DNA of 43,316 bases, from the IMG/VR virus record IMGVR_UViG_3300018074_000001, positions 1-43,316 of that record; one strand, 5' to 3'. Under the pieces are notes generated by a model. That model did no database searches, had not been told where the DNA came from, and worked only from the letters and a program-made list of their open reading frames with translations. The position numbers were made by a program, and so were the translations under genes. The DNA comes from a virus. Below are positions 1 to 43,316 of the stretch, one piece after another (positions within the stretch are counted from its first letter, which is position 1; the number at the start of each line of letters is the position of its first letter).

Positions 1-123
1 GCCGGCCAAATCGGGCGCGAGATATCGCCCGATGAATACGTGGCTCGCCTCGTCGAGGTGTTCGCCGAGGTGCGGCGCGTATTGCGTCCCGATGGCACGC
101 TCTGGGTCAATATCGGCGATTCC
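1..123. repeat. 123-bp terminal direct repeat, left copy
   Basis: Bases 1-123 are identical to 43194-43316. The reading frame of the methyltransferase continues exactly across the join (36 codons from 43086 to 43193, then the frame at base 1). The simplest reading is an assembler overlap from a circular or circularly permuted genome. A true short terminal repeat is less likely because it would sit inside a gene. Confidence 0.95.
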
Positions 124-774
124 TATGCCTCGCGCAAGTCCTCGGATGGGTTGAAGCCCAAGGACATGGTCGGCATCCCGTGGCTGCTGGCGTTCGCGCT
201 GCGCCGGGATGGCTGGTACTTGCGCCAGGACATCGTGTGGGACAAGCCCAACGGCATGCCAGAGAACGTGGCCGACCGCTGCACCAAGACCCATGAGTAC
301 GTCTTCCTGCTCTCGAAAAGCGCCACGTACTATTTCAATGCCAAGGCCATCGAGGAACGAGCCATTCAGGCGGGGCGCGTGCGGGCCGATAAGATGGGCG
401 GCAACAAGGGGGACAAGGTCCATCATTCCCCCGGCAAGGTCTTCACCGGGAGCGACACGCGCCGGTGCCGCGCCGTCTGGAACCTGAATACCCGTCCGTT
501 GAAGGACGCCCATTTCGCGCCGTTCCCCATCGAGTTGCCGGAGCGCTGCCTGTTGGCGGGCTGCCCGGAAGGTGGCACGGTCCTTGACCCGTTCTTCGGG
601 GCGGGCACCACCGGACTCGCCGCTCTCAAGAATGGCCGGGAATTCATTGGCATCGAACTGAACCCGGAGTACGTGGCGCTCGCCGAGGCGCGCATCGATG
701 GCGAGTATCCGCTCTTTGCCCCGCTCGCGCCGCCCTGTCCGGTGAGCGCCCTAGATAGCCTGGTGTACGCATGA
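1..774 (+). CDS. DNA methyltransferase, beta class (3' part; begins at 43086)
   Basis: This is the C-terminal 257 residues of a 293-residue SAM-dependent DNA methyltransferase whose first 36 codons lie at 43086-43193. The N-terminal part holds the catalytic TSPPY motif (residues 24-28 of the full protein). The SAM-binding DPFFGAGTTG motif is near residues 232-241. Catalytic motif first and SAM motif last is the beta-class order of amino-methyltransferases (N4-cytosine or N6-adenine). The central part would read the target sequence. No restriction endonuclease partner is adjacent, so it is probably an orphan enzyme that modifies phage or host DNA, for example for protection. It overlaps the next gene by ATGA. 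The target site cannot be told from sequence alone. Confidence 0.9.
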   Translation, partial: AGQIGREISPDEYVARLVEVFAEVRRVLRPDGTLWVNIGDSYASRKSSDGLKPKDMVGIPWLLAFALRRDGWYLRQDIVWDKPNGMPENVADRCTKTHEYVFLLSKSATYYFNAKAIEERAIQAGRVRADKMGGNKGDKVHHSPGKVFTGSDTRRCRAVWNLNTRPLKDAHFAPFPIELPERCLLAGCPEGGTVLDPFFGAGTTGLAALKNGREFIGIELNPEYVALAEARIDGEYPLFAPLAPPCPVSALDSLVYA

Positions 775-950
775 AAGTCGGAGACCGTGTTCTGCACAAG
801 GCCACCGGGCGGGTGGCTTACGTCGAGCGCCACGCCTCCGATATACCAGGAGGACTCCGGCTTGACCGTTCCATCGAAGGATTCTCCTGGTGGAACGCTC
901 AGGATCTGAAAAAGCTGCCGGCGCTCAAAAAGAAGAGGCCAAAGCCATGA
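771..950 (+). CDS. small hypothetical protein (59 aa)
   Basis: ATG at 771 overlaps the TGA of the methyltransferase gene (ATGA), indicating translational coupling. The 59-residue product has an N-terminal stretch beginning MKVGDRV that looks like a small beta-barrel (SH3-like start), and a very basic tail (KKLPALKKKRPKP). No family was recognised. It is part of the early operon, and a DNA- or RNA-contacting role is only a guess from the tail. Confidence 0.65.
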   Translation: MKVGDRVLHKATGRVAYVERHASDIPGGLRLDRSIEGFSWWNAQDLKKLPALKKKRPKP

Positions 951-1174
951 TCCGGAGGCAATCATTCGCCCACAAAGGTATCCGTATGACCGGTGAGGCG
1001 GTGCCTGTGGAGTACAACGAGATCTCGATCACGCGCACGAGCCGCTCGACGGTGCGGTGCCATTTCTGCCTGGAGCCGGCCGCCGGGGAGCGGCTGAGGC
1101 TCGGCCTGGTGCGGGCGCGGGTGTGTCCGCCGTGCCGCGTGGCCCGCAATATTCCGTTGGAGGTGAAAGCATGA
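947..1174 (+). CDS. small zinc-binding protein (75 aa)
   Basis: The start at 947 overlaps the previous stop (ATGA). The product carries CHFC and CPPC pairs in its second half, about 20 residues apart, a typical zinc-knuckle arrangement. The family was not recognised. It is one of at least seven small cysteine-pair proteins in this phage. The gene is coupled to the next one by another ATGA overlap at 1171. Confidence 0.65.
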   Translation: MIRRQSFAHKGIRMTGEAVPVEYNEISITRTSRSTVRCHFCLEPAAGERLRLGLVRARVCPPCRVARNIPLEVKA

Positions 1175-1761
1175 GCCTGCCCCGTCCGATCATCCCGGCG
1201 CCGAAGGGCATCGAGATCCATCCGTATACCGATCCTAGGCCCAAGGTGTTCGAGGGCGCCACCACTCCGCTCGCTGTCGACGTGGCCAATATGGGCAATG
1301 CGCCGCGGCTGCCCGCCGCCGAAGGCGAGTACAAGAAGCGCGTGACCGCCAGGACCAAAGCCAAGGCCAAGTCGAACGAGTCGGTCAAGCGGCGTGACCT
1401 GATCCCCGGGCATGAGATCTATCTCATGATCTGCCAGCAGGTGGGCGGCGATCCCACGGCGAAGAAGACGATCACCATCGATGCCGGCGAAGAGCGCACC
1501 GCCATGAAAGTGCGGGTGAATTTCTACTCGTGGCGCCAGGCCACCATCCGCGAACTCGGCCCGGATTTCGCCAAGGACAACCACCTCCAGGACATCAAGG
1601 TCTATCTCGACCCGGTGCTGGATTCGAATGGGGTGATCGTGCGCCATCCGCGCCGGCATATCCCCAAGTCCAATGGCAAGGTGATCTTCTATTCGATCCG
1701 GAGCATGCGCGAAATGGTGGCCCTGTCGCAGGCGCTGCCGCAGTTAGGAGTCACGCCATGA
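1171..1761 (+). CDS. hypothetical early protein (196 aa)
   Basis: ATG at 1171 overlaps the upstream stop. The product is 196 residues. It has a proline-rich N-terminus, a lysine/arginine-rich segment near residues 52-72 (KKRVTARTKAKAKS), and then a mixed alpha/beta region. No catalytic motif or family was recognised. The basic linker would suit nucleic-acid contact, but this is inference. It sits in the ATGA-coupled run between the methyltransferase and the recombination genes. Confidence 0.7.
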   Translation: MSLPRPIIPAPKGIEIHPYTDPRPKVFEGATTPLAVDVANMGNAPRLPAAEGEYKKRVTARTKAKAKSNESVKRRDLIPGHEIYLMICQQVGGDPTAKKTITIDAGEERTAMKVRVNFYSWRQATIRELGPDFAKDNHLQDIKVYLDPVLDSNGVIVRHPRRHIPKSNGKVIFYSIRSMREMVALSQALPQLGVTP

Positions 1762-1928
1762 CCACCCGGGAGGCGGAAGACACGCTGTGCCCGTTCTGCA
1801 AGCTGCCGCTGGTGGAGTGCGCCTGCTCAGAACCGGAACCCGAGCCGGTGCGCTGCGTCGAGTGCGGCATGCCGGTGTTCCTGTGCGAGTGCGATGTGAA
1901 GATTCTCGAGGAGGAAGGGAAAGCCTGA
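1758..1928 (+). CDS. double zinc-knuckle protein (56 aa)
   Basis: ATG at 1758 overlaps the previous TGA. The 56-residue product is dominated by cysteine pairs: CPFC plus CAC in the first half, and CVEC plus CEC in the second. This suggests two small zinc sites of similar design (C-x2-C followed by C-x-C), joined by a Glu/Pro linker, with an acidic tail. Function unknown. It may be an adaptor or anti-defence protein, but nothing in the sequence proves that. Confidence 0.65.
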   Translation: MTTREAEDTLCPFCKLPLVECACSEPEPEPVRCVECGMPVFLCECDVKILEEEGKA

Positions 1929-2113
1929 TGGAATGGATCTGTTTCACCGCCGCGCTCCTGGCTTGCATGCTCACCTTGGGCAACGCCCTCGTCGCCTCGT
2001 GGGTCAGCGGCAAGACGGACCGGCGCATCCAGGAGTTGGAGGCGCGGCTCTCAGGCCTCGAGCGGGTGCGCTCCGCCGATCCCTACGTGTACCAGCCGCA
2101 GGATCTCGAATAG
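1928..2113 (+). CDS. single-pass membrane protein with coiled coil (61 aa)
   Basis: ATG at 1928 overlaps the upstream TGA by one base (TGATG). Residues 3-25 form one hydrophobic membrane segment. A short heptad-like helix follows (RRIQELEARLSGLERV). The likely topology is an N-terminal anchor with a cytoplasmic coiled coil. Its position in the early region argues against a holin. No family was recognised. It ends the ATGA-coupled run that starts at the methyltransferase; a new promoter follows at once. Confidence 0.65.
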   Translation: MEWICFTAALLACMLTLGNALVASWVSGKTDRRIQELEARLSGLERVRSADPYVYQPQDLE

Positions 2114-2115
2114 AT

Positions 2116-2202
2116 TCTACCTAGCACAAATAAGTACCTATGTACTATTGCAAGTCTACCTAGCATCGGGTTACTATCAGAACAGAAAGGATCACACACA
2201 CA
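2116..2202 (+). promoter_or_regulatory. early promoter with repeated operator-like boxes and leader
   Basis: The -35 box TTGCAA is at 2148-2153 and the -10 box TACTAT at 2172-2177, with an 18-bp spacer. The 11-mer TCTACCTAGCA occurs twice, at 2116-2126 and 2155-2165; the second copy lies in the spacer. An inverted repeat AGTAC/GTACT (2133-2146) lies just upstream and its 18-bp context recurs at 41513. Exactly 25 bases separate the -10 box from the ATG at 2203, and they include the module AAAGGATCACACACACA. This looks like a regulated promoter for the recombination and modification operon. Confidence 0.65.
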
Positions 2203-2469
2203 ATGACCATCAACTTCCACAATCACGATGCCGACAAGGCCCGCTTCGAGGCCAAACTCCAGGGCGAAACCGCCTGGTTCTCGATCACCGCCAATGACGG
2301 CTTCTCCAACTTCACGCTGTTCTTCGATCCCAAGAACATCGCCCACGTCATGGGCCAGATGGAGAAAGCGCTCGGCGAGATGGAGACCATCGCCGCCCAC
2401 CTCGACCGCGACTCCGACGGCGAGCTCGCCCCCGCGGGCGTGTCCGAACAGGACGGGGTGCTCGTCTAA
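2203..2469 (+). CDS. hypothetical early protein (88 aa)
   Basis: This is the first gene after the 2148 promoter. The start is set by the AAAGG leader module shared with three other genes. The 88-residue acidic product has a likely beta-rich N-terminal half, a helix around residues 45-66, and an acidic tail. It is coupled to the RecT-like gene by a TAATG overlap, so it may be made with the recombination proteins. No family was recognised. Confidence 0.7.
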   Translation: MTINFHNHDADKARFEAKLQGETAWFSITANDGFSNFTLFFDPKNIAHVMGQMEKALGEMETIAAHLDRDSDGELAPAGVSEQDGVLV

Positions 2470-3359
2470 TGAGCGAGAATCTCCCCGCACGCATGGGTCT
2501 GGCCGAGGTCCAGACCCTCGGCGCTTTGCTGGCCAAGTCCGGCTACTTCGCCGATGCCAAGGACGCCGCGCAGGCTTGTGTCAAGGTGCTGGCAGGGCAG
2601 GAACTCGGCCTGCCCCCGATTGCCTCGATGATGGGCATCTCGCTCATCAAGGGCAAGGTCACCTTGTCCGCCAATCTCATGGCTGCGCTGATCCGCCAGC
2701 ATGGCTACGACTTCCGCGTCGAGCGGCTCGAGCAGGATGGCTGCACCCTCTCCTTCCTCGCCAAGGACGGCAAGGAGCTCGGCAAGTCCACCTTCACCGC
2801 CAAGGATGCTCAAGCCGCCGGCATCCGCGGCGACATGTATAACAAATACCCCCGCAACATGTACTTCGCCCGCGCCATCTCGAATGGGGCCAAGTGGTTC
2901 ACGCCCGAGATCTTCGGCGGCGTGCCCGTCTACTCGGACGGCGAACTCGGCGAAGGGGAAACGGCCGAGGCCGAAGCACCTGCCCCGGCGCCCGCTCCCG
3001 TGCCCGCCAGACGCGTCGAAGAGGCCAAGCCTGCCCCGGCACCCCTCCCCGACATCGAGCCTCGCCTCGCCGAACTGTACGCGCAGGCGACCGGGTTTGC
3101 CGAGACGGTGCAAATTGTGACCGGGTTCAAACCGATCATCAACGAACTCACCGGCTCCGAGCACGAGTACTATCGCATCATCGGCGAGCACGGCATGCAG
3201 CATGGGAATGAGTTGCACGGCCGCACGAGGCGACAGATCAGAGAAATCATCAAGAGCTTGTATGAGTACTGCACGCAGGTTGCTAGCCCGCCTCCCCCCG
3301 ATCAGGCAGAGGCGGATCCGGCCTGGGAAGCCTTGGCTGAGGGCACCGATGCACGATAA
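2469..3359 (+). CDS. RecT-like single-strand annealing recombinase
   Basis: This 296-residue protein resembles phage RecT-type annealing proteins, which pair complementary single strands during recombination and replication. The supporting region is residues 15-160: a helical stretch with AGQELGLPP, the beta segment ISLIKGKVTLSANLM, and the block KYPRNMYFARAISNGAKW, which matches the conserved KYPR-x-ML-x-ARA region of that group. It is followed by a Pro/Ala/Glu-rich linker (about 160-190) and a variable C-terminal domain. No paired exonuclease was found beside it, although a Gp157 gene overlaps its end by 11 bp and a nuclease lies at 4528. Family assignment is from memory of motifs. Confidence 0.7.
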   Translation: MSENLPARMGLAEVQTLGALLAKSGYFADAKDAAQACVKVLAGQELGLPPIASMMGISLIKGKVTLSANLMAALIRQHGYDFRVERLEQDGCTLSFLAKDGKELGKSTFTAKDAQAAGIRGDMYNKYPRNMYFARAISNGAKWFTPEIFGGVPVYSDGELGEGETAEAEAPAPAPAPVPARRVEEAKPAPAPLPDIEPRLAELYAQATGFAETVQIVTGFKPIINELTGSEHEYYRIIGEHGMQHGNELHGRTRRQIREIIKSLYEYCTQVASPPPPDQAEADPAWEALAEGTDAR

Positions 3360-3924
3360 CAAGCTCTCCCTCTATGCCATCGAGCAGGAGTTGACGCAGT
3401 TCATCGACACCGAGGCGCTCGTCCCCGAAGACCAGCTCCAAGCCTTCCAGGCCGCCTTCCTCGAGAAGACGCAGCAGGCGGTAGCCAAGCGCGGCAATTG
3501 CATCCGGGCCATCTCCCACATCGAGGCGCAGATTGCCGGCGCCAAAGCCGAGGAGAACCGCATCGCCGAGTGGCGCAAGTCTCTTGAGTCGGGCCTCGAG
3601 CGCTTCAAAGCCTACCTCATCCGCTGCATCGAACTGTCGGGCCAAAAGAAAGTCGAGGCCGACAACGGCAGCCTTGCCATCCAGGCCAACCCGGAGAGTG
3701 TCGAGATCACCGACTTGGATGCGGTGCCCGACGAGTTCAAGACCTTCACGGTCCAGATGAGCGGCGCTGCCTGGCGGGAACTCTCTGCCGATCTCGAAGA
3801 CAGGATGGACATCAAAGTCACCTACACGGCAGACAAAGTGGCCCTTCGAAAGGCTATGAAAGAAGGCCGGGATATACCGGGAGTTGATCTCAAATTCGGG
3901 CGCAACCGGCTCGTCGTTCGTTAG
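3349..3924 (+). CDS. Gp157-like phage protein (siphovirus Gp157 family)
   Basis: This 191-residue protein has the layout of the Gp157 family, first described in Streptococcus phages. It has an N-terminal LYAIEQELTQFID segment, a long coiled coil (about residues 50-100), the conserved turn SVEITDLDAVPDEFK, and a C-terminal KVALRKAMKEGRDIPGVDL motif. Gp157 genes commonly neighbour recombination genes. Older work linked them to phage resistance when expressed in hosts, and their biochemical role is unclear. ATG at 3349 overlaps the RecT-like gene by 11 bp, supporting joint translation. Confidence 0.8.
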   Translation: MHDNKLSLYAIEQELTQFIDTEALVPEDQLQAFQAAFLEKTQQAVAKRGNCIRAISHIEAQIAGAKAEENRIAEWRKSLESGLERFKAYLIRCIELSGQKKVEADNGSLAIQANPESVEITDLDAVPDEFKTFTVQMSGAAWRELSADLEDRMDIKVTYTADKVALRKAMKEGRDIPGVDLKFGRNRLVVR

Positions 3925-3934
3925 ATAATTCCTC

Positions 3935-4300
3935 ATGCCCGGTCTACCTCAGATGCTGCGCCGCCTCGGACTCACCATCCAGGCGGCTCCTTCCCCCCCG
4001 GAGAAGGTGCTGCCCCTCGCCATCCGCGATCACGTCCGGTTTCGACAGCTGGATCTGCTCATCGACAACGGCTTTGGCAACCAGCCGCAGGACAAGATCC
4101 CCGACGAGGTGATGATTGCCGTCGAGGAAGGCTTGCCCATCCCCTTCCGCGGCCCCGATCGCGACACCGTCTTCGCCGCTCCAGTCTCGGAGCGCAAGCC
4201 TGAGAAGAAGCGAGTCCTCGACGAGGAGAAGATCCAGCGCCGACGCGACAATGCGCGGAAGCGGTACGAGTATTTGTACGGAAGGAAAGAAACCAAATGA
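3935..4300 (+). CDS. hypothetical protein (121 aa)
   Basis: The product is 121 residues. It has a compact N-terminal part, an acidic middle, and a strongly basic C-terminal helix (about residues 95-121, rich in K, R and E), ending in KRYEYLYGRKETK. It sits between Gp157 and two tiny membrane-protein genes and overlaps the next by ATGA at 4297. The family was not recognised. The basic tail could bind nucleic acid. Confidence 0.65.
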   Translation: MPGLPQMLRRLGLTIQAAPSPPEKVLPLAIRDHVRFRQLDLLIDNGFGNQPQDKIPDEVMIAVEEGLPIPFRGPDRDTVFAAPVSERKPEKKRVLDEEKIQRRRDNARKRYEYLYGRKETK

Positions 4301-4440
4301 AACAACAAGCAATGCGTGTGGTCGCAGTCGATGAGGACGGAGTCGCCCAGGTGCGCCGCCTCTCCTGGCTCGAGTGGCTCGCCTACCACACGTCTTATGC
4401 CGTGGGCTGGCTCGCCGCCTGGTTCCAAGGCAAGCGCTGA
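4297..4440 (+). CDS. tiny protein (47 aa)
   Basis: ATG at 4297 overlaps the TGA of the upstream gene. The 47-residue product ends in a tryptophan-rich amphipathic or membrane-surface stretch (LEWLAYHTSYAVGWLAAWF). Continuous ATGA coupling on both sides supports that it is translated. Function unknown. Confidence 0.55.
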   Translation: MKQQAMRVVAVDEDGVAQVRRLSWLEWLAYHTSYAVGWLAAWFQGKR

Positions 4441-4520
4441 TGGACGTGGTGTACGTGGCGCTCGCGTTCTTCGCCCTCCTCAACCTCCTGGGATGGCTGA
4501 AATTTCGCAGGCGCCGTTAG
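4440..4520 (+). CDS. tiny single-pass membrane peptide (26 aa)
   Basis: ATG at 4440 shares a base with the TGA of the preceding gene (TGATG). The product is 26 residues: a hydrophobic helix (VVYVALAFFALLNLLGWL) followed by KFRRRR, which by the positive-inside rule predicts a cytoplasmic C-terminus. Function unknown. Its size and coupling suggest a small membrane effector rather than a holin. Confidence 0.5.
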   Translation: MDVVYVALAFFALLNLLGWLKFRRRR

Positions 4521-4527
4521 AAATTAC

Positions 4528-4881
4528 ATGAAAAAAAGCAAGATCCCCGCCGCCAAATCCCCCCATGAAGAGGCCTTCGCCATTGCCTGGCGCGTGCTCA
4601 ACGGCCCCCCCTTCGAGCGTGAGTACAAGTTTTTCATTGGACGTGGCTGGCGCTTCGACTTCGCTTGGCCCGAAGCCAAGATTGCGGTGGAGATCGAAGG
4701 CGGAATCCATGAGGGACCGGCGCGCGGCCGCCACCTGAGGCAGGAGGGATTCTCTAACGATTGCATTAAGTACAACGAGGCAAGCTTCCTCTCCTGGAGG
4801 GTATGGAGAATTCCCCCGGCCCTCATTCAGACGGCGCTGCTTCAGCGTTTGATCCTCGAGATCCGGCGGTGTGCGCCATGA
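4528..4881 (+). CDS. PD-(D/E)XK endonuclease (Vsr/DUF559-like)
   Basis: This 117-residue protein has a restriction-enzyme-like core. D44 sits in RFDFAWP, followed by E55-x-E57 in AVEIEGG, then GRH (67-69) and a conserved DCIKYN segment with K81 and a C-terminal RVWRI strand. This pattern is seen in Vsr/DUF559-type phage nucleases, some of which cut branched DNA or mismatches. Beside RecT-like and Gp157 genes, a resolvase role is plausible; a role in the modification block is the alternative. It overlaps queD by ATGA. Confidence 0.7.
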   Translation: MKKSKIPAAKSPHEEAFAIAWRVLNGPPFEREYKFFIGRGWRFDFAWPEAKIAVEIEGGIHEGPARGRHLRQEGFSNDCIKYNEASFLSWRVWRIPPALIQTALLQRLILEIRRCAP

Positions 4882-5222
4882 TCTCCATCTTCCTCGAAGA
4901 CTCCTTTGACGCCGCGCACTGGCTGCCGAACGTGAGGGAAGACCACAAGTGCCGCCGCCCGCACGGCCACACCTACCGCATCCGCCTCGAGGTGACGGGC
5001 CAGGTGGACACCACGTCCGGCTGGATCATGGATTACGCCGAACTCCGGGAGAAGTGGCTGCCGCTCAAGGAGAAGCTCGACCACCGCTCGCTCAACGATT
5101 TCCTCCCCAATCCCACCTGCGAAGTGATTGCCGCCTGGATCGTGGCGAACCTGTGCGTTCCCGGCCTCAAGCGCCTCGAGTTGCGCGAGACCGTGAACTG
5201 CGGCGTGGTCTACACCCTATGA
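4878..5222 (+). CDS. queD: QueD-like 6-carboxy-tetrahydropterin synthase
   Basis: This 114-residue protein matches the QueD/6-pyruvoyltetrahydropterin synthase fold. Zinc ligands are H14, H29 and H31 (AAH and HGH). The catalytic cysteine is C25, with conserved LDHRSLN (H69), PTCE (80-83) and E104. QueD converts dihydroneopterin triphosphate to carboxytetrahydropterin, the second step to 7-deazaguanines (preQ0, queuosine, and deazaguanine DNA bases in some phages). FolE, QueE and QueC were not found here, so the host would have to supply those steps. The next gene, coupled by ATGA, looks like a transglycosylase, which suggests DNA rather than tRNA modification. Confidence 0.88.
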   Translation: MISIFLEDSFDAAHWLPNVREDHKCRRPHGHTYRIRLEVTGQVDTTSGWIMDYAELREKWLPLKEKLDHRSLNDFLPNPTCEVIAAWIVANLCVPGLKRLELRETVNCGVVYTL

Positions 5223-5830
5223 CCTTCCTCCTCGACACCTCCGAAGACCTGGCCGTGTGCGCCTCGGACCTCGGCGTCGAGCCAATTCAGGTGGGGCAGC
5301 TCCTCACCCCCCTCACCCGCTTCTCGAACCGGGGCGGCGCGTTTGCCATCGACAACGGCGCCTACTCCTCGTTCGATCCCGCCTCCTACCGCTCCCTGCT
5401 CAAGCGGGAATGGGAGAACCGGGGGCGGTGCCTGTTCGTGGTGGCCCCCGACATGGTAGGTAGCCAGTCCCTCACGCTTGACCTGTGGGAACGGTGGCGC
5501 AAGGATCTCTCGGGCTGGCCCAAGGTGGCGCTGGTGTTGCAGAACGGCGCCGAGCACCACCGCCTGCCTTGGCACGAGTTCGATGCCCTGTTCGTCGGCG
5601 GCGACGACGCCTTCAAGACTTCCCCGGTAGCCCGCCAGCATATCCGCGCGGCCAAGATGTTCGGCAAGTGGGTGCATGTCGGCCGGGTGAACACGCCCGA
5701 GCGCTACCGCTGGTGCGAGGAGGGGGAGGTGGACTCGATCGATGGCAGCGGGATCAGCCAGTACTCGAGTATGCGCGCCTCCCTCACCGGCCACGCTCAG
5801 GTGCCGCTCGATCTGGAGGTTGCGCTATGA
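5219..5830 (+). CDS. compact TGT/DpdA-like deazaguanine transglycosylase candidate
   Basis: This 203-residue protein resembles the shortened tRNA-guanine-transglycosylase relatives found in phages (DpdA-like). D45 in IDNGAYSSF corresponds to the TGT DSGGFQ region. FVVAPDMVGS gives a TIM-barrel strand, ALFVGGDD matches the base-binding glycine loop, and VDSIDGSG places D175 where TGT has its nucleophile. TGT is about 370 residues, so this is a minimal version lacking the zinc domain. DpdA enzymes swap guanine in DNA for preQ0 or related bases. Direct coupling to queD (ATGA at 5219) strongly supports a shared pathway. The exact base made is unknown. Confidence 0.65.
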   Translation: MTFLLDTSEDLAVCASDLGVEPIQVGQLLTPLTRFSNRGGAFAIDNGAYSSFDPASYRSLLKREWENRGRCLFVVAPDMVGSQSLTLDLWERWRKDLSGWPKVALVLQNGAEHHRLPWHEFDALFVGGDDAFKTSPVARQHIRAAKMFGKWVHVGRVNTPERYRWCEEGEVDSIDGSGISQYSSMRASLTGHAQVPLDLEVAL

Positions 5831-6036
5831 GCAAACCACTCGGATTGTCGCAGCAGGACTACGAGGAGCTTGAAAAACCCCGGCCGGCGCCGGAACCGCT
5901 TTCCCCTTTGCCCGGCCTGAGCCTGTGGGATAACTGCTTGTGGGTCATCGCCTGCCTCACCTTTCTGGTATGCCTCGGCTTCTTCTTCGTTACTGCACTG
6001 TTGTGCAGGATGGTCACGGGGAGGTGGCCGCGATGA
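5827..6036 (+). CDS. single-pass membrane protein (69 aa)
   Basis: The start overlaps the upstream stop (ATGA). The 69-residue product has a polar, proline-rich N-terminus and then one long hydrophobic segment (about residues 36-60), ending in RMVTGRWPR. It would be inserted with a short basic tail. Function unknown. It is co-translated with the DpdA-like gene, though no mechanistic link is evident. Confidence 0.6.
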   Translation: MSKPLGLSQQDYEELEKPRPAPEPLSPLPGLSLWDNCLWVIACLTFLVCLGFFFVTALLCRMVTGRWPR

Positions 6037-6230
6037 TCATCACGTTCCACGAACATAACCTGCCCGCCGGGATCAAGCCCTACACCATCGAGGTCAACTC
6101 GATCCTCGGCACTGTCAACGAGGATAGCGGGGCGCTCGCCGTCCTCCTGGCTCTGCCGTATGGCGAATGGCAGCTCACCGTCACCAACCATACCGAGGTC
6201 TACCTCGGCCGCCTCACGGTGGAACCATGA
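6033..6230 (+). CDS. hypothetical protein (65 aa)
   Basis: ATG at 6033 overlaps the previous TGA. The 65-residue product appears all-beta: alternating hydrophobic strands, with no cysteines and no membrane segment. It is not assigned to any family. It is part of the unbroken ATGA chain from 4297 to 7225. Confidence 0.6.
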   Translation: MIITFHEHNLPAGIKPYTIEVNSILGTVNEDSGALAVLLALPYGEWQLTVTNHTEVYLGRLTVEP

Positions 6231-6412
6231 TCATCCTCAATTGCCTCGAGTTGACCCGCATGCCCGCGCTCGCCTCGCATGCCGATCCGGATGGCTCGGT
6301 GGTGGTCACCACCCTCGGCAGCCGGGTGCGCCTCGATTCTAAGAACCTCAAGCTTCAAGTGCTGGTCCGTATCGCATTAAGTCTGGCTTTAGGAAGGCAT
6401 TCGAAACCATGA
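6227..6412 (+). CDS. hypothetical protein (61 aa)
   Basis: ATG at 6227 overlaps the upstream TGA. The 61-residue product ends in LALGRHSKP. The underlying 16 bases (6384-6399) recur at the end of the Mom-like gene (7200-7215), in the same frame. Here the repeat also contains the AGGAAGG ribosome-binding site for the next gene. No family was recognised. Confidence 0.55.
   Translation: MIILNCLELTRMPALASHADPDGSVVVTTLGSRVRLDSKNLKLQVLVRIALSLALGRHSKP
6384..6399 (+). repeat. 16-bp direct repeat, copy 1
   Basis: The 16-mer TGGCTTTAGGAAGGCA occurs here and at 7200-7215. The two copies bracket the three genes at 6409-7225, and both encode LALGR near the C-terminus of a protein. It could be a recombination footprint that brought in or duplicated that block. 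Confidence 0.85.
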
Positions 6413-6561
6413 CCGAAGAGCAACTCGACTATCTCCGGCGCCTGCATACCATCATGCAACTGGTGCTCTCATCGCTCAGCAACGAGCCGCTTTCGCGTCC
6501 GTTCTGGCTCGACAAGCTCGAGCAACTGTCGGTAGCGGCTATCAAGGCAGGTGTCCAATGA
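6409..6561 (+). CDS. small helical protein (50 aa)
   Basis: ATG at 6409 overlaps the previous TGA, and AGGAAGG lies 11 bases upstream. The 50-residue product is predicted helical (MTEEQLDYLRRLHTIMQLVL, then a second helix). Family not recognised. Its stop overlaps the next start by ATGA at 6558. Confidence 0.6.
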   Translation: MTEEQLDYLRRLHTIMQLVLSSLSNEPLSRPFWLDKLEQLSVAAIKAGVQ

Positions 6562-6749
6562 CCACTACTCCACCCAAGACGTATTTAGGCGACGCCGTAT
6601 ACGCCGAATGGGAAAACGGAGTGCTAAAACTCACGACGAGCCACGGCATCGGCGACACCAACACGATCTATCTCGAATTGGAAGTTCTCGACAGCTTGAA
6701 GAGCTATCTGAAGACGAGCGGGGATCTGCTGCGGGAGACCGCCACATGA
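6558..6749 (+). CDS. conserved-looking small phage protein (63 aa)
   Basis: ATG at 6558 overlaps the upstream stop. The 63-residue product has the pattern YLGDAVYAEWENG, then a beta pair with HG, then IYLELEVLDSLKSYL. I recall this as a widespread conserved hypothetical phage protein of unknown function. It has no catalytic motif. It is coupled by ATGA to the Mom-like gene. Confidence 0.65.
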   Translation: MTTTPPKTYLGDAVYAEWENGVLKLTTSHGIGDTNTIYLELEVLDSLKSYLKTSGDLLRETAT

Positions 6750-7225
6750 GACTGGCCTTCACGGATGAGCTCATCGTTACCAACCACTTCGACGGAGAGA
6801 TGTCGATGCTCGCCGACCGCCATTACTCCCGGCGCACGGTGGGCGCGCGGCAGTTCCTCTACTCAGGGCGCAAGCTCGTCATCCGGGACGCCGCCGGGGA
6901 CGTGCTCTTCGGCTGGCTGTATCCGCGCGAGGACATGCGGATGGACGCTCAGACCGGCTACAACTGCGCGATCTTCCGCAACGAATCCAGCCGCCGGTCG
7001 AGCGACATCATCCTCGAATGCGAGGCGATTGCCTTCGAGAAGTGGGGCCCGAACCGGCTGTACACCTACGTCGATCCGGCCAAGATCCGCAGCGCCAATC
7101 CCGGCTACTGCTTCAAGCAGGCAGGGTGGAAGACGGTGCGCCGCGCCGACGGCAGCGTCCACGTCAGTCAGGCAGGCCAGCACCTGTTATACAAACCGTT
7201 GGCTTTAGGAAGGCAGAACAAGTAG
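6746..7225 (+). CDS. Mom/GNAT-like acyltransferase candidate
   Basis: This 159-residue protein resembles a GNAT-fold group that includes phage Mu Mom, which adds a methylcarbamoyl group to adenine in DNA. The signature here is DRHYSRR (24-30), central strands LVIRDAAGDVLFGWLY, an IFRNESSRRSS segment, and YTYVDPAKIRSANPGYCF (106-123) followed by AGWK, resembling the Mom region YADPD...T-x-Y-x-A. I recall similar proteins in actinophages, annotated only as hypothetical. Placement two kilobases after QueD/DpdA-like genes favours DNA base hypermodification. An ordinary N-acetyltransferase is the main alternative. Confidence 0.5.
   Translation: MRLAFTDELIVTNHFDGEMSMLADRHYSRRTVGARQFLYSGRKLVIRDAAGDVLFGWLYPREDMRMDAQTGYNCAIFRNESSRRSSDIILECEAIAFEKWGPNRLYTYVDPAKIRSANPGYCFKQAGWKTVRRADGSVHVSQAGQHLLYKPLALGRQNK
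7200..7215 (+). repeat. 16-bp direct repeat, copy 2
   Basis: This is an exact second copy of TGGCTTTAGGAAGGCA (first at 6384-6399), lying in the last codons of the Mom-like gene. Here the AGGAAGG would serve no obvious start codon, except a possible GTG at 7228 (14 bases away, too far to be convincing). Confidence 0.85.
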
Positions 7226-7393
7226 CCGTGGGTTTGATCGTAAAACTATTGCCATCAACAGCATCTAGAGTTAGACTTATCCGTCGGCCAAAGCAGCGAG
7301 GGTAGCTCCCCCGTTGTTCGACGGAATCTGCCGGGACTACGGCGGGCTGTTCCTTATCCAGCCCGCCCCCGGTGAGCCAGATAAGGAATGTCC
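7226..7393 (+). promoter_or_regulatory. structured 5' leader with H-type pseudoknot over the ribosome-binding site
   Basis: This 168-base gap precedes the replication initiator. A 7-bp stem pairs 7280-7286 with 7319-7325. A perfect 9-bp hairpin, GGCGGGCTG (7341-7349) with CAGCCCGCC (7359-7367), follows. Its 9-base loop TTCCTTATC (7350-7358) is perfectly complementary to GATAAGGAA (7380-7388), which contains the Shine-Dalgarno sequence. The geometry is that of an H-type pseudoknot that would hide the ribosome-binding site. There is no T-run, so it is not a rho-independent terminator. A 25-codon open frame from GTG 7228 to 7305 could be a leader peptide but is weak. Confidence 0.6.
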
Positions 7394-8191
7394 GTGAACG
7401 TAGACAAGTCGCGCGGGTTCGTCGTCCTGTACCGGACGATCGAGGAACACCTGCTCTGGACCCAACACCCCCCTGCCTACCTGAAAGTCTGGATCTACTG
7501 CCTGCTCAAGGCTACCTACAAGCCACGCAAATATTGGGATGGGCACAAGGAAGTCGAACTCCCGATCGGCGGTTTCGTCAGCGGCTCCATCGAAATGGCG
7601 CGCAAATGCAACATGTCGCGAGGGCAAGTGCGGCGCGCACTTGAGGTGCTCGAAGCCAGCCAGATGTTGACCTCGAAATCGACCAACAAATTTACCGTGT
7701 ATGTGGTTGTAAACTTTGAGCGTTACCAGAACGAGAACCTGCCGACCGGCCAACAAACAACCAACAAACTGCCATCAAACGACCATCAACCGGCCACTAA
7801 CAACAAAGAAACAACTACAGAGAGTATTCAGAAAGAGAAGATTGCGCCTCCGGCGCGGAAGCGCGACATTCTCTTCGACGAGTTCTGGAAGATTGTCTGG
7901 CTGAAGCGCGGCAAGGATAATGCGAAGACTGCTTGGCTGAAGAAGGTAAGGTCAGAGGAGGACTGCCACCGAATCATCGCCGCAGCTAAGGCGCAAGGTC
8001 CACAACTCCTCGCCGAGGCAGCAGCTAGCAACCGGACCCCTATCTACCCGGCCACATGGCTTAACGGTGGGCATTATGACAACGAAGACTTGCTCCCCTT
8101 CGATGCCACACCTACCACCACCCCAGAAGAGCAAGCCGAAAAAGCCAGGAGACTCCTGGCATCCAAACCAACGAAAGAAAGACTCCAATGA
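7394..8191 (+). CDS. replication initiator / replisome organiser (winged helix)
   Basis: This 265-residue protein, read from GTG 7394, has the layout of phage replisome organisers. The N-terminal winged-helix domain (about residues 15-115) contains a recognition helix near MSRGQVRRALEVLE. A Thr/Asn/Gln-rich linker follows. The C-terminal domain has FDEFWKIVWLKRGKDNAKTAWLKK and PIYPATWLNGG, seen in helicase-loading phage proteins. It would bind the origin and recruit the adjacent DnaB-type helicase. GTG 7394 is preferred because AAGGA lies 6 bases upstream; the ATG at 7388 directly abuts that site. Translation may be controlled by the pseudoknot leader. Confidence 0.72.
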   Translation: MNVDKSRGFVVLYRTIEEHLLWTQHPPAYLKVWIYCLLKATYKPRKYWDGHKEVELPIGGFVSGSIEMARKCNMSRGQVRRALEVLEASQMLTSKSTNKFTVYVVVNFERYQNENLPTGQQTTNKLPSNDHQPATNNKETTTESIQKEKIAPPARKRDILFDEFWKIVWLKRGKDNAKTAWLKKVRSEEDCHRIIAAAKAQGPQLLAEAAASNRTPIYPATWLNGGHYDNEDLLPFDATPTTTPEEQAEKARRLLASKPTKERLQ

Positions 8192-9522
8192 CCCACCAAC
8201 AAACCCCAAACCTGATCCCGCCCAATTTGCCCGAGGCCATCGAAACCGAGAAGCTGGTGCTCGGCGTCCTCCTTACCGACGCCGAAGCCACCAGCGCCAT
8301 CCTGGCGTTACAGCGGGATGATCTATACCTCGAACAACACAAGCGAATCCTCGACGCTGCCCGCTGGTGCTACGACAACGGCCAGGAGGTGACGCTCTAC
8401 TCGGTTCACCAGCGCCTCGCCGATCAGCGGCATGCCGAAAGCGTGGGCGGCCTCGCCTACCTGAGCGGACTGGTAATCGTGTCGAAGATCCTCGACATCG
8501 AAAGCTACCTCGGCATCCTGCGGAACAAGTCCACCCTCCGGCGCGCAGCCATCGCCGCCCATGAACTCGCCGAGCGGATGTGCCTGCCGGGTGCCGGTAC
8601 CGAAGACATCCGGGCAGCCGAAGCCCTGCTGCGGGATCTCGGTTCGCGTACTGAAAAGCGGTTGGGTCTCCGGGGATTAGGCGAACTCATCGAAGAGTAC
8701 GGCGGCATCGAAGCATTCCTGGCTCCGCCAAAGGACGAAGTTGTGCCGACCCCGTGGAAGAAACTCAACAAGCTCCTGACTGGAGGCGGCTTCATGCCCG
8801 GTCAGTTGGTGGTGATCGGAGCGCGGACGGGTTTGGGTAAGAGTGCTGTGGCAGCCATGATCGCCCGCTATGCCCAGGATGAAGGAGTCGCGGTGTTCTC
8901 CCTGGAAATGACCGCGCGGGAGATCTGGCTCCGCATGATCTCATCCGCCTCCGAGGTTCCGCTGAAGGCGCTGATCGAGGGGACAGTCTATGATCCGGCG
9001 AAACGCCGGGACGTTCAGAGGGTGATATCTGAATTAGTCGAAACCAAGATCAAGGTCGACGATGCGGCCAGCTCAACGGTGTCCGCGATTGTCGCAGCCA
9101 TCAAGCGGGCCAAGGGGATTAAGCTGGTGATCGTCGATTACATGCAGATTCTCAATCCGGTCGGCAGTAAAGGCCAACACCGCGTCGAACAAGTGGGAGA
9201 ACTCAGCCGTGGCCTGAAGCTCGCCGCCAATGAATTGAAACTGCCGTTCATCGTGTTGTCCCAACTGAACCGGGAGAGTGCCAAGGATGATCGCCCACCG
9301 CAACTCCACGATCTGCGTGAATCTGGTTCGATCGAGCAGGACGCCAATACCGTGATGTTCCTTCACGCCAGCCAGAAAGAAGTAAGCGAGGCGATCGAGT
9401 ATAACCGGCCCAGTGGACTGGAACTGATCATCCGCAAGCAGCGCAATGGCACCACCGGGAAAATCAAGTTAGCATTCTCCGCAGCCACGATGCAGATATG
9501 GGAGCAAGGCAGTGAAGCGTAA
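8188..9522 (+). CDS. dnaB: DnaB-type replicative helicase
   Basis: This 444-residue protein has the two-domain DnaB layout. An N-terminal helical domain (about 10-110) contains ETEKLVLGVLL and GGLAYLSGL. The C-terminal RecA-like motor has Walker A GARTGLGKS at 211-219, FSLEM after it, Walker B LVIVDYMQIL with D317, and the SQLNRE and RESGSIEQDA motifs. It would unwind the replication fork as a hexamer. ATG 8188 overlaps the initiator stop (ATGA), a common phage pairing. The genome encodes no DNA polymerase, so it probably recruits host enzymes. Confidence 0.95.
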   Translation: MTHQQTPNLIPPNLPEAIETEKLVLGVLLTDAEATSAILALQRDDLYLEQHKRILDAARWCYDNGQEVTLYSVHQRLADQRHAESVGGLAYLSGLVIVSKILDIESYLGILRNKSTLRRAAIAAHELAERMCLPGAGTEDIRAAEALLRDLGSRTEKRLGLRGLGELIEEYGGIEAFLAPPKDEVVPTPWKKLNKLLTGGGFMPGQLVVIGARTGLGKSAVAAMIARYAQDEGVAVFSLEMTAREIWLRMISSASEVPLKALIEGTVYDPAKRRDVQRVISELVETKIKVDDAASSTVSAIVAAIKRAKGIKLVIVDYMQILNPVGSKGQHRVEQVGELSRGLKLAANELKLPFIVLSQLNRESAKDDRPPQLHDLRESGSIEQDANTVMFLHASQKEVSEAIEYNRPSGLELIIRKQRNGTTGKIKLAFSAATMQIWEQGSEA

Positions 9523-9661
9523 ACCACCTGAGAAAGTGTCGATTCATAAGTACCTCACCGAACGTGAGGGTAAGACCTGGACCCGCGTTAATACCGAGGC
9601 GGTGTTACAGGCTATGCGTGATGATAGGCTCATCGCAGTTAGAACGGCGAGAGCATCGTAG
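9512..9661 (+). CDS. small basic protein (49 aa)
   Basis: GTG at 9512 has GGAG 7 bases upstream and overlaps the helicase end by 11 bp. The 49-residue product is basic (VKRKPPEKVSIHKYLTEREG...). The short segment EAVLQAMRDDRLIAVR could be a small helix-turn-helix, but this is not certain. No family was recognised. Confidence 0.5.
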   Translation: MKRKPPEKVSIHKYLTEREGKTWTRVNTEAVLQAMRDDRLIAVRTARAS

Positions 9662-9670
9662 GAGAAGCAC

Positions 9671-9976
9671 ATGGCAGAAGAGACCCCGAAATCCCCGGAA
9701 AATTCCGGTGAAGCGAAAGAGCATCTGCACGAGTGGAAGAACCTGGAACCGGGCAAGTGGCGCTGCACCATCTGCCAGATAGAGGGCATCGGCCCAGTGA
9801 AGTACGCGAAGTGCTTGGTCTGCGGGTATCCGGCCGCCCTGCACCTCGGCGGCCCCGACGATCATGGCTTTCCCTACGTGCCCGTCACCAACGACGACGT
9901 CACGCTCTGGCGTAAAGCAGGAGACTCCGAGCAAGCCATCATGTCGAGAATCGCAGCAAGGGGCATGGCCGAATGA
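9671..9976 (+). CDS. zinc-ribbon protein with GDSE tail (101 aa)
   Basis: ATG at 9671 has AGGAGAAG just upstream. The product has a CTIC pair and a CLVC pair (about residues 32-50), a zinc-ribbon arrangement. Its C-terminal motif LWRKAGDSEQAIMSRIAARG is shared with the next gene (YWRSRGDSEEDIALRIAVRG). The shared tail suggests a common partner, perhaps a replication protein, since both lie between the helicase and a P-loop ATPase. Function unknown. Confidence 0.7.
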   Translation: MAEETPKSPENSGEAKEHLHEWKNLEPGKWRCTICQIEGIGPVKYAKCLVCGYPAALHLGGPDDHGFPYVPVTNDDVTLWRKAGDSEQAIMSRIAARGMAE

Positions 9977-10281
9977 GCGAGCCGACCTGCTACGAGTGCC
10001 GGTACTGGGACAAGGTCACCTCGTACCCCGACAAGCGCAACTCCGGGCTCTGCCGCATCCACCCGCCCGTGCGCAACGACACCGACAACGACGACTGGGG
10101 CTGGCCCGTCACCTACGACGAGGACTGGTGTGGTGAGTGGGTCCAACTAGTGCGGTCGCCGGAACTCCCGCGGAAGAAAAGGCATGACCCCGTCTTCCCC
10201 TCCGAGGAGCAGTACTGGCGCAGCCGCGGCGACTCCGAAGAAGACATCGCATTACGCATCGCCGTGAGGGGCAGGGCATGA
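9973..10281 (+). CDS. zinc-binding protein, tandem paralogue (102 aa)
   Basis: ATG at 9973 overlaps the upstream TGA. The N-terminal half has CYECRYW, GLCRIHP and DWCGEWV, four cysteines in the same order as the next gene (CKNCQNW, GICTLNP, DTCSHF). The C-terminal half carries the WR-x2-GDSE-x2-I-x2-RIA-x-RG tail of the previous gene. It therefore links both neighbours, as expected if the three genes arose by duplication and domain shuffling. Function unknown. Confidence 0.7.
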   Translation: MSEPTCYECRYWDKVTSYPDKRNSGLCRIHPPVRNDTDNDDWGWPVTYDEDWCGEWVQLVRSPELPRKKRHDPVFPSEEQYWRSRGDSEEDIALRIAVRGRA

Positions 10282-10484
10282 GCGGAGACAAGCTCTGCAA
10301 GAACTGCCAGAACTGGTCAGCTCGCAACGTAGACGTCGGCATCTGCACCCTCAACCCGCGGGTCTGGGCCGGCTCCTGGGAATACCCCGCGCAGTTCGCT
10401 CTCGACACCTGCAGTCACTTCGAGGCAAAGACCGTGCTCGCGCCCGTCGCGAAAGGCAAGGCTAAGAGTGGCGAGAAACTTTAG
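10278..10484 (+). CDS. zinc-binding protein, tandem paralogue (68 aa)
   Basis: The start overlaps the previous stop. The 68-residue product keeps the CKNC, GIC and DTC cysteine pattern of the preceding protein but lacks the GDSE tail, ending instead in a lysine-rich stretch. Its last 17 bases overlap the following ATPase gene. Confidence 0.65.
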   Translation: MSGDKLCKNCQNWSARNVDVGICTLNPRVWAGSWEYPAQFALDTCSHFEAKTVLAPVAKGKAKSGEKL

Positions 10485-11697
10485 CTCGTGGATCCGCAGC
10501 TACCTCGAGTACTGTGAATTCTCGGAGCCGCCGGAGATTTTTTCATACTGGGTGGCGATTTCGACGATTGCTGGAGCTTTGCAGGGCAAGTGCTTTATCG
10601 ACATGGGAACTTTTGAGTGGACACCCCACTGTTATATTCTCCTGATCGGCCCGTCAGGCAGCGGTAAAACTACGGCGATAAATGCGGGCATGCGGCTGCT
10701 GCGGAAAGTGAAAGGCGTGCGCATGGGGAGTGAGTCCATCACTTGGCAAGCCGTAATTGACGAACTCGGCGACGCGGCAGCCGGAGGCACAGGTATACGT
10801 GCAAGGGGTGGGATACGGAAGCACTCCTCGGTCACCTACGGATTGGGTGAGTTGGGTACCTTCCTCGATCCCAGAGATAAAAAGCTTATGGCCGAACTGA
10901 CCCAGTTGTGGTCTGGAGACGGCAGCGATGAGTTCAAGAGGCGCACCCGCCGGGATGGCGGGCGCATCATCGAAAGGCCACACCTTAACCTCATCGCAGG
11001 AGCGACACCGGCATGGGTTTCAGAGAACCTGCCTCCGTCTCTCATTAGCACCGGGTTCACTAGCCGGTGCATTTTAGTCTTCGCGGAATCCAAGAAGACT
11101 CTGGTGCCCTACCCAAAGCGGGCTGCCGAGCAGGGGCGCGGCTACGTGCCAGACATGGCATCCAAACTCATCGAGGATCTGGAGAAGATCGCTCTGCTCA
11201 AAGGTGAGTTCACACTGAGTGAAGCCGCCTATGCCCTCGGCACGGATTGGTACCTGCAATTTTCTAAACAGCCGCCGGTGGGATTATCCCCCGACACGTT
11301 CGGTGGCTACCTTCAGCGTCGACAGGCTCACGCTCACAAAATTTCTATGGCTATCTCTGCGGCGCAGGGAGACTCGATGATCATCGAGGCCAAGCATCTC
11401 GAAGAGGCCATCACAATTTTGAGTTCAACCGAGAAAGCAATGCCGGAAGCCCTGGCAGGAGTGAACGATGAACTGCGGCCGGCGCTCCGCGTGGAGGAAA
11501 CGCTCAGGAAGTATGCCGAAGTTCCGACAGTCGAACTCTACCAGCGCTTCCGAAGCAAGATGGACTGGCGATCTTTCCAATCCATTCTCAAGAACCTGGA
11601 AGATGCTGGTCTAGTCGCCGAAGTGATCACGCCACACGGTCGCGCAATCAAATGGCTAGGTGCGTCACCCAACCCAACAGACAGACTCCCTTCCTAG
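10468..11697 (+). CDS. P-loop ATPase (DUF3987-like, replication associated)
   Basis: This 409-residue protein has a clear Walker A, GPSGSGKTT (61-69), after an N-terminal helical region EIFSYWVAISTIAGALQGK, resembling DUF3987-type phage ATPases. A C-terminal region after residue 330 looks winged-helix-like (TVELYQRFRSKMDWRSFQSIL). No primase motifs were seen. It starts at GTG 10468, overlapping the upstream gene by 17 bp, and is the last gene of the rightward region. It may be a helicase or loader working with the DnaB-type helicase, or a DNA-transaction ATPase. Only 4 bases separate its stop from the convergent late gene. Confidence 0.65.
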   Translation: MARNFSSWIRSYLEYCEFSEPPEIFSYWVAISTIAGALQGKCFIDMGTFEWTPHCYILLIGPSGSGKTTAINAGMRLLRKVKGVRMGSESITWQAVIDELGDAAAGGTGIRARGGIRKHSSVTYGLGELGTFLDPRDKKLMAELTQLWSGDGSDEFKRRTRRDGGRIIERPHLNLIAGATPAWVSENLPPSLISTGFTSRCILVFAESKKTLVPYPKRAAEQGRGYVPDMASKLIEDLEKIALLKGEFTLSEAAYALGTDWYLQFSKQPPVGLSPDTFGGYLQRRQAHAHKISMAISAAQGDSMIIEAKHLEEAITILSSTEKAMPEALAGVNDELRPALRVEETLRKYAEVPTVELYQRFRSKMDWRSFQSILKNLEDAGLVAEVITPHGRAIKWLGASPNPTDRLPS

Positions 11698-11701
11698 GCC
11701 G

Positions 11702-14700
11702 CTACTGCGCGGGAGCCAGTTGCGGGTAGGCGCGCTGTCTGCGTTCCCGCAATTCCTGCCACTGCCGGCGCGGGCCGATGTTGCCTTTCTCGGTGCGCTG
11801 CTGCAGCCGTTCGCGGTTCATGTAGTTCCGGTGGTACTCGCCGAGGTGGCGCGCGAAGCCCTCGGGCAGAATCTCCTCGTTGGTTTTCCTGATCTCCTCG
11901 TTGACCGCCGCCTTATCGGCTTCGTCTCCGGACTCCTGCGCCCGGTTGTAATCCTTCTGCAGGTTGGCGATGAGGTTGGTGTAGTAGATCTGATGCTCGC
12001 GCGCGGCCCAGTTTGCCTCGCGAGCCTGCGTCACACGCTTCGATTGGATGCCTCCTGCGATGCCCACCATCTCAGCGACGTGCGCGGGATCCGCGGTGTC
12101 CATCGGTACGACCAGGTTGCCCTGCGCATCCCTGACGCCGCCCTCGCTGGCGGCCCAGCCCGCTTCCGCCAACTGGCCGAGAAACTTCGGCAGCACAGAT
12201 TTCAAGAACCGGAGCGATTCGGGGCTGTCCTCGACGAGCGCCTTCATGGCGTCCATACCCGTCCCGAGCGCCACGCCGCCGACATCCCGCGCCTCCCTTT
12301 CGACGAAGGTCTTCCAGTCGACGGTGCCATGAGCGAGGTCGAGCAAGGGATCAATCAAAGGCAGCACGCGGCCCTGCCCGAATGATCCACTCAAGTCGAA
12401 CAGGTTCCCCGGTATCCCGCCCGAGATACCGTGCAGCAGCAGCTCGGTGGGAATCTGGCCCACCTTCATGGTCATGTACTCGCGAATGTCGTTGACGATG
12501 TCGACGTGCGGATTCTTGTAGCCGAATTCTTTCTTGAGCCAGGAGCCCAGCGCATTCAGAAACTTGATCAAGTGTTCTGAACCCATGGCTCCTTGCAATC
12601 CCGACATCACCAGATGCGCCAGCCACAACCGCTTCCAGTACTTGCTCGACCCTTGCAGGAAAATATTATTGGCCGTGTAACTCTTGAACATCATCATGTT
12701 CGGGAACGTTGCCTGCAGCCATGAGCGATTCGAGGGAGCATTGTAGCCCTGCGATAACTTGACCACCTTGATGGCCCCTTCGTAGGGATTGGGATGGCCC
12801 GCTTTCTCCAGAGCGCGGAAGGTCGCGAGGAAAGCCACCTGCCGGTTGTACTCCTCGCTGATCTGATGGCCCCTGAGAAACAGCTCGGGAATCCAGGTGG
12901 AGGCTTCTCCAATGCTCCGGCCGCCACGCTCCCCCTTGAGGCCGAGCGCCCAGCCGAGCATCCGCTCGGAGAGATTGCCATGGGCATGCGAGGCGATGTT
13001 GGCGGCCTGGGTATCGCCCAAGACACCCGAGTCCATGGCCTTCTCCATGGCTTCCCACTCATGCGGCTTGATCTTACCGGTGTAGACGTACTGATCGGGC
13101 GCACCCGTGATTTTGCCCTTGATCTTCCGGTAGGCCCGCACCGTATAGACGCGGCTCATATCCCACATCGCCTTGCCGGTTTCTGTGTAGGCCAGAGGCG
13201 CTCCCACGGTTGCGCCGGGTACGCCGGGAACCTCTTGGTCGGCCAGGATCGGGGCGGTGATCATGGACTGGCCGAGGTTGACCAGGATCTGCTTGGGATT
13301 CAAGCTGAAGTACCACGCATTCATGGCACCGGCGGCGGCATAGCCGCGCACCTTGGGGTTGAGCATGGCGACGTTGGCGTCCTGCATGACTTTGAGGAGC
13401 TGCTGAATCCTGATGGTGTCCGCGCCGCCAGCGCCGCGCCCCAGGCTGCTGATCGCGTCCTTGGCATCGATCACGGCTTGCTGCAGGTTGTGGCTCTCCT
13501 GGGTATCCCCCATGTGCCTGGCGTGCGACTGAGTGTAAGCGGCGAGCGAGCGCAGGCCGTCAGTGCTGAAGCCGGCGGTGCCCTTCGCACGCTTCAGGTG
13601 CTGGAGGAAGGAGTTGTCGGTGATCCGGTCGCCCACCATCTTGCTCAGGTCGACGCGCTGTTCAGCGGTGAGGCCAAGCTCTTCGGCGAGCCGGGCGGCC
13701 ATGTCGGGCGGGAGACTCGAGAGGTTCTGGATATCGGCACTCAGCTTTTCGCTGACGTTGACGTCGGCTTTGATCCCGGCTTTCGCGTACTGCTCATCCA
13801 GATTCGCTTTGGCTTGCCGAGCGGCTCTCGCGGTTTCAAAGTGCGCCTGCTGGTCGATCTTTCCCCCCACGAAAGCCGAGACCATGTAGGAGCCAAAACG
13901 CTTCAGGGGATAGTAGTGGCGCGCGGCCTGCTCGGCGAACTGCTCATTGGTTTTCTGGATGGCCTTGCCGAGCACAACCGGATCTTCGACGGTGGACTGG
14001 AGCTTTCGAATCTGGGCCACCCGCAAGCCGTCGAGCGACTCACGAAAGTAACCCTGCAACTGCTCATACACGGCGAGACCCTTGTCATCGACGCCATGGT
14101 TATCGGCGATCTTCGCCACTTCCTCGATGGTGAGGGGACGGTCGATCTTGATTTCCTCCAGCCTCACCTGGAAGGCGAAGTCGAAGAAAGCTTTTCTGTT
14201 CGCCTTACCGAGGCTGACGATCGCCTTGTAGACCCGGCCGCCTTTGTTCTGCCAATGGGAGATGGCCGCATCCCGGCGTTCCTGCGCTTGGATCTGATCC
14301 TGGATGGGCTGGAAATCGGGATAACGTTGGGCTGCCTGATAAAGCTGGAGAGTTCTGCGCCTGACCCAGCCGAAAGCTCGGGTGGGCCATTCGAGTTGTG
14401 CTCGGAGGGGTGCCTCAGGGTCTGACTCGGGGAACTGCGTCGGATCTACGGGCGGAGGCAGCGGGGGAGGCTCAGTGGAAACCTGCGCTAGCTGGCCCTG
14501 TGGCAAGCCGATGGACTGGGTGGCTGTCAGGGACGCGGGAACGCCAGCGGGCGCTCCTGGGGCCGTTTGCGGGCCAACAGGAGGGGTTCCTGGGACAGGC
14601 TGGGGAACGGCAAGCTTCTGCGCCTCGCGGTATACGAGCTGCGCCACCGGCCGCGCTTCCGCGCCGAACTTGGCGACGATGTGCTCAATGGCATTCTTCG

Positions 14701-16231
14701 CGTTGACGAAGCCACTCCGTATGTCGTCGGCGATCACTATCGCCATGTCTCCGATCCACTCAACATCGGCGAAGGGGTTGGCAGAGAGCAGGCTGCCGCG
14801 CTTACGGAGCCGCTCCTTCGATGCTTCGACCTTCGCGGCCCAACCCGTGAGCGCCGGCTTCTCTACCGGCTCCCCGGCTGCCTGGAGAACGCGGTCAACG
14901 AGTACATCCGCGCCGGCATCGGGAGCAGCAGCAGGCGGTAGTGCCTCTGCCTGTACTTGTAATGCTCCTTGGGAAAGGTCCGGGATGGGAGGGACAATTG
15001 TCACCGGAACGGGAGCCGCTGGTATCGCTTCCTGAGGAGGTTGGATATCCACGCTCGGCTGCACGGGCAGAGGCGCTGTCGGCGTGGGAGGCCCTCCGCT
15101 GATACCCGACATTCGAACCGCCGGAGTGGCGAGAGGCTGTGGGCGAACGGAGAGTCGCGGCTCAACCGGCGCAGGAGCAGCAGGCGGATACGTGACGGTA
15201 GACTGGACCTGCTCGGTCACGCCAGCAGGCAGCGGAGGCGCAGCACCTTGGTGAGCCACCGCATGCGCGCCACCCTCAAGTAGCGTGCCGACGAGGAAAC
15301 TCTCCATCACTCGCCAGAACGGGTCGGTCTGCGGAATGTCGAAGAACTTCTCGTGCAGGATGGCGAGAATCTCCTGCACAGCCTCAGTGCCGCCGCCGAC
15401 ACCGGCCGTCGAGAGCACTCCCTTGGTGATGCCTTTCATGGCAAGCACAGGGCCGAGGCTGTTGAGAGCAGAGATTAAGCCGCCTACGGCTATAGACGAC
15501 GCCGGCGCGTCTACGCCACCCTTGAGTTGCTCGTTGTAGCGAGCGCCAATGTCGTTGAGACCGCTCATCAGAAAAGCGCCGGGAGGACCACCGAGCAAAC
15601 CGCCTGCCACCGTGGCGGCGAACGGTCCGACCTGACTCCCTACAGCACGCCCGACGGCTTCGGGAAACTTAGTGGGATCCGCCACCGCCTCCTTGAGCGA
15701 AGGCCCCTGCTTCGCCATGAAGTCCTGGTACGCCTTGCTCGTGATGATCTTCTTGCCCTTGAGATCGCCGATGGCCTTCGAGATGACGTTGAGGTCAGCA
15801 GGTTTAGCACCTCGCATCCGCTCACCGAAGCGGATAAAGGGTTCATCGATGTTCTCCTTCAACTTGGCTCCGGCTTGCAGGGTGCCGAGGACATTCTCGG
15901 CGACGGTCGGAATACTCTGCGCTGCGCCGGTGATCGCCGGGAGCAAGGCTCCGATCGGATCGACGGTTCTCCTGACCGCTTGGCCGACGATCTGGGAGTA
16001 GGAGGGAAGCGCAACAGGAGCCTGCTGCGGAAGCGTCCCGGTGGCACTGGGCGGGGCGGTCAGCGGAGCTTGTTCCGGCACGAAGCCGGGAGGAGGCGGA
16101 GGTGGAGCTACCGCTACAGGAATAAATCCAGGCGGGGGCGGCGGCGCACCAGCCGGGAGTCCCCTCACCGTCACGCTGCTCTCAGGGACAAACCCCGGCG
16201 GCGGCGGCGGAATTATGGCGCGGGTACCCAT
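11702..16231 (-). CDS. giant internal virion/ejection protein (PLxRFG domain, 1509 aa)
   Basis: This is the largest gene. The 1509-residue product begins with three PPPPPGF-x-P units (about residues 8-16, 30-38, 43-52). A hydrophobic Gly/Ala region (about 190-300) that could enter membranes follows, then proline-rich linkers. A long helical part carries PLKRFG near residue 770, the signature of PLxRFG-type phage proteins. Position at the end of the late operon after T7 gp14- and gp15-like genes suggests the gp16-like role: entering the host with the DNA. No transglycosylase motif was recognised, though one could be hidden. It is convergent with the early region and no terminator is visible between them. 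Confidence 0.75.
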   Translation of the reverse strand: MGTRAIIPPPPPGFVPESSVTVRGLPAGAPPPPPGFIPVAVAPPPPPPGFVPEQAPLTAPPSATGTLPQQAPVALPSYSQIVGQAVRRTVDPIGALLPAITGAAQSIPTVAENVLGTLQAGAKLKENIDEPFIRFGERMRGAKPADLNVISKAIGDLKGKKIITSKAYQDFMAKQGPSLKEAVADPTKFPEAVGRAVGSQVGPFAATVAGGLLGGPPGAFLMSGLNDIGARYNEQLKGGVDAPASSIAVGGLISALNSLGPVLAMKGITKGVLSTAGVGGGTEAVQEILAILHEKFFDIPQTDPFWRVMESFLVGTLLEGGAHAVAHQGAAPPLPAGVTEQVQSTVTYPPAAPAPVEPRLSVRPQPLATPAVRMSGISGGPPTPTAPLPVQPSVDIQPPQEAIPAAPVPVTIVPPIPDLSQGALQVQAEALPPAAAPDAGADVLVDRVLQAAGEPVEKPALTGWAAKVEASKERLRKRGSLLSANPFADVEWIGDMAIVIADDIRSGFVNAKNAIEHIVAKFGAEARPVAQLVYREAQKLAVPQPVPGTPPVGPQTAPGAPAGVPASLTATQSIGLPQGQLAQVSTEPPPLPPPVDPTQFPESDPEAPLRAQLEWPTRAFGWVRRRTLQLYQAAQRYPDFQPIQDQIQAQERRDAAISHWQNKGGRVYKAIVSLGKANRKAFFDFAFQVRLEEIKIDRPLTIEEVAKIADNHGVDDKGLAVYEQLQGYFRESLDGLRVAQIRKLQSTVEDPVVLGKAIQKTNEQFAEQAARHYYPLKRFGSYMVSAFVGGKIDQQAHFETARAARQAKANLDEQYAKAGIKADVNVSEKLSADIQNLSSLPPDMAARLAEELGLTAEQRVDLSKMVGDRITDNSFLQHLKRAKGTAGFSTDGLRSLAAYTQSHARHMGDTQESHNLQQAVIDAKDAISSLGRGAGGADTIRIQQLLKVMQDANVAMLNPKVRGYAAAGAMNAWYFSLNPKQILVNLGQSMITAPILADQEVPGVPGATVGAPLAYTETGKAMWDMSRVYTVRAYRKIKGKITGAPDQYVYTGKIKPHEWEAMEKAMDSGVLGDTQAANIASHAHGNLSERMLGWALGLKGERGGRSIGEASTWIPELFLRGHQISEEYNRQVAFLATFRALEKAGHPNPYEGAIKVVKLSQGYNAPSNRSWLQATFPNMMMFKSYTANNIFLQGSSKYWKRLWLAHLVMSGLQGAMGSEHLIKFLNALGSWLKKEFGYKNPHVDIVNDIREYMTMKVGQIPTELLLHGISGGIPGNLFDLSGSFGQGRVLPLIDPLLDLAHGTVDWKTFVEREARDVGGVALGTGMDAMKALVEDSPESLRFLKSVLPKFLGQLAEAGWAASEGGVRDAQGNLVVPMDTADPAHVAEMVGIAGGIQSKRVTQAREANWAAREHQIYYTNLIANLQKDYNRAQESGDEADKAAVNEEIRKTNEEILPEGFARHLGEYHRNYMNRERLQQRTEKGNIGPRRQWQELRERRQRAYPQLAPAQ

Positions 16232-17673
16232 TGGTTGGTTCTCTCATCGAGCATGATTCGCTGACCAGTTTTCGGGTTGACCATGATATTCGGCGTTCCC
16301 CGTGGTGGCGCAGCGGAGGGAGCAGGAGGACCGACACCTTGCCAAGGTTGAGCGGCAGGCCCCCGCACAGCAGGCCCTGGAGGTGGAGGAATGATGTCAG
16401 GACCGAGCGGATTCGGAGGCTCTTCGAATCCTGACTTCCCTTGCATCCTTTGCGCCTCCCGGTAGCGTTTCATCGCTAACTCGTTTACCGCCTTGTCGTG
16501 GTCCGCCTGACTGGGTGGCTGATAGGTCGTGTTAGCGTTGTAGGCAGCCTGCACTGCGTTCCGCTCCCTGGCAGCTATATCATCACCCGCCTCTTTGAGG
16601 AAGGGCAGGAACTTTTCGTTAGTCTCCTTGGAGGCCATCCTCGCAGAGTTAGCTTGCGCCACGCCTAACTGCCCTTGATGTACCTTAAGCTCGCCATCCC
16701 TGATCCGGGCGGTCTCCGCACCCTGTTCTTTAAGTCGCTTGAGATTTTCCCTAGCGTTGATAAGTTCGCTTTCTTTGATGAGAATGTTTTGGTCGGCGAC
16801 CTGAGCCTCATGTTCCCTTTGAGCCTTGAGTGAGTCAGCATTCTGCTGCGCAGTTTCAGCGGTTCGCCTCGCGGTATTGCCTTTATCGATTGCTTCCATC
16901 TCCCTGACGGCGGCATCCTGTCGGGCTTGGTTGCGCTTGCCCTTCGCATCCTCGGCTTCGTCCTTGATTTTCTGCTGCCGCGATTTGCTCTCAGCTATCT
17001 CCTGCTCGCTCTTCAACTTATCGATAGCAGCCTTATCCTGCTTCGCTTTCCACTCGCGCTCCGCTAACTCACGAGCAACCTGCATTTGCCTCTGCTGGGC
17101 GAGCGTGTTATACCCGGCAGTTACTGCGTTAACGGCGTTCCCTATGCCGCTCTCGCCGGGGTATCTGGCGCGAGTCATCTGCTGCCCTGCGGCTAAGGCA
17201 ATTCCGGCTAAGCTGGGGTCAGTCAACCTATCCCAGATACCAGGCTTCTTAGCCTCAGCAGGCGGCTGCCATGTGCCCGCACCGGGACTTCCAGGAGGAA
17301 TGATCGTATCAATCAACTTGTTGTCTTTGTCGAAGACGCGCTTAGTCCCATCGTTATCTTCCTCTGTATAACCTCCGTCCGGATCGTAAGTCGTTTTAGC
17401 GCCTCTCTGCGCTGCCGGTTTTGGAGTAACAGTCCCGAGAGTCTCACCAAGAGATGGCGGCATCGTGCGCGGCGCACCGGGAGTAGGCATGGTGGGTCTG
17501 CCGAGCACCTCGCCCCGTTGGGCCATGCCGCCGCCTCCGTATCCAGGAGGAGTGCGGGCGTTCGGGTTGATCCCCGGCGTGCCGAACCCAGGATTGACTA
17601 CCGGAGCGATGCCTCCGAACTTCTGTGCGAGAGCCATCAGCAATTGCGGATTAATGGGCGGTACGGCTGGCAT
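16213..17673 (-). CDS. coiled-coil internal virion protein (486 aa)
   Basis: The 486-residue product has a Gly/Pro-rich N-terminus, a hydrophobic patch around the segment LAGIALAAGQQM, and a very long charged coiled coil (about residues 200-360, rich in K, E, Q, R). A proline-rich tail ends with NIMVNPKTGQRIMLDERTNQW. Length, composition and position match the gp15-like internal core proteins of podoviruses. Codon use is visibly more A/T-rich than in neighbouring genes, which may mark a separate origin. It overlaps the giant gene by 19 bp. Confidence 0.6.
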   Translation of the reverse strand: MPAVPPINPQLLMALAQKFGGIAPVVNPGFGTPGINPNARTPPGYGGGGMAQRGEVLGRPTMPTPGAPRTMPPSLGETLGTVTPKPAAQRGAKTTYDPDGGYTEEDNDGTKRVFDKDNKLIDTIIPPGSPGAGTWQPPAEAKKPGIWDRLTDPSLAGIALAAGQQMTRARYPGESGIGNAVNAVTAGYNTLAQQRQMQVARELAEREWKAKQDKAAIDKLKSEQEIAESKSRQQKIKDEAEDAKGKRNQARQDAAVREMEAIDKGNTARRTAETAQQNADSLKAQREHEAQVADQNILIKESELINARENLKRLKEQGAETARIRDGELKVHQGQLGVAQANSARMASKETNEKFLPFLKEAGDDIAARERNAVQAAYNANTTYQPPSQADHDKAVNELAMKRYREAQRMQGKSGFEEPPNPLGPDIIPPPPGPAVRGPAAQPWQGVGPPAPSAAPPRGTPNIMVNPKTGQRIMLDERTNQWVPAP

Positions 17674-18656
17674 TACTTAACTCCTGCGAGAAGCTGACCG
17701 ATCGAGGGAATGGGGTTGCCGCGGCCTTGCGGCTTGAAGACGGGGGCGACGGGGGTGTGCGGGCCGAGGTGCGCGTAGGGCGCGGGCGTGGTGGTGGTGC
17801 CGCCCTGGAACGCGGCGAGCATGGGCAGCGCGGCGAGCAGCTTGCCCACTCCCGGCTGCTGCTGCTGCTGCTTGCCTCCCGGCTGCTGCGGTTGAGGCGT
17901 CTGCGGCGGGGGGTTTTTGGTGTCCAGTTTCGGAATGATCTTCGGCGGGACTACTACTTTGGGCGGCTTGGTTGTGGTCGTGCCGCCGGGCGGAGGATTG
18001 GGTGTGAAACCTCCCCATGGATATTTGCCGGGAAACGGATACTCCGGATCTGGAAAGCCGGTTACTTCCGTCCTAAAAACGGGGTCGCTCGGCGGAGGAT
18101 TGGGATTGAACTCAAACTGAGGCCAGCCGACGATGTCAGGCGGTGGCTTGTAGGTTCCTTCCGCCGTGAACGTGGCAGGCGGAGGATTTGGTTCCCAGTC
18201 CGCTACCGGATACTCGCCGGGAAACGGGTAACTCGGATCCATGAAGTCGGTGCCGGTCACATTGAAATTCACACCGCCGCCGGTGCCAGTGCCGCCGACT
18301 TGCGGCAAGGACGAGAGGTACTCGGCAAGATACGGATCGATCTGAGATCCGGTGTAATCAAGGGGAGGCGGAGGGTTGCCTATGACCTCAGTAGTAAAAG
18401 TCGGATCTCCTGTTCCAGGCGCGAAGCTCCCAGGATCGGTTCCTCCGGGCGTCTCGACGGTCTGCCCCTCGTTGGGTGTCGTCGGAGCCGTGCCCCCCGA
18501 TTGCGCTATCTGATCCTGCCAGGAGGTGACCGGCGTGTTGTAGCCGTAGGGATCGTAGGCACCGTAAGGATTGTTGTAGTTCCACCAATAGCCCCCGGTA
18601 TCGTAGGGATCGTAGCCCCCGGTATTGCCTGGCGGCCGGTTGCCAATGTATTCCAT
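17673..18656 (-). CDS. proline/glycine-rich virion-associated protein (327 aa)
   Basis: This is a low-complexity protein with Tyr/Gly/Asn-rich N-terminal repeats (YDPYDTGGYWW...). Two copies of a unit DP-x-YPFPG-x-YP-x4-PNPPP lie near residues 140-160 and 204-225. A Gln/Pro-rich segment and a hydrophobic LLAALPMLAAFQGG stretch follow. It lies between two internal virion protein genes and shares the late transcript. Function unknown; probably a flexible structural or ejection protein. Its stop touches the start of the downstream gene. Confidence 0.55.
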   Translation of the reverse strand: MEYIGNRPPGNTGGYDPYDTGGYWWNYNNPYGAYDPYGYNTPVTSWQDQIAQSGGTAPTTPNEGQTVETPGGTDPGSFAPGTGDPTFTTEVIGNPPPPLDYTGSQIDPYLAEYLSSLPQVGGTGTGGGVNFNVTGTDFMDPSYPFPGEYPVADWEPNPPPATFTAEGTYKPPPDIVGWPQFEFNPNPPPSDPVFRTEVTGFPDPEYPFPGKYPWGGFTPNPPPGGTTTTKPPKVVVPPKIIPKLDTKNPPPQTPQPQQPGGKQQQQQPGVGKLLAALPMLAAFQGGTTTTPAPYAHLGPHTPVAPVFKPQGRGNPIPSIGQLLAGVK

Positions 18657-18665
18657 ATCGTCTCC

Positions 18666-19571
18666 TTACCCGAAGAAGTTGCTGGTGCCGCCAGGAGGTG
18701 TGCCTACCGAGGTGCCCCCCGGCGCCACAATCGGCGGCGTCCCGGCGGTGGTTCCCTGCTTACGTATCTGTTCGATGATCTGAAGCAGAGCCGGAATACT
18801 CAGCCCGGCGCCGATGATGGCTGACGCCGTACTCGGCTGCGGCACCTTCACTTCTGACTGCGCCTCGGCCCCGAACGGCTGACGAATGAGATTCCCATAG
18901 TTCAGCAGGTTCTCATACGGCAACCGCTGCTCATACTCATACCGGTTGGCATTCTCATTCCTCTGCGCTTCCTCCTGCGCCCGGATCTGCGCGCCCACCG
19001 CACCCGTGATCTGCCCCGGCGCCGTCAGATTCGCCTGCAACTGCGGCAGCTGCTGCATGGTCTGCATCGCCTGCTGCTGAGCCGACAGATAGCCCTGGTT
19101 CGCCAGACCAGACGACACTTCCCCAGCCACGCGCTCGGCATCCCGCACCGCCTGCGCCTCCCCGATCGATTGCCGCGAGCCGCCGTAGCCGCCCGACGCA
19201 ATCCCCTGGTGCCGGATGGCCGGCAGCGCCCGCGTCAGAAGCTGATCGCCGATGGGTGCCACCGCCGCCGAGATCGCGTTCTTCAGGTACGGATTGGTCG
19301 CCGGATCGCGCCCCGCGCCGAGGTTGAATTCCGCTGACTTCGTCCCGAGCTCGGCGAGGTACTGCGCCGGCGTGACCGCGGCACCGAGCTGCTTCTGCGC
19401 GGCAAGCTCGTCCTGATTGAAATCAGCAACGCGAGGCTCAGGGCTAAGTTTGGGTCCACCCTGACCATAGAGCCTCGTGCTCTCGTCGATAAAGTTTTTG
19501 ACCGCAGGTTGCTGCCACTGCGGGTAGCTACTAGTCGACGTCGAGACGTTGCCGCCTGCGCTCTTTCCCAT
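18666..19571 (-). CDS. internal virion / DNA ejection protein (gp14-like)
   Basis: The 301-residue product contains NPYLKNAISAAVAPIGDQ, ALPAIRHQGIASGGYGGSR and QAVRDAERVAGE, a pattern I recall in many podoviruses and prophages as a small ejection protein. An amphipathic helical middle and a hydrophobic patch (AIIGAGLSIPALLQII) would suit membrane insertion during DNA entry. GGAGG lies 9 bases before the ATG. Its first 41 bp overlap the end of the upstream GNAT-like gene. Confidence 0.68.
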   Translation of the reverse strand: MGKSAGGNVSTSTSSYPQWQQPAVKNFIDESTRLYGQGGPKLSPEPRVADFNQDELAAQKQLGAAVTPAQYLAELGTKSAEFNLGAGRDPATNPYLKNAISAAVAPIGDQLLTRALPAIRHQGIASGGYGGSRQSIGEAQAVRDAERVAGEVSSGLANQGYLSAQQQAMQTMQQLPQLQANLTAPGQITGAVGAQIRAQEEAQRNENANRYEYEQRLPYENLLNYGNLIRQPFGAEAQSEVKVPQPSTASAIIGAGLSIPALLQIIEQIRKQGTTAGTPPIVAPGGTSVGTPPGGTSNFFG

Positions 19572-20064
19572 GCTGCTTTACCTCCATGATCAATGTCGTA
19601 TAGGCGACCTCGAACCCCAGAGGGGCGAGTAATCGCGCCAGTCCTTTGCGTCCGGAAGCCTCGAGCCGAGATGCGCCCTGCTCCCGCGCGAAGATCTCGA
19701 GGGCGACTCGGGCGTGGCCCGACCAATCCTTGAAGTGGATGCCCTGGAGCAGGACGATGCGAAGCACCCGCATGCAGGGATATTCCGAAAGTTCCGTCAA
19801 TATCACGCCAAGTAACTCCGCACCGTCACCCGCAAGAGCTACCCAAATTTGTTGCCGATCAGCAGCCACGAGCGCCTTGATGGAACTCTCGCTCAATTCC
19901 CCGTGGCAATAGCGCAGCGCCTCTTGAAGATACGGAGTCAACCTCACCCACACTGCAGGCTCGATCGCCATATCGGCAGCGATGCGGGTAACCTGCAACT
20001 TGCGCGGGGCAAGCTGCGTAGCGGCGACCGGTGGGGCTTCGAGTTCTACGGCTGCTGTTTCCAT
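19531..20064 (-). CDS. GNAT-fold-like late protein (T7 gp13-like role)
   Basis: The 177-residue product has a GNAT-like core: strands IWVALAGDGAELLGVILTELSEYP and MRVLRIVLLQG, then a helix ending EIFAREQGASRLEASGRKGLARLLAPLGFEVAYTTLIMEVKQ. No clear acetyl-CoA loop (Q/R-x2-G-x-G/A) is seen, so it may be non-catalytic. T7 gp13, a virion assembly factor from the same genomic position, has a similar fold. It overlaps the downstream virion gene by 41 bp and the upstream gene by 19 bp. Confidence 0.6.
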   Translation of the reverse strand: METAAVELEAPPVAATQLAPRKLQVTRIAADMAIEPAVWVRLTPYLQEALRYCHGELSESSIKALVAADRQQIWVALAGDGAELLGVILTELSEYPCMRVLRIVLLQGIHFKDWSGHARVALEIFAREQGASRLEASGRKGLARLLAPLGFEVAYTTLIMEVKQHGKERRRQRLDVD

Positions 20065-20408
20065 ATCTTTTCCAACGAAGCAGTCTCGGTGATCTGCTTA
20101 ACGAGCGGCTCGAGCCACACCGCGTCGTTCACTCTGAGGGGGGCCACCTCGATCACGGCGGCTAGAGCTTTGGCCTCCTCGTCCTCGAGTTCAATCGTCC
20201 TCGAACCGTACTCCGGACTGATTGGCTTCCACAGATATTTGTCTCCCACCGCAGTAAACTCGCTCTCCCGCTGCTCGGCATCGCTGAGGCGCAGCTTCTC
20301 GATCAACCGCAGGAACACCGCGGCTTCCTTCAGGTTCGCCGCACTGTGGTTTCCCACGGTGCTCCAAAGATACACGCGCTGGTAGAACTTAAGATCAAGA
20401 CTTTGCAT
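20046..20408 (-). CDS. small late protein (120 aa)
   Basis: The 120-residue product begins MQSLDLKFYQRVYLWSTVG and is mostly helical, with an acidic middle. ATG 20408 is used here; GTG 20417, overlapping the upstream TGA (GTGA), is an equally credible start and adds three residues. I recall similar small proteins in podovirus structural clusters without a known function. Confidence 0.65.
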   Translation of the reverse strand: MQSLDLKFYQRVYLWSTVGNHSAANLKEAAVFLRLIEKLRLSDAEQRESEFTAVGDKYLWKPISPEYGSRTIELEDEEAKALAAVIEVAPLRVNDAVWLEPLVKQITETASLEKIWKQQP

Positions 20409-20413
20409 ATCGT

Positions 20414-20701
20414 TCACATCAATTTGTTTATGACGGCCTCGACTGCGCCCTGTAACGCTGCGTCGGAGACTGCTGCTCCATCCTGCTGAATCGCCGGGTC
20501 CATCACCACGGGAGGCTGAACCTGTGCCGCCACCATGTCGGGAGCCTGGAAGGTTTGCACAGCCCATTTCTGGCGCGTTTGATGGGCTGGGGTACTGGTT
20601 GCCTCGATCATTATCGAGTCAGCATATTTTAAAACTGCCACTTTGCAGCGACCCCGGAATTCGCTATTTTGCATCAATTCACTGCTCTCTGCGTATGTCA
20701 T
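20414..20701 (-). CDS. conserved small podovirus structural-region protein (95 aa)
   Basis: ATG at 20701 is preceded by AGGAG with ideal spacing. The 95-residue product has the pattern YAESSELMQNSEFRGRCK, ADSIMIEA, HQTRQKW, QVQPPVVMDPAIQ and LQGAVEAVIN, which I recall as a common small conserved protein beside tail fibre genes of podoviruses. Function not established. Base composition here is lower in G+C (about 47-48% in two lines counted by hand) and borders an HNH gene. Confidence 0.7.
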   Translation of the reverse strand: MTYAESSELMQNSEFRGRCKVAVLKYADSIMIEATSTPAHQTRQKWAVQTFQAPDMVAAQVQPPVVMDPAIQQDGAAVSDAALQGAVEAVINKLM

Positions 20702-20717
20702 AATGACTCCTGCTGTA

Positions 20718-20749
20718 GAGCGAGTGGACGCGCAAACATCCACCCGCTC
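20718..20749. other. 11-bp hairpin between HNH gene and late gene
   Basis: GAGCGAGTGGA (20718-20728) pairs with TCCACCCGCTC (20739-20749), with a single G-U type position and a 10-base loop. On the minus strand it lies 17 bases upstream of the ATG at 20701, just before its AGGAG. No T-run follows on either strand, so it is more likely a processing or stability element than a terminator. Confidence 0.5.
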
Positions 20750-20778
20750 AGACACCCTGGAAAGTTGAGATTTCCTGA

Positions 20779-21354
20779 ATGTCCCAAACCGATTCTATCC
20801 TTGATCTGCTGGATAAATACGTCCCAAATCGACAGCCGGATCACTGTTGGCTCTGGACCGGATATATCAAATCCACTGGTTACGGTATTTGCCACTGGCA
20901 AAAGAAAACCCATAGGGCACACCGGCTGGTGTACGAGTATCTCGTCAGCGCTGTCCCGAAAGGCCTTGAACTCGACCACCTCTGCCGAAACCGCGCTTGT
21001 GTGAACCCTGCTCATTTGGAGCCAGTTACTCACAAAGAGAACATGCGCCGTGGCTACCGGAGTGAACGGACTCACTGCGTTCATGGCCATGAGCTTATCG
21101 GGGAAAATACTCGCTGGTATGGCACTCAACGCATTTGTAGAACCTGCGCACAGCAACACTATCGACGCCACCAGAATTGGCAGGGTGGGCCTTTTAACCG
21201 AGACAAGACTCATTGCCCAAAGGGCCATGCTTACGACGAAGCAAACACCAGCATCAACAGAGCCGGATCTCGCGTCTGCCGGGAATGTAAAAACCAGCGG
21301 TCGCGCGCGAATTATCACAAAGCCGCCTCAATCAAGGCGGCGCTCTCTTCGTAA
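20779..21354 (+). CDS. HNH homing-type endonuclease 1 (191 aa)
   Basis: This gene lies opposite to all neighbouring late genes. The 191-residue product has DHCWLW, HRLVYE, then the HNH core ELDHLCRNRACVNPAHL (D66-H67, N77, H80 region). Two copies of a C-terminal zinc motif follow: HCVHGHE...CRTC and HCPKGHA...CREC. Such free-standing HNH genes spread by cutting alleles that lack them. It sits between the 95-aa gene and the tail fibre gene and ends 17 bases from the convergent fibre gene. No good Shine-Dalgarno sequence was seen. Confidence 0.85.
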   Translation: MSQTDSILDLLDKYVPNRQPDHCWLWTGYIKSTGYGICHWQKKTHRAHRLVYEYLVSAVPKGLELDHLCRNRACVNPAHLEPVTHKENMRRGYRSERTHCVHGHELIGENTRWYGTQRICRTCAQQHYRRHQNWQGGPFNRDKTHCPKGHAYDEANTSINRAGSRVCRECKNQRSRANYHKAASIKAALSS

Positions 21355-21370
21355 GTCATACGGTTTCTTC

Positions 21371-22792
21371 CTATGTGGTGGTAAGTTGGACGGTCCTCAA
21401 AGTACCATCCGTCCTTCTGATATAGAGGAAAAGCTGGTTATCCGTCTGCCTCAGATACAAAGTCAGGCAGCCATTGGGCAGGGAGGCTGACACATCCTGA
21501 CTGCTGCCAATGTACACCCCGCCGCCGGAGGCGTTCAGGAACAATGGACCTCCCACCCCGCTATCCCATGTCTGGATGCAGCCGACGTATCCAGGCTGGC
21601 CTGAAAAATTACCATAGCCCAAGGTCATCCGGTAGCTGGGATTATTGGTGGCCTCCCCGATGGCCACCTGCTGGGAGGCGAGCGCCGGCGTGTTCGGGGT
21701 AGTGGATGGAATGACGGTCAGCCGGTGCGGCGCCTGTGCGTTGCCGATGCCTATGCCGAGATGGCCATTCGCTCCCAACGTCATATGCGCCAGGCCGGAA
21801 GTGATTGCGGCGCTAGCTGTAAAGGTGAGTACCCCGGACTGCGTTCCTATGCCGATGGCAGTGCCGTCCCCCGCATCGTAGGTGGCGACTTTGACGGTGG
21901 CCAGACTCGTCCCGGTCGAGACCTTGGCGCCGGGAGTCGTTGTGTCGATGCCGACATTGCCTCCCATTAAATTCACGGTCGCGGCATAAAGCGTAATCGG
22001 CTCTAAAGCTGACTGAGCAGAATCGGTGCCATGAAGGATTGGGCCGAGCAGTCCCGCCGGAAGACCAAACGACGCAGGGTCGCCGCGCACGATGAGCACC
22101 CGGTTGGCGGCCGCCTCGACAGTCAACTTGCCCGAACTAACAGTGCTGGTGCCGATGCCGACACTGCCCGTGCCGGTGAGGTTGAACCCAGCGGCGTTGA
22201 TGTTCTGCAACCATGGCGTTTGGATCGAGCCGATGGTGGGTGCGCCAGTGATCTTGGCATATGCCAGACTCGTGATCCAGGCCGGGTCAGCATAACTGCC
22301 CAACGTCGACACCGCATTTGTTACCTGAGCTGCGGTGTAGTCTCCGGTTGCGGCTACGACTGCACCGGTGCGCGTGAAGACGCTCGTAACGCTACCGGCT
22401 CCGCCCCCGGTGATCGTAACGGTGGTGCGGCTGCCGCCCGCGTCATTGGTCGCGGTGACACCAGCCCCCACGAAATTCAGTGTGCTCTGAACCGGGAGCG
22501 CCACGCCCTCGTCCTGAACCAGGGTGATCCCGCCGCCGCCTCCCCCGCCGCTGCTCATCGCGTGCCACGCGCCGGCGTAATAGACGTAATAGCCCGCCCC
22601 GCTCCCCGGATTCCAGTCGGTGCCGTCGGCATAGACGAGCATGCCCTCGCGGGGTTTCCCCGGCGCCACATGCCAGATCTTGTGGAGCGAATCGCGGTGC
22701 CGGTTGATGTCGATCAACTGCTCCTCGGTGACGCTCCAGAGCATCTTGAGCGCCTCGCGCGTATCGTCGGGGAGCGGACGGTCTAAGGGCAT
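21371..22792 (-). CDS. tail fibre / receptor-binding protein (473 aa)
   Basis: The 473-residue product has a conserved-looking N-terminal attachment region (DRPLPDDTREALKMLW..., about 1-75), a glycine linker, then beta-rich repeats including TSVFTRTGAVVAATGDYTA, a stretch common in phage fibres. The C-terminal half is rich in G, T, S and V (IGIGTQSG, LGIGIGNAQAP). It should bind the host receptor. It lies downstream of the nozzle gene on the late transcript. No chaperone domain was recognised. Confidence 0.72.
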   Translation of the reverse strand: MPLDRPLPDDTREALKMLWSVTEEQLIDINRHRDSLHKIWHVAPGKPREGMLVYADGTDWNPGSGAGYYVYYAGAWHAMSSGGGGGGGITLVQDEGVALPVQSTLNFVGAGVTATNDAGGSRTTVTITGGGAGSVTSVFTRTGAVVAATGDYTAAQVTNAVSTLGSYADPAWITSLAYAKITGAPTIGSIQTPWLQNINAAGFNLTGTGSVGIGTSTVSSGKLTVEAAANRVLIVRGDPASFGLPAGLLGPILHGTDSAQSALEPITLYAATVNLMGGNVGIDTTTPGAKVSTGTSLATVKVATYDAGDGTAIGIGTQSGVLTFTASAAITSGLAHMTLGANGHLGIGIGNAQAPHRLTVIPSTTPNTPALASQQVAIGEATNNPSYRMTLGYGNFSGQPGYVGCIQTWDSGVGGPLFLNASGGGVYIGSSQDVSASLPNGCLTLYLRQTDNQLFLYIRRTDGTLRTVQLTTT

Positions 22793-22793
22793 G

Positions 22794-24374
22794 TCATAGC
22801 CTCGCCGTCGGCTCCAGATCTAAGTCGAAGCCGATGAGCTTCCAGTTGGCGCCCACCTCGAAGCACTCGACGCGGTAGGCCAGATAGCGGAACGTGCCGA
22901 AGAAGCCGAGCTTCACGGTCGTCCCCTGCGTGAAGTTCTGCGCGGGCTGCCACGAGACCGGAGCCTTGCGGCCCATCGAGAACCCGATGGCAATCGAGAA
23001 GGTGATTCCGTCGTCGCACACGAACTTGGGCCAAATCTCGCGCATCACCGCCAGGTGCCCGTGGTCGATCACGATCTCGCCGCGCGAGGTGCCCTTCACC
23101 GCCACGCCGATGCGCTCGACCCAGTTGGGCGAGGCGTCATCCATGTCCACCTTGTCCCCATTCACCCGGAGCACCAACTCCGTACTCATCAGGGCAAGCC
23201 CCTCGACCGAGCGCTCGTAGGTATTGCTTTCCCAGGTAGTGGGGTCTTGCGCGGGCCAGTCGCCCACCACCGTAGCCCAGGTACTGGCGCTGCCGGTCAG
23301 CGAAGTCGGACCGGACGAGATGGCGTGGTAGTTGTCTTCGATGTCGCGGATCGTCCAGGTGTCGAATTGCCAGTTCCAGACCAGGGCGAGGTTATTGACC
23401 GCGGTGCCGCCGGAGGAAAAGGTGATCCAGATCTCCTTGGCGGTCATCTTCCGCACCACGCGCACCTTGTCATAGGAGGCAGGAGTCAGTTGCGAGAAGA
23501 ACCAGCGCTTGGTCCGGTCGTAGCCTATACTCGTCACGCTTTGCAGGTCGTGGATGACGAAGTCGTCGCCGGTCACTTGGAAGACTTTGTTGAGGAAGGT
23601 GGCCGCGCAGCCCTGCGCGAGCGTGCCGATCTCCGAGAACACCCGGCGGAAGGCCATGATGTCCTGGCCGCCAATGAAGGTCATCGCCCACGTTTGGCTC
23701 CCGGTCATGATCATGAACTGGTTGCCGACCTGCATGCCGTCGATGATGCGGTCTTCGCCTTCTGAAAGCGAAACCTGCCCGGCATCGAGTGTCTCGTCAG
23801 CTACATCCCAGGAGGGCGGGATTCCCAACGGATCGGCCGGGTGCGACCACATGACGAGGCGATCGTCGCGTTCACCTGAGATCGTCACATCGAGAGCCAC
23901 CAGGAATTCCTTGAAAGGCGCGATCACCTTGGCGCGGTGCGTGGCGGGCCAGTTGGAGAGGTCGGCCAGATCAGACGCCGCGCTCGGCAGATCCCAGTTC
24001 TGGGGCACGTCAACGCCGTTGTTCAGGATCAGGTGGTCGTTGAACATGCCGCCGTTCCAGAAGTCTTGCGCCGTTCCGGTATAAGGGCCGGCAAGGCGGG
24101 TGATATCGGTGACGGTATCGCCCGAGAGAGCCATCACCTGTTGAAGGCTCGTGTAGACCCAGAACCTGCCGATCAGGCTGTGGACGTAGAAGAGGCCATA
24201 GGGGATGGGCGAGCCGCCGGCATCAGTCACGGTGTGCCAGGAGGGCGCCCGCTGGACGCCGCCGAGTTCGAATTGCACGTTGCGGCAATCGTTCCAAAAG
24301 GCGGGCGGCAGGTCGTAGGGGGGCTGGTCGATGATGAGCCCGGTCTTGCCGACGAATTGGACGGGGACGATCAT
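22794..24374 (-). CDS. tail nozzle / tail tubular protein B-like (526 aa)
   Basis: The 526-residue product starts MIVPVQFVGKTGLIIDQPPYDLPP and continues with WNDCRNVQF, a pattern of podovirus nozzle or stabilisation proteins. A beta-propeller-like middle (repeated GDDFVIHDLQS, MIMTGSQTWAM segments) fits the nozzle at the tail tip. It overlaps the adaptor gene by ATGA, the usual order adaptor then nozzle. Assignment rests on context and pattern. Confidence 0.7.
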   Translation of the reverse strand: MIVPVQFVGKTGLIIDQPPYDLPPAFWNDCRNVQFELGGVQRAPSWHTVTDAGGSPIPYGLFYVHSLIGRFWVYTSLQQVMALSGDTVTDITRLAGPYTGTAQDFWNGGMFNDHLILNNGVDVPQNWDLPSAASDLADLSNWPATHRAKVIAPFKEFLVALDVTISGERDDRLVMWSHPADPLGIPPSWDVADETLDAGQVSLSEGEDRIIDGMQVGNQFMIMTGSQTWAMTFIGGQDIMAFRRVFSEIGTLAQGCAATFLNKVFQVTGDDFVIHDLQSVTSIGYDRTKRWFFSQLTPASYDKVRVVRKMTAKEIWITFSSGGTAVNNLALVWNWQFDTWTIRDIEDNYHAISSGPTSLTGSASTWATVVGDWPAQDPTTWESNTYERSVEGLALMSTELVLRVNGDKVDMDDASPNWVERIGVAVKGTSRGEIVIDHGHLAVMREIWPKFVCDDGITFSIAIGFSMGRKAPVSWQPAQNFTQGTTVKLGFFGTFRYLAYRVECFEVGANWKLIGFDLDLEPTARL

Positions 24375-25042
24375 TGATGACCGGCCTCCCAGTGAACTTG
24401 CCCGAGCAGGGCGTCTTCGCCCGAACCGATGACGGCGCGGCGCATGGACTCGAGGCGCGAGGTGGTCTCCTGGGCAATACGGCGCCGGGCTTCGGCACGG
24501 TCCTGCCCAAACAGCGTGGCCGCCTCGTTATCGCGGATGTTGCGCGCCACATGCCATCCGGCTTCGGCGACCAGGAGGTCTTCGGCTTTGGTGCTCCAGA
24601 GGTTCTCGCTCGATCCGTTCGTGAGCGGGACATCCCGTTTGTAGTAAGGAATGTCAAACGTGTAACTCTGATCGGGAGCGGGGGTCATACCCACGAAGGA
24701 ACCAATGATATAGAAATTTTTGGGTACGCCGAAGCCAGGTTCCATGGTGACGTGCTCTAAGTAAGCACCGTAGACCAGGAAGGAGCGGTTGTAATACTCC
24801 GTACTATTGGTGGGCTTGCGGATATAGATGATGTCCTCGATCAATTCGATGAAATCATCCGGCAAGATTTGTGTCGTGGCGTCGGAATCGACGGTGGCCA
24901 CTGCCTGCAAAAACCAGGGATAGGGCGGCGTCTTTTCGAGCGCCCGCTGCGCCTGCTGAATCTCCCGATAGATCATCTGGTTGATGTCGGAGCGCTGCCC
25001 CAGCCGACCGGCGAGAAGAGCGGTCATGTCATCGAGTGTCAT
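24371..25042 (-). CDS. head-tail adaptor / tail tubular protein A-like (223 aa)
   Basis: The 223-residue product has an N-terminal helix pair (INQMIYREIQQAQRALEK), a central beta domain with DIPYYKRDVPLTNG, and a C-terminal helix AEDLLVAEAGWHVARNIRDNEAA. This matches podovirus adaptor proteins that ring the portal and carry the nozzle. It is coupled to the nozzle gene by ATGA. Confidence comes from both motif and position. Confidence 0.72.
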   Translation of the reverse strand: MTLDDMTALLAGRLGQRSDINQMIYREIQQAQRALEKTPPYPWFLQAVATVDSDATTQILPDDFIELIEDIIYIRKPTNSTEYYNRSFLVYGAYLEHVTMEPGFGVPKNFYIIGSFVGMTPAPDQSYTFDIPYYKRDVPLTNGSSENLWSTKAEDLLVAEAGWHVARNIRDNEAATLFGQDRAEARRRIAQETTSRLESMRRAVIGSGEDALLGQVHWEAGHQ

Positions 25043-25045
25043 GGC

Positions 25046-25765
25046 TTACCACCCGTACTCCATGACGATGCAGTAGCCGGAACCTCCGGCTCCTCCGGGA
25101 GCCGAGCTGGCATCGCCGACGAAACCGCCCCCGCCGCCGCCGCCGCTGTTGGGGGAAGCATCGCCGGCCGAGAACCCGCCGTTCCCGCCGCCCTGACCGC
25201 CGAAGCTCGCCGAGCCGGACTGGGAAGGATCTCCGAACATGCCGAAATGGCCAGGGAAAATAATGTCCCCGGTGCTGATATTCCTGGCGTGAACGCCCCC
25301 AGGATAGTGAGCGATCCCTCCGTTAATACCGCCCTTGGCCTGGCATTGCGTGACCGGTCCGGCCGTGGTGAAGGTGGTGTCTTCCCCCGGCGAGCCTAAT
25401 CCCGCCGGCGCCGTCCCTCCTATGCCGCCGGCCCCGATGGTGACCGTGGCGCTGGCGATAGCGGAGACATCGAGTAGCTTGATGGCAACCGCCCCGCTCG
25501 AACCACTTCCTCCCGAGTAGGCGTCTATCGTGCCGCCATTCCCGCCGCCCCCGCCGCCGAGGCAATAAATGAGGATTTTCTTCACGTTCGCTGGACGGTT
25601 CCATGTTCCTGAAATGGTGTACTCCCGGATGCCCGTCAGGAAGGTAATCGACTGCATCACCGTCTTGATGAGGCGGATGTGGTCGTCGCCCGCCGAGACG
25701 GCGTCGGTCGAGAGCGGATTGGCGGGGACCAAATCCCCGATGCCCGTGCCTGTTTCAAGCCCCAT
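25046..25765 (-). CDS. glycine-rich collar/tail fibre-like protein (239 aa)
   Basis: The 239-residue product has an N-terminal SAGDDHIRLIKTVMQSI motif found in phage fibre/collar proteins. A long glycine-rich body with GGGGGGNGG and GGGIGGTAPAGLGSPGE runs follows, resembling polyglycine-sandwich receptor-binding tips. It may be a side fibre or adhesin. Its start overlaps the glycosyltransferase end by 11 bp. Confidence 0.6.
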   Translation of the reverse strand: MGLETGTGIGDLVPANPLSTDAVSAGDDHIRLIKTVMQSITFLTGIREYTISGTWNRPANVKKILIYCLGGGGGGNGGTIDAYSGGSGSSGAVAIKLLDVSAIASATVTIGAGGIGGTAPAGLGSPGEDTTFTTAGPVTQCQAKGGINGGIAHYPGGVHARNISTGDIIFPGHFGMFGDPSQSGSASFGGQGGGNGGFSAGDASPNSGGGGGGGFVGDASSAPGGAGGSGYCIVMEYGW

Positions 25766-26450
25766 GGTTGGTTATCTCCTCGGTAGCGCGCCCTTCGTAA
25801 ATGACCGTGGTATTGTCCACTCTATGTTCCTCGTACCGCGGGAGGGAATACATCTTGTTGCCCCAATGGCCGACCAGTGCGGAAGTGTCGTGATCGACCC
25901 AGATGGGGATGCCTGCTTTTTCGAGCTTCTCGCAGAAGCCCCAGTCTTCCCCCTGCCACCTCTGTTCGGACTCGATCCACTTCACCGGGAACCACGGCTT
26001 CCTGATGTCATGGAACACCGTAGCCTTGATCATCATCACGCCCGTGCCGACGCGCCAGACCTTCTCGAGTCCGGTGGTCCGCTCGCACGGGATGAGCTTG
26101 CCCGCTTCGTCGATCCCTTGGCAGGCGGTCTCCATCGGCGGGTCGACTTTGGTAGCGATGTTGCACGCGACGACTGCCCGCTGGTGAGTGAGCAGCCGCG
26201 CGACAACGCTGGCGGGAAACGATTGATCGGTGTCGATGAACAGTAAGTGCGTGAAGGAATACTTGAGCGCCATCTCGCCGAAGTGCTGGCGGGCTGCCCA
26301 CAGCATGGAGGTCTTGTGGTTCAAGACCGCCATCTCGATTTGAGGCTCGTGGCGCATCGTCTGGGTGAGCATATTGCACATGGCCATCCCAAATTGATCG
26401 CTCCAGTGGCCTGTGGTGGGAAACCCGACCAACACTTTGGCTGAGATCAC
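25755..26450 (-). CDS. GT-A type glycosyltransferase candidate (231 aa)
   Basis: Read from GTG 26450 (GGGAG 9 bases upstream), the 231-residue product has HLLFIDTDQSF with a DTD metal site, a WRVGTGVMMIKATVF strand, and QGEDWGFCEKLEKAG, the ED acidic motif of GT-A enzymes. It sits between the capsid and collar genes in the late transcript, so it may glycosylate a virion protein; sugar transfer to DNA is a less likely alternative given the late position. No acceptor is evident. Confidence 0.7.
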   Translation of the reverse strand: MISAKVLVGFPTTGHWSDQFGMAMCNMLTQTMRHEPQIEMAVLNHKTSMLWAARQHFGEMALKYSFTHLLFIDTDQSFPASVVARLLTHQRAVVACNIATKVDPPMETACQGIDEAGKLIPCERTTGLEKVWRVGTGVMMIKATVFHDIRKPWFPVKWIESEQRWQGEDWGFCEKLEKAGIPIWVDHDTSALVGHWGNKMYSLPRYEEHRVDNTTVIYEGRATEEITNHGA

Positions 26451-26473
26451 GCGGATTGTCTCCCGGCTTCGAG

Positions 26474-27688
26474 TTAGATGACCACCATATTGCCGATATA
26501 GGCGCAGGTTTCCTCGGCGAGCACCTCGAGTCCGCACTCGGTGAGCCAGCCGTCGATGATCGAGTCGGTGCCCTTGTCCTGTTGATCCTCCATCAGCTTG
26601 GTGTCGCGGAGGAAGCGGTACTTCAGGACCGTGGGATCGAGGATGAAGGCGGAGTTCGTATATTGCGCGTGGACGTTCATGAGCGGGTGGGTCTTGAACC
26701 CGATCTGCCCCTGCGGCAGCGTCCACACGTTGAGGTTCATCCCGAACATCTTGACGACACCTTCCTGATTAATGACGCTGTCGGTCTTGGCCAGTTTGTT
26801 CAGCGAATTGAGGAAGCCGTTGCCGCAGAACGCGATGCGCTGATCGCCGGCGCGGGTATCCCAATTCCAAATTGGATACGTCGCATCCATGAACGTCGAC
26901 GTGGTGATGCCGGTCGACGACTGGAAGATCGTCACGTTCGACGTGATGAAGCTCCGCAGGCCGCCCGTGGTGCGGGTCAGGTTGCCGGTAGCTTGGGGAG
27001 ACGGGTCGACAACCTCGGATGCCAGCCCGTAAAGGAACTGCATCTCAATGTCGCGGCCGTGAGCGAAAGTGGCCCTCTCCCGGTCGTTCTTATAGGCATC
27101 GCCGGTGCGGGCAAAGGTCTTATCCGCCGTGCCGGTAACGGCCCAATTCGTGCGGAAGATCTGGCAGTAGTTGGTGTACTTGGTCGGATTGTTCGATACC
27201 GACGCAGGCCGGGTCGAACCTTCTCCGAATGCCGTGCCGAGCGCGGTCAGGAAAGTGAAGCCGGTGGTGAGGGCCACGGGCGTGGTGCCGAACTGGCCGC
27301 GCTTGAGCACAACCGTAGTGTCGGAGGTCACCGACGATACGAGAGCGATCTCAACGTTGGCCGCCACGTAGGACACCGGCTCGGTGGTGCCGATCGAGTC
27401 GACCTTGATGAGTTGGTTCGGCCGGAGCGCGAGGGCGCCGCCGGTCACCGTGAGCGTTTGTGAGGTGGTGATAAAGGCAGCGGTCAGCGTCAGGCGGATG
27501 ACGGTGTTGCGCTCATTCCACCATGAGAACTGCGGGTCGGTAACCGAGGAAGAACCGAGCTTCTCGGTGAGGGCAAACAGCGGCGATTTGCCGTTGGGGT
27601 TGAGGAAGAGGATGGTCTCCCGGAAAGATTTGGGGCGCTCGTCGGTGCCCCAGTCGTCAGTGGCGCGAACGCCTGCGAAAAATGCCAT
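26474..27688 (-). CDS. major capsid protein (HK97 fold, SU10/DUF5309-like)
   Basis: The 404-residue product follows the scaffold gene and resembles DUF5309/SU10-type capsid proteins. It has an N-terminal RETILFLNPNGKSPLFAL region, a beta insertion around residues 80-140, NYCQIFRTNWAVTGTAD, then GDAYKNDRERA, and a C-terminal LKYRFLRDTKLMEDQQDKGTD. No protease gene was recognised nearby, so maturation by cleavage is uncertain. It would form the icosahedral shell. Confidence 0.85.
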   Translation of the reverse strand: MAFFAGVRATDDWGTDERPKSFRETILFLNPNGKSPLFALTEKLGSSSVTDPQFSWWNERNTVIRLTLTAAFITTSQTLTVTGGALALRPNQLIKVDSIGTTEPVSYVAANVEIALVSSVTSDTTVVLKRGQFGTTPVALTTGFTFLTALGTAFGEGSTRPASVSNNPTKYTNYCQIFRTNWAVTGTADKTFARTGDAYKNDRERATFAHGRDIEMQFLYGLASEVVDPSPQATGNLTRTTGGLRSFITSNVTIFQSSTGITTSTFMDATYPIWNWDTRAGDQRIAFCGNGFLNSLNKLAKTDSVINQEGVVKMFGMNLNVWTLPQGQIGFKTHPLMNVHAQYTNSAFILDPTVLKYRFLRDTKLMEDQQDKGTDSIIDGWLTECGLEVLAEETCAYIGNMVVI

Positions 27689-27712
27689 TGAAGTTCTCCT
27701 TGCTTTCGAGCC

Positions 27713-28744
27713 CTAACGGCTGCCGCGCGCGTGGTTCACCATGTCCGCGAACACGTTGTACGAGGGGGTTGGTGAAGGGGCTACGCTGCCGGGACCAAGC
27801 GGGGTGCGGGCAACGATGTTGCCGTTCCCGTTCTGGTATTGGGGCTGGGCCGCAGGAGGCTGTTGAGCATTAGGTGCTGGGGCATTGGTGGAGGGAGACA
27901 AGCCGAGCATATTGCGTACCAATATGCCGATCTCCCGGGTGGCGATGTCCCGGGTGAGTCCCGGATTACCGCGGTTGGCCTGTATGTAGAGGGCCGAAAT
28001 TCTGTCGATCTCGTGCTTGGGCACTTGCCGCAAGTCCTGGTTGACGGTGAAGAAGTCGTTCTCGGCCTGATGCACGGCAAACATCTGCTGGATGGTCGAA
28101 TGAACCACCTGCGCCATCTGCTGGCGGATCTGGGGATGCTCGGCGATGATCTGCGGCATCTGCTGCTGGAGCGTGGCGACGGTCGCCTCGTAGGCGTTGA
28201 GCGTAATGTCGGCAGCCATATCGGGGAGCACGCGCTCGGGTTCGGTCGCCATCATCAGCGCCCGGTCGGGGGTGAGTTGATACGAAGAAGCAATCTGCTG
28301 GCGCACCGTGTCGCGGACCTGGGCATGCTGCGCGGCCTGCTGCTGCTGCGTCATGGGCGGCGCTTGCTGCTGGTATGGCTGCGGAGCTTGCTGCTGATAT
28401 TGCGGCTGCGCCTGCTGATACTGCGGCTGCGGTGGTCGCTGCTGCTGTCCGGCTAGCCCGGGAGCGGGCGGCGCGCCGTTAGGCCCCTTCCCGATCGAGG
28501 GCACCACCGGCTGCGGAGGCTTGGCTTCGGCCGGGCCGCGGGCGTGGCCCATGATGTCGGCGAGCACCGATTCCTGGCGGGCCGCGGTTTCTTTGCCAGG
28601 TGCGCTTGAAGGAGATGAAGAGGCGGAACTGTCTGATGACGGCGGAGCGGAGGTACCGCCGCCGCCAAGATCCGCCCCTCCCCCCTCGGCCTCGGCCGAG
28701 AGAAGCCCTATATTCATTTCATCAAAACTACTCTTCTTCCACAT
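27713..28744 (-). CDS. scaffolding protein (343 aa)
   Basis: ATG at 28744 is chosen; an upstream TTG would add two residues. The product is acidic and low-complexity at the N-terminus (Ser/Gly/Pro), has a Gln/Pro-rich block (about 100-145, repeats of QYQQ and QPYQQQAPP), and a helical C-terminal half. ADIMGHARG near residue 65 and ADMVNHARG at the very end are an internal echo. Position between portal and capsid and the composition fit a scaffold that guides capsid assembly. Confidence 0.75.
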   Translation of the reverse strand: MWKKSSFDEMNIGLLSAEAEGGGADLGGGGTSAPPSSDSSASSSPSSAPGKETAARQESVLADIMGHARGPAEAKPPQPVVPSIGKGPNGAPPAPGLAGQQQRPPQPQYQQAQPQYQQQAPQPYQQQAPPMTQQQQAAQHAQVRDTVRQQIASSYQLTPDRALMMATEPERVLPDMAADITLNAYEATVATLQQQMPQIIAEHPQIRQQMAQVVHSTIQQMFAVHQAENDFFTVNQDLRQVPKHEIDRISALYIQANRGNPGLTRDIATREIGILVRNMLGLSPSTNAPAPNAQQPPAAQPQYQNGNGNIVARTPLGPGSVAPSPTPSYNVFADMVNHARGSR

Positions 28745-29063
28745 TTTCAATCTCTCGCTTCAGTACTTCGATGGCATTGCGCCAGTTTTCGGCGAGGCGC
28801 TCGGGGGCCTGCCGGGCCATGTCAAGCCCTTCGCAATATCCCTGGAGGATTGCGGACTGCTGGAGCTGCTCTCCCACCAGGGGCTTAGTCGCAAGCTCAT
28901 CGCGTTTATAACGAAGAATGGCTCCGAGCTCACGGCGCAATATACGCCAGCCTGGGTGCTGCTCAAGAGCTTCAAGGTGCGTGAGATCATTGCGGTGCTC
29001 CGCCAGCTCCGTTGACCATGCTTGCAATCGCTGCTGTCGGACTTGTTCCGGGGTATCCGCCAC
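28728..29063 (-). CDS. small portal-associated helical protein (111 aa)
   Basis: GTG at 29063 has GGAGG 8 bases upstream. The 111-residue product is entirely helical and charged, starting ADTPEQVRQQRLQAW and ending in a run of glutamates. It overlaps the portal gene by 77 bp and the scaffold gene by 17 bp, so translation is coupled through the head module. No family was recognised; a portal- or scaffold-associated assembly role is inferred from position. Confidence 0.65.
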   Translation of the reverse strand: MADTPEQVRQQRLQAWSTELAEHRNDLTHLEALEQHPGWRILRRELGAILRYKRDELATKPLVGEQLQQSAILQGYCEGLDMARQAPERLAENWRNAIEVLKREIENVEEE

Positions 29064-30924
29064 CGCCTTCGCCTCCCATTGCCTGCCCCGCGGGGACCAT
29101 GTTGCCGGCCTGCATCTGCTGCATCGCCGCCTCGTCCGGCGTGATGCGGAACTGCGTGATGTTCTTCAAACCCGCCAGTGACGCCATGTGCCCGAAGATG
29201 CGCGAGATGTCGTACTGCTGGGCAATCTGCGGGTTCTTGCCGATCACCGAGAAGATCTCTTTCCACAGCGTGGCCTGCGCGAAGCGGTCTACGGGGAGCG
29301 TGCCGTCGACGGGCACGTAGTCGAATTCGCCCGTGATCATCGACTTATCGACCTGGACAAACTTGGTGCCCTGCATCAAGTCACCGGCGATGCGGAACAT
29401 CTTCTCCTGGTCGTAGAACTGTTGTAAGTTCGCCACCATTTTGCGGCTTAAACGCGACCATCCCAGCGCCGAGGCGAAGTCGCAGAATGTCTTCATGCGG
29501 TTCGCCCCCTGCGCGGCGGCGGTGCGTACTTCCGTCGCCGTTTTTCGCCCACGCCCGAGCGAACCCATGAGGGAGTCGTTACTCCCAGTGATCTGCTGCA
29601 TCAGCCCTTCGGTGAACTGCGTGTCGGAGAGATGGCCGCGCGTCGGATCGACGTTCATCAGTTCCGCGACGGCAGACCGCACGTCGGTGCCATAGCCTGT
29701 GCCCGGGCGCATGCGGACGATCCGTCCGGGTCCGCCGTCGATCAAGTCTTTCACATTGATGCGATCCGGATCGATGATCAGGTTCCCGTTCAACGAGCGC
29801 CGCACCGAGAACATGTGCGTGTTGTAGAGCCAGTTGATCACGTCGTTGAGCGGCTTGGTGACTTCCATCATGCCGCGCGTCGACGAGTCATAGCCGTCGC
29901 ATTCCCACGCGATCACGTCATACGGGAACTTGCAGTGACGGAGTCCGAGCGGAGCGGCTTTGATCAGAACGCTGTTGTTGGCTACGATGAACTCCCACTT
30001 TTGATAATTTTTGCCGGGGAGTTTCCACGATTCGGGGAAGAGATTAACGACGACGCGGAACAGCCCAACCTTACCGCCCTTCAGATCTTTCGGATCCCAT
30101 ACTTTATCCGCCGCCAGCATGTTATCGCGGCTACCCGAGGTCGAGGGAGCCATGGCATTTCCGCCGACGCCCATGCCGCCGCTTTCGAGTTTGTCGAGGT
30201 TGAATAAGTCCCACTCGTTCTTCATCGACTGGAGGCGGTCAATACTCATGAGCAGGGTGTGGCCGCAGAATTCTCCGTCTTGGAAGTTGACCAGCGGTAC
30301 ACCGGGGTCAGGATAGTAATCGAATGGCCGGACATTTTGGAGTACATTGCCGCAGTAGCCTTCCACTCGTTCTTCGACGAGTTCCCATTTCGGATCGGCA
30401 CCGAGATCGATGCCACCGAGGGTGGGGGCGATGGGCTGGTACTCCGAGAATATCTCGGTCTTTTTTACGTAATCGCTAGCTACAACACCAATTCCGAATT
30501 TAATTGCGTCCAATAACCAGATAAACTCAGCACTCGCCATGTCCCCGATGTCTTGGTTGTAACCCATTAAGGCTTCAAGACATTGCGTACTTTGTTCCGT
30601 CTCTCCATGGCGTCCTTTGAACTGCCACACTGGATCTCTTCCCAGGAAAACAGAGGTGGCATATGTATGCGAAGTCAGAGCTAACGCGTAAGAATACGGA
30701 AGAATGACCTCTGAGAACTGGCTGGCAGATCCCTGCTCCCGTGCTCTCTGTTTTTTGGAGGACATCTCCGTCTCTGGGAGATAAGCGCGGTAAAGATCTT
30801 CCGCTTTCCGCCAGCGTTCATGCCTTGAAGACATACGATCCCGGCTCGACTGGAACATGTGGAGGATTTTGGACAAGATCTCCTCATGTTGTTCGCTGTC
30901 GAAGGGGACTTTTAGCTTGCCCAT
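28987..30924 (-). CDS. portal protein (645 aa)
   Basis: The 645-residue product has typical podovirus portal features: NVRPFDYYPDPG, a WECDGYDSSTRGMMEVTKPLNDVINWLYNTH stretch split over the wing and stem, and GRGRKTATEVRTAAAQG. It forms the dodecameric DNA channel. ATG 30924 has AGGAGGG six bases upstream. The N-terminal part (about 30460-30920) is unusually A/T-rich (40-43% G+C in two hand-counted lines) and lies next to an HNH gene, hinting at local gene conversion. Confidence 0.85.
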   Translation of the reverse strand: MGKLKVPFDSEQHEEILSKILHMFQSSRDRMSSRHERWRKAEDLYRAYLPETEMSSKKQRAREQGSASQFSEVILPYSYALALTSHTYATSVFLGRDPVWQFKGRHGETEQSTQCLEALMGYNQDIGDMASAEFIWLLDAIKFGIGVVASDYVKKTEIFSEYQPIAPTLGGIDLGADPKWELVEERVEGYCGNVLQNVRPFDYYPDPGVPLVNFQDGEFCGHTLLMSIDRLQSMKNEWDLFNLDKLESGGMGVGGNAMAPSTSGSRDNMLAADKVWDPKDLKGGKVGLFRVVVNLFPESWKLPGKNYQKWEFIVANNSVLIKAAPLGLRHCKFPYDVIAWECDGYDSSTRGMMEVTKPLNDVINWLYNTHMFSVRRSLNGNLIIDPDRINVKDLIDGGPGRIVRMRPGTGYGTDVRSAVAELMNVDPTRGHLSDTQFTEGLMQQITGSNDSLMGSLGRGRKTATEVRTAAAQGANRMKTFCDFASALGWSRLSRKMVANLQQFYDQEKMFRIAGDLMQGTKFVQVDKSMITGEFDYVPVDGTLPVDRFAQATLWKEIFSVIGKNPQIAQQYDISRIFGHMASLAGLKNITQFRITPDEAAMQQMQAGNMVPAGQAMGGEGGGGYPGTSPTAAIASMVNGAGGAPQ

Positions 30925-30956
30925 TACGCGCCCTCCTGGGACAATAGAACGGACCG

Positions 30957-31013
30957 AGTGACGTGTTGCAGCGTCTCCCGGTCCTGACCGATAAAACCTT
31001 TCATGGAGGCTTT
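30957..31013 (+). promoter_or_regulatory. conserved leader of HNH endonuclease 2
   Basis: The leader aligns with that of HNH gene 3: GTGTTG at 30963, a small hairpin CGGT-CCTG-ACCG (30979-30990), then ACCTTTC and GGAGG before ATGGCTAA. The two leaders (30963-31013 and 35534-35584) keep these blocks with equal spacing, so leader and gene probably move as one unit. The hairpin could limit expression. Confidence 0.55.
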
Positions 31014-31550
31014 ATGGCTAATGGATATGGTATCCCGCTTCCCCAGTTTCCCCCTAAGGAAGAAGGAAAATTCTGGTCGAAGATCGACCGCCGCTCCGAT
31101 TCGGAGTGCTGGCTCTGGCAGGGCAATAGGTACCACAACGGATATGGGCAGCACATTGCTTGCGGGCGCACCATGAGAGCGCATCGCATCGCCTTCCTGC
31201 TGGGGCACGGAATAGATCCCGCGCCTTTCCTCGTTTGTCACACATGTGACCAAAGGTTGTGCTGTAATCCGAAACACTTGTGGCTCGGGACGGCGGTTCA
31301 AAATTCGCGTGATGCTGTGGCCAAGGGGCGCATGGCGCACGGGGATGATCACTACCTGCGGAGATACCCTGAACTTAGGCATGGACGACGGAATGGAGCA
31401 GCCAAACTGACCGAGGCTGACGTCATCGAGATCCGGAGACTCTACGCTACCGGAGACTGGTTGCAGCGCGAGATCGGCGCGAAGTTTGGCTTGAGAGCTG
31501 GCTATGTGTGCCTGATCGTGAACCGGAAGCTGTGGGCGCATGTGAAGTGA
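31014..31550 (+). CDS. HNH homing-type endonuclease 2 (178 aa)
   Basis: ATG 31014 has GGAGG 4 bases upstream. The product has SECWLWQG, HRIAFLLGHGIDP, then the HNH core CHTCDQRLCCNPKHLWLGT (75-93), and a C-terminal DNA-reading part AKLTEADVIEIRRLYATGDWLQREIGAKF, a helix-turn-helix. It is a close paralogue of the protein at 35585. It is oriented against the late genes, between portal and the small membrane proteins. Confidence 0.88.
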   Translation: MANGYGIPLPQFPPKEEGKFWSKIDRRSDSECWLWQGNRYHNGYGQHIACGRTMRAHRIAFLLGHGIDPAPFLVCHTCDQRLCCNPKHLWLGTAVQNSRDAVAKGRMAHGDDHYLRRYPELRHGRRNGAAKLTEADVIEIRRLYATGDWLQREIGAKFGLRAGYVCLIVNRKLWAHVK

Positions 31551-31552
31551 TC

Positions 31553-31633
31553 TCATTTGGTAAGCCACCTTATGGCGAACAAGCAGCCAATCACGGCGAG
31601 GACGAGCAGCGCGTAAAACGTCATCTCGGTCAT
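31553..31633 (-). CDS. tiny membrane protein (26 aa)
   Basis: The 26-residue product MTEMTFYALLVLAVIGCLFA followed by IRWLTK is one hydrophobic helix with a basic tail. Its ATG overlaps the stop of the upstream gene (ATGA). It lies 3 bases from the convergent HNH gene end. It may help lysis together with the two upstream membrane genes, but this is inference. Confidence 0.5.
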   Translation of the reverse strand: MTEMTFYALLVLAVIGCLFAIRWLTK

Positions 31634-31770
31634 TGCTTCAATTCGTAAATCAGATACCCGATGCCGAAGAGGACGACGAGGGCGATCAGGATTTCCGGCA
31701 ACGTCCAGGCTCTCGCCCAAGCGGGTTCGAGGCCCTTCAGATTCTCGAAGCGAAGCGGTGAACGTCCCAT
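31630..31770 (-). CDS. small single-pass membrane protein (46 aa)
   Basis: ATG 31770 has GGAGA about 8 bases upstream. The 46-residue product has a polar N-terminal half and one membrane helix (LPEILIALVVLFGIGYLIYEL). It is coupled by ATGA to the next tiny gene. No family was recognised; a lysis or late membrane role is possible from position. Confidence 0.55.
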   Translation of the reverse strand: MGRSPLRFENLKGLEPAWARAWTLPEILIALVVLFGIGYLIYELKQ

Positions 31771-31827
31771 GATAGAGAGTCTCCATCGTACTATGCACTC
31801 GCGGAAATGGGCTACGTTTCTGCATAG

Positions 31828-32028
31828 TTATCGCGCGGGGAATAATCTCCCGCCGGTGCCGACCCCGAGTTGATGGCTGACGAACAGGAGCAGGATGATC
31901 AGCAAAATCGCCCCGACAATCCAGACGATCGGTTGCGGCAGGGCGAACTTCACGCAGACCCACCAAAGCCCGTACCCGACGACGGCGAACACGATGATGT
32001 AAATGATCAACTGAATTAACTGATCCAT
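31828..32028 (-). CDS. two-helix membrane protein, holin candidate (66 aa)
   Basis: ATG 32028 has AAGGAG 5 bases upstream. The 66-residue product has two membrane helices (about 4-28 and 34-53) with a short KFALPQP turn and a basic end (RLFPAR), the layout of class II holins. It directly follows the terminase gene. No endolysin was found beside it, so the holin call is tentative. A general small membrane protein is the alternative. Confidence 0.5.
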   Translation of the reverse strand: MDQLIQLIIYIIVFAVVGYGLWWVCVKFALPQPIVWIVGAILLIILLLFVSHQLGVGTGGRLFPAR

Positions 32029-32038
32029 TTGTTCTCCT

Positions 32039-33547
32039 TCATGGGCACGTCCTCCACGCTGCTTCCAATTCCCGAGGGGCGTCGGAAGGCTGGAAATCCT
32101 GAAAGTCCCCAACGCTGTCGCTGAGTTCCAAAACGAGGGAAGTGGCCATCGCCATGGCATCGATGCAATCGTCGTGGGCGCAGCCGGGAAACGTCTCGAA
32201 CTGCTCCAGGAATTCCCGCTGATCGCGCCGTACATACAGCTTTCCGTTCGAGGCCAGACCGGCGAGGGACTGGCGAATCCGGATCGGCTTGGCTCTTTGA
32301 TCTTTGTAGATCTCGATCACATGGAAGCGGCCGCGCTTCTTCATTTCCTCGGTAAGATACCAACTCAACGTGGCCTGGTAGTTGATGCCTTCGACGCGCA
32401 CGCGGATCGGTTTCCACTTCCCGGCCAGCGTGAAGAAGGTATTCGCACTCCAGTCCGGGTGATGGTTGCGCGAGAGCGCGTAGTCGAGCAAAAAAACATC
32501 ACGATGAGCGGTCATGCCGACCACCACATGCGCCTCGAAGTCCTTGCTGGCCATGCCGCCGGCGATCTGCGCGGCGCTCGGCGGTGGTGTAGGGTCGATG
32601 GCCATCGCCACAATCATGTTGGTCGGAGGCGTCTCGTAGTAACGGAGATCGGCCATCCGGAAGAACTGCCCTTCATCGGGCACCAGCCAGCACATCTTCT
32701 CCCGAGCGAAGTAGGCCCAAGTGTTTTCGCGGCGCGCCGCTTCTTCCTCCCGGTCAATCTCCTTGGTGGGGAAGCGCTCCTCCCACCGGCTGCGTCCCGC
32801 TTCGTCGCGGATGCCGAACTTGCGGAAGGTGTAATCCGGATTGTGCTCGGCCTTGGCGATGAGATCCTGCGGGCGCATCGGAGTTTGCAGCAGGACCATC
32901 TTCGAGTTCGCCGCTTCACTGCGCGGAGCCATCGTGTTGATGATGGAAGAGTAGATGAGTTCGTTCAGCTTACTTCGCTGGACCTCCGAGCCGACGTTCT
33001 CTTCGGTCTGCACGTCATCGAGGCAGACCAGGTCGGGGCGGAATGAGTTGATATTCAAACCGCGCACGCTCGACGTGATGCCGAGACAGACCAGCGAGAT
33101 GGTCGATTCCGGTTTATCGGGCGAGAGGCGGCAGAGCACGTCCAACCTGTCCGAGTTCCAGATATTGCCGGGGCGCAGGCCGAATACCTGCGCGAAGGAG
33201 AGACCGTCACTCGAGTTGCCCTCGATGAGGCGCCGCAGCCAGTCACCGGACTCGTGTGCTTTGTCCGATGACGCCCCGAGGTAGGCGATCGTCCTGGATG
33301 CCCTATACGCTACGCTCCACGCCACGTAGGCGCGGAGCAGGGTGGTCTTGGCGCCGCCGCGGAAGACGGCGATGGCACTCAGAGATACGTCTGGATTCGT
33401 CCAATCCTTCCAGATCTCGCGGTGGAATTCCGGGCTCGACTGCCGGAAGGCGGAGGGGAAGAAGGTGCGGCAGAAAAGCTCCCCGTCGGTGGCGCACAGC
33501 GATACTAATTCGTTGAGGTCGACGGACGGGGGAGCTTTCTGCTTCAT
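32039..33547 (-). CDS. terL: terminase large subunit (502 aa)
   Basis: The 502-residue product has Walker A-like FRGGAKTT (62-69), Walker B LVCLDD (173-178) and a C-loop region LLQTPMRPQD. An RNase H-like nuclease domain has D318 (AMAIDPTPP), E386 and HDDCID (458-463). It packages DNA into the head with ATP and cuts the concatemer. It follows two accessory genes after the small subunit. No clear ribosome-binding site was seen before ATG 33547, so coupling to the gene ending 3 bases upstream is likely. Confidence 0.92.
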   Translation of the reverse strand: MKQKAPPSVDLNELVSLCATDGELFCRTFFPSAFRQSSPEFHREIWKDWTNPDVSLSAIAVFRGGAKTTLLRAYVAWSVAYRASRTIAYLGASSDKAHESGDWLRRLIEGNSSDGLSFAQVFGLRPGNIWNSDRLDVLCRLSPDKPESTISLVCLGITSSVRGLNINSFRPDLVCLDDVQTEENVGSEVQRSKLNELIYSSIINTMAPRSEAANSKMVLLQTPMRPQDLIAKAEHNPDYTFRKFGIRDEAGRSRWEERFPTKEIDREEEAARRENTWAYFAREKMCWLVPDEGQFFRMADLRYYETPPTNMIVAMAIDPTPPPSAAQIAGGMASKDFEAHVVVGMTAHRDVFLLDYALSRNHHPDWSANTFFTLAGKWKPIRVRVEGINYQATLSWYLTEEMKKRGRFHVIEIYKDQRAKPIRIRQSLAGLASNGKLYVRRDQREFLEQFETFPGCAHDDCIDAMAMATSLVLELSDSVGDFQDFQPSDAPRELEAAWRTCP

Positions 33548-33550
33548 CGG

Positions 33551-33991
33551 TTATTTGTGCTGGTGCGGGAACGGCGGGCCGACTGGCGGTTCCTTGGGAT
33601 GCTTTTGGTCCTTGTCATCCTTGTCGTGCTTGTCCTTTTCCTTGGTGTCCTTGTCGTTCTTGTCATCGGTCGACTTGGGCCGGGGATTGGTGTCGGCGAA
33701 GGCCATATCGCGGACGTGCTGGAAGGCGGCGCGGTCGTCCTCGGCTTGGCGGCGATGTTCATCGGGATCGTCGAAGGGGCCGCGGGAGATGGCGAGATTG
33801 GCGACGGCGCGCCACCGGAGTTTGGCGGAGAGAGCGGTATCCTTCCAGGGCGGGCACTTGTCTGCCGGCCGCCAGTAGCCGCAGTGGGCTTCGTAGAGTT
33901 TCTCGGCCAGCCCTTCTGGGGTATGTTCCGGCCCCGGTGCCGGGAGTGGGGTGGGTTCCGGCTTCGAGTAAGCCGTATCTTTTTCTGTCAT
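33551..33991 (-). CDS. hypothetical late protein with charged tail (146 aa)
   Basis: ATG 33991 (AAGGAG 11 bases upstream) is preferred to a TTG three codons earlier. The product has a Pro-rich start, a segment LAEKLYEAHCGYWRPADKCPPW...WRAVANLAISRG, and a remarkable Lys/Asp tail (KNDKDTKEKDKHDKDDKDQK), then His/Pro. The LAE-x-LY-x-A...W...VA segment also occurs at the start of the next upstream gene product. Function unknown. Confidence 0.65.
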   Translation of the reverse strand: MTEKDTAYSKPEPTPLPAPGPEHTPEGLAEKLYEAHCGYWRPADKCPPWKDTALSAKLRWRAVANLAISRGPFDDPDEHRRQAEDDRAAFQHVRDMAFADTNPRPKSTDDKNDKDTKEKDKHDKDDKDQKHPKEPPVGPPFPHQHK

Positions 33992-34053
33992 CTGTTTCAA
34001 TTCTCCTTGGATCGAATCAAACGAGGTATCGAGTCAGAATCCCTCGCGAGGAC

Positions 34054-34980
34054 TTACTTTCCTTTGCCCTTGGCGATGCTGCCTCCCGCCAGTGGCGGCT
34101 TAACGGCCATTGCTGCTCCGCCGATCGCAGTCTTGCGGGACATAAGCGGAGCTGAAGCCTCATCCGCGGCAGGAGCCGTGGAGATCTCGCGGTAGGTCAC
34201 GTCGACGGTGAGCGTGCCGTCGCCTCCGGTCACGTCCGCTGGTTCGATGTGAAGCATGAGCGCCGTCGCCTCAGCCGCCACGTTCTGCGGGTAGGGCAAG
34301 CCGGTCATCGCTCCGGTCGATGAGGCCGGGGTATCGAGGAGTCCGGCGGCGGGGAGAGTATTCGAGACTGCGGTGCCCGCTGCCTTGACGACGAGGAGGT
34401 TGGCGCCGGCTACGTAGGCGAGCGTGCCGAACGTATAGGAGAGCGCCGCGGAGACGAACTGGAGCGCGATGCCGGCAGCGGGCGCGGGAACGAGCGTGAT
34501 GGGCGTGGCCACCAGTGCCAGGAGTTGGGCTGAGGAGGCTGAGACCGGAACGGTGACCGACTCGGGCAGGTCGACCGGCTCGTCGGTAGCGTGCTGCTTC
34601 TTCTTCAAGGGCAGCGGCTTCACGTCGCGCCTCAGATCCTCTTGGACATCGGTGGCGACTGCGCCAACCACAGACCAGTCGGTCTGGACGTCCGGCTCAA
34701 GCGCCGCCCATTGCGGGCGCGGGCCGAGGACTTCGATGGCCTTGGGGTCGGTCGACTCGCCGGCGGACGCTTCAAAGAGGATCGGCGGCGGTGGCGGCGG
34801 GGTTTCCTCCCCGGCGTCGATCGACTGCTGGGCGACGACGTACCAGGCGTTCTTGACGGTGCGCTGGGTCTCGGACCAGGTGGGGATGGGGGCGAGCGTC
34901 TCCGCTGTCAGCCAGTCCGACATCTGGGCCTTGGCCGTGTAGAGGCGCTCGGCGAGTTCTTCCATCGTGGTGGTTTGCAT
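34054..34980 (-). CDS. virion decoration/structural-domain protein (308 aa)
   Basis: The 308-residue product has an N-terminal LAERLYTAKAQMSDW...WYVVAQQ segment like its downstream neighbour, a Pro-rich linker, and a C-terminal beta domain with LLALVATPITLVPAPAAGIALQFVSA, FGTLAYVAGANLLV and GGDGTLTVDVTYREI. I recall that domain in many phage virion proteins. It may decorate the head or tail. It overlaps the small terminase stop by one base. Confidence 0.6.
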   Translation of the reverse strand: MQTTTMEELAERLYTAKAQMSDWLTAETLAPIPTWSETQRTVKNAWYVVAQQSIDAGEETPPPPPPILFEASAGESTDPKAIEVLGPRPQWAALEPDVQTDWSVVGAVATDVQEDLRRDVKPLPLKKKQHATDEPVDLPESVTVPVSASSAQLLALVATPITLVPAPAAGIALQFVSAALSYTFGTLAYVAGANLLVVKAAGTAVSNTLPAAGLLDTPASSTGAMTGLPYPQNVAAEATALMLHIEPADVTGGDGTLTVDVTYREISTAPAADEASAPLMSRKTAIGGAAMAVKPPLAGGSIAKGKGK

Positions 34981-35465
34981 CAGGACTCCTGTTCTTCGAG
35001 GGTGGTTTCGATGACGAGGGGGGCACGGCGCTGCAGCGCCCGCTCGCGCGCCTCATTAATAATGTTGACGTCGACCTGGAGATGCGAGTGGACGTGCATG
35101 TCGGTCGAGTAACCCTTGGGGTTGATGTAGCCGAGAGCGGTGAGGGACAGCTTGGCGGCGGTGAGCAGCTCGCGCGACTCGAGCTCGTTCTCTTCGAGCC
35201 GACGATCGATTTCATCCAGCGAGCGATGGGCCAAAGAGTTTAATTTGTCAGTTATGGCCGCACCGGCAAAGACGGCTTCCTTCCCGTTCTCGGCACAAAG
35301 CTCGCGATACGCAGCCTGCCAAACGTCCGAGGCCATCACCACATGAACGTACTGTCTTCCAAAGTTGAGTTCGATCGCCGCTTCGCGAATTTGCCTATGC
35401 GGATTTGCGGCGGCCCAGTGCAATAAAGCAATGTGTCGATGCGATAAGTGTTTCAGTTCGGCCAA
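34980..35465 (-). CDS. terminase small subunit candidate (161 aa)
   Basis: The 161-residue product has an N-terminal helix-turn-helix (HIALLHWAAANP, then REAAIELNFGRQYVHVVM) and a helical oligomerisation region, as in small terminases that bind the packaging site. In-frame TAA upstream leaves TTG 35465 as the first possible start; there is no Shine-Dalgarno sequence. It begins the terminase module, with an HNH gene just upstream on the other strand. Confidence 0.65.
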   Translation of the reverse strand: MAELKHLSHRHIALLHWAAANPHRQIREAAIELNFGRQYVHVVMASDVWQAAYRELCAENGKEAVFAGAAITDKLNSLAHRSLDEIDRRLEENELESRELLTAAKLSLTALGYINPKGYSTDMHVHSHLQVDVNIINEARERALQRRAPLVIETTLEEQES

Positions 35466-35533
35466 TGGGTTGAGTGTACATCTTTAGCGAGGTTTTTCAA
35501 AGATTTGAGAGTAAACTAGATGCGAGCCGCATG

Positions 35534-35584
35534 GTGTTGAAGCACCGTACGGCCCTGACCGAGACGACCTTTCTGGGAGGCCGA
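35534..35584 (+). promoter_or_regulatory. conserved leader of HNH endonuclease 3
   Basis: This matches the leader at 30963-31013: GTGTTG, CCTGACCGA, ACCTTTC and GGAGG before ATGGCTAA at the same spacing. The hairpin here is weaker (CGG/CCG). Just upstream, ATGCG/CGCAT (35519-35531) forms another small inverted repeat in the gap to the small terminase gene. Confidence 0.55.
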
Positions 35585-36133
35585 ATGGCTAAATCAAAGT
35601 TTAGAACACTGCCTGCGTTGACCGCGAGAGACATTGCCAGATTCTGGAAAAAGGTGGCCCGCTGCTCCGCTTCGGAGTGCTGGTTGTGGACGGCTGGCAA
35701 GACTCCCGCCGGATACGGGCATTTTGGTCTTTGCCGAAGCGGCAAGGACGAAACTTATTATGCGCATCGAGTCTCGTACTTCATAGAACACGGGGTGGAT
35801 CCCGGCAGTTTCCACGTGTGCCACACCTGTGATCAACCCTCGTGCGTAAACCCGGCGCATTTATGGCTCGGCACCGATGCCTCCAACATGCAGGATGCCT
35901 CTCGAAAGGGGCGCGTACTCACGGGGGACAACCATCCCTATCGAAAGCACCCGGAGCTTATACCGCGCGGAGAAGTGAGAGGTCACGCCAAACTGAAGAA
36001 TGCTGATGTCATCGAGATCCGGAAGCTATATGAAAGCGGCTGGCTTCAACGTGAACTCGCCGCGAAGTTTGCCGTGTCACTGAGCCGCATCAGCTACATT
36101 GTGACCCGCAGACACTGGTCTCACCTGCCCTAA
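35585..36133 (+). CDS. HNH homing-type endonuclease 3 (182 aa)
   Basis: ATG 35585 has GGGAGG 4 bases upstream. The product has SECWLWTAG, YYAHRVSYFIEHGVDP, the HNH core CHTCDQPSCVNPAHLWLGT (79-97) and a C-terminal helix-turn-helix (KNADVIEIRKLYESGWLQREL, split over two helices). It is a clear paralogue of the gene at 31014, with the same C-terminal plan. It lies opposite to the terminase genes, so both borders of the terminase block carry related HNH genes. Confidence 0.88.
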   Translation: MAKSKFRTLPALTARDIARFWKKVARCSASECWLWTAGKTPAGYGHFGLCRSGKDETYYAHRVSYFIEHGVDPGSFHVCHTCDQPSCVNPAHLWLGTDASNMQDASRKGRVLTGDNHPYRKHPELIPRGEVRGHAKLKNADVIEIRKLYESGWLQRELAAKFAVSLSRISYIVTRRHWSHLP

Positions 36134-36139
36134 AAGAGA

Positions 36140-36174
36140 GGGGTCCGGGCGTCTAGTCAGCACGTCCGAACCCC
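36140..36174. terminator. long hairpin, likely minus-strand terminator
   Basis: The arms 36140-36152 and 36162-36174 pair over 13 positions with one mismatch and one G-U pair, with a 9-base loop. Read on the minus strand it is followed by TCTCTTTTAG, a fair U-tract, so it could end the transcript of the 36293-37382 genes before the terminase block. On the plus strand it follows the HNH stop but lacks a T-run. Confidence 0.5.
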
Positions 36175-36292
36175 GCTTTACAGGCAGCCGGATCACACTG
36201 AAAGTTGCTGCCCGAATTCAGATTTAGCCCTTACTGCGAACGACTGTCGGAGGCCGCCAAGAGAGCGCGGTCTCAATGCCTGTCAGTGTACA
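36175..36292. other. intergenic gap, no gene seen
   Basis: This is the stretch between the hairpin and the end of the 318-aa gene. No open frame with a credible start and no promoter were recognised. Confidence 0.4.
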
Positions 36293-37249
36293 TCAACCTT
36301 GGCCGAGCTGCCCTCTGAGCCACTGGATGAGCTGCGCCTGTTGGGCATTGGACTGCGAAGGATCGTAGGTGGAGATTGGAGACGAATAATTCCACATCCC
36401 ATTCTCGTCAGCGCGAGAGACGGTGGGAGCGGGGCCGCCCCAACCTGTGTTCTTCAAACCGGCGGCATATCTGGCAGCGATGTCTTCAGGGCGGTCTCCC
36501 CGCGCCAAACCAGTCGCCGCAACATCGGCCCCCTGGATATCACCAACGCCGTAGTCTAAGCCATATATAGGCGCACTCGGCGCGCTGCTGCCCGGGCTCG
36601 ACATATTGGTACGGTTCTGTTCCACCACGTTGGCCCCGAAGGCTTGCCCGATCTTGCCAGCCGCCTCCGGAGTTATGTAGTTGGGGTTAGGATTACCGGG
36701 GGAAGCGAAGCTCACCGGTTGATCGTTGATCGAAGCACCCACGTTCTGCGCCCAAGGATTCTGTTCGCCGAAGAAGCCGCCGGTGCCGGCGGTGGAGGGG
36801 GGGGGCGGGAGTCCGGGGTTCACCTGCGGCGTCGAGGTGCGGGAGCCGCCGGGTTCGCCGGTGTTGCGGCCGCTCGGTGCGGGAGTGCCGCCTGCGAGTG
36901 GGCCTTGGGCGCCGGGCTGCTCGTAGCCGGGATAGGGGAAGGACTGGTCGCGGGTGCCGTTGATGCCGCCGCCGGGGACATTGGGATCCTGGGTGGGGTC
37001 GTAGCCGGGGTCGCCCGCACCATAGCCGGGGGGCGCTTGCTGTCCGGTATTATTCCCGCTCGGCGGCGCCTGCTGTGGAGGGCGGGCGGGGTAGCCGCCG
37101 GGAGGAGTCTGGCCGGGTTGCCATGTGCTCCAGTCAGGTTCGCCAGCGCCAGTGCCGGGGAGCGAGGCCAGGGCGCCGCCGAGTCCCTGGTTGCCGAAGA
37201 AGCCTTCATTCACTGGCAAGCCGTTGGGTCCTAAGCGTATCTGGGCCAT
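36293..37249 (-). CDS. Pro/Gly-rich late protein (318 aa)
   Basis: ATG 37249 has AAGGAG 7 bases upstream. The 318-residue product is low-complexity Pro/Gly/Gln/Ser over residues 35-160 and more ordered after 180 (NYITPEAAGKIGQAFGANVV, ARGDRPEDIAARYAAGLKNTGW). Its style resembles the proline-rich virion proteins at 16213-18656. It is probably a virion or assembly protein; no family was recognised. Confidence 0.6.
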   Translation of the reverse strand: MAQIRLGPNGLPVNEGFFGNQGLGGALASLPGTGAGEPDWSTWQPGQTPPGGYPARPPQQAPPSGNNTGQQAPPGYGAGDPGYDPTQDPNVPGGGINGTRDQSFPYPGYEQPGAQGPLAGGTPAPSGRNTGEPGGSRTSTPQVNPGLPPPPSTAGTGGFFGEQNPWAQNVGASINDQPVSFASPGNPNPNYITPEAAGKIGQAFGANVVEQNRTNMSSPGSSAPSAPIYGLDYGVGDIQGADVAATGLARGDRPEDIAARYAAGLKNTGWGGPAPTVSRADENGMWNYSSPISTYDPSQSNAQQAQLIQWLRGQLGQG

Positions 37250-37250
37250 G

Positions 37251-37382
37251 TCAGATCTCCTTCACTTCCATCTCGTCGTCGTCTTCGGGCAGGTCGGGGA
37301 TATCGGATTCGTTCTCGATGGGGGGATAGGGAGGATCGGGTTCGAGTTCGAAGTCAGGATCGGGATCAGGGGGTGTCGGCAT
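37251..37382 (-). CDS. tiny acidic protein (43 aa)
   Basis: ATG 37382 has AGAGG 6 bases upstream. The 43-residue product is almost entirely Pro, Asp and Glu (PPDPDPDFELEPDPPYPP, then a run DDDE), so it is very acidic and probably disordered. It could mimic DNA charge as some anti-defence proteins do, but nothing else supports that. It is followed directly by the 318-aa gene. Confidence 0.55.
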   Translation of the reverse strand: MPTPPDPDPDFELEPDPPYPPIENESDIPDLPEDDDEMEVKEI

Positions 37383-37443
37383 CGGTGGCCTCTTTCCGCT
37401 CATGAGCTTAAGGCTGAGTATAAGGCCATCCGGTACTCATGGC

Positions 37444-37474
37444 AAAAAAAAGGCTCACCGGCGAGCGGCAAGCC
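37444..37474 (-). terminator. rho-independent terminator (minus strand)
   Basis: Read on the minus strand, GGCTTGCCG pairs with CGGTGAGCC (9 bp, two G-U pairs, 5-base loop; plus-strand positions 37452-37474) and is followed by eight T residues (37444-37451). This is a textbook terminator between the gene ending at 37608 and the gene starting at 37382, so the late region is not one transcript. Confidence 0.8.
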
Positions 37475-37607
37475 TTACTGATCAAGAAGTGGAATCTGTT
37501 CTTAGTATACGGACGCTCACCGCCACCTCCTCCGAGTATGGCGGCTCCCTCATGCTCACTTCGTTGGGAGATTCAATTCTACAAACAAGCGGTTCGTATT
37601 GCTACTG
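37475..37607. other. intergenic gap, no gene supported
   Basis: This 133-base stretch lies between the terminator and the 160-aa gene. A 23-codon minus-strand frame (MREPPYSEEVAVSV...) exists but has no ribosome-binding site. Nothing else was recognised. Confidence 0.4.
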
Positions 37608-38090
37608 CTACACCGCAAAGCCCGCGGATTTCAGCTCCGCGGTGCGGGCGGCATAGGCTGCGTCCTGGCCGTCGCGATCGTAGAGGAAAGCCCACTGACC
37701 GGCCGAGTACGCCTCGTACAAATCCTGGCCATTCCAGGCAATCAAAAGATATTGGCTCTCGGTGACGATCGCGCCGGTGGGTTCGGGGACGACGATGTCC
37801 CAGGTGAGCGTGGGCCAGTTGGTCCGCGCCCAGTCCAAGACCCACTGGGCCGTGTCCGCACATGGATAATCGAGGGGCGAAAGAGGCTGCAAGGGAACGT
37901 CGAACCCATAGCCGGGCGCGAAGCTCCAGGGCCGCTCGAAGGTGGAGGGGCCATTCTCCTCGCGCGTCACGGCGCTGTAGAGCTTCTTCGAGATGGGGCT
38001 ATAAAGGTAACCACGAAAGGCCCTCACGAGGATCTTCTCCGGCGGGATGGTGGCGGCGGTCTCTTCGGCCGGGGCGGTTTCTTCTGGCAT
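37608..38090 (-). CDS. hypothetical late protein (160 aa)
   Basis: The 160-residue product has an acidic, Ala/Glu-rich N-terminus, then an ordered acidic domain with many aromatic residues (YLYSPISKKLYSAVTREENG, WVLDWARTNWPTLTWD, YLLIAWNGQDLYEAY). No family was recognised. It is followed by the terminator at 37444-37474 and belongs with the 166-aa gene upstream. Confidence 0.65.
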   Translation of the reverse strand: MPEETAPAEETAATIPPEKILVRAFRGYLYSPISKKLYSAVTREENGPSTFERPWSFAPGYGFDVPLQPLSPLDYPCADTAQWVLDWARTNWPTLTWDIVVPEPTGAIVTESQYLLIAWNGQDLYEAYSAGQWAFLYDRDGQDAAYAARTAELKSAGFAV

Positions 38091-38108
38091 GATTTTCTCC
38101 TGGGGTGA

Positions 38109-38609
38109 CTATTTCAAAATGGCGTCAAGCGATACTTTGGACTCTTGGGCGGCGGCCTTCATGGCAGCGACCTTCGAGAGCACATCGCCGCGGCTCGCCA
38201 CTTCCTTCTTTTTTTGAGGATCGAGGGAATTCCAACGCGCCTGCGCTTCAAAGGCGGGGATCTTCAGGAGAAGGGCGATGGCCTGTACCGTGATGCTGTG
38301 AACGGATTTATCCGCACGGCGCAGACCCTCGCCTGCTTTAAGCTGCTGCCATAGCTTGGCCACCTTTGCTCTCGCGACGACGGGCGAGCCTTTACAACTG
38401 ACGTACCCTTGCTGGAGCCTGGCGATACAGCCCCAATACATCAGGGCGGTCTGCTGCTCGACAGGAAGCTCGGCCAGATTTAGAACTGTGCGTTCCCCAT
38501 CTTTCCAGTCGAAGGTCAAGGTGCCGTTCGAGGCATCCCAGTCGATCCGGGAGGTGATGTGGAGCGGAGATTTCTTGGAGGGAGATTCATCCCCGTTCGG
38601 TGTGTCCAT
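38109..38609 (-). CDS. hypothetical protein under TCTACCTAG box (166 aa)
   Basis: The 166-residue product has an N-terminal beta part (GTLTFDWKDGERTVLNLAEL), a helical middle with KAKVAKLWQQLKAGEGLRR-like charged residues, and a C-terminal helix bundle. It lacks known motifs. Its start codon (38607-38609) lies directly beside the inverted repeat CTACC/GGTAG (38612-38626), which contains a TCTACCTAG box, so it may belong to the same regulon as the early promoters. Confidence 0.65.
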   Translation of the reverse strand: MDTPNGDESPSKKSPLHITSRIDWDASNGTLTFDWKDGERTVLNLAELPVEQQTALMYWGCIARLQQGYVSCKGSPVVARAKVAKLWQQLKAGEGLRRADKSVHSITVQAIALLLKIPAFEAQARWNSLDPQKKKEVASRGDVLSKVAAMKAAAQESKVSLDAILK

Positions 38610-38610
38610 G

Positions 38611-38626
38611 TCTACCTAGATGGTAG
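38611..38626. promoter_or_regulatory. TCTACCTAG box / CTACC-GGTAG inverted repeat
   Basis: TCTACCTAG at 38611-38619 is one of four copies found by eye. Here it extends to a 15-bp inverted repeat, CTACC-TAGAT-GGTAG. On the minus strand a weak promoter TTGCGT, 17 bp, TACCAT would overlap it, ending just before the ATG at 38609. It is a likely operator. Confidence 0.45.
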
Positions 38627-38779
38627 CGCTTAACTAGAATGAACGCAACCGAATCAATTAGACTGCCAAGCCGTTTCGTTTTGCCTACACCGATACGAGG
38701 CGAGGCGCAGCGGGATTCCGCATGGACAACAAATCAATCAACCCTTTGCTCGGTTTGCGAGAGCTGCTGCGCCTCTTGC

Positions 38780-39370
38780 TTACGATGATGCTGATGAGCT
38801 GGGAATCGTTTCAGCGGCCGCCGCGGGCTTCCTTTGGACCTGCGCCACCATGCGCACGCTCCGCTGCTCCTTCATTCCCGGCCGCCAGTACGATATGCGC
38901 CGCAAGAACTGGTTCCTGGGAGACAGTAATTCCTCGGCAGGCCAGCCGTTTTTGATGCGTCTCCTGATCGCTGGGAGAGATACGCCCGCGCGGCGACCGG
39001 CCTCGGTGAGGCTGATCTTCTCGCCGCCAATGTCGATGAGAACGTTGCTCCTCCGATGGCTGGACTGTTCTCTCGGAGTAGCCCACCGGCAATTGCTCGG
39101 CTCGTAGTTTCCGTTGTTGTCGATGCGGTCGAGGGTGGTTCCTTCGGGACGCAGTCCCATGTCAGCGAAGAATGAGGCGAAGCTAGCTACCCACTCCGGG
39201 CAGATGGTGATGCCTCGGCCGCCGTAGTCTTTGTAGTGGCCGCAGGTGGGCTTCAGGCACCGGGTTTTCATGGAGACCCATGACTTGTACGTGGGAGAAC
39301 GCCGCAAGCCGTGGGTCGGAAGCAGGCGCCCGTCTTTTTCTCTGTGGCGTACAATTTGATTTGGTGGCAT
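38780..39370 (-). CDS. HNH endonuclease 4 (196 aa)
   Basis: ATG 39370 has GGAGG 5 bases upstream. The product differs from the other three. It has SPTYKSWVSMKTRCLKPTC, YGGRGITICPEW, then TLDRIDNNGNYEPSNCRWAT, the HNH variant seen in many phage endonucleases, followed by ISLTEAGRRAGVSLPAIRRR, a helix-turn-helix, and a tail region rich in Ala and Ser. It is co-oriented with the late genes. It is probably a homing-type enzyme. Confidence 0.8.
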   Translation of the reverse strand: MPPNQIVRHREKDGRLLPTHGLRRSPTYKSWVSMKTRCLKPTCGHYKDYGGRGITICPEWVASFASFFADMGLRPEGTTLDRIDNNGNYEPSNCRWATPREQSSHRRSNVLIDIGGEKISLTEAGRRAGVSLPAIRRRIKNGWPAEELLSPRNQFLRRISYWRPGMKEQRSVRMVAQVQRKPAAAAETIPSSSASS

Positions 39371-39397
39371 CGGGTCCTCCTAGACCTGTTGCTGCTT

Positions 39398-39428
39398 GGC
39401 CTGCCACCGCTGAGAACGGCGGCGGGCC
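39398..39428. other. GC-rich 12-bp hairpin
   Basis: The arms 39398-39409 and 39417-39428 pair over 12 positions with one mismatch and one G-U pair, with a 7-base loop. It lies between the zinc-ribbon gene end and the HNH start. No T-run follows, so it may pause or process the transcript rather than end it. Confidence 0.5.
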
Positions 39429-39432
39429 TTCC

Positions 39433-39645
39433 CTATTCTATACCCGTAACCTCAACTCTGACCGGTGGTTTGCGAGGAACCGGAATCAATTTCACCCAGC
39501 CTTTTTTCTGCCTGATCGAGAACACCTTCCCGGTCGCGACGCCGGCGATCCCGCAGCACCCGCAGTGGCAGCACACCCATTCTCCGGTCTCCTGCAGCGT
39601 CACGGCGGCCGAGCTGCACATCGGGCATTTGAGGTGGGTGGTCAT
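39433..39645 (-). CDS. zinc-ribbon protein (70 aa)
   Basis: The 70-residue product has CPMC (7-10) and a cysteine-rich cluster CCHCGCC (25-31), then a basic beta-like tail (KGWVKLIPVPRKPPVRVEV). This is a small zinc-ribbon. No ribosome-binding site is obvious before ATG 39645. A transcription-related role is possible but not shown. Confidence 0.6.
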   Translation of the reverse strand: MTTHLKCPMCSSAAVTLQETGEWVCCHCGCCGIAGVATGKVFSIRQKKGWVKLIPVPRKPPVRVEVTGIE

Positions 39646-39744
39646 AACGCACGAAGACCCCGCCGAGTGGGATCTGCGGCGAGGCCCTCATGAAAACGAA
39701 TCACACTAACAATGAGTTGGTCTGAGAAATATTATGCCACAGAC
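39646..39744. other. intergenic gap, no gene supported
   Basis: This stretch lies between the zinc-ribbon start and the structured RNA. A minus-strand frame from ATG 39691 overlaps the zinc-ribbon gene out of frame and looks like a shadow. Nothing else was seen. Confidence 0.4.
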
Positions 39745-39810
39745 GCAGAAACGCCCGCTGTCTGATCCCTCGCTTTCGCGAGAGCCCTTGCGGGCAGCGG
39801 GCGCCTCTGC
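39745..39810 (-). ncRNA. structured RNA candidate, three-way junction with two GNRA hairpins
   Basis: The outer helix pairs 39745-39749 with 39806-39810 (5 bp) and, after a 2x2 internal loop, 39752-39760 with 39795-39803 (9 bp). Inside are two hairpins. On the minus strand they read GCCC-GCAA-GGGC (39784-39795) and CTCGC-GAAA-GCGAG (39769-39782), both closed by GNRA tetraloops. On the plus strand the loops would be TTGC and TTTC, so the minus strand is the likely RNA, in line with the flanking genes. The first hairpin shares one base with the outer helix. It matches no tRNA or ribozyme core I could check. Confidence 0.5.
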
Positions 39811-39855
39811 CTTGTATGGCTAATACCCAATACCGACTCAACCAAGGCGAGTCTA

Positions 39856-40122
39856 TCACGAACAGTCCACCCGCGTACCCCCGTCAAACGGGGTCGGCTC
39901 CCGTTCTACCCGCTTCGCCCGCGGAGCCACCAGCCCATACCGCTCGGCGTGCGCCCACTCCACCGCTTCCTTGGCATCGGCTACCCGCTCAAACTTCCCC
40001 AGCTCGTCCCCGCCGTAATAGGCAGGATAGCTCAGGAGCTTCCGCGCGTCTTCGAAGGAGCCGTAGATTCCGCTCGTGAAGTAATCGTTGTCATGGCAGT
40101 AGGCGTTATCCAGCCACTTCAT
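39856..40122 (-). CDS. small protein with viroplasmin-like segment (88 aa)
   Basis: The 88-residue product contains SGIYGSFEDARKLLSYPAYY followed by KFERVADAKEAVEWA, which resembles the small viroplasmin/RNase H1 N-terminal domain that binds RNA-DNA hybrids. The resemblance is partial. It overlaps the upstream winged-helix gene by 17 bp, so the two are probably co-translated. The structured RNA lies just downstream. Confidence 0.5.
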   Translation of the reverse strand: MKWLDNAYCHDNDYFTSGIYGSFEDARKLLSYPAYYGGDELGKFERVADAKEAVEWAHAERYGLVAPRAKRVEREPTPFDGGTRVDCS

Positions 40123-40789
40123 AGTCGTCCGGGTCGGCGAACCGCTGCTCTAGCCTCTCCTCGTGCTCCAACTCCTTGAGCGGCCGCGCGTAGCTCCGGC
40201 GCTTCGACTGCAGCATCAACTCAGCCAGCACCTGGTCCTTCGTCCACTCCGGGTGCAGCCCCTTTACCTCGGCATACGCCCGTTTCTTGCCTTCGATCTT
40301 GATACACACGAAGCACATCCCGTCCGCCGCCACCTTCACGCCCTTCCTCGGGCATACCACGCAATCCCCAATGGCGTGCTTGGCTACCTCGGGCCGCTTT
40401 GGTACCCGCCGCAGAGCCTTCCCGGTCAGTTTGTATACGTAGGTAGTCGAGTCCAGCCGCTCGACCGTGATGTACTCAAGCCCCACCAGTTCCTTCACCT
40501 GCCGCCGCGTTTCCCGCTCCCCGTTTCGCGTCACTTGGGACAGGCTGGCGATTTTCACCTTTGCCGATCCCTTCGGATACGTGGTCAGCGACAGCCAACT
40601 CAGCAGGAAGAACGCCGACTTCGACAGCGTCCCATCCAGGTGTACCGCCAGCGGCAGCCGGCTCTCTGTTCCGGCTCCCAATTCAGGCAACGTGACCGGA
40701 CATTTTGCGTCATGTGACCGGACATTTTCGCCCGGGCGTCTTATAGGAGACGCGCGCGGGTCTTCTTTAACCGATTTTCGCGCTCTCAC
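40106..40789 (-). CDS. winged-helix DNA-binding protein with zinc knuckle (227 aa)
   Basis: The 227-residue product has a winged-helix-like domain (about 50-120: SKSAFFLLSWLSLTTYPKG, LSQVTRNGERETRRQVKELV, GLEYITVER), then a CVVC...CFVC zinc pair (about 143-162), then a basic helical tail. It could be a regulator or a second replication-type protein, and it is the best candidate reader of the TCTACCTAG boxes. Start GTG 40789 overlaps the upstream TGA (GTGA). Its 5' end contains a tandem 15-bp repeat read in two different frames. Confidence 0.6.
   Translation of the reverse strand: MRARKSVKEDPRASPIRRPGENVRSHDAKCPVTLPELGAGTESRLPLAVHLDGTLSKSAFFLLSWLSLTTYPKGSAKVKIASLSQVTRNGERETRRQVKELVGLEYITVERLDSTTYVYKLTGKALRRVPKRPEVAKHAIGDCVVCPRKGVKVAADGMCFVCIKIEGKKRAYAEVKGLHPEWTKDQVLAELMLQSKRRSYARPLKELEHEERLEQRFADPDDYEVAG
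40692..40728. repeat. tandem 15-bp repeat inside the winged-helix gene
   Basis: GTGACCGGACATTTT occurs at 40692-40706 and again at 40714-40728 (period 22). The spacing is not a multiple of three, so the two copies encode different residues (ENVRSH and AKCPVT on the minus strand). That argues for a DNA-level role, such as a protein-binding site, or a mobile-element footprint. Confidence 0.8.
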
Positions 40790-41019
40790 GCCGTGGCCTT
40801 TCTACGGCGCTCCAAATCTGCCTTCCCCCACTCGATCAAGGCGGCCATCCCTCGATCGTCCATGAACCCTCGTCTCTCTGCCGCCGCATAGATCTCGTCC
40901 AACGGATCAGCCTCCTCGAGTAACTGTACTACCGGTTGCCCTCGATACCTCACCGCCGGACAGAATTTTCCCGCGTGCTCCCCCCTGCATCCCATGCACA
41001 CCGTCTTCTTAGACCGCAT
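40786..41019 (-). CDS. small cysteine-containing protein (77 aa)
   Basis: ATG 41019 has GGGGGAG just upstream. The 77-residue product has CMGC (8-11) and C20 near the N-terminus, then a charged helical part (LDEIYAAAERRGFMDDRG...). It is the first firm gene of the leftward group and is coupled to the winged-helix gene by GTGA. Function unknown. Confidence 0.6.
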   Translation of the reverse strand: MRSKKTVCMGCRGEHAGKFCPAVRYRGQPVVQLLEEADPLDEIYAAAERRGFMDDRGMAALIEWGKADLERRRKATA

Positions 41020-41152
41020 TCTCCCCCACTTTATCCCACTTCCTCCCCCTTTTCAACAGCCTATCTCCTTCATCCGCAACAACTTGGTAACCGTAAGCCT
41101 CCTGTTCCCCATCTCCGAACCCTGAAAATTCTCGCGCACTCGGACTTGCCAC
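41009..41152 (-). CDS. possible small protein (47 aa), weak
   Basis: A frame from GTG 41152 gives 47 residues, ending GDRLLKRGRKWDKVGENAV, and overlaps the next gene by 11 bp, a normal spacing for this phage. There is no ribosome-binding site and no known family, so it may be a chance frame. Confidence 0.3.
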   Translation of the reverse strand: MASPSAREFSGFGDGEQEAYGYQVVADEGDRLLKRGRKWDKVGENAV

Positions 41153-41527
41153 TAACTGAAAGCGGGCGCCCCCCCGGCCTGGGGGTGCCCCGGCCCCTTT
41201 GATGCAGAGCACTCTGTGGGAGAGAGCAGTGTAATCGGCAAGCCCGGGTCTGCTGCATCACAGTGCACTCTGCAGAGCAGAGTACTCAACGGCTACGGCA
41301 TACGAGCATCGATGGCACCAAAGGCATGCGCTTCACGCATGGCATTGGCGCATCTTCCCCGGCGATGGCGGTATTCCACTGGCAATGAGCTGCCATTTGA
41401 CGCAGTCCAGGTCAAAATCCCCGGCTCGTTTGAGCCCGATCGCAGGGTTAGGGCAGTCAAAGGTGTGCTACGAATTGAAACGATCGTAGCAATTTGTAGA
41501 TAATCCTAAAACAGTACCTAAGGACTA
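41153..41527. other. divergent intergenic region with hairpin and CAGAG repeats
   Basis: This is the main non-coding gap, between the leftward group and the rightward early operon. It holds a GC-rich hairpin (41165-41173 with 41181-41189, 9 bp with one G-U), a cluster of CAGAG/CTCTG words (41205-41216 as inverted repeat, 41268-41282 as palindrome plus tandem copy), and a hairpin GGCTC-GTTT-GAGCC at 41423-41436. It could be the control region or an origin. A 95-codon plus-strand frame here has no ribosome-binding site. Confidence 0.5.
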
Positions 41528-41562
41528 TTGTTCTAGGTAGAGATGCGAGTTAATATCTGAAT
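41513..41562 (+). promoter_or_regulatory. early promoter with TCTACCTAG box (inverted) in spacer
   Basis: The -35 box TTGTTC is at 41528-41533 and the -10 box TAATAT at 41551-41556, with a 17-bp spacer. The 18-mer at 41513-41530 matches 2133-2150 at 16 of 18 positions, and the spacer holds CTAGGTAGA (41533-41541), the reverse complement of the box in the other early promoter. The expected start point is at or next to the ATG at 41563, so the first transcript may be leaderless. Confidence 0.65.
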
Positions 41563-41637
41563 ATGGATAGAACATACACAGCGATTGAAGTGATCAGGCA
41601 TCTGATGGGAAGGGCAGTGGATCACTACAACTCCTGA
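41563..41637 (+). CDS. tiny possible leaderless peptide (24 aa)
   Basis: A 24-codon frame, MDRTYTAIEVIRHLMGRAVD followed by HYNS, begins 7 bases after the -10 box, where transcription should start. There is no Shine-Dalgarno sequence, as expected if leaderless. It could equally be a chance frame in an untranslated leader. Confidence 0.35.
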   Translation: MDRTYTAIEVIRHLMGRAVDHYNS

Positions 41638-41774
41638 GCGCTCGTTTTTAGCGGCTGGGTTAGCGCGTGGGGCGTTGCGGCGGTGGTTCCGGCGGTACGG
41701 AGCCTCCCGAAGGCGCGCGCGGTCCTGGGGCAAATGTGGGGCTTGTCATCGGCAAGCTTAGCTCAAAATAAAAC
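41638..41774. other. gap without a supported gene
   Basis: This stretch follows the 24-codon frame. A plus-strand frame with a hydrophobic start (LVFSGWVSAWGVAAVV) runs through it but lacks an ATG or ribosome-binding site. No hairpin with a T-run was seen. Confidence 0.35.
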
Positions 41775-41827
41775 TGTACAAAGACAGACAAAATCGTATA
41801 AAGTAGAACAAAGGATCACAACACACA
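41775..41827 (+). promoter_or_regulatory. promoter and AAAGG leader module
   Basis: A -35 box TGTACA (41775-41780), 16-bp spacer and -10 box TATAAA (41797-41802) precede the leader AAAGGATCACAACACACA. The distance from the -10 box to the ATG at 41828 is 25 bases, exactly as at 2178-2202. The surrounding A-rich DNA supports a promoter. Confidence 0.6.
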
Positions 41828-41992
41828 ATGACACAGAAGCGACTCTGCAATGAAGCGGGTCCGGTATCCATCTCGAGCGCTGAGAACGTGCGTGGGTGGA
41901 TTGGCTGCCCCTCCTGCGGGAAGAAGTGCAAGGTCAGGCGCAATGCTTCAGGCGTGGCGACGATCCGCCCCCACAAGGAGGCTGCCAAATGA
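41828..41992 (+). CDS. small cysteine-containing protein (54 aa)
   Basis: The start is set by the AAAGG leader module. The 54-residue product has C7 and then GCPSCGKKC (CPSC plus a third cysteine), followed by a basic tail. It is another small zinc-type early protein. Its stop overlaps the next start by ATGA. Confidence 0.65.
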   Translation: MTQKRLCNEAGPVSISSAENVRGWIGCPSCGKKCKVRRNASGVATIRPHKEAAK

Positions 41993-42159
41993 AGCGCAAA
42001 CCTGCCGAGGGCAAAACGCTGTACGAAATCTTCACGGGAGAAAAACCGCCCGCGCGTTGCGAGCAATTGTCGAAACCGGGGGAACCCGGTCGCGCAGAAA
42101 CCAAGCCTACTGCGCTTGATAAGACAGGCTTACTTTCGAAAGGATCACACACACAATGA
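41989..42159 (+). CDS. small basic early protein (56 aa)
   Basis: ATG 41989 overlaps the upstream TGA. The 56-residue product is rich in K, P, E and T and probably disordered. Its last codons (KGSHTQ) are written by the AAAGG leader module of the next gene, so the module serves as coding and start-site sequence at once. Function unknown. Confidence 0.55.
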   Translation: MKRKPAEGKTLYEIFTGEKPPARCEQLSKPGEPGRAETKPTALDKTGLLSKGSHTQ

Positions 42160-42548
42160 AACTCATCACACTGGCGTTAGCAGGAGCGATAGCGCTCTCG
42201 GCCCAATCTCCGATCGTCGTCTCGCGCGACGGGAAGTACTTGGGCAACCTCAGCTCGAACCCGTACGACCCGAATTCGATCGCCAATCCGTATGGCCGGT
42301 ATGGTTCTCCCTACCAGTCCGACTCCGTTAACAATCCGTATGGCCGCTACGGCAGCCCGTATTCGAACCAGAGCGCCAACAATCCGTATGCGACGCAGGC
42401 GCCCATCGTCATTGCGCCCAGGCCCGCCTACACGGGAGGCTATCCGGTGTATCATGCTCCCTCGCCGGTGCGGCCGGCGATGTCCTACTACACTCCGGTG
42501 CTGCCGGCCTATCCGATGGCTCCGGTGATGGGCGTATTGCCCTACTAG
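42156..42548 (+). CDS. secreted NPYGRYGSPY-repeat protein (130 aa)
   Basis: The 130-residue product starts with a signal peptide (MKLITLALAGAIALSAQS, cleavage likely after AQS). DGKYLGNLSSNPYDPNSIA follows, then two 16-residue repeats starting NPYGRYGSPY and a partial third (NPYATQ). The tail is Pro/Tyr-rich. I recall this repeat in bacterial and phage exported proteins of unknown function. An early exported protein could act on the envelope, for instance to block adsorption of other phages, but that is inference. The start uses the AAAGG module. Confidence 0.75.
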   Translation: MKLITLALAGAIALSAQSPIVVSRDGKYLGNLSSNPYDPNSIANPYGRYGSPYQSDSVNNPYGRYGSPYSNQSANNPYATQAPIVIAPRPAYTGGYPVYHAPSPVRPAMSYYTPVLPAYPMAPVMGVLPY

Positions 42549-42552
42549 CCCA

Positions 42553-42864
42553 ATGAGCGAAGTAAAGCCGATCCCCCGCAAGCCGCTAGCTCAGCTGTCG
42601 CGCGACCGGCTTTGCTCCTCCCATCCTGACCTGCTCCGCTCGGCTGCCTTCACGGAGGCAGCCTATTTGCTTTCCTACTACGGCGATGATGCGCTCAGCG
42701 GGCTCGCCGTGTATTTCGAGGCCATCGCCGAGGATTTCAGGGTGAGGGTGAGGCGGAGAGATCAGGCTTCGAAGCTCGCCGCAGCGGAGGTGCTCGAGGA
42801 TTTGCGTGTCCGTTATCCCCATCTCCACCCTCAGCCTAATCAACAAGCCAAGCTCAAAAGTTAA
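42553..42864 (+). CDS. hypothetical early protein (103 aa)
   Basis: The 103-residue product is mostly helical with many Arg residues (AEDFRVRVRRRDQASKL...). The conserved-looking AAYLLSYYGDDALSGLAVYF segment is near the middle. No cysteine pairs or membrane segment. It lies 4 bases after the secreted-repeat gene. Family not recognised. Confidence 0.6.
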   Translation: MSEVKPIPRKPLAQLSRDRLCSSHPDLLRSAAFTEAAYLLSYYGDDALSGLAVYFEAIAEDFRVRVRRRDQASKLAAAEVLEDLRVRYPHLHPQPNQQAKLKS

Positions 42865-42885
42865 TCGATTGAAAGGATCACACAC

Positions 42886-43089
42886 ATGAACAGACAATTT
42901 TTATTGACAAGTATCGCGACGGCGGAGGCCATCAGCGATAGCGCGAAGACTCCGCGCCAAGCGCTGACATGGTCGGCGGAGGGGCGGGATTGGCGGGAGA
43001 AAGCCGGAAAGCTTACCGACGAGGAAGAAACGGAAGTAGAGCGATTACGGGAAGAAACGCGCGTAAAGCTCGCCGAGGCCGCGCTGTGA
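42886..43089 (+). CDS. small charged protein before the methyltransferase (67 aa)
   Basis: The start is set by the fourth AAAGGATCACACAC module. The 67-residue product ends in a strongly charged helix (DEEETEVERLREETRVKLAE). Its TGA overlaps the GTG of the methyltransferase (GTGA). No family was recognised. Confidence 0.65.
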   Translation: MNRQFLLTSIATAEAISDSAKTPRQALTWSAEGRDWREKAGKLTDEEETEVERLREETRVKLAEAAL

Positions 43090-43316
43090 TCTATCACGGC
43101 GACGCTCTCGAAACCCTCCAGACCCTGCCGAGTGAATCGGTCCACTGCGCGGTCACTTCGCCGCCCTACTACGGGCTGCGCGATTACGGGATCGCCGGCC
43201 AAATCGGGCGCGAGATATCGCCCGATGAATACGTGGCTCGCCTCGTCGAGGTGTTCGCCGAGGTGCGGCGCGTATTGCGTCCCGATGGCACGCTCTGGGT
43301 CAATATCGGCGATTCC
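43086..43316 (+). CDS. DNA methyltransferase, beta class (5' part; continues at base 1)
   Basis: GTG 43086 overlaps the previous TGA (GTGA), a common start type here. This part encodes VIYHGDALETLQTLPSESVH and then the catalytic TSPPYYGLRDYG motif. After codon 36 the sequence enters the terminal repeat (43194-43316), identical to bases 1-123, and continues at 1-774 to give a 293-residue enzyme. Confidence 0.9.
   Translation, partial: MIYHGDALETLQTLPSESVHCAVTSPPYYGLRDYGIAGQIGREISPDEYVARLVEVFAEVRRVLRPDGTLWVNIGDS
43194..43316. repeat. 123-bp terminal direct repeat, right copy
   Basis: Identical to bases 1-123. Removing one copy gives a circular sequence of 43,193 bp. Confidence 0.95.

Follow-up and report, generated by a model that had tools for sequence, protein, structure and literature searches.

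Four intergenic sites of an uncultivated phage genome carry the same nine-letter word, TCTACCTAG, and the question that they raise is whether this word is the operator of a regulator encoded by the phage itself and, if so, which protein would bind it. The stretch of DNA analysed (the window, 43,316 nucleotides) is a virus record, IMG/VR IMGVR_UViG_3300018074_000001, and corresponds to a complete phage genome of 43.2 kb whose first and last 123 bases are identical (a 123-bp end repeat). Its rightward arm comprises the operon behind a control region named PX, followed by the RecT/Gam/DnaB/primase operon behind PE, and its leftward arm, behind PL, holds the genes for terminase, portal, capsid and further virion proteins. 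All three control regions carry the word: two copies stand at PE, ahead of the rightward RecT operon, and one each at PX (early operon, also rightward) and PL (structural operon, leftward). Three plus-strand HNH_3 endonuclease genes (20779-21354, 31014-31550 and 35585-36133), with matches in all close relatives, interrupt the leftward series of virion genes.

Relatives were gathered from IMG/VR using the RecT protein, the PX region, a 196-aa protein and the PL gene product as queries, and form a family of about a dozen records of uncultivated phages. A host search with the capsid and 196-aa proteins, covering 84,980 genomes of bacteria and archaea, turned up no relative. By portal protein, the nearest isolated phages are Microcystis phage Mel-JY34, Vibrio phage VS-ABTNL-3 and Caulobacter phage Kuura (30-38% identity), from which the motif set is absent; TCTAYCTAG has no copy in two of them and a single intragenic copy in the Vibrio phage.

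Counts, spelling and conservation of the word

An earlier note, made from the letters of the window, had claimed four non-coding copies of TCTACCTAG close to the starts of transcription units, and an exact count confirmed them at 2116-2124, 2155-2163 and 38611-38619 on the plus strand and at 41533-41541 on the minus strand. All four lie at promoters and outside the genes conserved in relatives, and no full copy falls inside a gene of the window; the ORF preceding PE ends at 2113 and the PL gene starts at 38609, so that both flank the copies without overlap. Within one mismatch, the sole additional site of the window is TCTACCTCG at 6199. The claimed excess over chance is real, although the figure of about 0.3 expected copies was too high: dinucleotide-preserving shuffles of the window yielded a mean of 0.06 and at most 1, a lower expectation because CTAG is scarce in this DNA (29 occurrences in 43 kb). 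In six family genomes, TCTACCTAG tops all NNNNNCTAG words, with 15 copies against a mean of 0.39. The middle position of the word can be C or T. The idea of immunity groups, with TCTACCTAG in some phages and TCTATCTAG in others, was rejected, since both spellings coexist inside G003, G005 and G008, and the middle base is therefore degenerate and does not distinguish immunity types. The resulting consensus is TCTAYCTAG, with a core, CTAYCTAR, of 8-9 bp that is only half symmetric. Among the literature matches inspected for the word itself, none dealt with a phage operator.

The motif is kept in relatives as TCTAYCTAG-type sites at PE, PX and PL, and it is present in the family records that include a control region; in G009, the most distant RecT relative, it is missing. 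Across six genomes, 27 of the 32 CTAYCTAR matches fall within control regions that make up 2.6 of 242 kb (1.1%), an enrichment whose p-value is illustrative only, as these regions were drawn with the motif already known. The five relatives alone, which played no part in the discovery of the motif, have 23 of their 27 matches in control regions. In a weight matrix built from these same sites, the control-region sites outscore the rest of each genome, with few low-scoring exceptions. The number of sites per genome is 3-7, and each belongs either to a control region or to a PE-like promoter that has been duplicated; G008 has an inserted gene with an additional promoter of its own (1834-1862), where both sites recur and the one in the spacer is inverted. 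The word persists even though PE comes in three dissimilar versions and PL in several, its orientations being opposite at PE and PX and of both kinds at PL. The relatives share ancestry, and part of this conservation, notably that of a 60-bp block at PX, could be due to descent. The genomes themselves show the motif, where it lies, that it is conserved and that it occurs in both orientations; as in a regulon, the same word occurs above chance at several separate promoters and is conserved at orthologous promoters while their surroundings vary. We consider it very probable that the motif has a genuine regulatory role.

Architecture of the PE, PX and PL promoters

The three promoters were assigned by alignment and resemblance, and a promoter consensus scan did not call PE. 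On the plus strand, PE shows an upstream copy of the putative operator TCTACCTAG (2116-2124, conserved in G001 and G006), followed by the palindrome AGTACCTATGTACT (2133-2146), a putative activator site 1 nt upstream of the weak -35-like box TTGCAA (2148-2153, from alignment), the putative spacer operator TCTACCTAG (2155-2163, 39 bp after the first copy, start to start) and the -10-like box TACTAT (2172-2177, from resemblance and alignment), with a spacer length of 17-18 bp. The operon behind it starts at 2203 with an 88-aa ORF and includes RecT (2469-3359) and a Gam-like gene (3349-3924). This arrangement (type A) is that of the window, G001 and G006, whereas type B (G005 and G008) shows upstream CTACCTAA plus TCTACCTAG, a TTGACA box, a spacer with TCTACCTAG and TACTAT or TATTAT, and type C (G002, G003 and G004) shows upstream TTATCTAGA, TTGACA, a spacer with TCTATCTAG and GATTAT. 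The distance from the spacer copy to the -10 box is exactly 8 bp in all three types. The window and G006 have identical PE cassettes (2116-2200), their flanking genes being only 60-76% identical, which suggests that the promoter may have been swapped by recombination.

All eight records that contain PX have one order of elements: AGTACYTARGTACT, the box TTGTTC, a spacer with CTAGRTAGA, TACTAT (replaced by TAATAT in the window), CTGAAT and ATG. The window has the palindrome AGTACCTAAGGACT at 41513-41526 (AGTACCTAAGTACT in G004, G005 and G006), the weak -35-like box TTGTTC at 41528-41533 (plus strand, from alignment), the putative spacer operator at 41533-41541 (minus strand, reading CTAGGTAGA in the transcription sense) and the -10-like box at 41551-41556 (plus strand). 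The claim that two copies lie in promoter spacers thus holds for those at 2155 and 41533. The first ORF after PX (41563-41637, plus strand), with a predicted leaderless start, encodes 24 aa in the window, and 54-72 aa of dissimilar sequence in relatives; its ATG lies 6 nt past the -10 box in all of them, and therefore the transcript would lack a leader.

At PL, the putative operator (38611-38619) reads CTAGGTAGA on the transcribed minus strand, as part of CTACC-TAGAT-GGTAG, and is located between the start codon and the -10-like box TACCAT (38620-38625, minus strand), with a possible -35-like box TTGCGT further upstream (38643-38648, minus strand), both boxes deduced from alignment. The corresponding boxes of G004 and G005 read TTGACC and TACCAT or TACTAT. 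The first gene of the leftward structural operon (38109-38609, minus strand; 166 aa, no family match) has its start codon 1 nt past the operator, and its product belongs to a conserved family of about 165 aa whose start codon comes 7-12 nt after the -10 box. A ribosome-binding site would not fit into the 6-12 nt that separate the -10 box from the start codon at PX and PL; the PX mRNA appears to be leaderless, and that of PL probably is as well. The PL operator is spelled CTAGGTAGA in the window, G003 and G008 (reverse orientation), TCTATCTAA in G004 and TTATCTAGC in G006 (both forward), and CTAGATAG in G005 and L064 (symmetric in G005), and such a change of orientation at one fixed place seems hard to explain by descent alone.

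A second motif, AGTACYTARGTACT, is confined to PX and to PE of type A. At both promoters it ends 1 nt before a weak -35 box, and promoters with TTGACA as the -35 box lack it. One extra base is found within the palindrome in G003 and L059, and at PX it is one base longer or altered in some records. Given the predicted placement of the start, its centre lies near -43, where an activator that contacts the polymerase sits, as established for lambda CI at PRM. Because the palindrome abuts the -35 box only where this box is weak, these data suggest a putative activator site.

The surroundings of PX contain further elements. Just upstream there is a second sigma-70-like promoter (41475-41504, TTGAAA-18-GATAAT), also present in G003 and G004, which was favoured by the consensus scan and whose predicted start falls directly before the AGTACYTARGTACT palindrome. 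An inverted repeat, TGCTACGA-N10-TCGTAGCA (41466-41491), is found with conserved arms and a variable loop in G003, G004, G008 and L058, and G006 has a different perfect inverted repeat at the equivalent place, TGTCCTACATC / GATGTAGGACA. Dense short repeats around GCAGAGCACTCTG / CAGTGCACTCTGCAGAGCAGAGTACTC occupy the region before PX (41205-41290), which is possibly a replication origin. The string GAAAGGATCACACACA, which ranks among the most over-represented 12-mers, stands ahead of several rightward start codons in exact or slightly altered form (2184-2205, 41813-41831, 42139-42158 and 42870-42888).

Candidate binders and competing readings

The reading that we favour, and hold to be reasonably probable, is that TCTAYCTAG constitutes the operator of one sequence-specific repressor governing the three main transcription units. 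Protein binding, its repressive effect and the place where the protein is encoded are inferences. The repressor would occupy the -35/-10 spacer at PE and PX and sit over the transcription start at PL, and its presence would exclude the host sigma-70 RNA polymerase from the promoter by steric hindrance, with the additional upstream copies of PE strengthening the binding. Such a protein would most likely be made by the phage, early in the infection, perhaps from the PX operon, whose proteins accompany the motif everywhere, and the result would be a feedback loop that either shuts off early and structural transcription or sets its timing. PE promoters of types B and C, with a perfect TTGACA, need no help to bind the polymerase, and repression is therefore favoured.

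The proteins of the PX operon (947-1174, 1171-1761 and 42553-42864) show 76-97% identity in every motif-bearing genome examined and gave no family match; a further conserved product of this operon is encoded at 1928-2113. Two of these proteins, the most conserved of the operon, are candidate regulators: the 196-aa protein (1171-1761, plus strand; no known family), 76-90% identical in all motif-bearing relatives, and a helical 103-aa protein (42553-42864, plus strand), 85-97% identical in all relatives; their structure models are of low confidence (mean pLDDT 46.5 and 62.6, respectively). More tentatively, and with a rather low probability, a conserved PX-operon gene of unknown fold could encode a DNA-binding protein of a new kind, which, in phages devoid of an integrase and of a recognisable repressor, would act on a half-symmetric 9-bp operator to control early and structural genes from leaderless-mRNA promoters. 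Encoded nearby is a secreted-looking protein (42156-42548) with a signal peptide and NPYGRYGSPY repeats, 91-96% identical in most relatives and missing from G006. A zinc-ribbon protein is encoded at 39452-39691.

The proposal of the earlier note, an operator for a phage-encoded regulator, gains strong support from conservation as far as the operator and regulon are concerned, but the binder that it put forward, the winged-helix protein at 40106-40789, does not, as this protein has no tblastn match in any motif-bearing relative and probably is not the conserved binder. The gene adjoins PX, a leftward gene beside a rightward promoter as in immunity regions, and HTH_36 genes occupy the same place in G005, G006 and G008, with a winged-helix-like gene in G003. 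That this protein or its positional counterparts are the repressor is nevertheless highly improbable: the window protein matches HTH_36 weakly (E = 0.065), the HTH_36 search of G004, which bears the motif, gave no match, the leftward operon of 40106-40789 itself shows no motif, and the recognition helices of the counterparts are quite different although the motif is constant. A search of solved structures with the window protein retrieved only weak zinc-ribbon look-alikes. The constancy of the motif beside such variable winged-helix proteins would agree with a host-encoded regulator, an option absent from the earlier note, through which a phage that encodes no binder would sense the state of its host, and family searches found no conserved phage protein with a known DNA-binding domain. 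This possibility is unlikely, given that every genome with the motif also encodes several conserved proteins of unknown fold.

The remaining readings do without a repressor. If the word served to bind an activator, or acted as an additional promoter element for a sigma factor of phage or host, its position in the spacer and, at PE, its constant distance of 8 bp from the -10 box would be accounted for; both orientations occur, however, the PL site lies downstream of the -10 box, and PE types B and C already possess a full TTGACA, all of which makes this explanation improbable. Joint inheritance of promoter cassettes, with a word of no function, would fit the identical PE cassette of the window and G006 amid differing flanking genes, but a word that survives unlike PE and PL versions and changes of orientation, and is nearly absent elsewhere, leaves this idea with a minimal likelihood.

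Comparison with known operator systems

The repressor reading would provide likely control points for an uncultivated family of 44-kb soil phages, namely three promoters, an operator consensus and a second, activator-like motif, and the motif-bearing DNA offers a ready bait for isolating the regulator. If one of the conserved unknown-fold proteins turned out to be the binder, it would represent a new class of phage repressor. In phage lambda, several sites of one repressor, CI, overlap the early promoters of both directions at PR and PL. The present family resembles that system in the proposed presence of several operators of one repressor at promoters of both directions, but differs in its core of 8-9 bp, half symmetric, and in the hallmarks of lysogeny: as the earlier note had anticipated in recognising no classic repressor, the nine records searched gave no CI-like HTH_3 match above the cut-off, and no PF00589 match for a tyrosine integrase, in a search that included some fragments and was confined to tyrosine integrases.

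The operators and stoperators of cluster A mycobacteriophages (L5, TipsytheTRex) are similar in that one short, imperfectly palindromic word, located in non-coding DNA, is common to related phages. L5-type sites measure 13 bp, with over twenty in each genome, and no longer repress once reversed (PMC9283540). They also stand at non-coding places other than promoters, whereas the 3-7 sites per genome described here are found only at promoters, without a spread through the genome or between the genes of operons, and occur in both orientations relative to transcription, in phages in which no repressor or integrase is recognised. Finally, leaderless transcripts with a -10 box adjoining the ORF have been reported in Deinococcus-Thermus (PMC12340547). 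PX and PL share this adjacency, with the difference that here, where the leaderless starts are predicted, the putative operator lies between or around the elements.

Follow-up and report, generated by a model that had tools for sequence, protein, structure and literature searches.

The window analysed here, a 43,316-nt stretch of viral DNA taken as a whole, carries at positions 4878–5830 what we predict to be a two-gene module for 7-deazaguanine modification of DNA, a reading to which we give a probability of about 0.7. The module pairs QueD, a 6-carboxytetrahydropterin synthase, with a 203-residue protein of the tRNA-guanine transglycosylase (TGT)/DpdA superfamily that we call mini-DpdA. The phage QueD would supply 6-carboxytetrahydropterin and thereby increase flux into the queuosine-precursor pathway of the host, which would provide the FolE, QueE and QueC steps; that the host completes preQ0 is a reasonable inference. 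The case is built on gene content, conserved residues, a predicted fold, the relation to phage DpdA, and linkage to preQ0 pathway and transporter genes, from which we infer that mini-DpdA would take guanine out of phage DNA and insert preQ0 or a close derivative. The inserted base may then shield the phage DNA from host nucleases. We found no nucleoside analysis of a phage in which mini-DpdA is the sole DpdA.

The two genes lie in a compact cluster on the + strand. Directly upstream of QueD is a gene for a small endonuclease-like protein of 117 aa (4528–4881; phrog_503 at 7.9e-26, with a weak DUF559 match), and a phrog_503 gene is also near QueD and mini-DpdA in the closest relatives (L003, L005 and L016). 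QueD (114 aa, 4878–5222) starts at the ATG at 4878 and overlaps mini-DpdA (5219–5830) through the ATGA at 5219–5222. Five small genes follow (5827–6036, 6033–6230, 6227–6412, 6409–6561 and 6558–6749, all +), each overlapping the next; some recur in L003, and the fifth matches phrog_11545 (E 4e-4). The last gene, at 6746–7225 on the same strand, encodes a 159-aa GNAT-fold acyltransferase-like protein belonging to phrog_24928. A preliminary description of this DNA had the open reading frames, their coordinates and the order of the QueD, mini-DpdA and GNAT genes right, together with the ATGA coupling and the run of four small genes and one conserved small gene before the GNAT gene.

The assignment of QueD is direct. 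The protein scores 90.2 bits against the NCBI equivalog model TIGR03367 (cut-off 89.25), matches Pfam PTPS at 1.5e-24, and could be aligned to QueD chains in the PDB. Its catalytic and metal-binding residues are intact: H14, C25, H29, H31, D68, H69 and E104 are all present, including the six (all except D68) on which the preliminary description had based the same assignment.

Mini-DpdA belongs to phrog_15826, a large and almost wholly viral family listed as having unknown function, with at least about 400 relatives in viral contigs. Its motifs are DNG (residues 45–47), PDMVG (77–81), QNG (108–110), GG (127–128), HVGRVN (153–158) and DG (175–176), and in an alignment of 78 sequences D175 and H153 are invariant while D45 is kept in 77. 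The structural model is a minimal, single-domain TIM barrel predicted with high confidence (pLDDT 93.6, pTM 0.89), and the region that forms the C-terminus of DpdA is missing from it. The preliminary description had proposed fold searches for this protein and for the GNAT protein. Foldseek on its own returned generic TIM barrels for mini-DpdA, with TGT appearing only at rank 11; the human TGT QTRT1 is among the TIM-barrel matches. The Pfam TGT model (PF01702) does not match mini-DpdA, and it also misses the DpdA of phage 9g. Sequence searches of the PDB, with single proteins and with profiles, returned nothing useful for either mini-DpdA or the GNAT protein.

Comparison of the mini-DpdA profile with single DpdA sequences in HHalign was too weak, and profile-profile comparison was used instead. 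Against a profile of phage DpdA proteins (9g, the Rosebush group and others), mini-DpdA gave a score of 38.6, with a P-value of 1.2e-5 and a probability of 81%, while 30 column-shuffled controls scored at most 22.5, the reversed control 18.3, and eight unrelated profiles at most 17.0. A global alignment with 9g DpdA preserves the motif order, setting D45 opposite D72, PDxVG opposite LDxIGD, GG opposite GG, H153 opposite H196 and D175 opposite D215, the last two correspondences being approximate. D45 and D175 would be the acid pair of a TGT-type enzyme. By sequence the two families are separate: a mini-DpdA profile search at E 0.1 found no match in 9g, Eaglehorse (a Rosebush species), nt-1, CP220, HVTV-1, 7-11 or CAjan, and the DpdA profile found none in the window. 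The reading of mini-DpdA as a putative 7-deazaguanine transglycosylase of compact size, separate from the 9g type of DpdA, is well supported. Its TGT/DpdA-like character and its coupling to QueD, both suggested by the preliminary description, are supported by the profile comparison, the predicted barrel and strong evidence from the gene neighbours.

Those neighbours connect the family to preQ0. A preQ0-related gene (QueD, QueC, QueE, FolE or the precursor transporter YhhQ) lies within 4 kb of mini-DpdA in 21 of 40 sequence clusters, compared with 0 of 29 control loci; the other 19 clusters have no pathway gene within that distance. By Pfam, the 72 genes upstream of mini-DpdA relatives include 17 QueC, eight QueD, three radical SAM and two Vut_1/YhhQ genes, and the 47 downstream include five QueD, four Vut_1 and two QueC. 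Three metagenomic contigs have more extended operons, ordered QueD-miniDpdA-QueC-QueE on L008 and L108 and QueD-miniDpdA-QueE-QueC-FolE on L011, and no canonical DpdA was detected on any of them. Among isolates, SHIN8, R29Z and the Arthrobacter phage Sonali carry mini-DpdA near known gene sets for 7-deazaguanine in DNA, and in Mycobacterium phages GreaseLightnin and Ksquared and Synechococcus phage Ssp-JY42 it is the sole DpdA.

Mini-DpdA could instead be a small TGT that acts on host or phage tRNA and alters translation during infection, with QueD in a supporting role. The prototype of the superfamily is a tRNA-guanine transglycosylase, and submitters have labelled several homologues "DpdA-like tRNA-guanine transglycosylase". 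In addition, three isolates hold mini-DpdA and canonical DpdA side by side, so the job of mini-DpdA may differ from that of DpdA. However, there is no tRNA gene in the window, and the zinc site of TGT (CxCxxC...H) is absent from mini-DpdA, which has three scattered cysteines in its 203 residues. The match to phage DpdA motifs, including the conserved histidine, and the position of mini-DpdA in SHIN8 and R29Z, downstream of the polymerase clamp gene and immediately upstream of that for DNA polymerase, also argue against a tRNA substrate, as does the fact that many hosts have a TGT of their own. We consider this explanation unlikely.

We regard as improbable a second alternative, in which mini-DpdA belongs to the 7-deazaguanine pathway as a TIM-barrel enzyme whose substrate is a free base, nucleoside or nucleotide rather than polymeric DNA, for example as a deoxyribosyltransferase or a salvage or editing hydrolase. 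Such a role would suit its small size, the lack of an extra DNA-binding domain, its common association with individual pathway genes or with a YhhQ-type transporter, and its co-occurrence with canonical DpdA in the three isolates. Yet its motifs align with those of a DNA-acting family, and no other DpdA-type gene was detected on the three contigs with preQ0 operons.

The predicted module would depend on the host for the remaining pathway steps, and the completeness of the genome bears on this. The last 123 bp of the window exactly repeat positions 1–123 in direct orientation, and the genome is therefore probably circularly complete. No FolE, QueE or QueC was found in the window, and given this probable completeness their absence, also stated in the preliminary description, is likely to be genuine. 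A DNA methyltransferase gene runs across the contig ends on the + strand, starting at 42969–43316 (a segment that includes the repeated 123 bp) and continuing into its C-terminal part at 1–774. The joined protein has 332 aa, and TSPPYYGLRDY precedes FGAGTT in it, the motif order of a beta-class N6/N4 enzyme, as previously proposed. This gene is about 4 kb upstream of the cluster. Neither the window nor nine relatives yielded a preQ1 riboswitch or any other RNA in Rfam. A scan of genome contigs had one hit, on a contig of a Planctomycetaceae MAG, and matches to the terminase were all distant; neither result pointed to a host.

The preliminary description had gone further and joined QueD, mini-DpdA and a Mom-like protein into one possible composite system. 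In such a system mini-DpdA would modify guanine and the GNAT protein would acylate adenine or the inserted deazaguanine. The genes are indeed overlapping, on the same strand, with no + strand terminator-like site between mini-DpdA and the GNAT gene. The GNAT fold is also confirmed, with an AlphaFold model at pLDDT 90.1 and Foldseek matches mostly to GNAT acyltransferases, and the DRHYSRR motif is present. Identity with Mom is another matter. Neither Pfam Mom (PF25680) nor PHROG Mom (phrog_1384) matches the 159-aa protein, while Mu Mom itself matches both. The hhalign score is 24.5 over only 33 columns, barely above the maximum of 21.8 for shuffled controls and the 21.7 of the reversed control, and the likeness in sequence to Mu Mom is confined to the HYSRR stretch. 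The second motif, given earlier as YADPD-like, reads YTYVDPAK, and where Mom has the invariants D149 (of SFAD) and Y159, the YVDP position of the GNAT family is N, A, R or another residue in several members, a correspondence made by eye. Taken together, Pfam, PHROGs, hhalign and Foldseek, the last with the PDB and a viral library, do not support placing the protein in the Mom family.

The distribution of the GNAT gene also speaks against a coordinated system. It occurs in only 3 of 56 mini-DpdA records, and mini-DpdA in only 3 of 33 GNAT-bearing records. The records of L016 and L024 also contain both genes, but in L016 about 4 kb separates them and their strands differ, and the nearest relative (G001; mini-DpdA 91% identical, QueD 85%) has no GNAT gene. 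GNAT relatives are fused to a helicase/N6-N4 methyltransferase protein in L038 and L044, a point in favour of the composite system; beyond these two fusions, no consistent methyltransferase neighbour of the family was found. We give a coordinated system a low probability. The link is probably incidental: the GNAT gene does not regularly accompany mini-DpdA and is best regarded as an accessory gene in its own right. Also improbable is a reading in which mini-DpdA is the founder of a minimal subfamily of DpdA that has a target range of its own, while the GNAT protein acylates either adenine or the amine on a preQ1-type base after its insertion, to give a doubly modified or hypermodified genome.

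If the predicted two-gene module is correct, phrog_15826 gains a testable function, a transglycosylase of 200 residues that would tie many phages free of canonical DpdA to 7-deazaguanine DNA. The pairing of mini-DpdA with a YhhQ-type transporter in phages leads to the prediction that some viruses use a scavenged precursor for DNA modification, even in hosts free of the pathway. A minimal base-swapping DNA enzyme would be useful for DNA labelling too.

How does the module compare with known systems? With the DpdA of 9g-, CAjan- and Rosebush-type phages (Hutinet et al., 2019; PMC6884629), mini-DpdA shares the order D, LDxIGD/PDxVG, GG, H, D and the company of preQ0 pathway genes. Unlike 9g-type DpdA, which has about 300–350 aa, it has 203 aa and forms a separate sequence family, and of the preQ0 pathway this genome encodes only QueD. 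Compared with bacterial TGT and human QTRT1 (PF01702), it has a TIM barrel and comparable catalytic aspartates, but it lacks the Pfam TGT match and the zinc-binding motif and is little over half as long. The GNAT protein shares superfamily and the HYSRR stretch with Mu Mom (241 aa), but is shorter and falls outside the Mom models, and its family does not conserve D149 at the corresponding place. The proteins of about 200 aa annotated as DpdA-like tRNA-guanine transglycosylases in actinobacteriophages (GreaseLightnin gp55, Sonali gp81 and Aoka gp40) are direct homologues of mini-DpdA with 37–42% identity by tblastn; their naming is by annotation only. In GreaseLightnin and ReqiPine5 the homologue adjoins a Vut_1/YhhQ-type transporter rather than QueD.

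All gene positions in the preliminary description were confirmed. On the + strand, QueD (4878-5222), which has the metal and catalytic residues and scores above the NCBI QueD cut-off, shares an ATGA overlap with the gene for a 203-residue protein, here mini-DpdA (5219-5830). Five small overlapping genes follow, and after them a gene for a 159-residue GNAT protein (6746-7225). No terminator-like site was found on the + strand between 4878 and 7225, the next being at 7327, and such sites are hardly commoner in the window than in shuffled sequence. A small endonuclease-like gene (phrog_503) at 4528-4881 also keeps close to QueD/mini-DpdA, at a distance of about 2 kb or less, in the nearest relatives (L003:4692, L005:6841, L016:11344); its product may be a nuclease sparing modified DNA.

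The 203-residue protein matches phrog_15826 (7e-35), labelled unknown function, with no Pfam match above cut-off and no PDB sequence match. Its AlphaFold model is a single-domain barrel (pLDDT 93.6), for which Foldseek returned many TIM barrels, human TGT QTRT1 ranking 11th; the barrel agrees with the TGT/DpdA-like fold proposed earlier, but fold alone could not single out one family. On the sequence side, the assignment was decided by comparing the mini-DpdA profile with a profile of 12 phage DpdA proteins (P 1.2e-5, probability 81%); column-shuffled, reversed and unrelated-profile controls scored far lower. The significant local match comprises the first three motifs, and a global alignment also pairs the later His and Asp motifs. 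D45, D78, H153, R156, N158 and D175 show no or almost no variation among 78 members. Judged by this comparison, mini-DpdA is related to phage DpdA, as had been proposed. About 400 or more relatives occur in viral contigs, whereas 84,980 species genomes, searched with a single motif pattern, yielded one match.

To describe the neighbourhood, relatives were clustered at 70% identity and genes within 4 kb were counted. The 40 clusters included QueD in 13, a YhhQ/Vut_1 transporter in 6, QueC in 5, QueE in 4 and FolE in 3; at least one of these was present in 21 of 40, versus none of 29 control loci retrieved by the GNAT gene. The HMMs were seeded from the same loci, and the identities were independently confirmed by Pfam. 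The QueD-miniDpdA pair is kept in L003 (91% mini-DpdA identity), L005, L016 (61%), L008 (44%) and L011 (43%). Gene order is QueD-miniDpdA-QueC-QueE in L008 and L108 and QueD-miniDpdA-QueE-QueC-FolE in L011; no canonical DpdA was detected on these three contigs, which are fragments. Near mini-DpdA in the actinobacteriophages GreaseLightnin (L049, near gp55) and ReqiPine5 (gp04, L054:4411-4944) is a Vut_1/YhhQ-type transporter, which suggests use of a scavenged precursor. The Mycobacterium host of one such phage lacks the queuosine pathway. Separately, an 80-residue family with the pattern CP..D...VEDI...QE, mostly phrog_37496, adjoins mini-DpdA in 7 of 40 clusters (L107:6588-6830, L104:6615-6863, L081:6594-6839, L012:6620-6940, L060:2485-2733).

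Positions 1-123 and 43194-43316 form an exact 123-bp direct terminal repeat; since the window is the entire IMG/VR record, the genome is probably circularly complete at about 43.2 kb. An N6/N4 DNA methyltransferase gene spans the contig join. Neither canonical DpdA nor QueC, radical SAM/QueE or FolE was found in the window, bearing out the absence of the last three noted earlier, so the host would have to supply preQ0, as was also remarked. Established here are the identity of the genes, the relation to the DpdA family, the predicted fold and the genomic linkage to the preQ0 pathway and transporter. Most likely, phage QueD would feed the host queuosine-precursor pathway, and mini-DpdA would replace guanine in phage DNA with preQ0 or a derivative through a TGT mechanism; we infer that this reaction takes place, that DNA is the substrate and which base is inserted. 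A tRNA substrate is possible, as is a free base or nucleotide.

The 6746-7225 protein had been read as Mom-like, part of a composite DNA-modification operon. It is a predicted GNAT (pLDDT 90.1; best Foldseek matches GNAT) and belongs to phrog_24928, but the Mom part of the reading is not supported: Pfam Mom and PHROG 1384, which both match Mu Mom, do not match it. An HYSRR stretch is common to Mom and the GNAT family, whereas Asp149 of Mom has no invariant counterpart there, and their profile comparison is barely above controls. The supposed YADPD motif is actually YTYVDPAK. The GNAT is no constant companion of mini-DpdA, being present in 3 of 56 mini-DpdA records and absent from the nearest relative (G001); it is the QueD-miniDpdA pair, not the composite, that persists across relatives. 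Two GNAT relatives (L038:5971-8013, L044:5905-7920) are fused to a helicase C-terminal/N6-N4 DNA methyltransferase protein, so a DNA-modification role is possible.

Three isolates, SHIN8, R29Z and Sonali, carry mini-DpdA, canonical DpdA and preQ0 genes, suggesting that the two proteins may differ in target or product. DNA of CAjan and Rosebush contains dPreQ0 (PMC6884629), and gene sets of the SHIN8/R29Z/Sonali type are therefore of the DNA-modifying kind. In SHIN8 (L048:4048-7560) and R29Z (L050:3793-7898), mini-DpdA is flanked by the genes for the polymerase clamp, which is annotated in SHIN8, and for DNA polymerase. In the Seurat-type phages SHIN8 (an Escherichia phage; L048:5001-5593) and phiG7 its reading is spread over two overlapping frames, which may point to a broken or frameshifted gene. 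Direct search with the mini-DpdA profile gave no match in 9g, nt-1, CP220, HVTV-1, 7-11 or CAjan, the last of SHIN8's genus. The superfamily had been assigned before, since homologues in actinobacteriophages bear the annotation 'DpdA-like tRNA-guanine transglycosylase'. Added here is that mini-DpdA is a distinct minimal subfamily systematically linked to preQ0 synthesis and uptake; it may already be named in the literature, and our claim to novelty is limited accordingly. Whereas Hutinet et al. (PMC6884629) found YhhQ uncorrelated with any phage group, here a YhhQ-type transporter recurs beside mini-DpdA.

Follow-up and report, generated by a model that had tools for sequence, protein, structure and literature searches.

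A candidate leader RNA with invariant hairpin loops ahead of a zinc-ribbon gene in related bacteriophages

The Com protein of phage Mu is a zinc-binding translational activator with a stem-loop target, and in phage T7 intergenic hairpins serve as RNase III processing sites or as 5' stabilising hairpins of mRNA. According to PMC9378689, the putL and putR RNAs of phage HK022 consist of two adjacent stem-loops that together make up a unit of about 70 nt near promoters, bind the zinc-binding domain of the RNA polymerase beta' subunit, and suppress termination. PMC3526286 describes the nut site of phage lambda as boxA plus boxB; passages of PMC4807359 gave no boxA sequence. The locus described here resembles put in being a candidate phage cis RNA with two stem-loops near promoters, and differs from it in that the hairpins are split by a promoter-like box and carry long, invariant loops. 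As in the lambda nut site, a promoter-proximal linear box is followed by a hairpin with a fixed loop. Unlike nut, however, the loops are 7 and 13 nt long instead of the boxB tetra- or pentaloop, boxA is not found above chance, and no N-like protein was identified.

The window (the whole stretch of DNA analysed, 43,316 nt) is an IMG/VR virus record, IMGVR_UViG_3300018074_000001. Since its first and last 123 bases are identical (a 123-bp end repeat), the window probably represents a complete bacteriophage genome of about 43.2 kb that is circularly permuted; its PHROG matches included a terminase, a DnaB-type helicase, a portal, a major head protein, a primase and a helicase loader. Among named phages, neither a near nucleotide relative of window positions 20000-43316 nor a zinc-ribbon homologue was found, and the element of relative G006 had no match there; short matches had E values of at least 0.2. 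A terminase alignment scan of genome contigs gave no indication of the host. A terminase scan for relatives yielded 15 loci, 7 of which extend to the zinc-ribbon gene; the other 8 stop nearer the terminase than the position of the element. One further record, G008, was added by a scan with the zinc-ribbon alignment, and it also carries the terminase; G004 was excluded from all counts, its element being the same as that of G003. The sample counted is thus the window and seven distinct related phage records (eight genomes). The terminases of the relatives are 62-81% identical to that of the window, so the eight genomes represent a single evolutionary lineage. For covariation, their elements reduce to six distinct stems of hairpin A and five of hairpin C.

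The features of the window are listed below in the leftward direction, all on the minus strand.

39850-39858, minus: P1, extended -10-like box TGATAGACT (relatives TGATAGGCT); TGATAGRCT stands here in all eight genomes
39815-39820, minus: GCCATA box, pairing with 39741-39736 in the window; invariant in all eight
39795-39810, minus: 5' arm of hairpin A (16 bp), from fold, pair probabilities and covariation
39785-39794, minus: inserted hairpin with loop GCAA (39791-39788), from pair probabilities; window only, absent from all seven relatives
39767-39784, minus: inserted hairpin with loop GAAA (39777-39774), from pair probabilities; window only, absent from all seven relatives
39761-39767, minus: conserved loop of hairpin A, GATCAGA; ATCAGA is invariant in all eight
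39745-39760, minus: 3' arm of hairpin A, from fold, pair probabilities and covariation
39731-39739, minus: P2, extended -10-like box TGGCATAAT; TGnCATAAT in seven of eight, TGCGATACT in G001
39698-39717, minus: linear box after P2 (relatives AGTCWT..GTTGTGTGTG; diverged in the window), beginning 8-13 nt past P2 in all eight
39656-39686, minus: hairpin C, with 13-nt loop GCAGATCCCACTC (39665-39677), immediately before the zinc-ribbon start codon; from loop, covariation and covariance model
39433-39645, minus: gene for a 70-aa zinc-ribbon protein, the conserved partner gene, with a conserved frame and no Shine-Dalgarno motif
37450-37476, minus: intrinsic terminator closing the operon; a terminator at the same place in all eight
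37417-37445, minus: sigma70-type promoter TTGCCA-17-TATACT of the next operon; similar in seven of eight, not in G003

In all eight genomes, the order is TGATAGRCT, GCCATA, a hairpin with loop (G)ATCAGA, the extended -10-like box, the linear box, a second hairpin whose loop is GCAGATCCCACTC, and finally the zinc-ribbon gene. The element stands at the same place before this small gene throughout, in one copy per genome; the gene upstream of it differs among relatives. Seven distant loci (L176-L182) lack the element. In a pattern scan, the fuller pattern gave at least 7 hits among the matches listed (136 loci): the loci of four relatives, L050, L094 and L129; L050 is a second locus on a contig of one of these relatives, and L094 and L129 are unrelated. 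Protein scans with the window ORFs 40106-40789 and 39452-39691 gave no matches.

The minus strand of window positions 39735-39820 has a folding energy of -57.4 kcal/mol (z -7.0), which none of 200 dinucleotide shuffles equalled; that of the plus strand is -46.4 kcal/mol (z -5.0). Pair probabilities were 0.95-1.00 throughout the outer helix and both inner hairpins, in agreement with the original prediction of two enclosed hairpins with GCAA and GAAA loops on the minus strand. The outer helix, described there as 5+9 bp, was confirmed as a helix, but not its split: it consists of 16 uninterrupted base pairs (39810-39795 with 39760-39745), two G-U pairs between the blocks having been omitted. Six additional pairs (GCCAUA/UGUGGC, 39820-39815 with 39741-39736) lie outside it, beyond the limits first assigned to the fold. 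In all seven relatives, hairpin A is a plain hairpin with loop (G)ATCAGA and a loop length of 6-9 nt. In the window, 27 extra bases, which form the GCAA and GAAA hairpins, separate the 5' arm from GATCAGA. No second genome carrying such an insertion was found among the relatives, so conservation does not lie in the two GNRA hairpins. The GNRA loops were therefore rejected as the core of the element, and the early emphasis on two GNRA tetraloops is not supported, the three-way junction being confined to this genome.

What is conserved is the pairing of the stem. Across the inner ten pairs of the six distinct stems of hairpin A, 58 of 60 cells form standard pairs, and 7 of 10 columns changed on both sides. 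None of 2000 column shuffles (maximum 53) and none of 265 whole-arm swaps (maximum 53, mean 41.8) did as well. RNAalifold on a MAFFT alignment, in which some arms were misplaced, found 5 of 14 pairs changed on both sides. As counter-evidence, the 3' arm of G006 is a slightly better pairing partner for the 5' arms of G007, G008 and G001 than the 3' arms of those genomes themselves. Uninterrupted pairs number 12-18 in six of the seven relatives, 16 in the window and 8 in G001. Each relative's record has 8-23 ATCAGA sites, and in every case the one with the longest stem is the element; a simple ATCAGA-stem descriptor does not detect the window copy because of its insertion. The leftward strand of hairpin A folds better than the opposite strand in all eight genomes, with leftward z values from -7.2 (window) to -1.7 (G001, where 14 of 200 shuffles were as good), and G-U pairs number 38 of 166 on the leftward strand versus 11 of 143 on the other. 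Sequence comparison thus makes a strong case that hairpin A is a covarying, position-conserved structured element on the leftward strand. The claim that the minus strand encodes a structured phage RNA is supported by its conserved position, its covarying stems and this strand preference, and the covariation looked for in homologues is strong.

Hairpin C lies outside the coordinates first noted. Its loop, GCAGATCCCACTC, is invariant in all eight genomes. Its five distinct stems have 40 of 45 cells paired, versus a maximum of 28 in 44 arm swaps; in four of these stems, 94.4% of cells are paired, a level reached by none of 500 shuffles, and slid versions gave at most 54.3%. A covariance model built from four relatives, with the window left out, was searched against 413,421 bases. 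It detected the window copy (29.8 bits, E 0.0015) and the seven others, with a single weak extra site in G008 (22.4 bits, E 0.075). The two strands of hairpin C fold about equally in seven of eight genomes, the exception being the window, so its strand rests on its position and on hairpin A. Directly after hairpin C, three genomes (G003, G007 and G001) have TCCCTTTTT, a partial case of a U-tract terminator. G003 and G007 also contain an additional cassette with a hairpin B, loop ATTTCTCCCGATGC. Two coding alternatives for the region were rejected: a short plus-strand ORF across the hairpin, whose start is the reverse complement of P2, is interrupted near its beginning in G002 and G005, and a leader peptide from the ATG in GCCATATGC has no such ATG in the window or G001.

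The conserved frame downstream of the fold is 39433-39645; the ORF at 39452-39691 is in the wrong frame. The intergenic gap is consequently 39646-39855 (210 bp), and the fold takes up less than half of the gap it was thought to fill. The TGA of P1 doubles as the stop codon of ORF 39856-40122. The -10 of P1 (TAGRCT) is weak, and neither P1 nor P2 was listed by a scanner that requires a -35. The terminator lies about 2-5 kb downstream of the hairpins in all eight genomes, after the zinc-ribbon gene and further genes; just past it, ahead of the next ORF, seven of the eight have a TTGCC-17-TATACT-like promoter, and in the window the operon after this promoter leads to the terminase and structural genes. 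A Shine-Dalgarno motif is present in 17 of 27 window genes examined; the absence of one from the zinc-ribbon gene is thus not special, since 10 of the 27 lack one by the same test. For the zinc-ribbon protein, structure prediction gave a small fold of beta-strands, at modest confidence (mean pLDDT 72.3). A search with six members found no Pfam family above cutoff; four matched Lar_restr_allev weakly (best E 0.00069, below the family cutoff). In pairing a small zinc protein of the phage with a hairpin close to a start codon, the locus resembles the Mu Com system; no Com family, however, was among the Pfam matches of the six members.

HNH genes also occur in this region. The tail of an HNH endonuclease at window 38780-39370 (RSVRMVAQVQRKPAAAAET) resembles that of the G002 zinc-ribbon protein, which is uninterrupted; it looks as though the endonuclease had been inserted into the 3' part of the zinc-ribbon gene. 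In G001, the leader is split by an HNH gene on the opposite strand (L005 1678-2044, matched in two pieces whose frames differ), with the hairpin A part on one side and hairpin C on the other; because it separates them, A and C need not act together in that genome. Elsewhere in the window, a block at 41077-41307 (minus), also present in G001-G003 and G005-G008, reads AGGGCCGGGGCACCCCC(A/T)nGCCGGGGG and then CGCTTTCAGTTA; its one C-run has two G-runs as alternative potential partners. More conserved blocks lie at 41441-41565 and 41652-41837 in the divergent control region, where the motif GGCTTGCCGATTAC recurs in several places. The 130-aa protein encoded at 42156-42548 (plus), which has many NPYG/YGSPY repeats, shares 91-96% identity with its homologues in five relatives, in which the terminases are 62-81% identical to that of the window.

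Comparison with RNA families gave no assignment. At the Rfam 15 gathering thresholds, there were no matches in the window; at relaxed thresholds, weak matches occurred in the window alone and in none of the seven relatives. The sole cis-regulatory family scoring weakly in the window was DUF1874 RNA (RF02953; 21.1 bits, E 0.063), but this is half of its gathering score (42), and none of the seven relatives matched it at E 2. A literature search, conducted mostly outside subscription journals, found no description of the element. The compensatory stem changes and the fixed position before a gene are those of a generic covarying cis-regulatory leader.

Because the loops are fixed while the stems change in matched pairs, the RNA shape is real and probably controls the downstream gene group. 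We propose, with a rough probability of 0.4, that the region is a cis-acting leader RNA of a small operon, transcribed leftward and read through its loops by an RNA-binding factor. Past each of the two promoter-like boxes, P1 and P2, a GC-rich hairpin stands within tens of bases. The fixed loops, (G)ATCAGA in A and GCAGATCCCACTC in C, may be the sites that an RNA-binding protein recognises. This protein could come from the phage, perhaps being the zinc-ribbon product, or from the host, and would control operon expression through its action on the leader, whether nascent or finished. Hairpin C sits at a start codon that lacks a Shine-Dalgarno motif and could gate zinc-ribbon translation, and hairpin A would mark solely the longer P1 transcript. 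The two GNRA hairpins may enlarge loop A in a way that is tolerated or specific to this lineage.

Promoter-proximal hairpins with fixed loops heading an operon, with a terminator downstream in every genome, would also suit a processive antitermination site of the put or nut type, at which the hairpins would alter RNA polymerase shortly after it initiates and let it pass the terminator that precedes the structural operon; put RNA acts without a protein and is located downstream of early promoters, according to PMC9378689. This reading, raised in the original prediction, is retained as a rival but seems unlikely. The stems are not arranged as in the single put unit described in that text: in the window, hairpin A ends at 39745 and hairpin C begins at 39686, about 58 nt away, with P2 in between. 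The boxA match was no better than in random 35-mers in seven of the eight genomes (G007 alone was in the top 5%), judged by the E. coli consensus, which may not be that of the host. No GNRA-like loop of the boxB kind is conserved, GNRA being confined to the window insertion. Moreover, read-through is not needed in seven of the eight genomes, since a promoter stands right after the terminator. Nothing was found in support of a host-factor decoy, which had also been suggested.

Invariant loops within variable stems, each hairpin preceded by a promoter-like box, could alternatively mark trans-acting small RNAs, one or several, that would use these loops as seeds for pairing with host or phage mRNAs. 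Twelve nucleotides of loop C do have their complement (GAGTGGGATCTG) in the portal gene of six of the seven relatives (G001, G002, G003, G005, G006 and G008), but this complement is absent from the window and G007, though both have loop C intact, and this pairing is probably due to chance. Loop A has no conserved complement in the phage genomes, and there is no U-tract terminator at 39650-39860 in the window, as had been noted for the fold, and hence none at hairpin A or C; we consider small RNAs improbable. An RNase III processing site or a 5' stabilising mRNA hairpin, like those of T7, would account for the long, GC-rich, uninterrupted stem of hairpin A between cistrons. For double-strand processing or simple stabilisation, however, loops of 7 and 13 nt would not have to be invariant; hairpin C is short, and the stem of hairpin A in G001 has few uninterrupted pairs, which makes this explanation equally hard to favour. 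The near-perfect inverted repeats, the HNH genes beside or inside the region and the variable upstream gene might instead point to a DNA-level element, such as a cruciform, a replication or recombination site, or a mobile hairpin. This is the most doubtful reading: a DNA cruciform does not explain the preference of the G-U pairs of hairpin A for one strand, and the element is single-copy.

Returning to the proposed leader RNA, a broader and distinctly tentative interpretation is that the locus belongs to a modular phage RNA system. Repeated cassettes, each comprising an extended -10 promoter, a linear box and a hairpin with its own invariant loop (A and C, and B in G003 and G007), might form a novel class of cis RNA, distinct from put, from nut and from every Rfam family, that programs one operon via different loop readers. 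To our knowledge, covariation-backed RNA elements at phage promoters have rarely been described outside a few model phages. The fixed loops amid changing surroundings offer a direct handle for finding the factor that reads them, and this factor may in turn reveal how, in phages whose hosts are uncultured, expression of the genes preceding the structural ones is timed.
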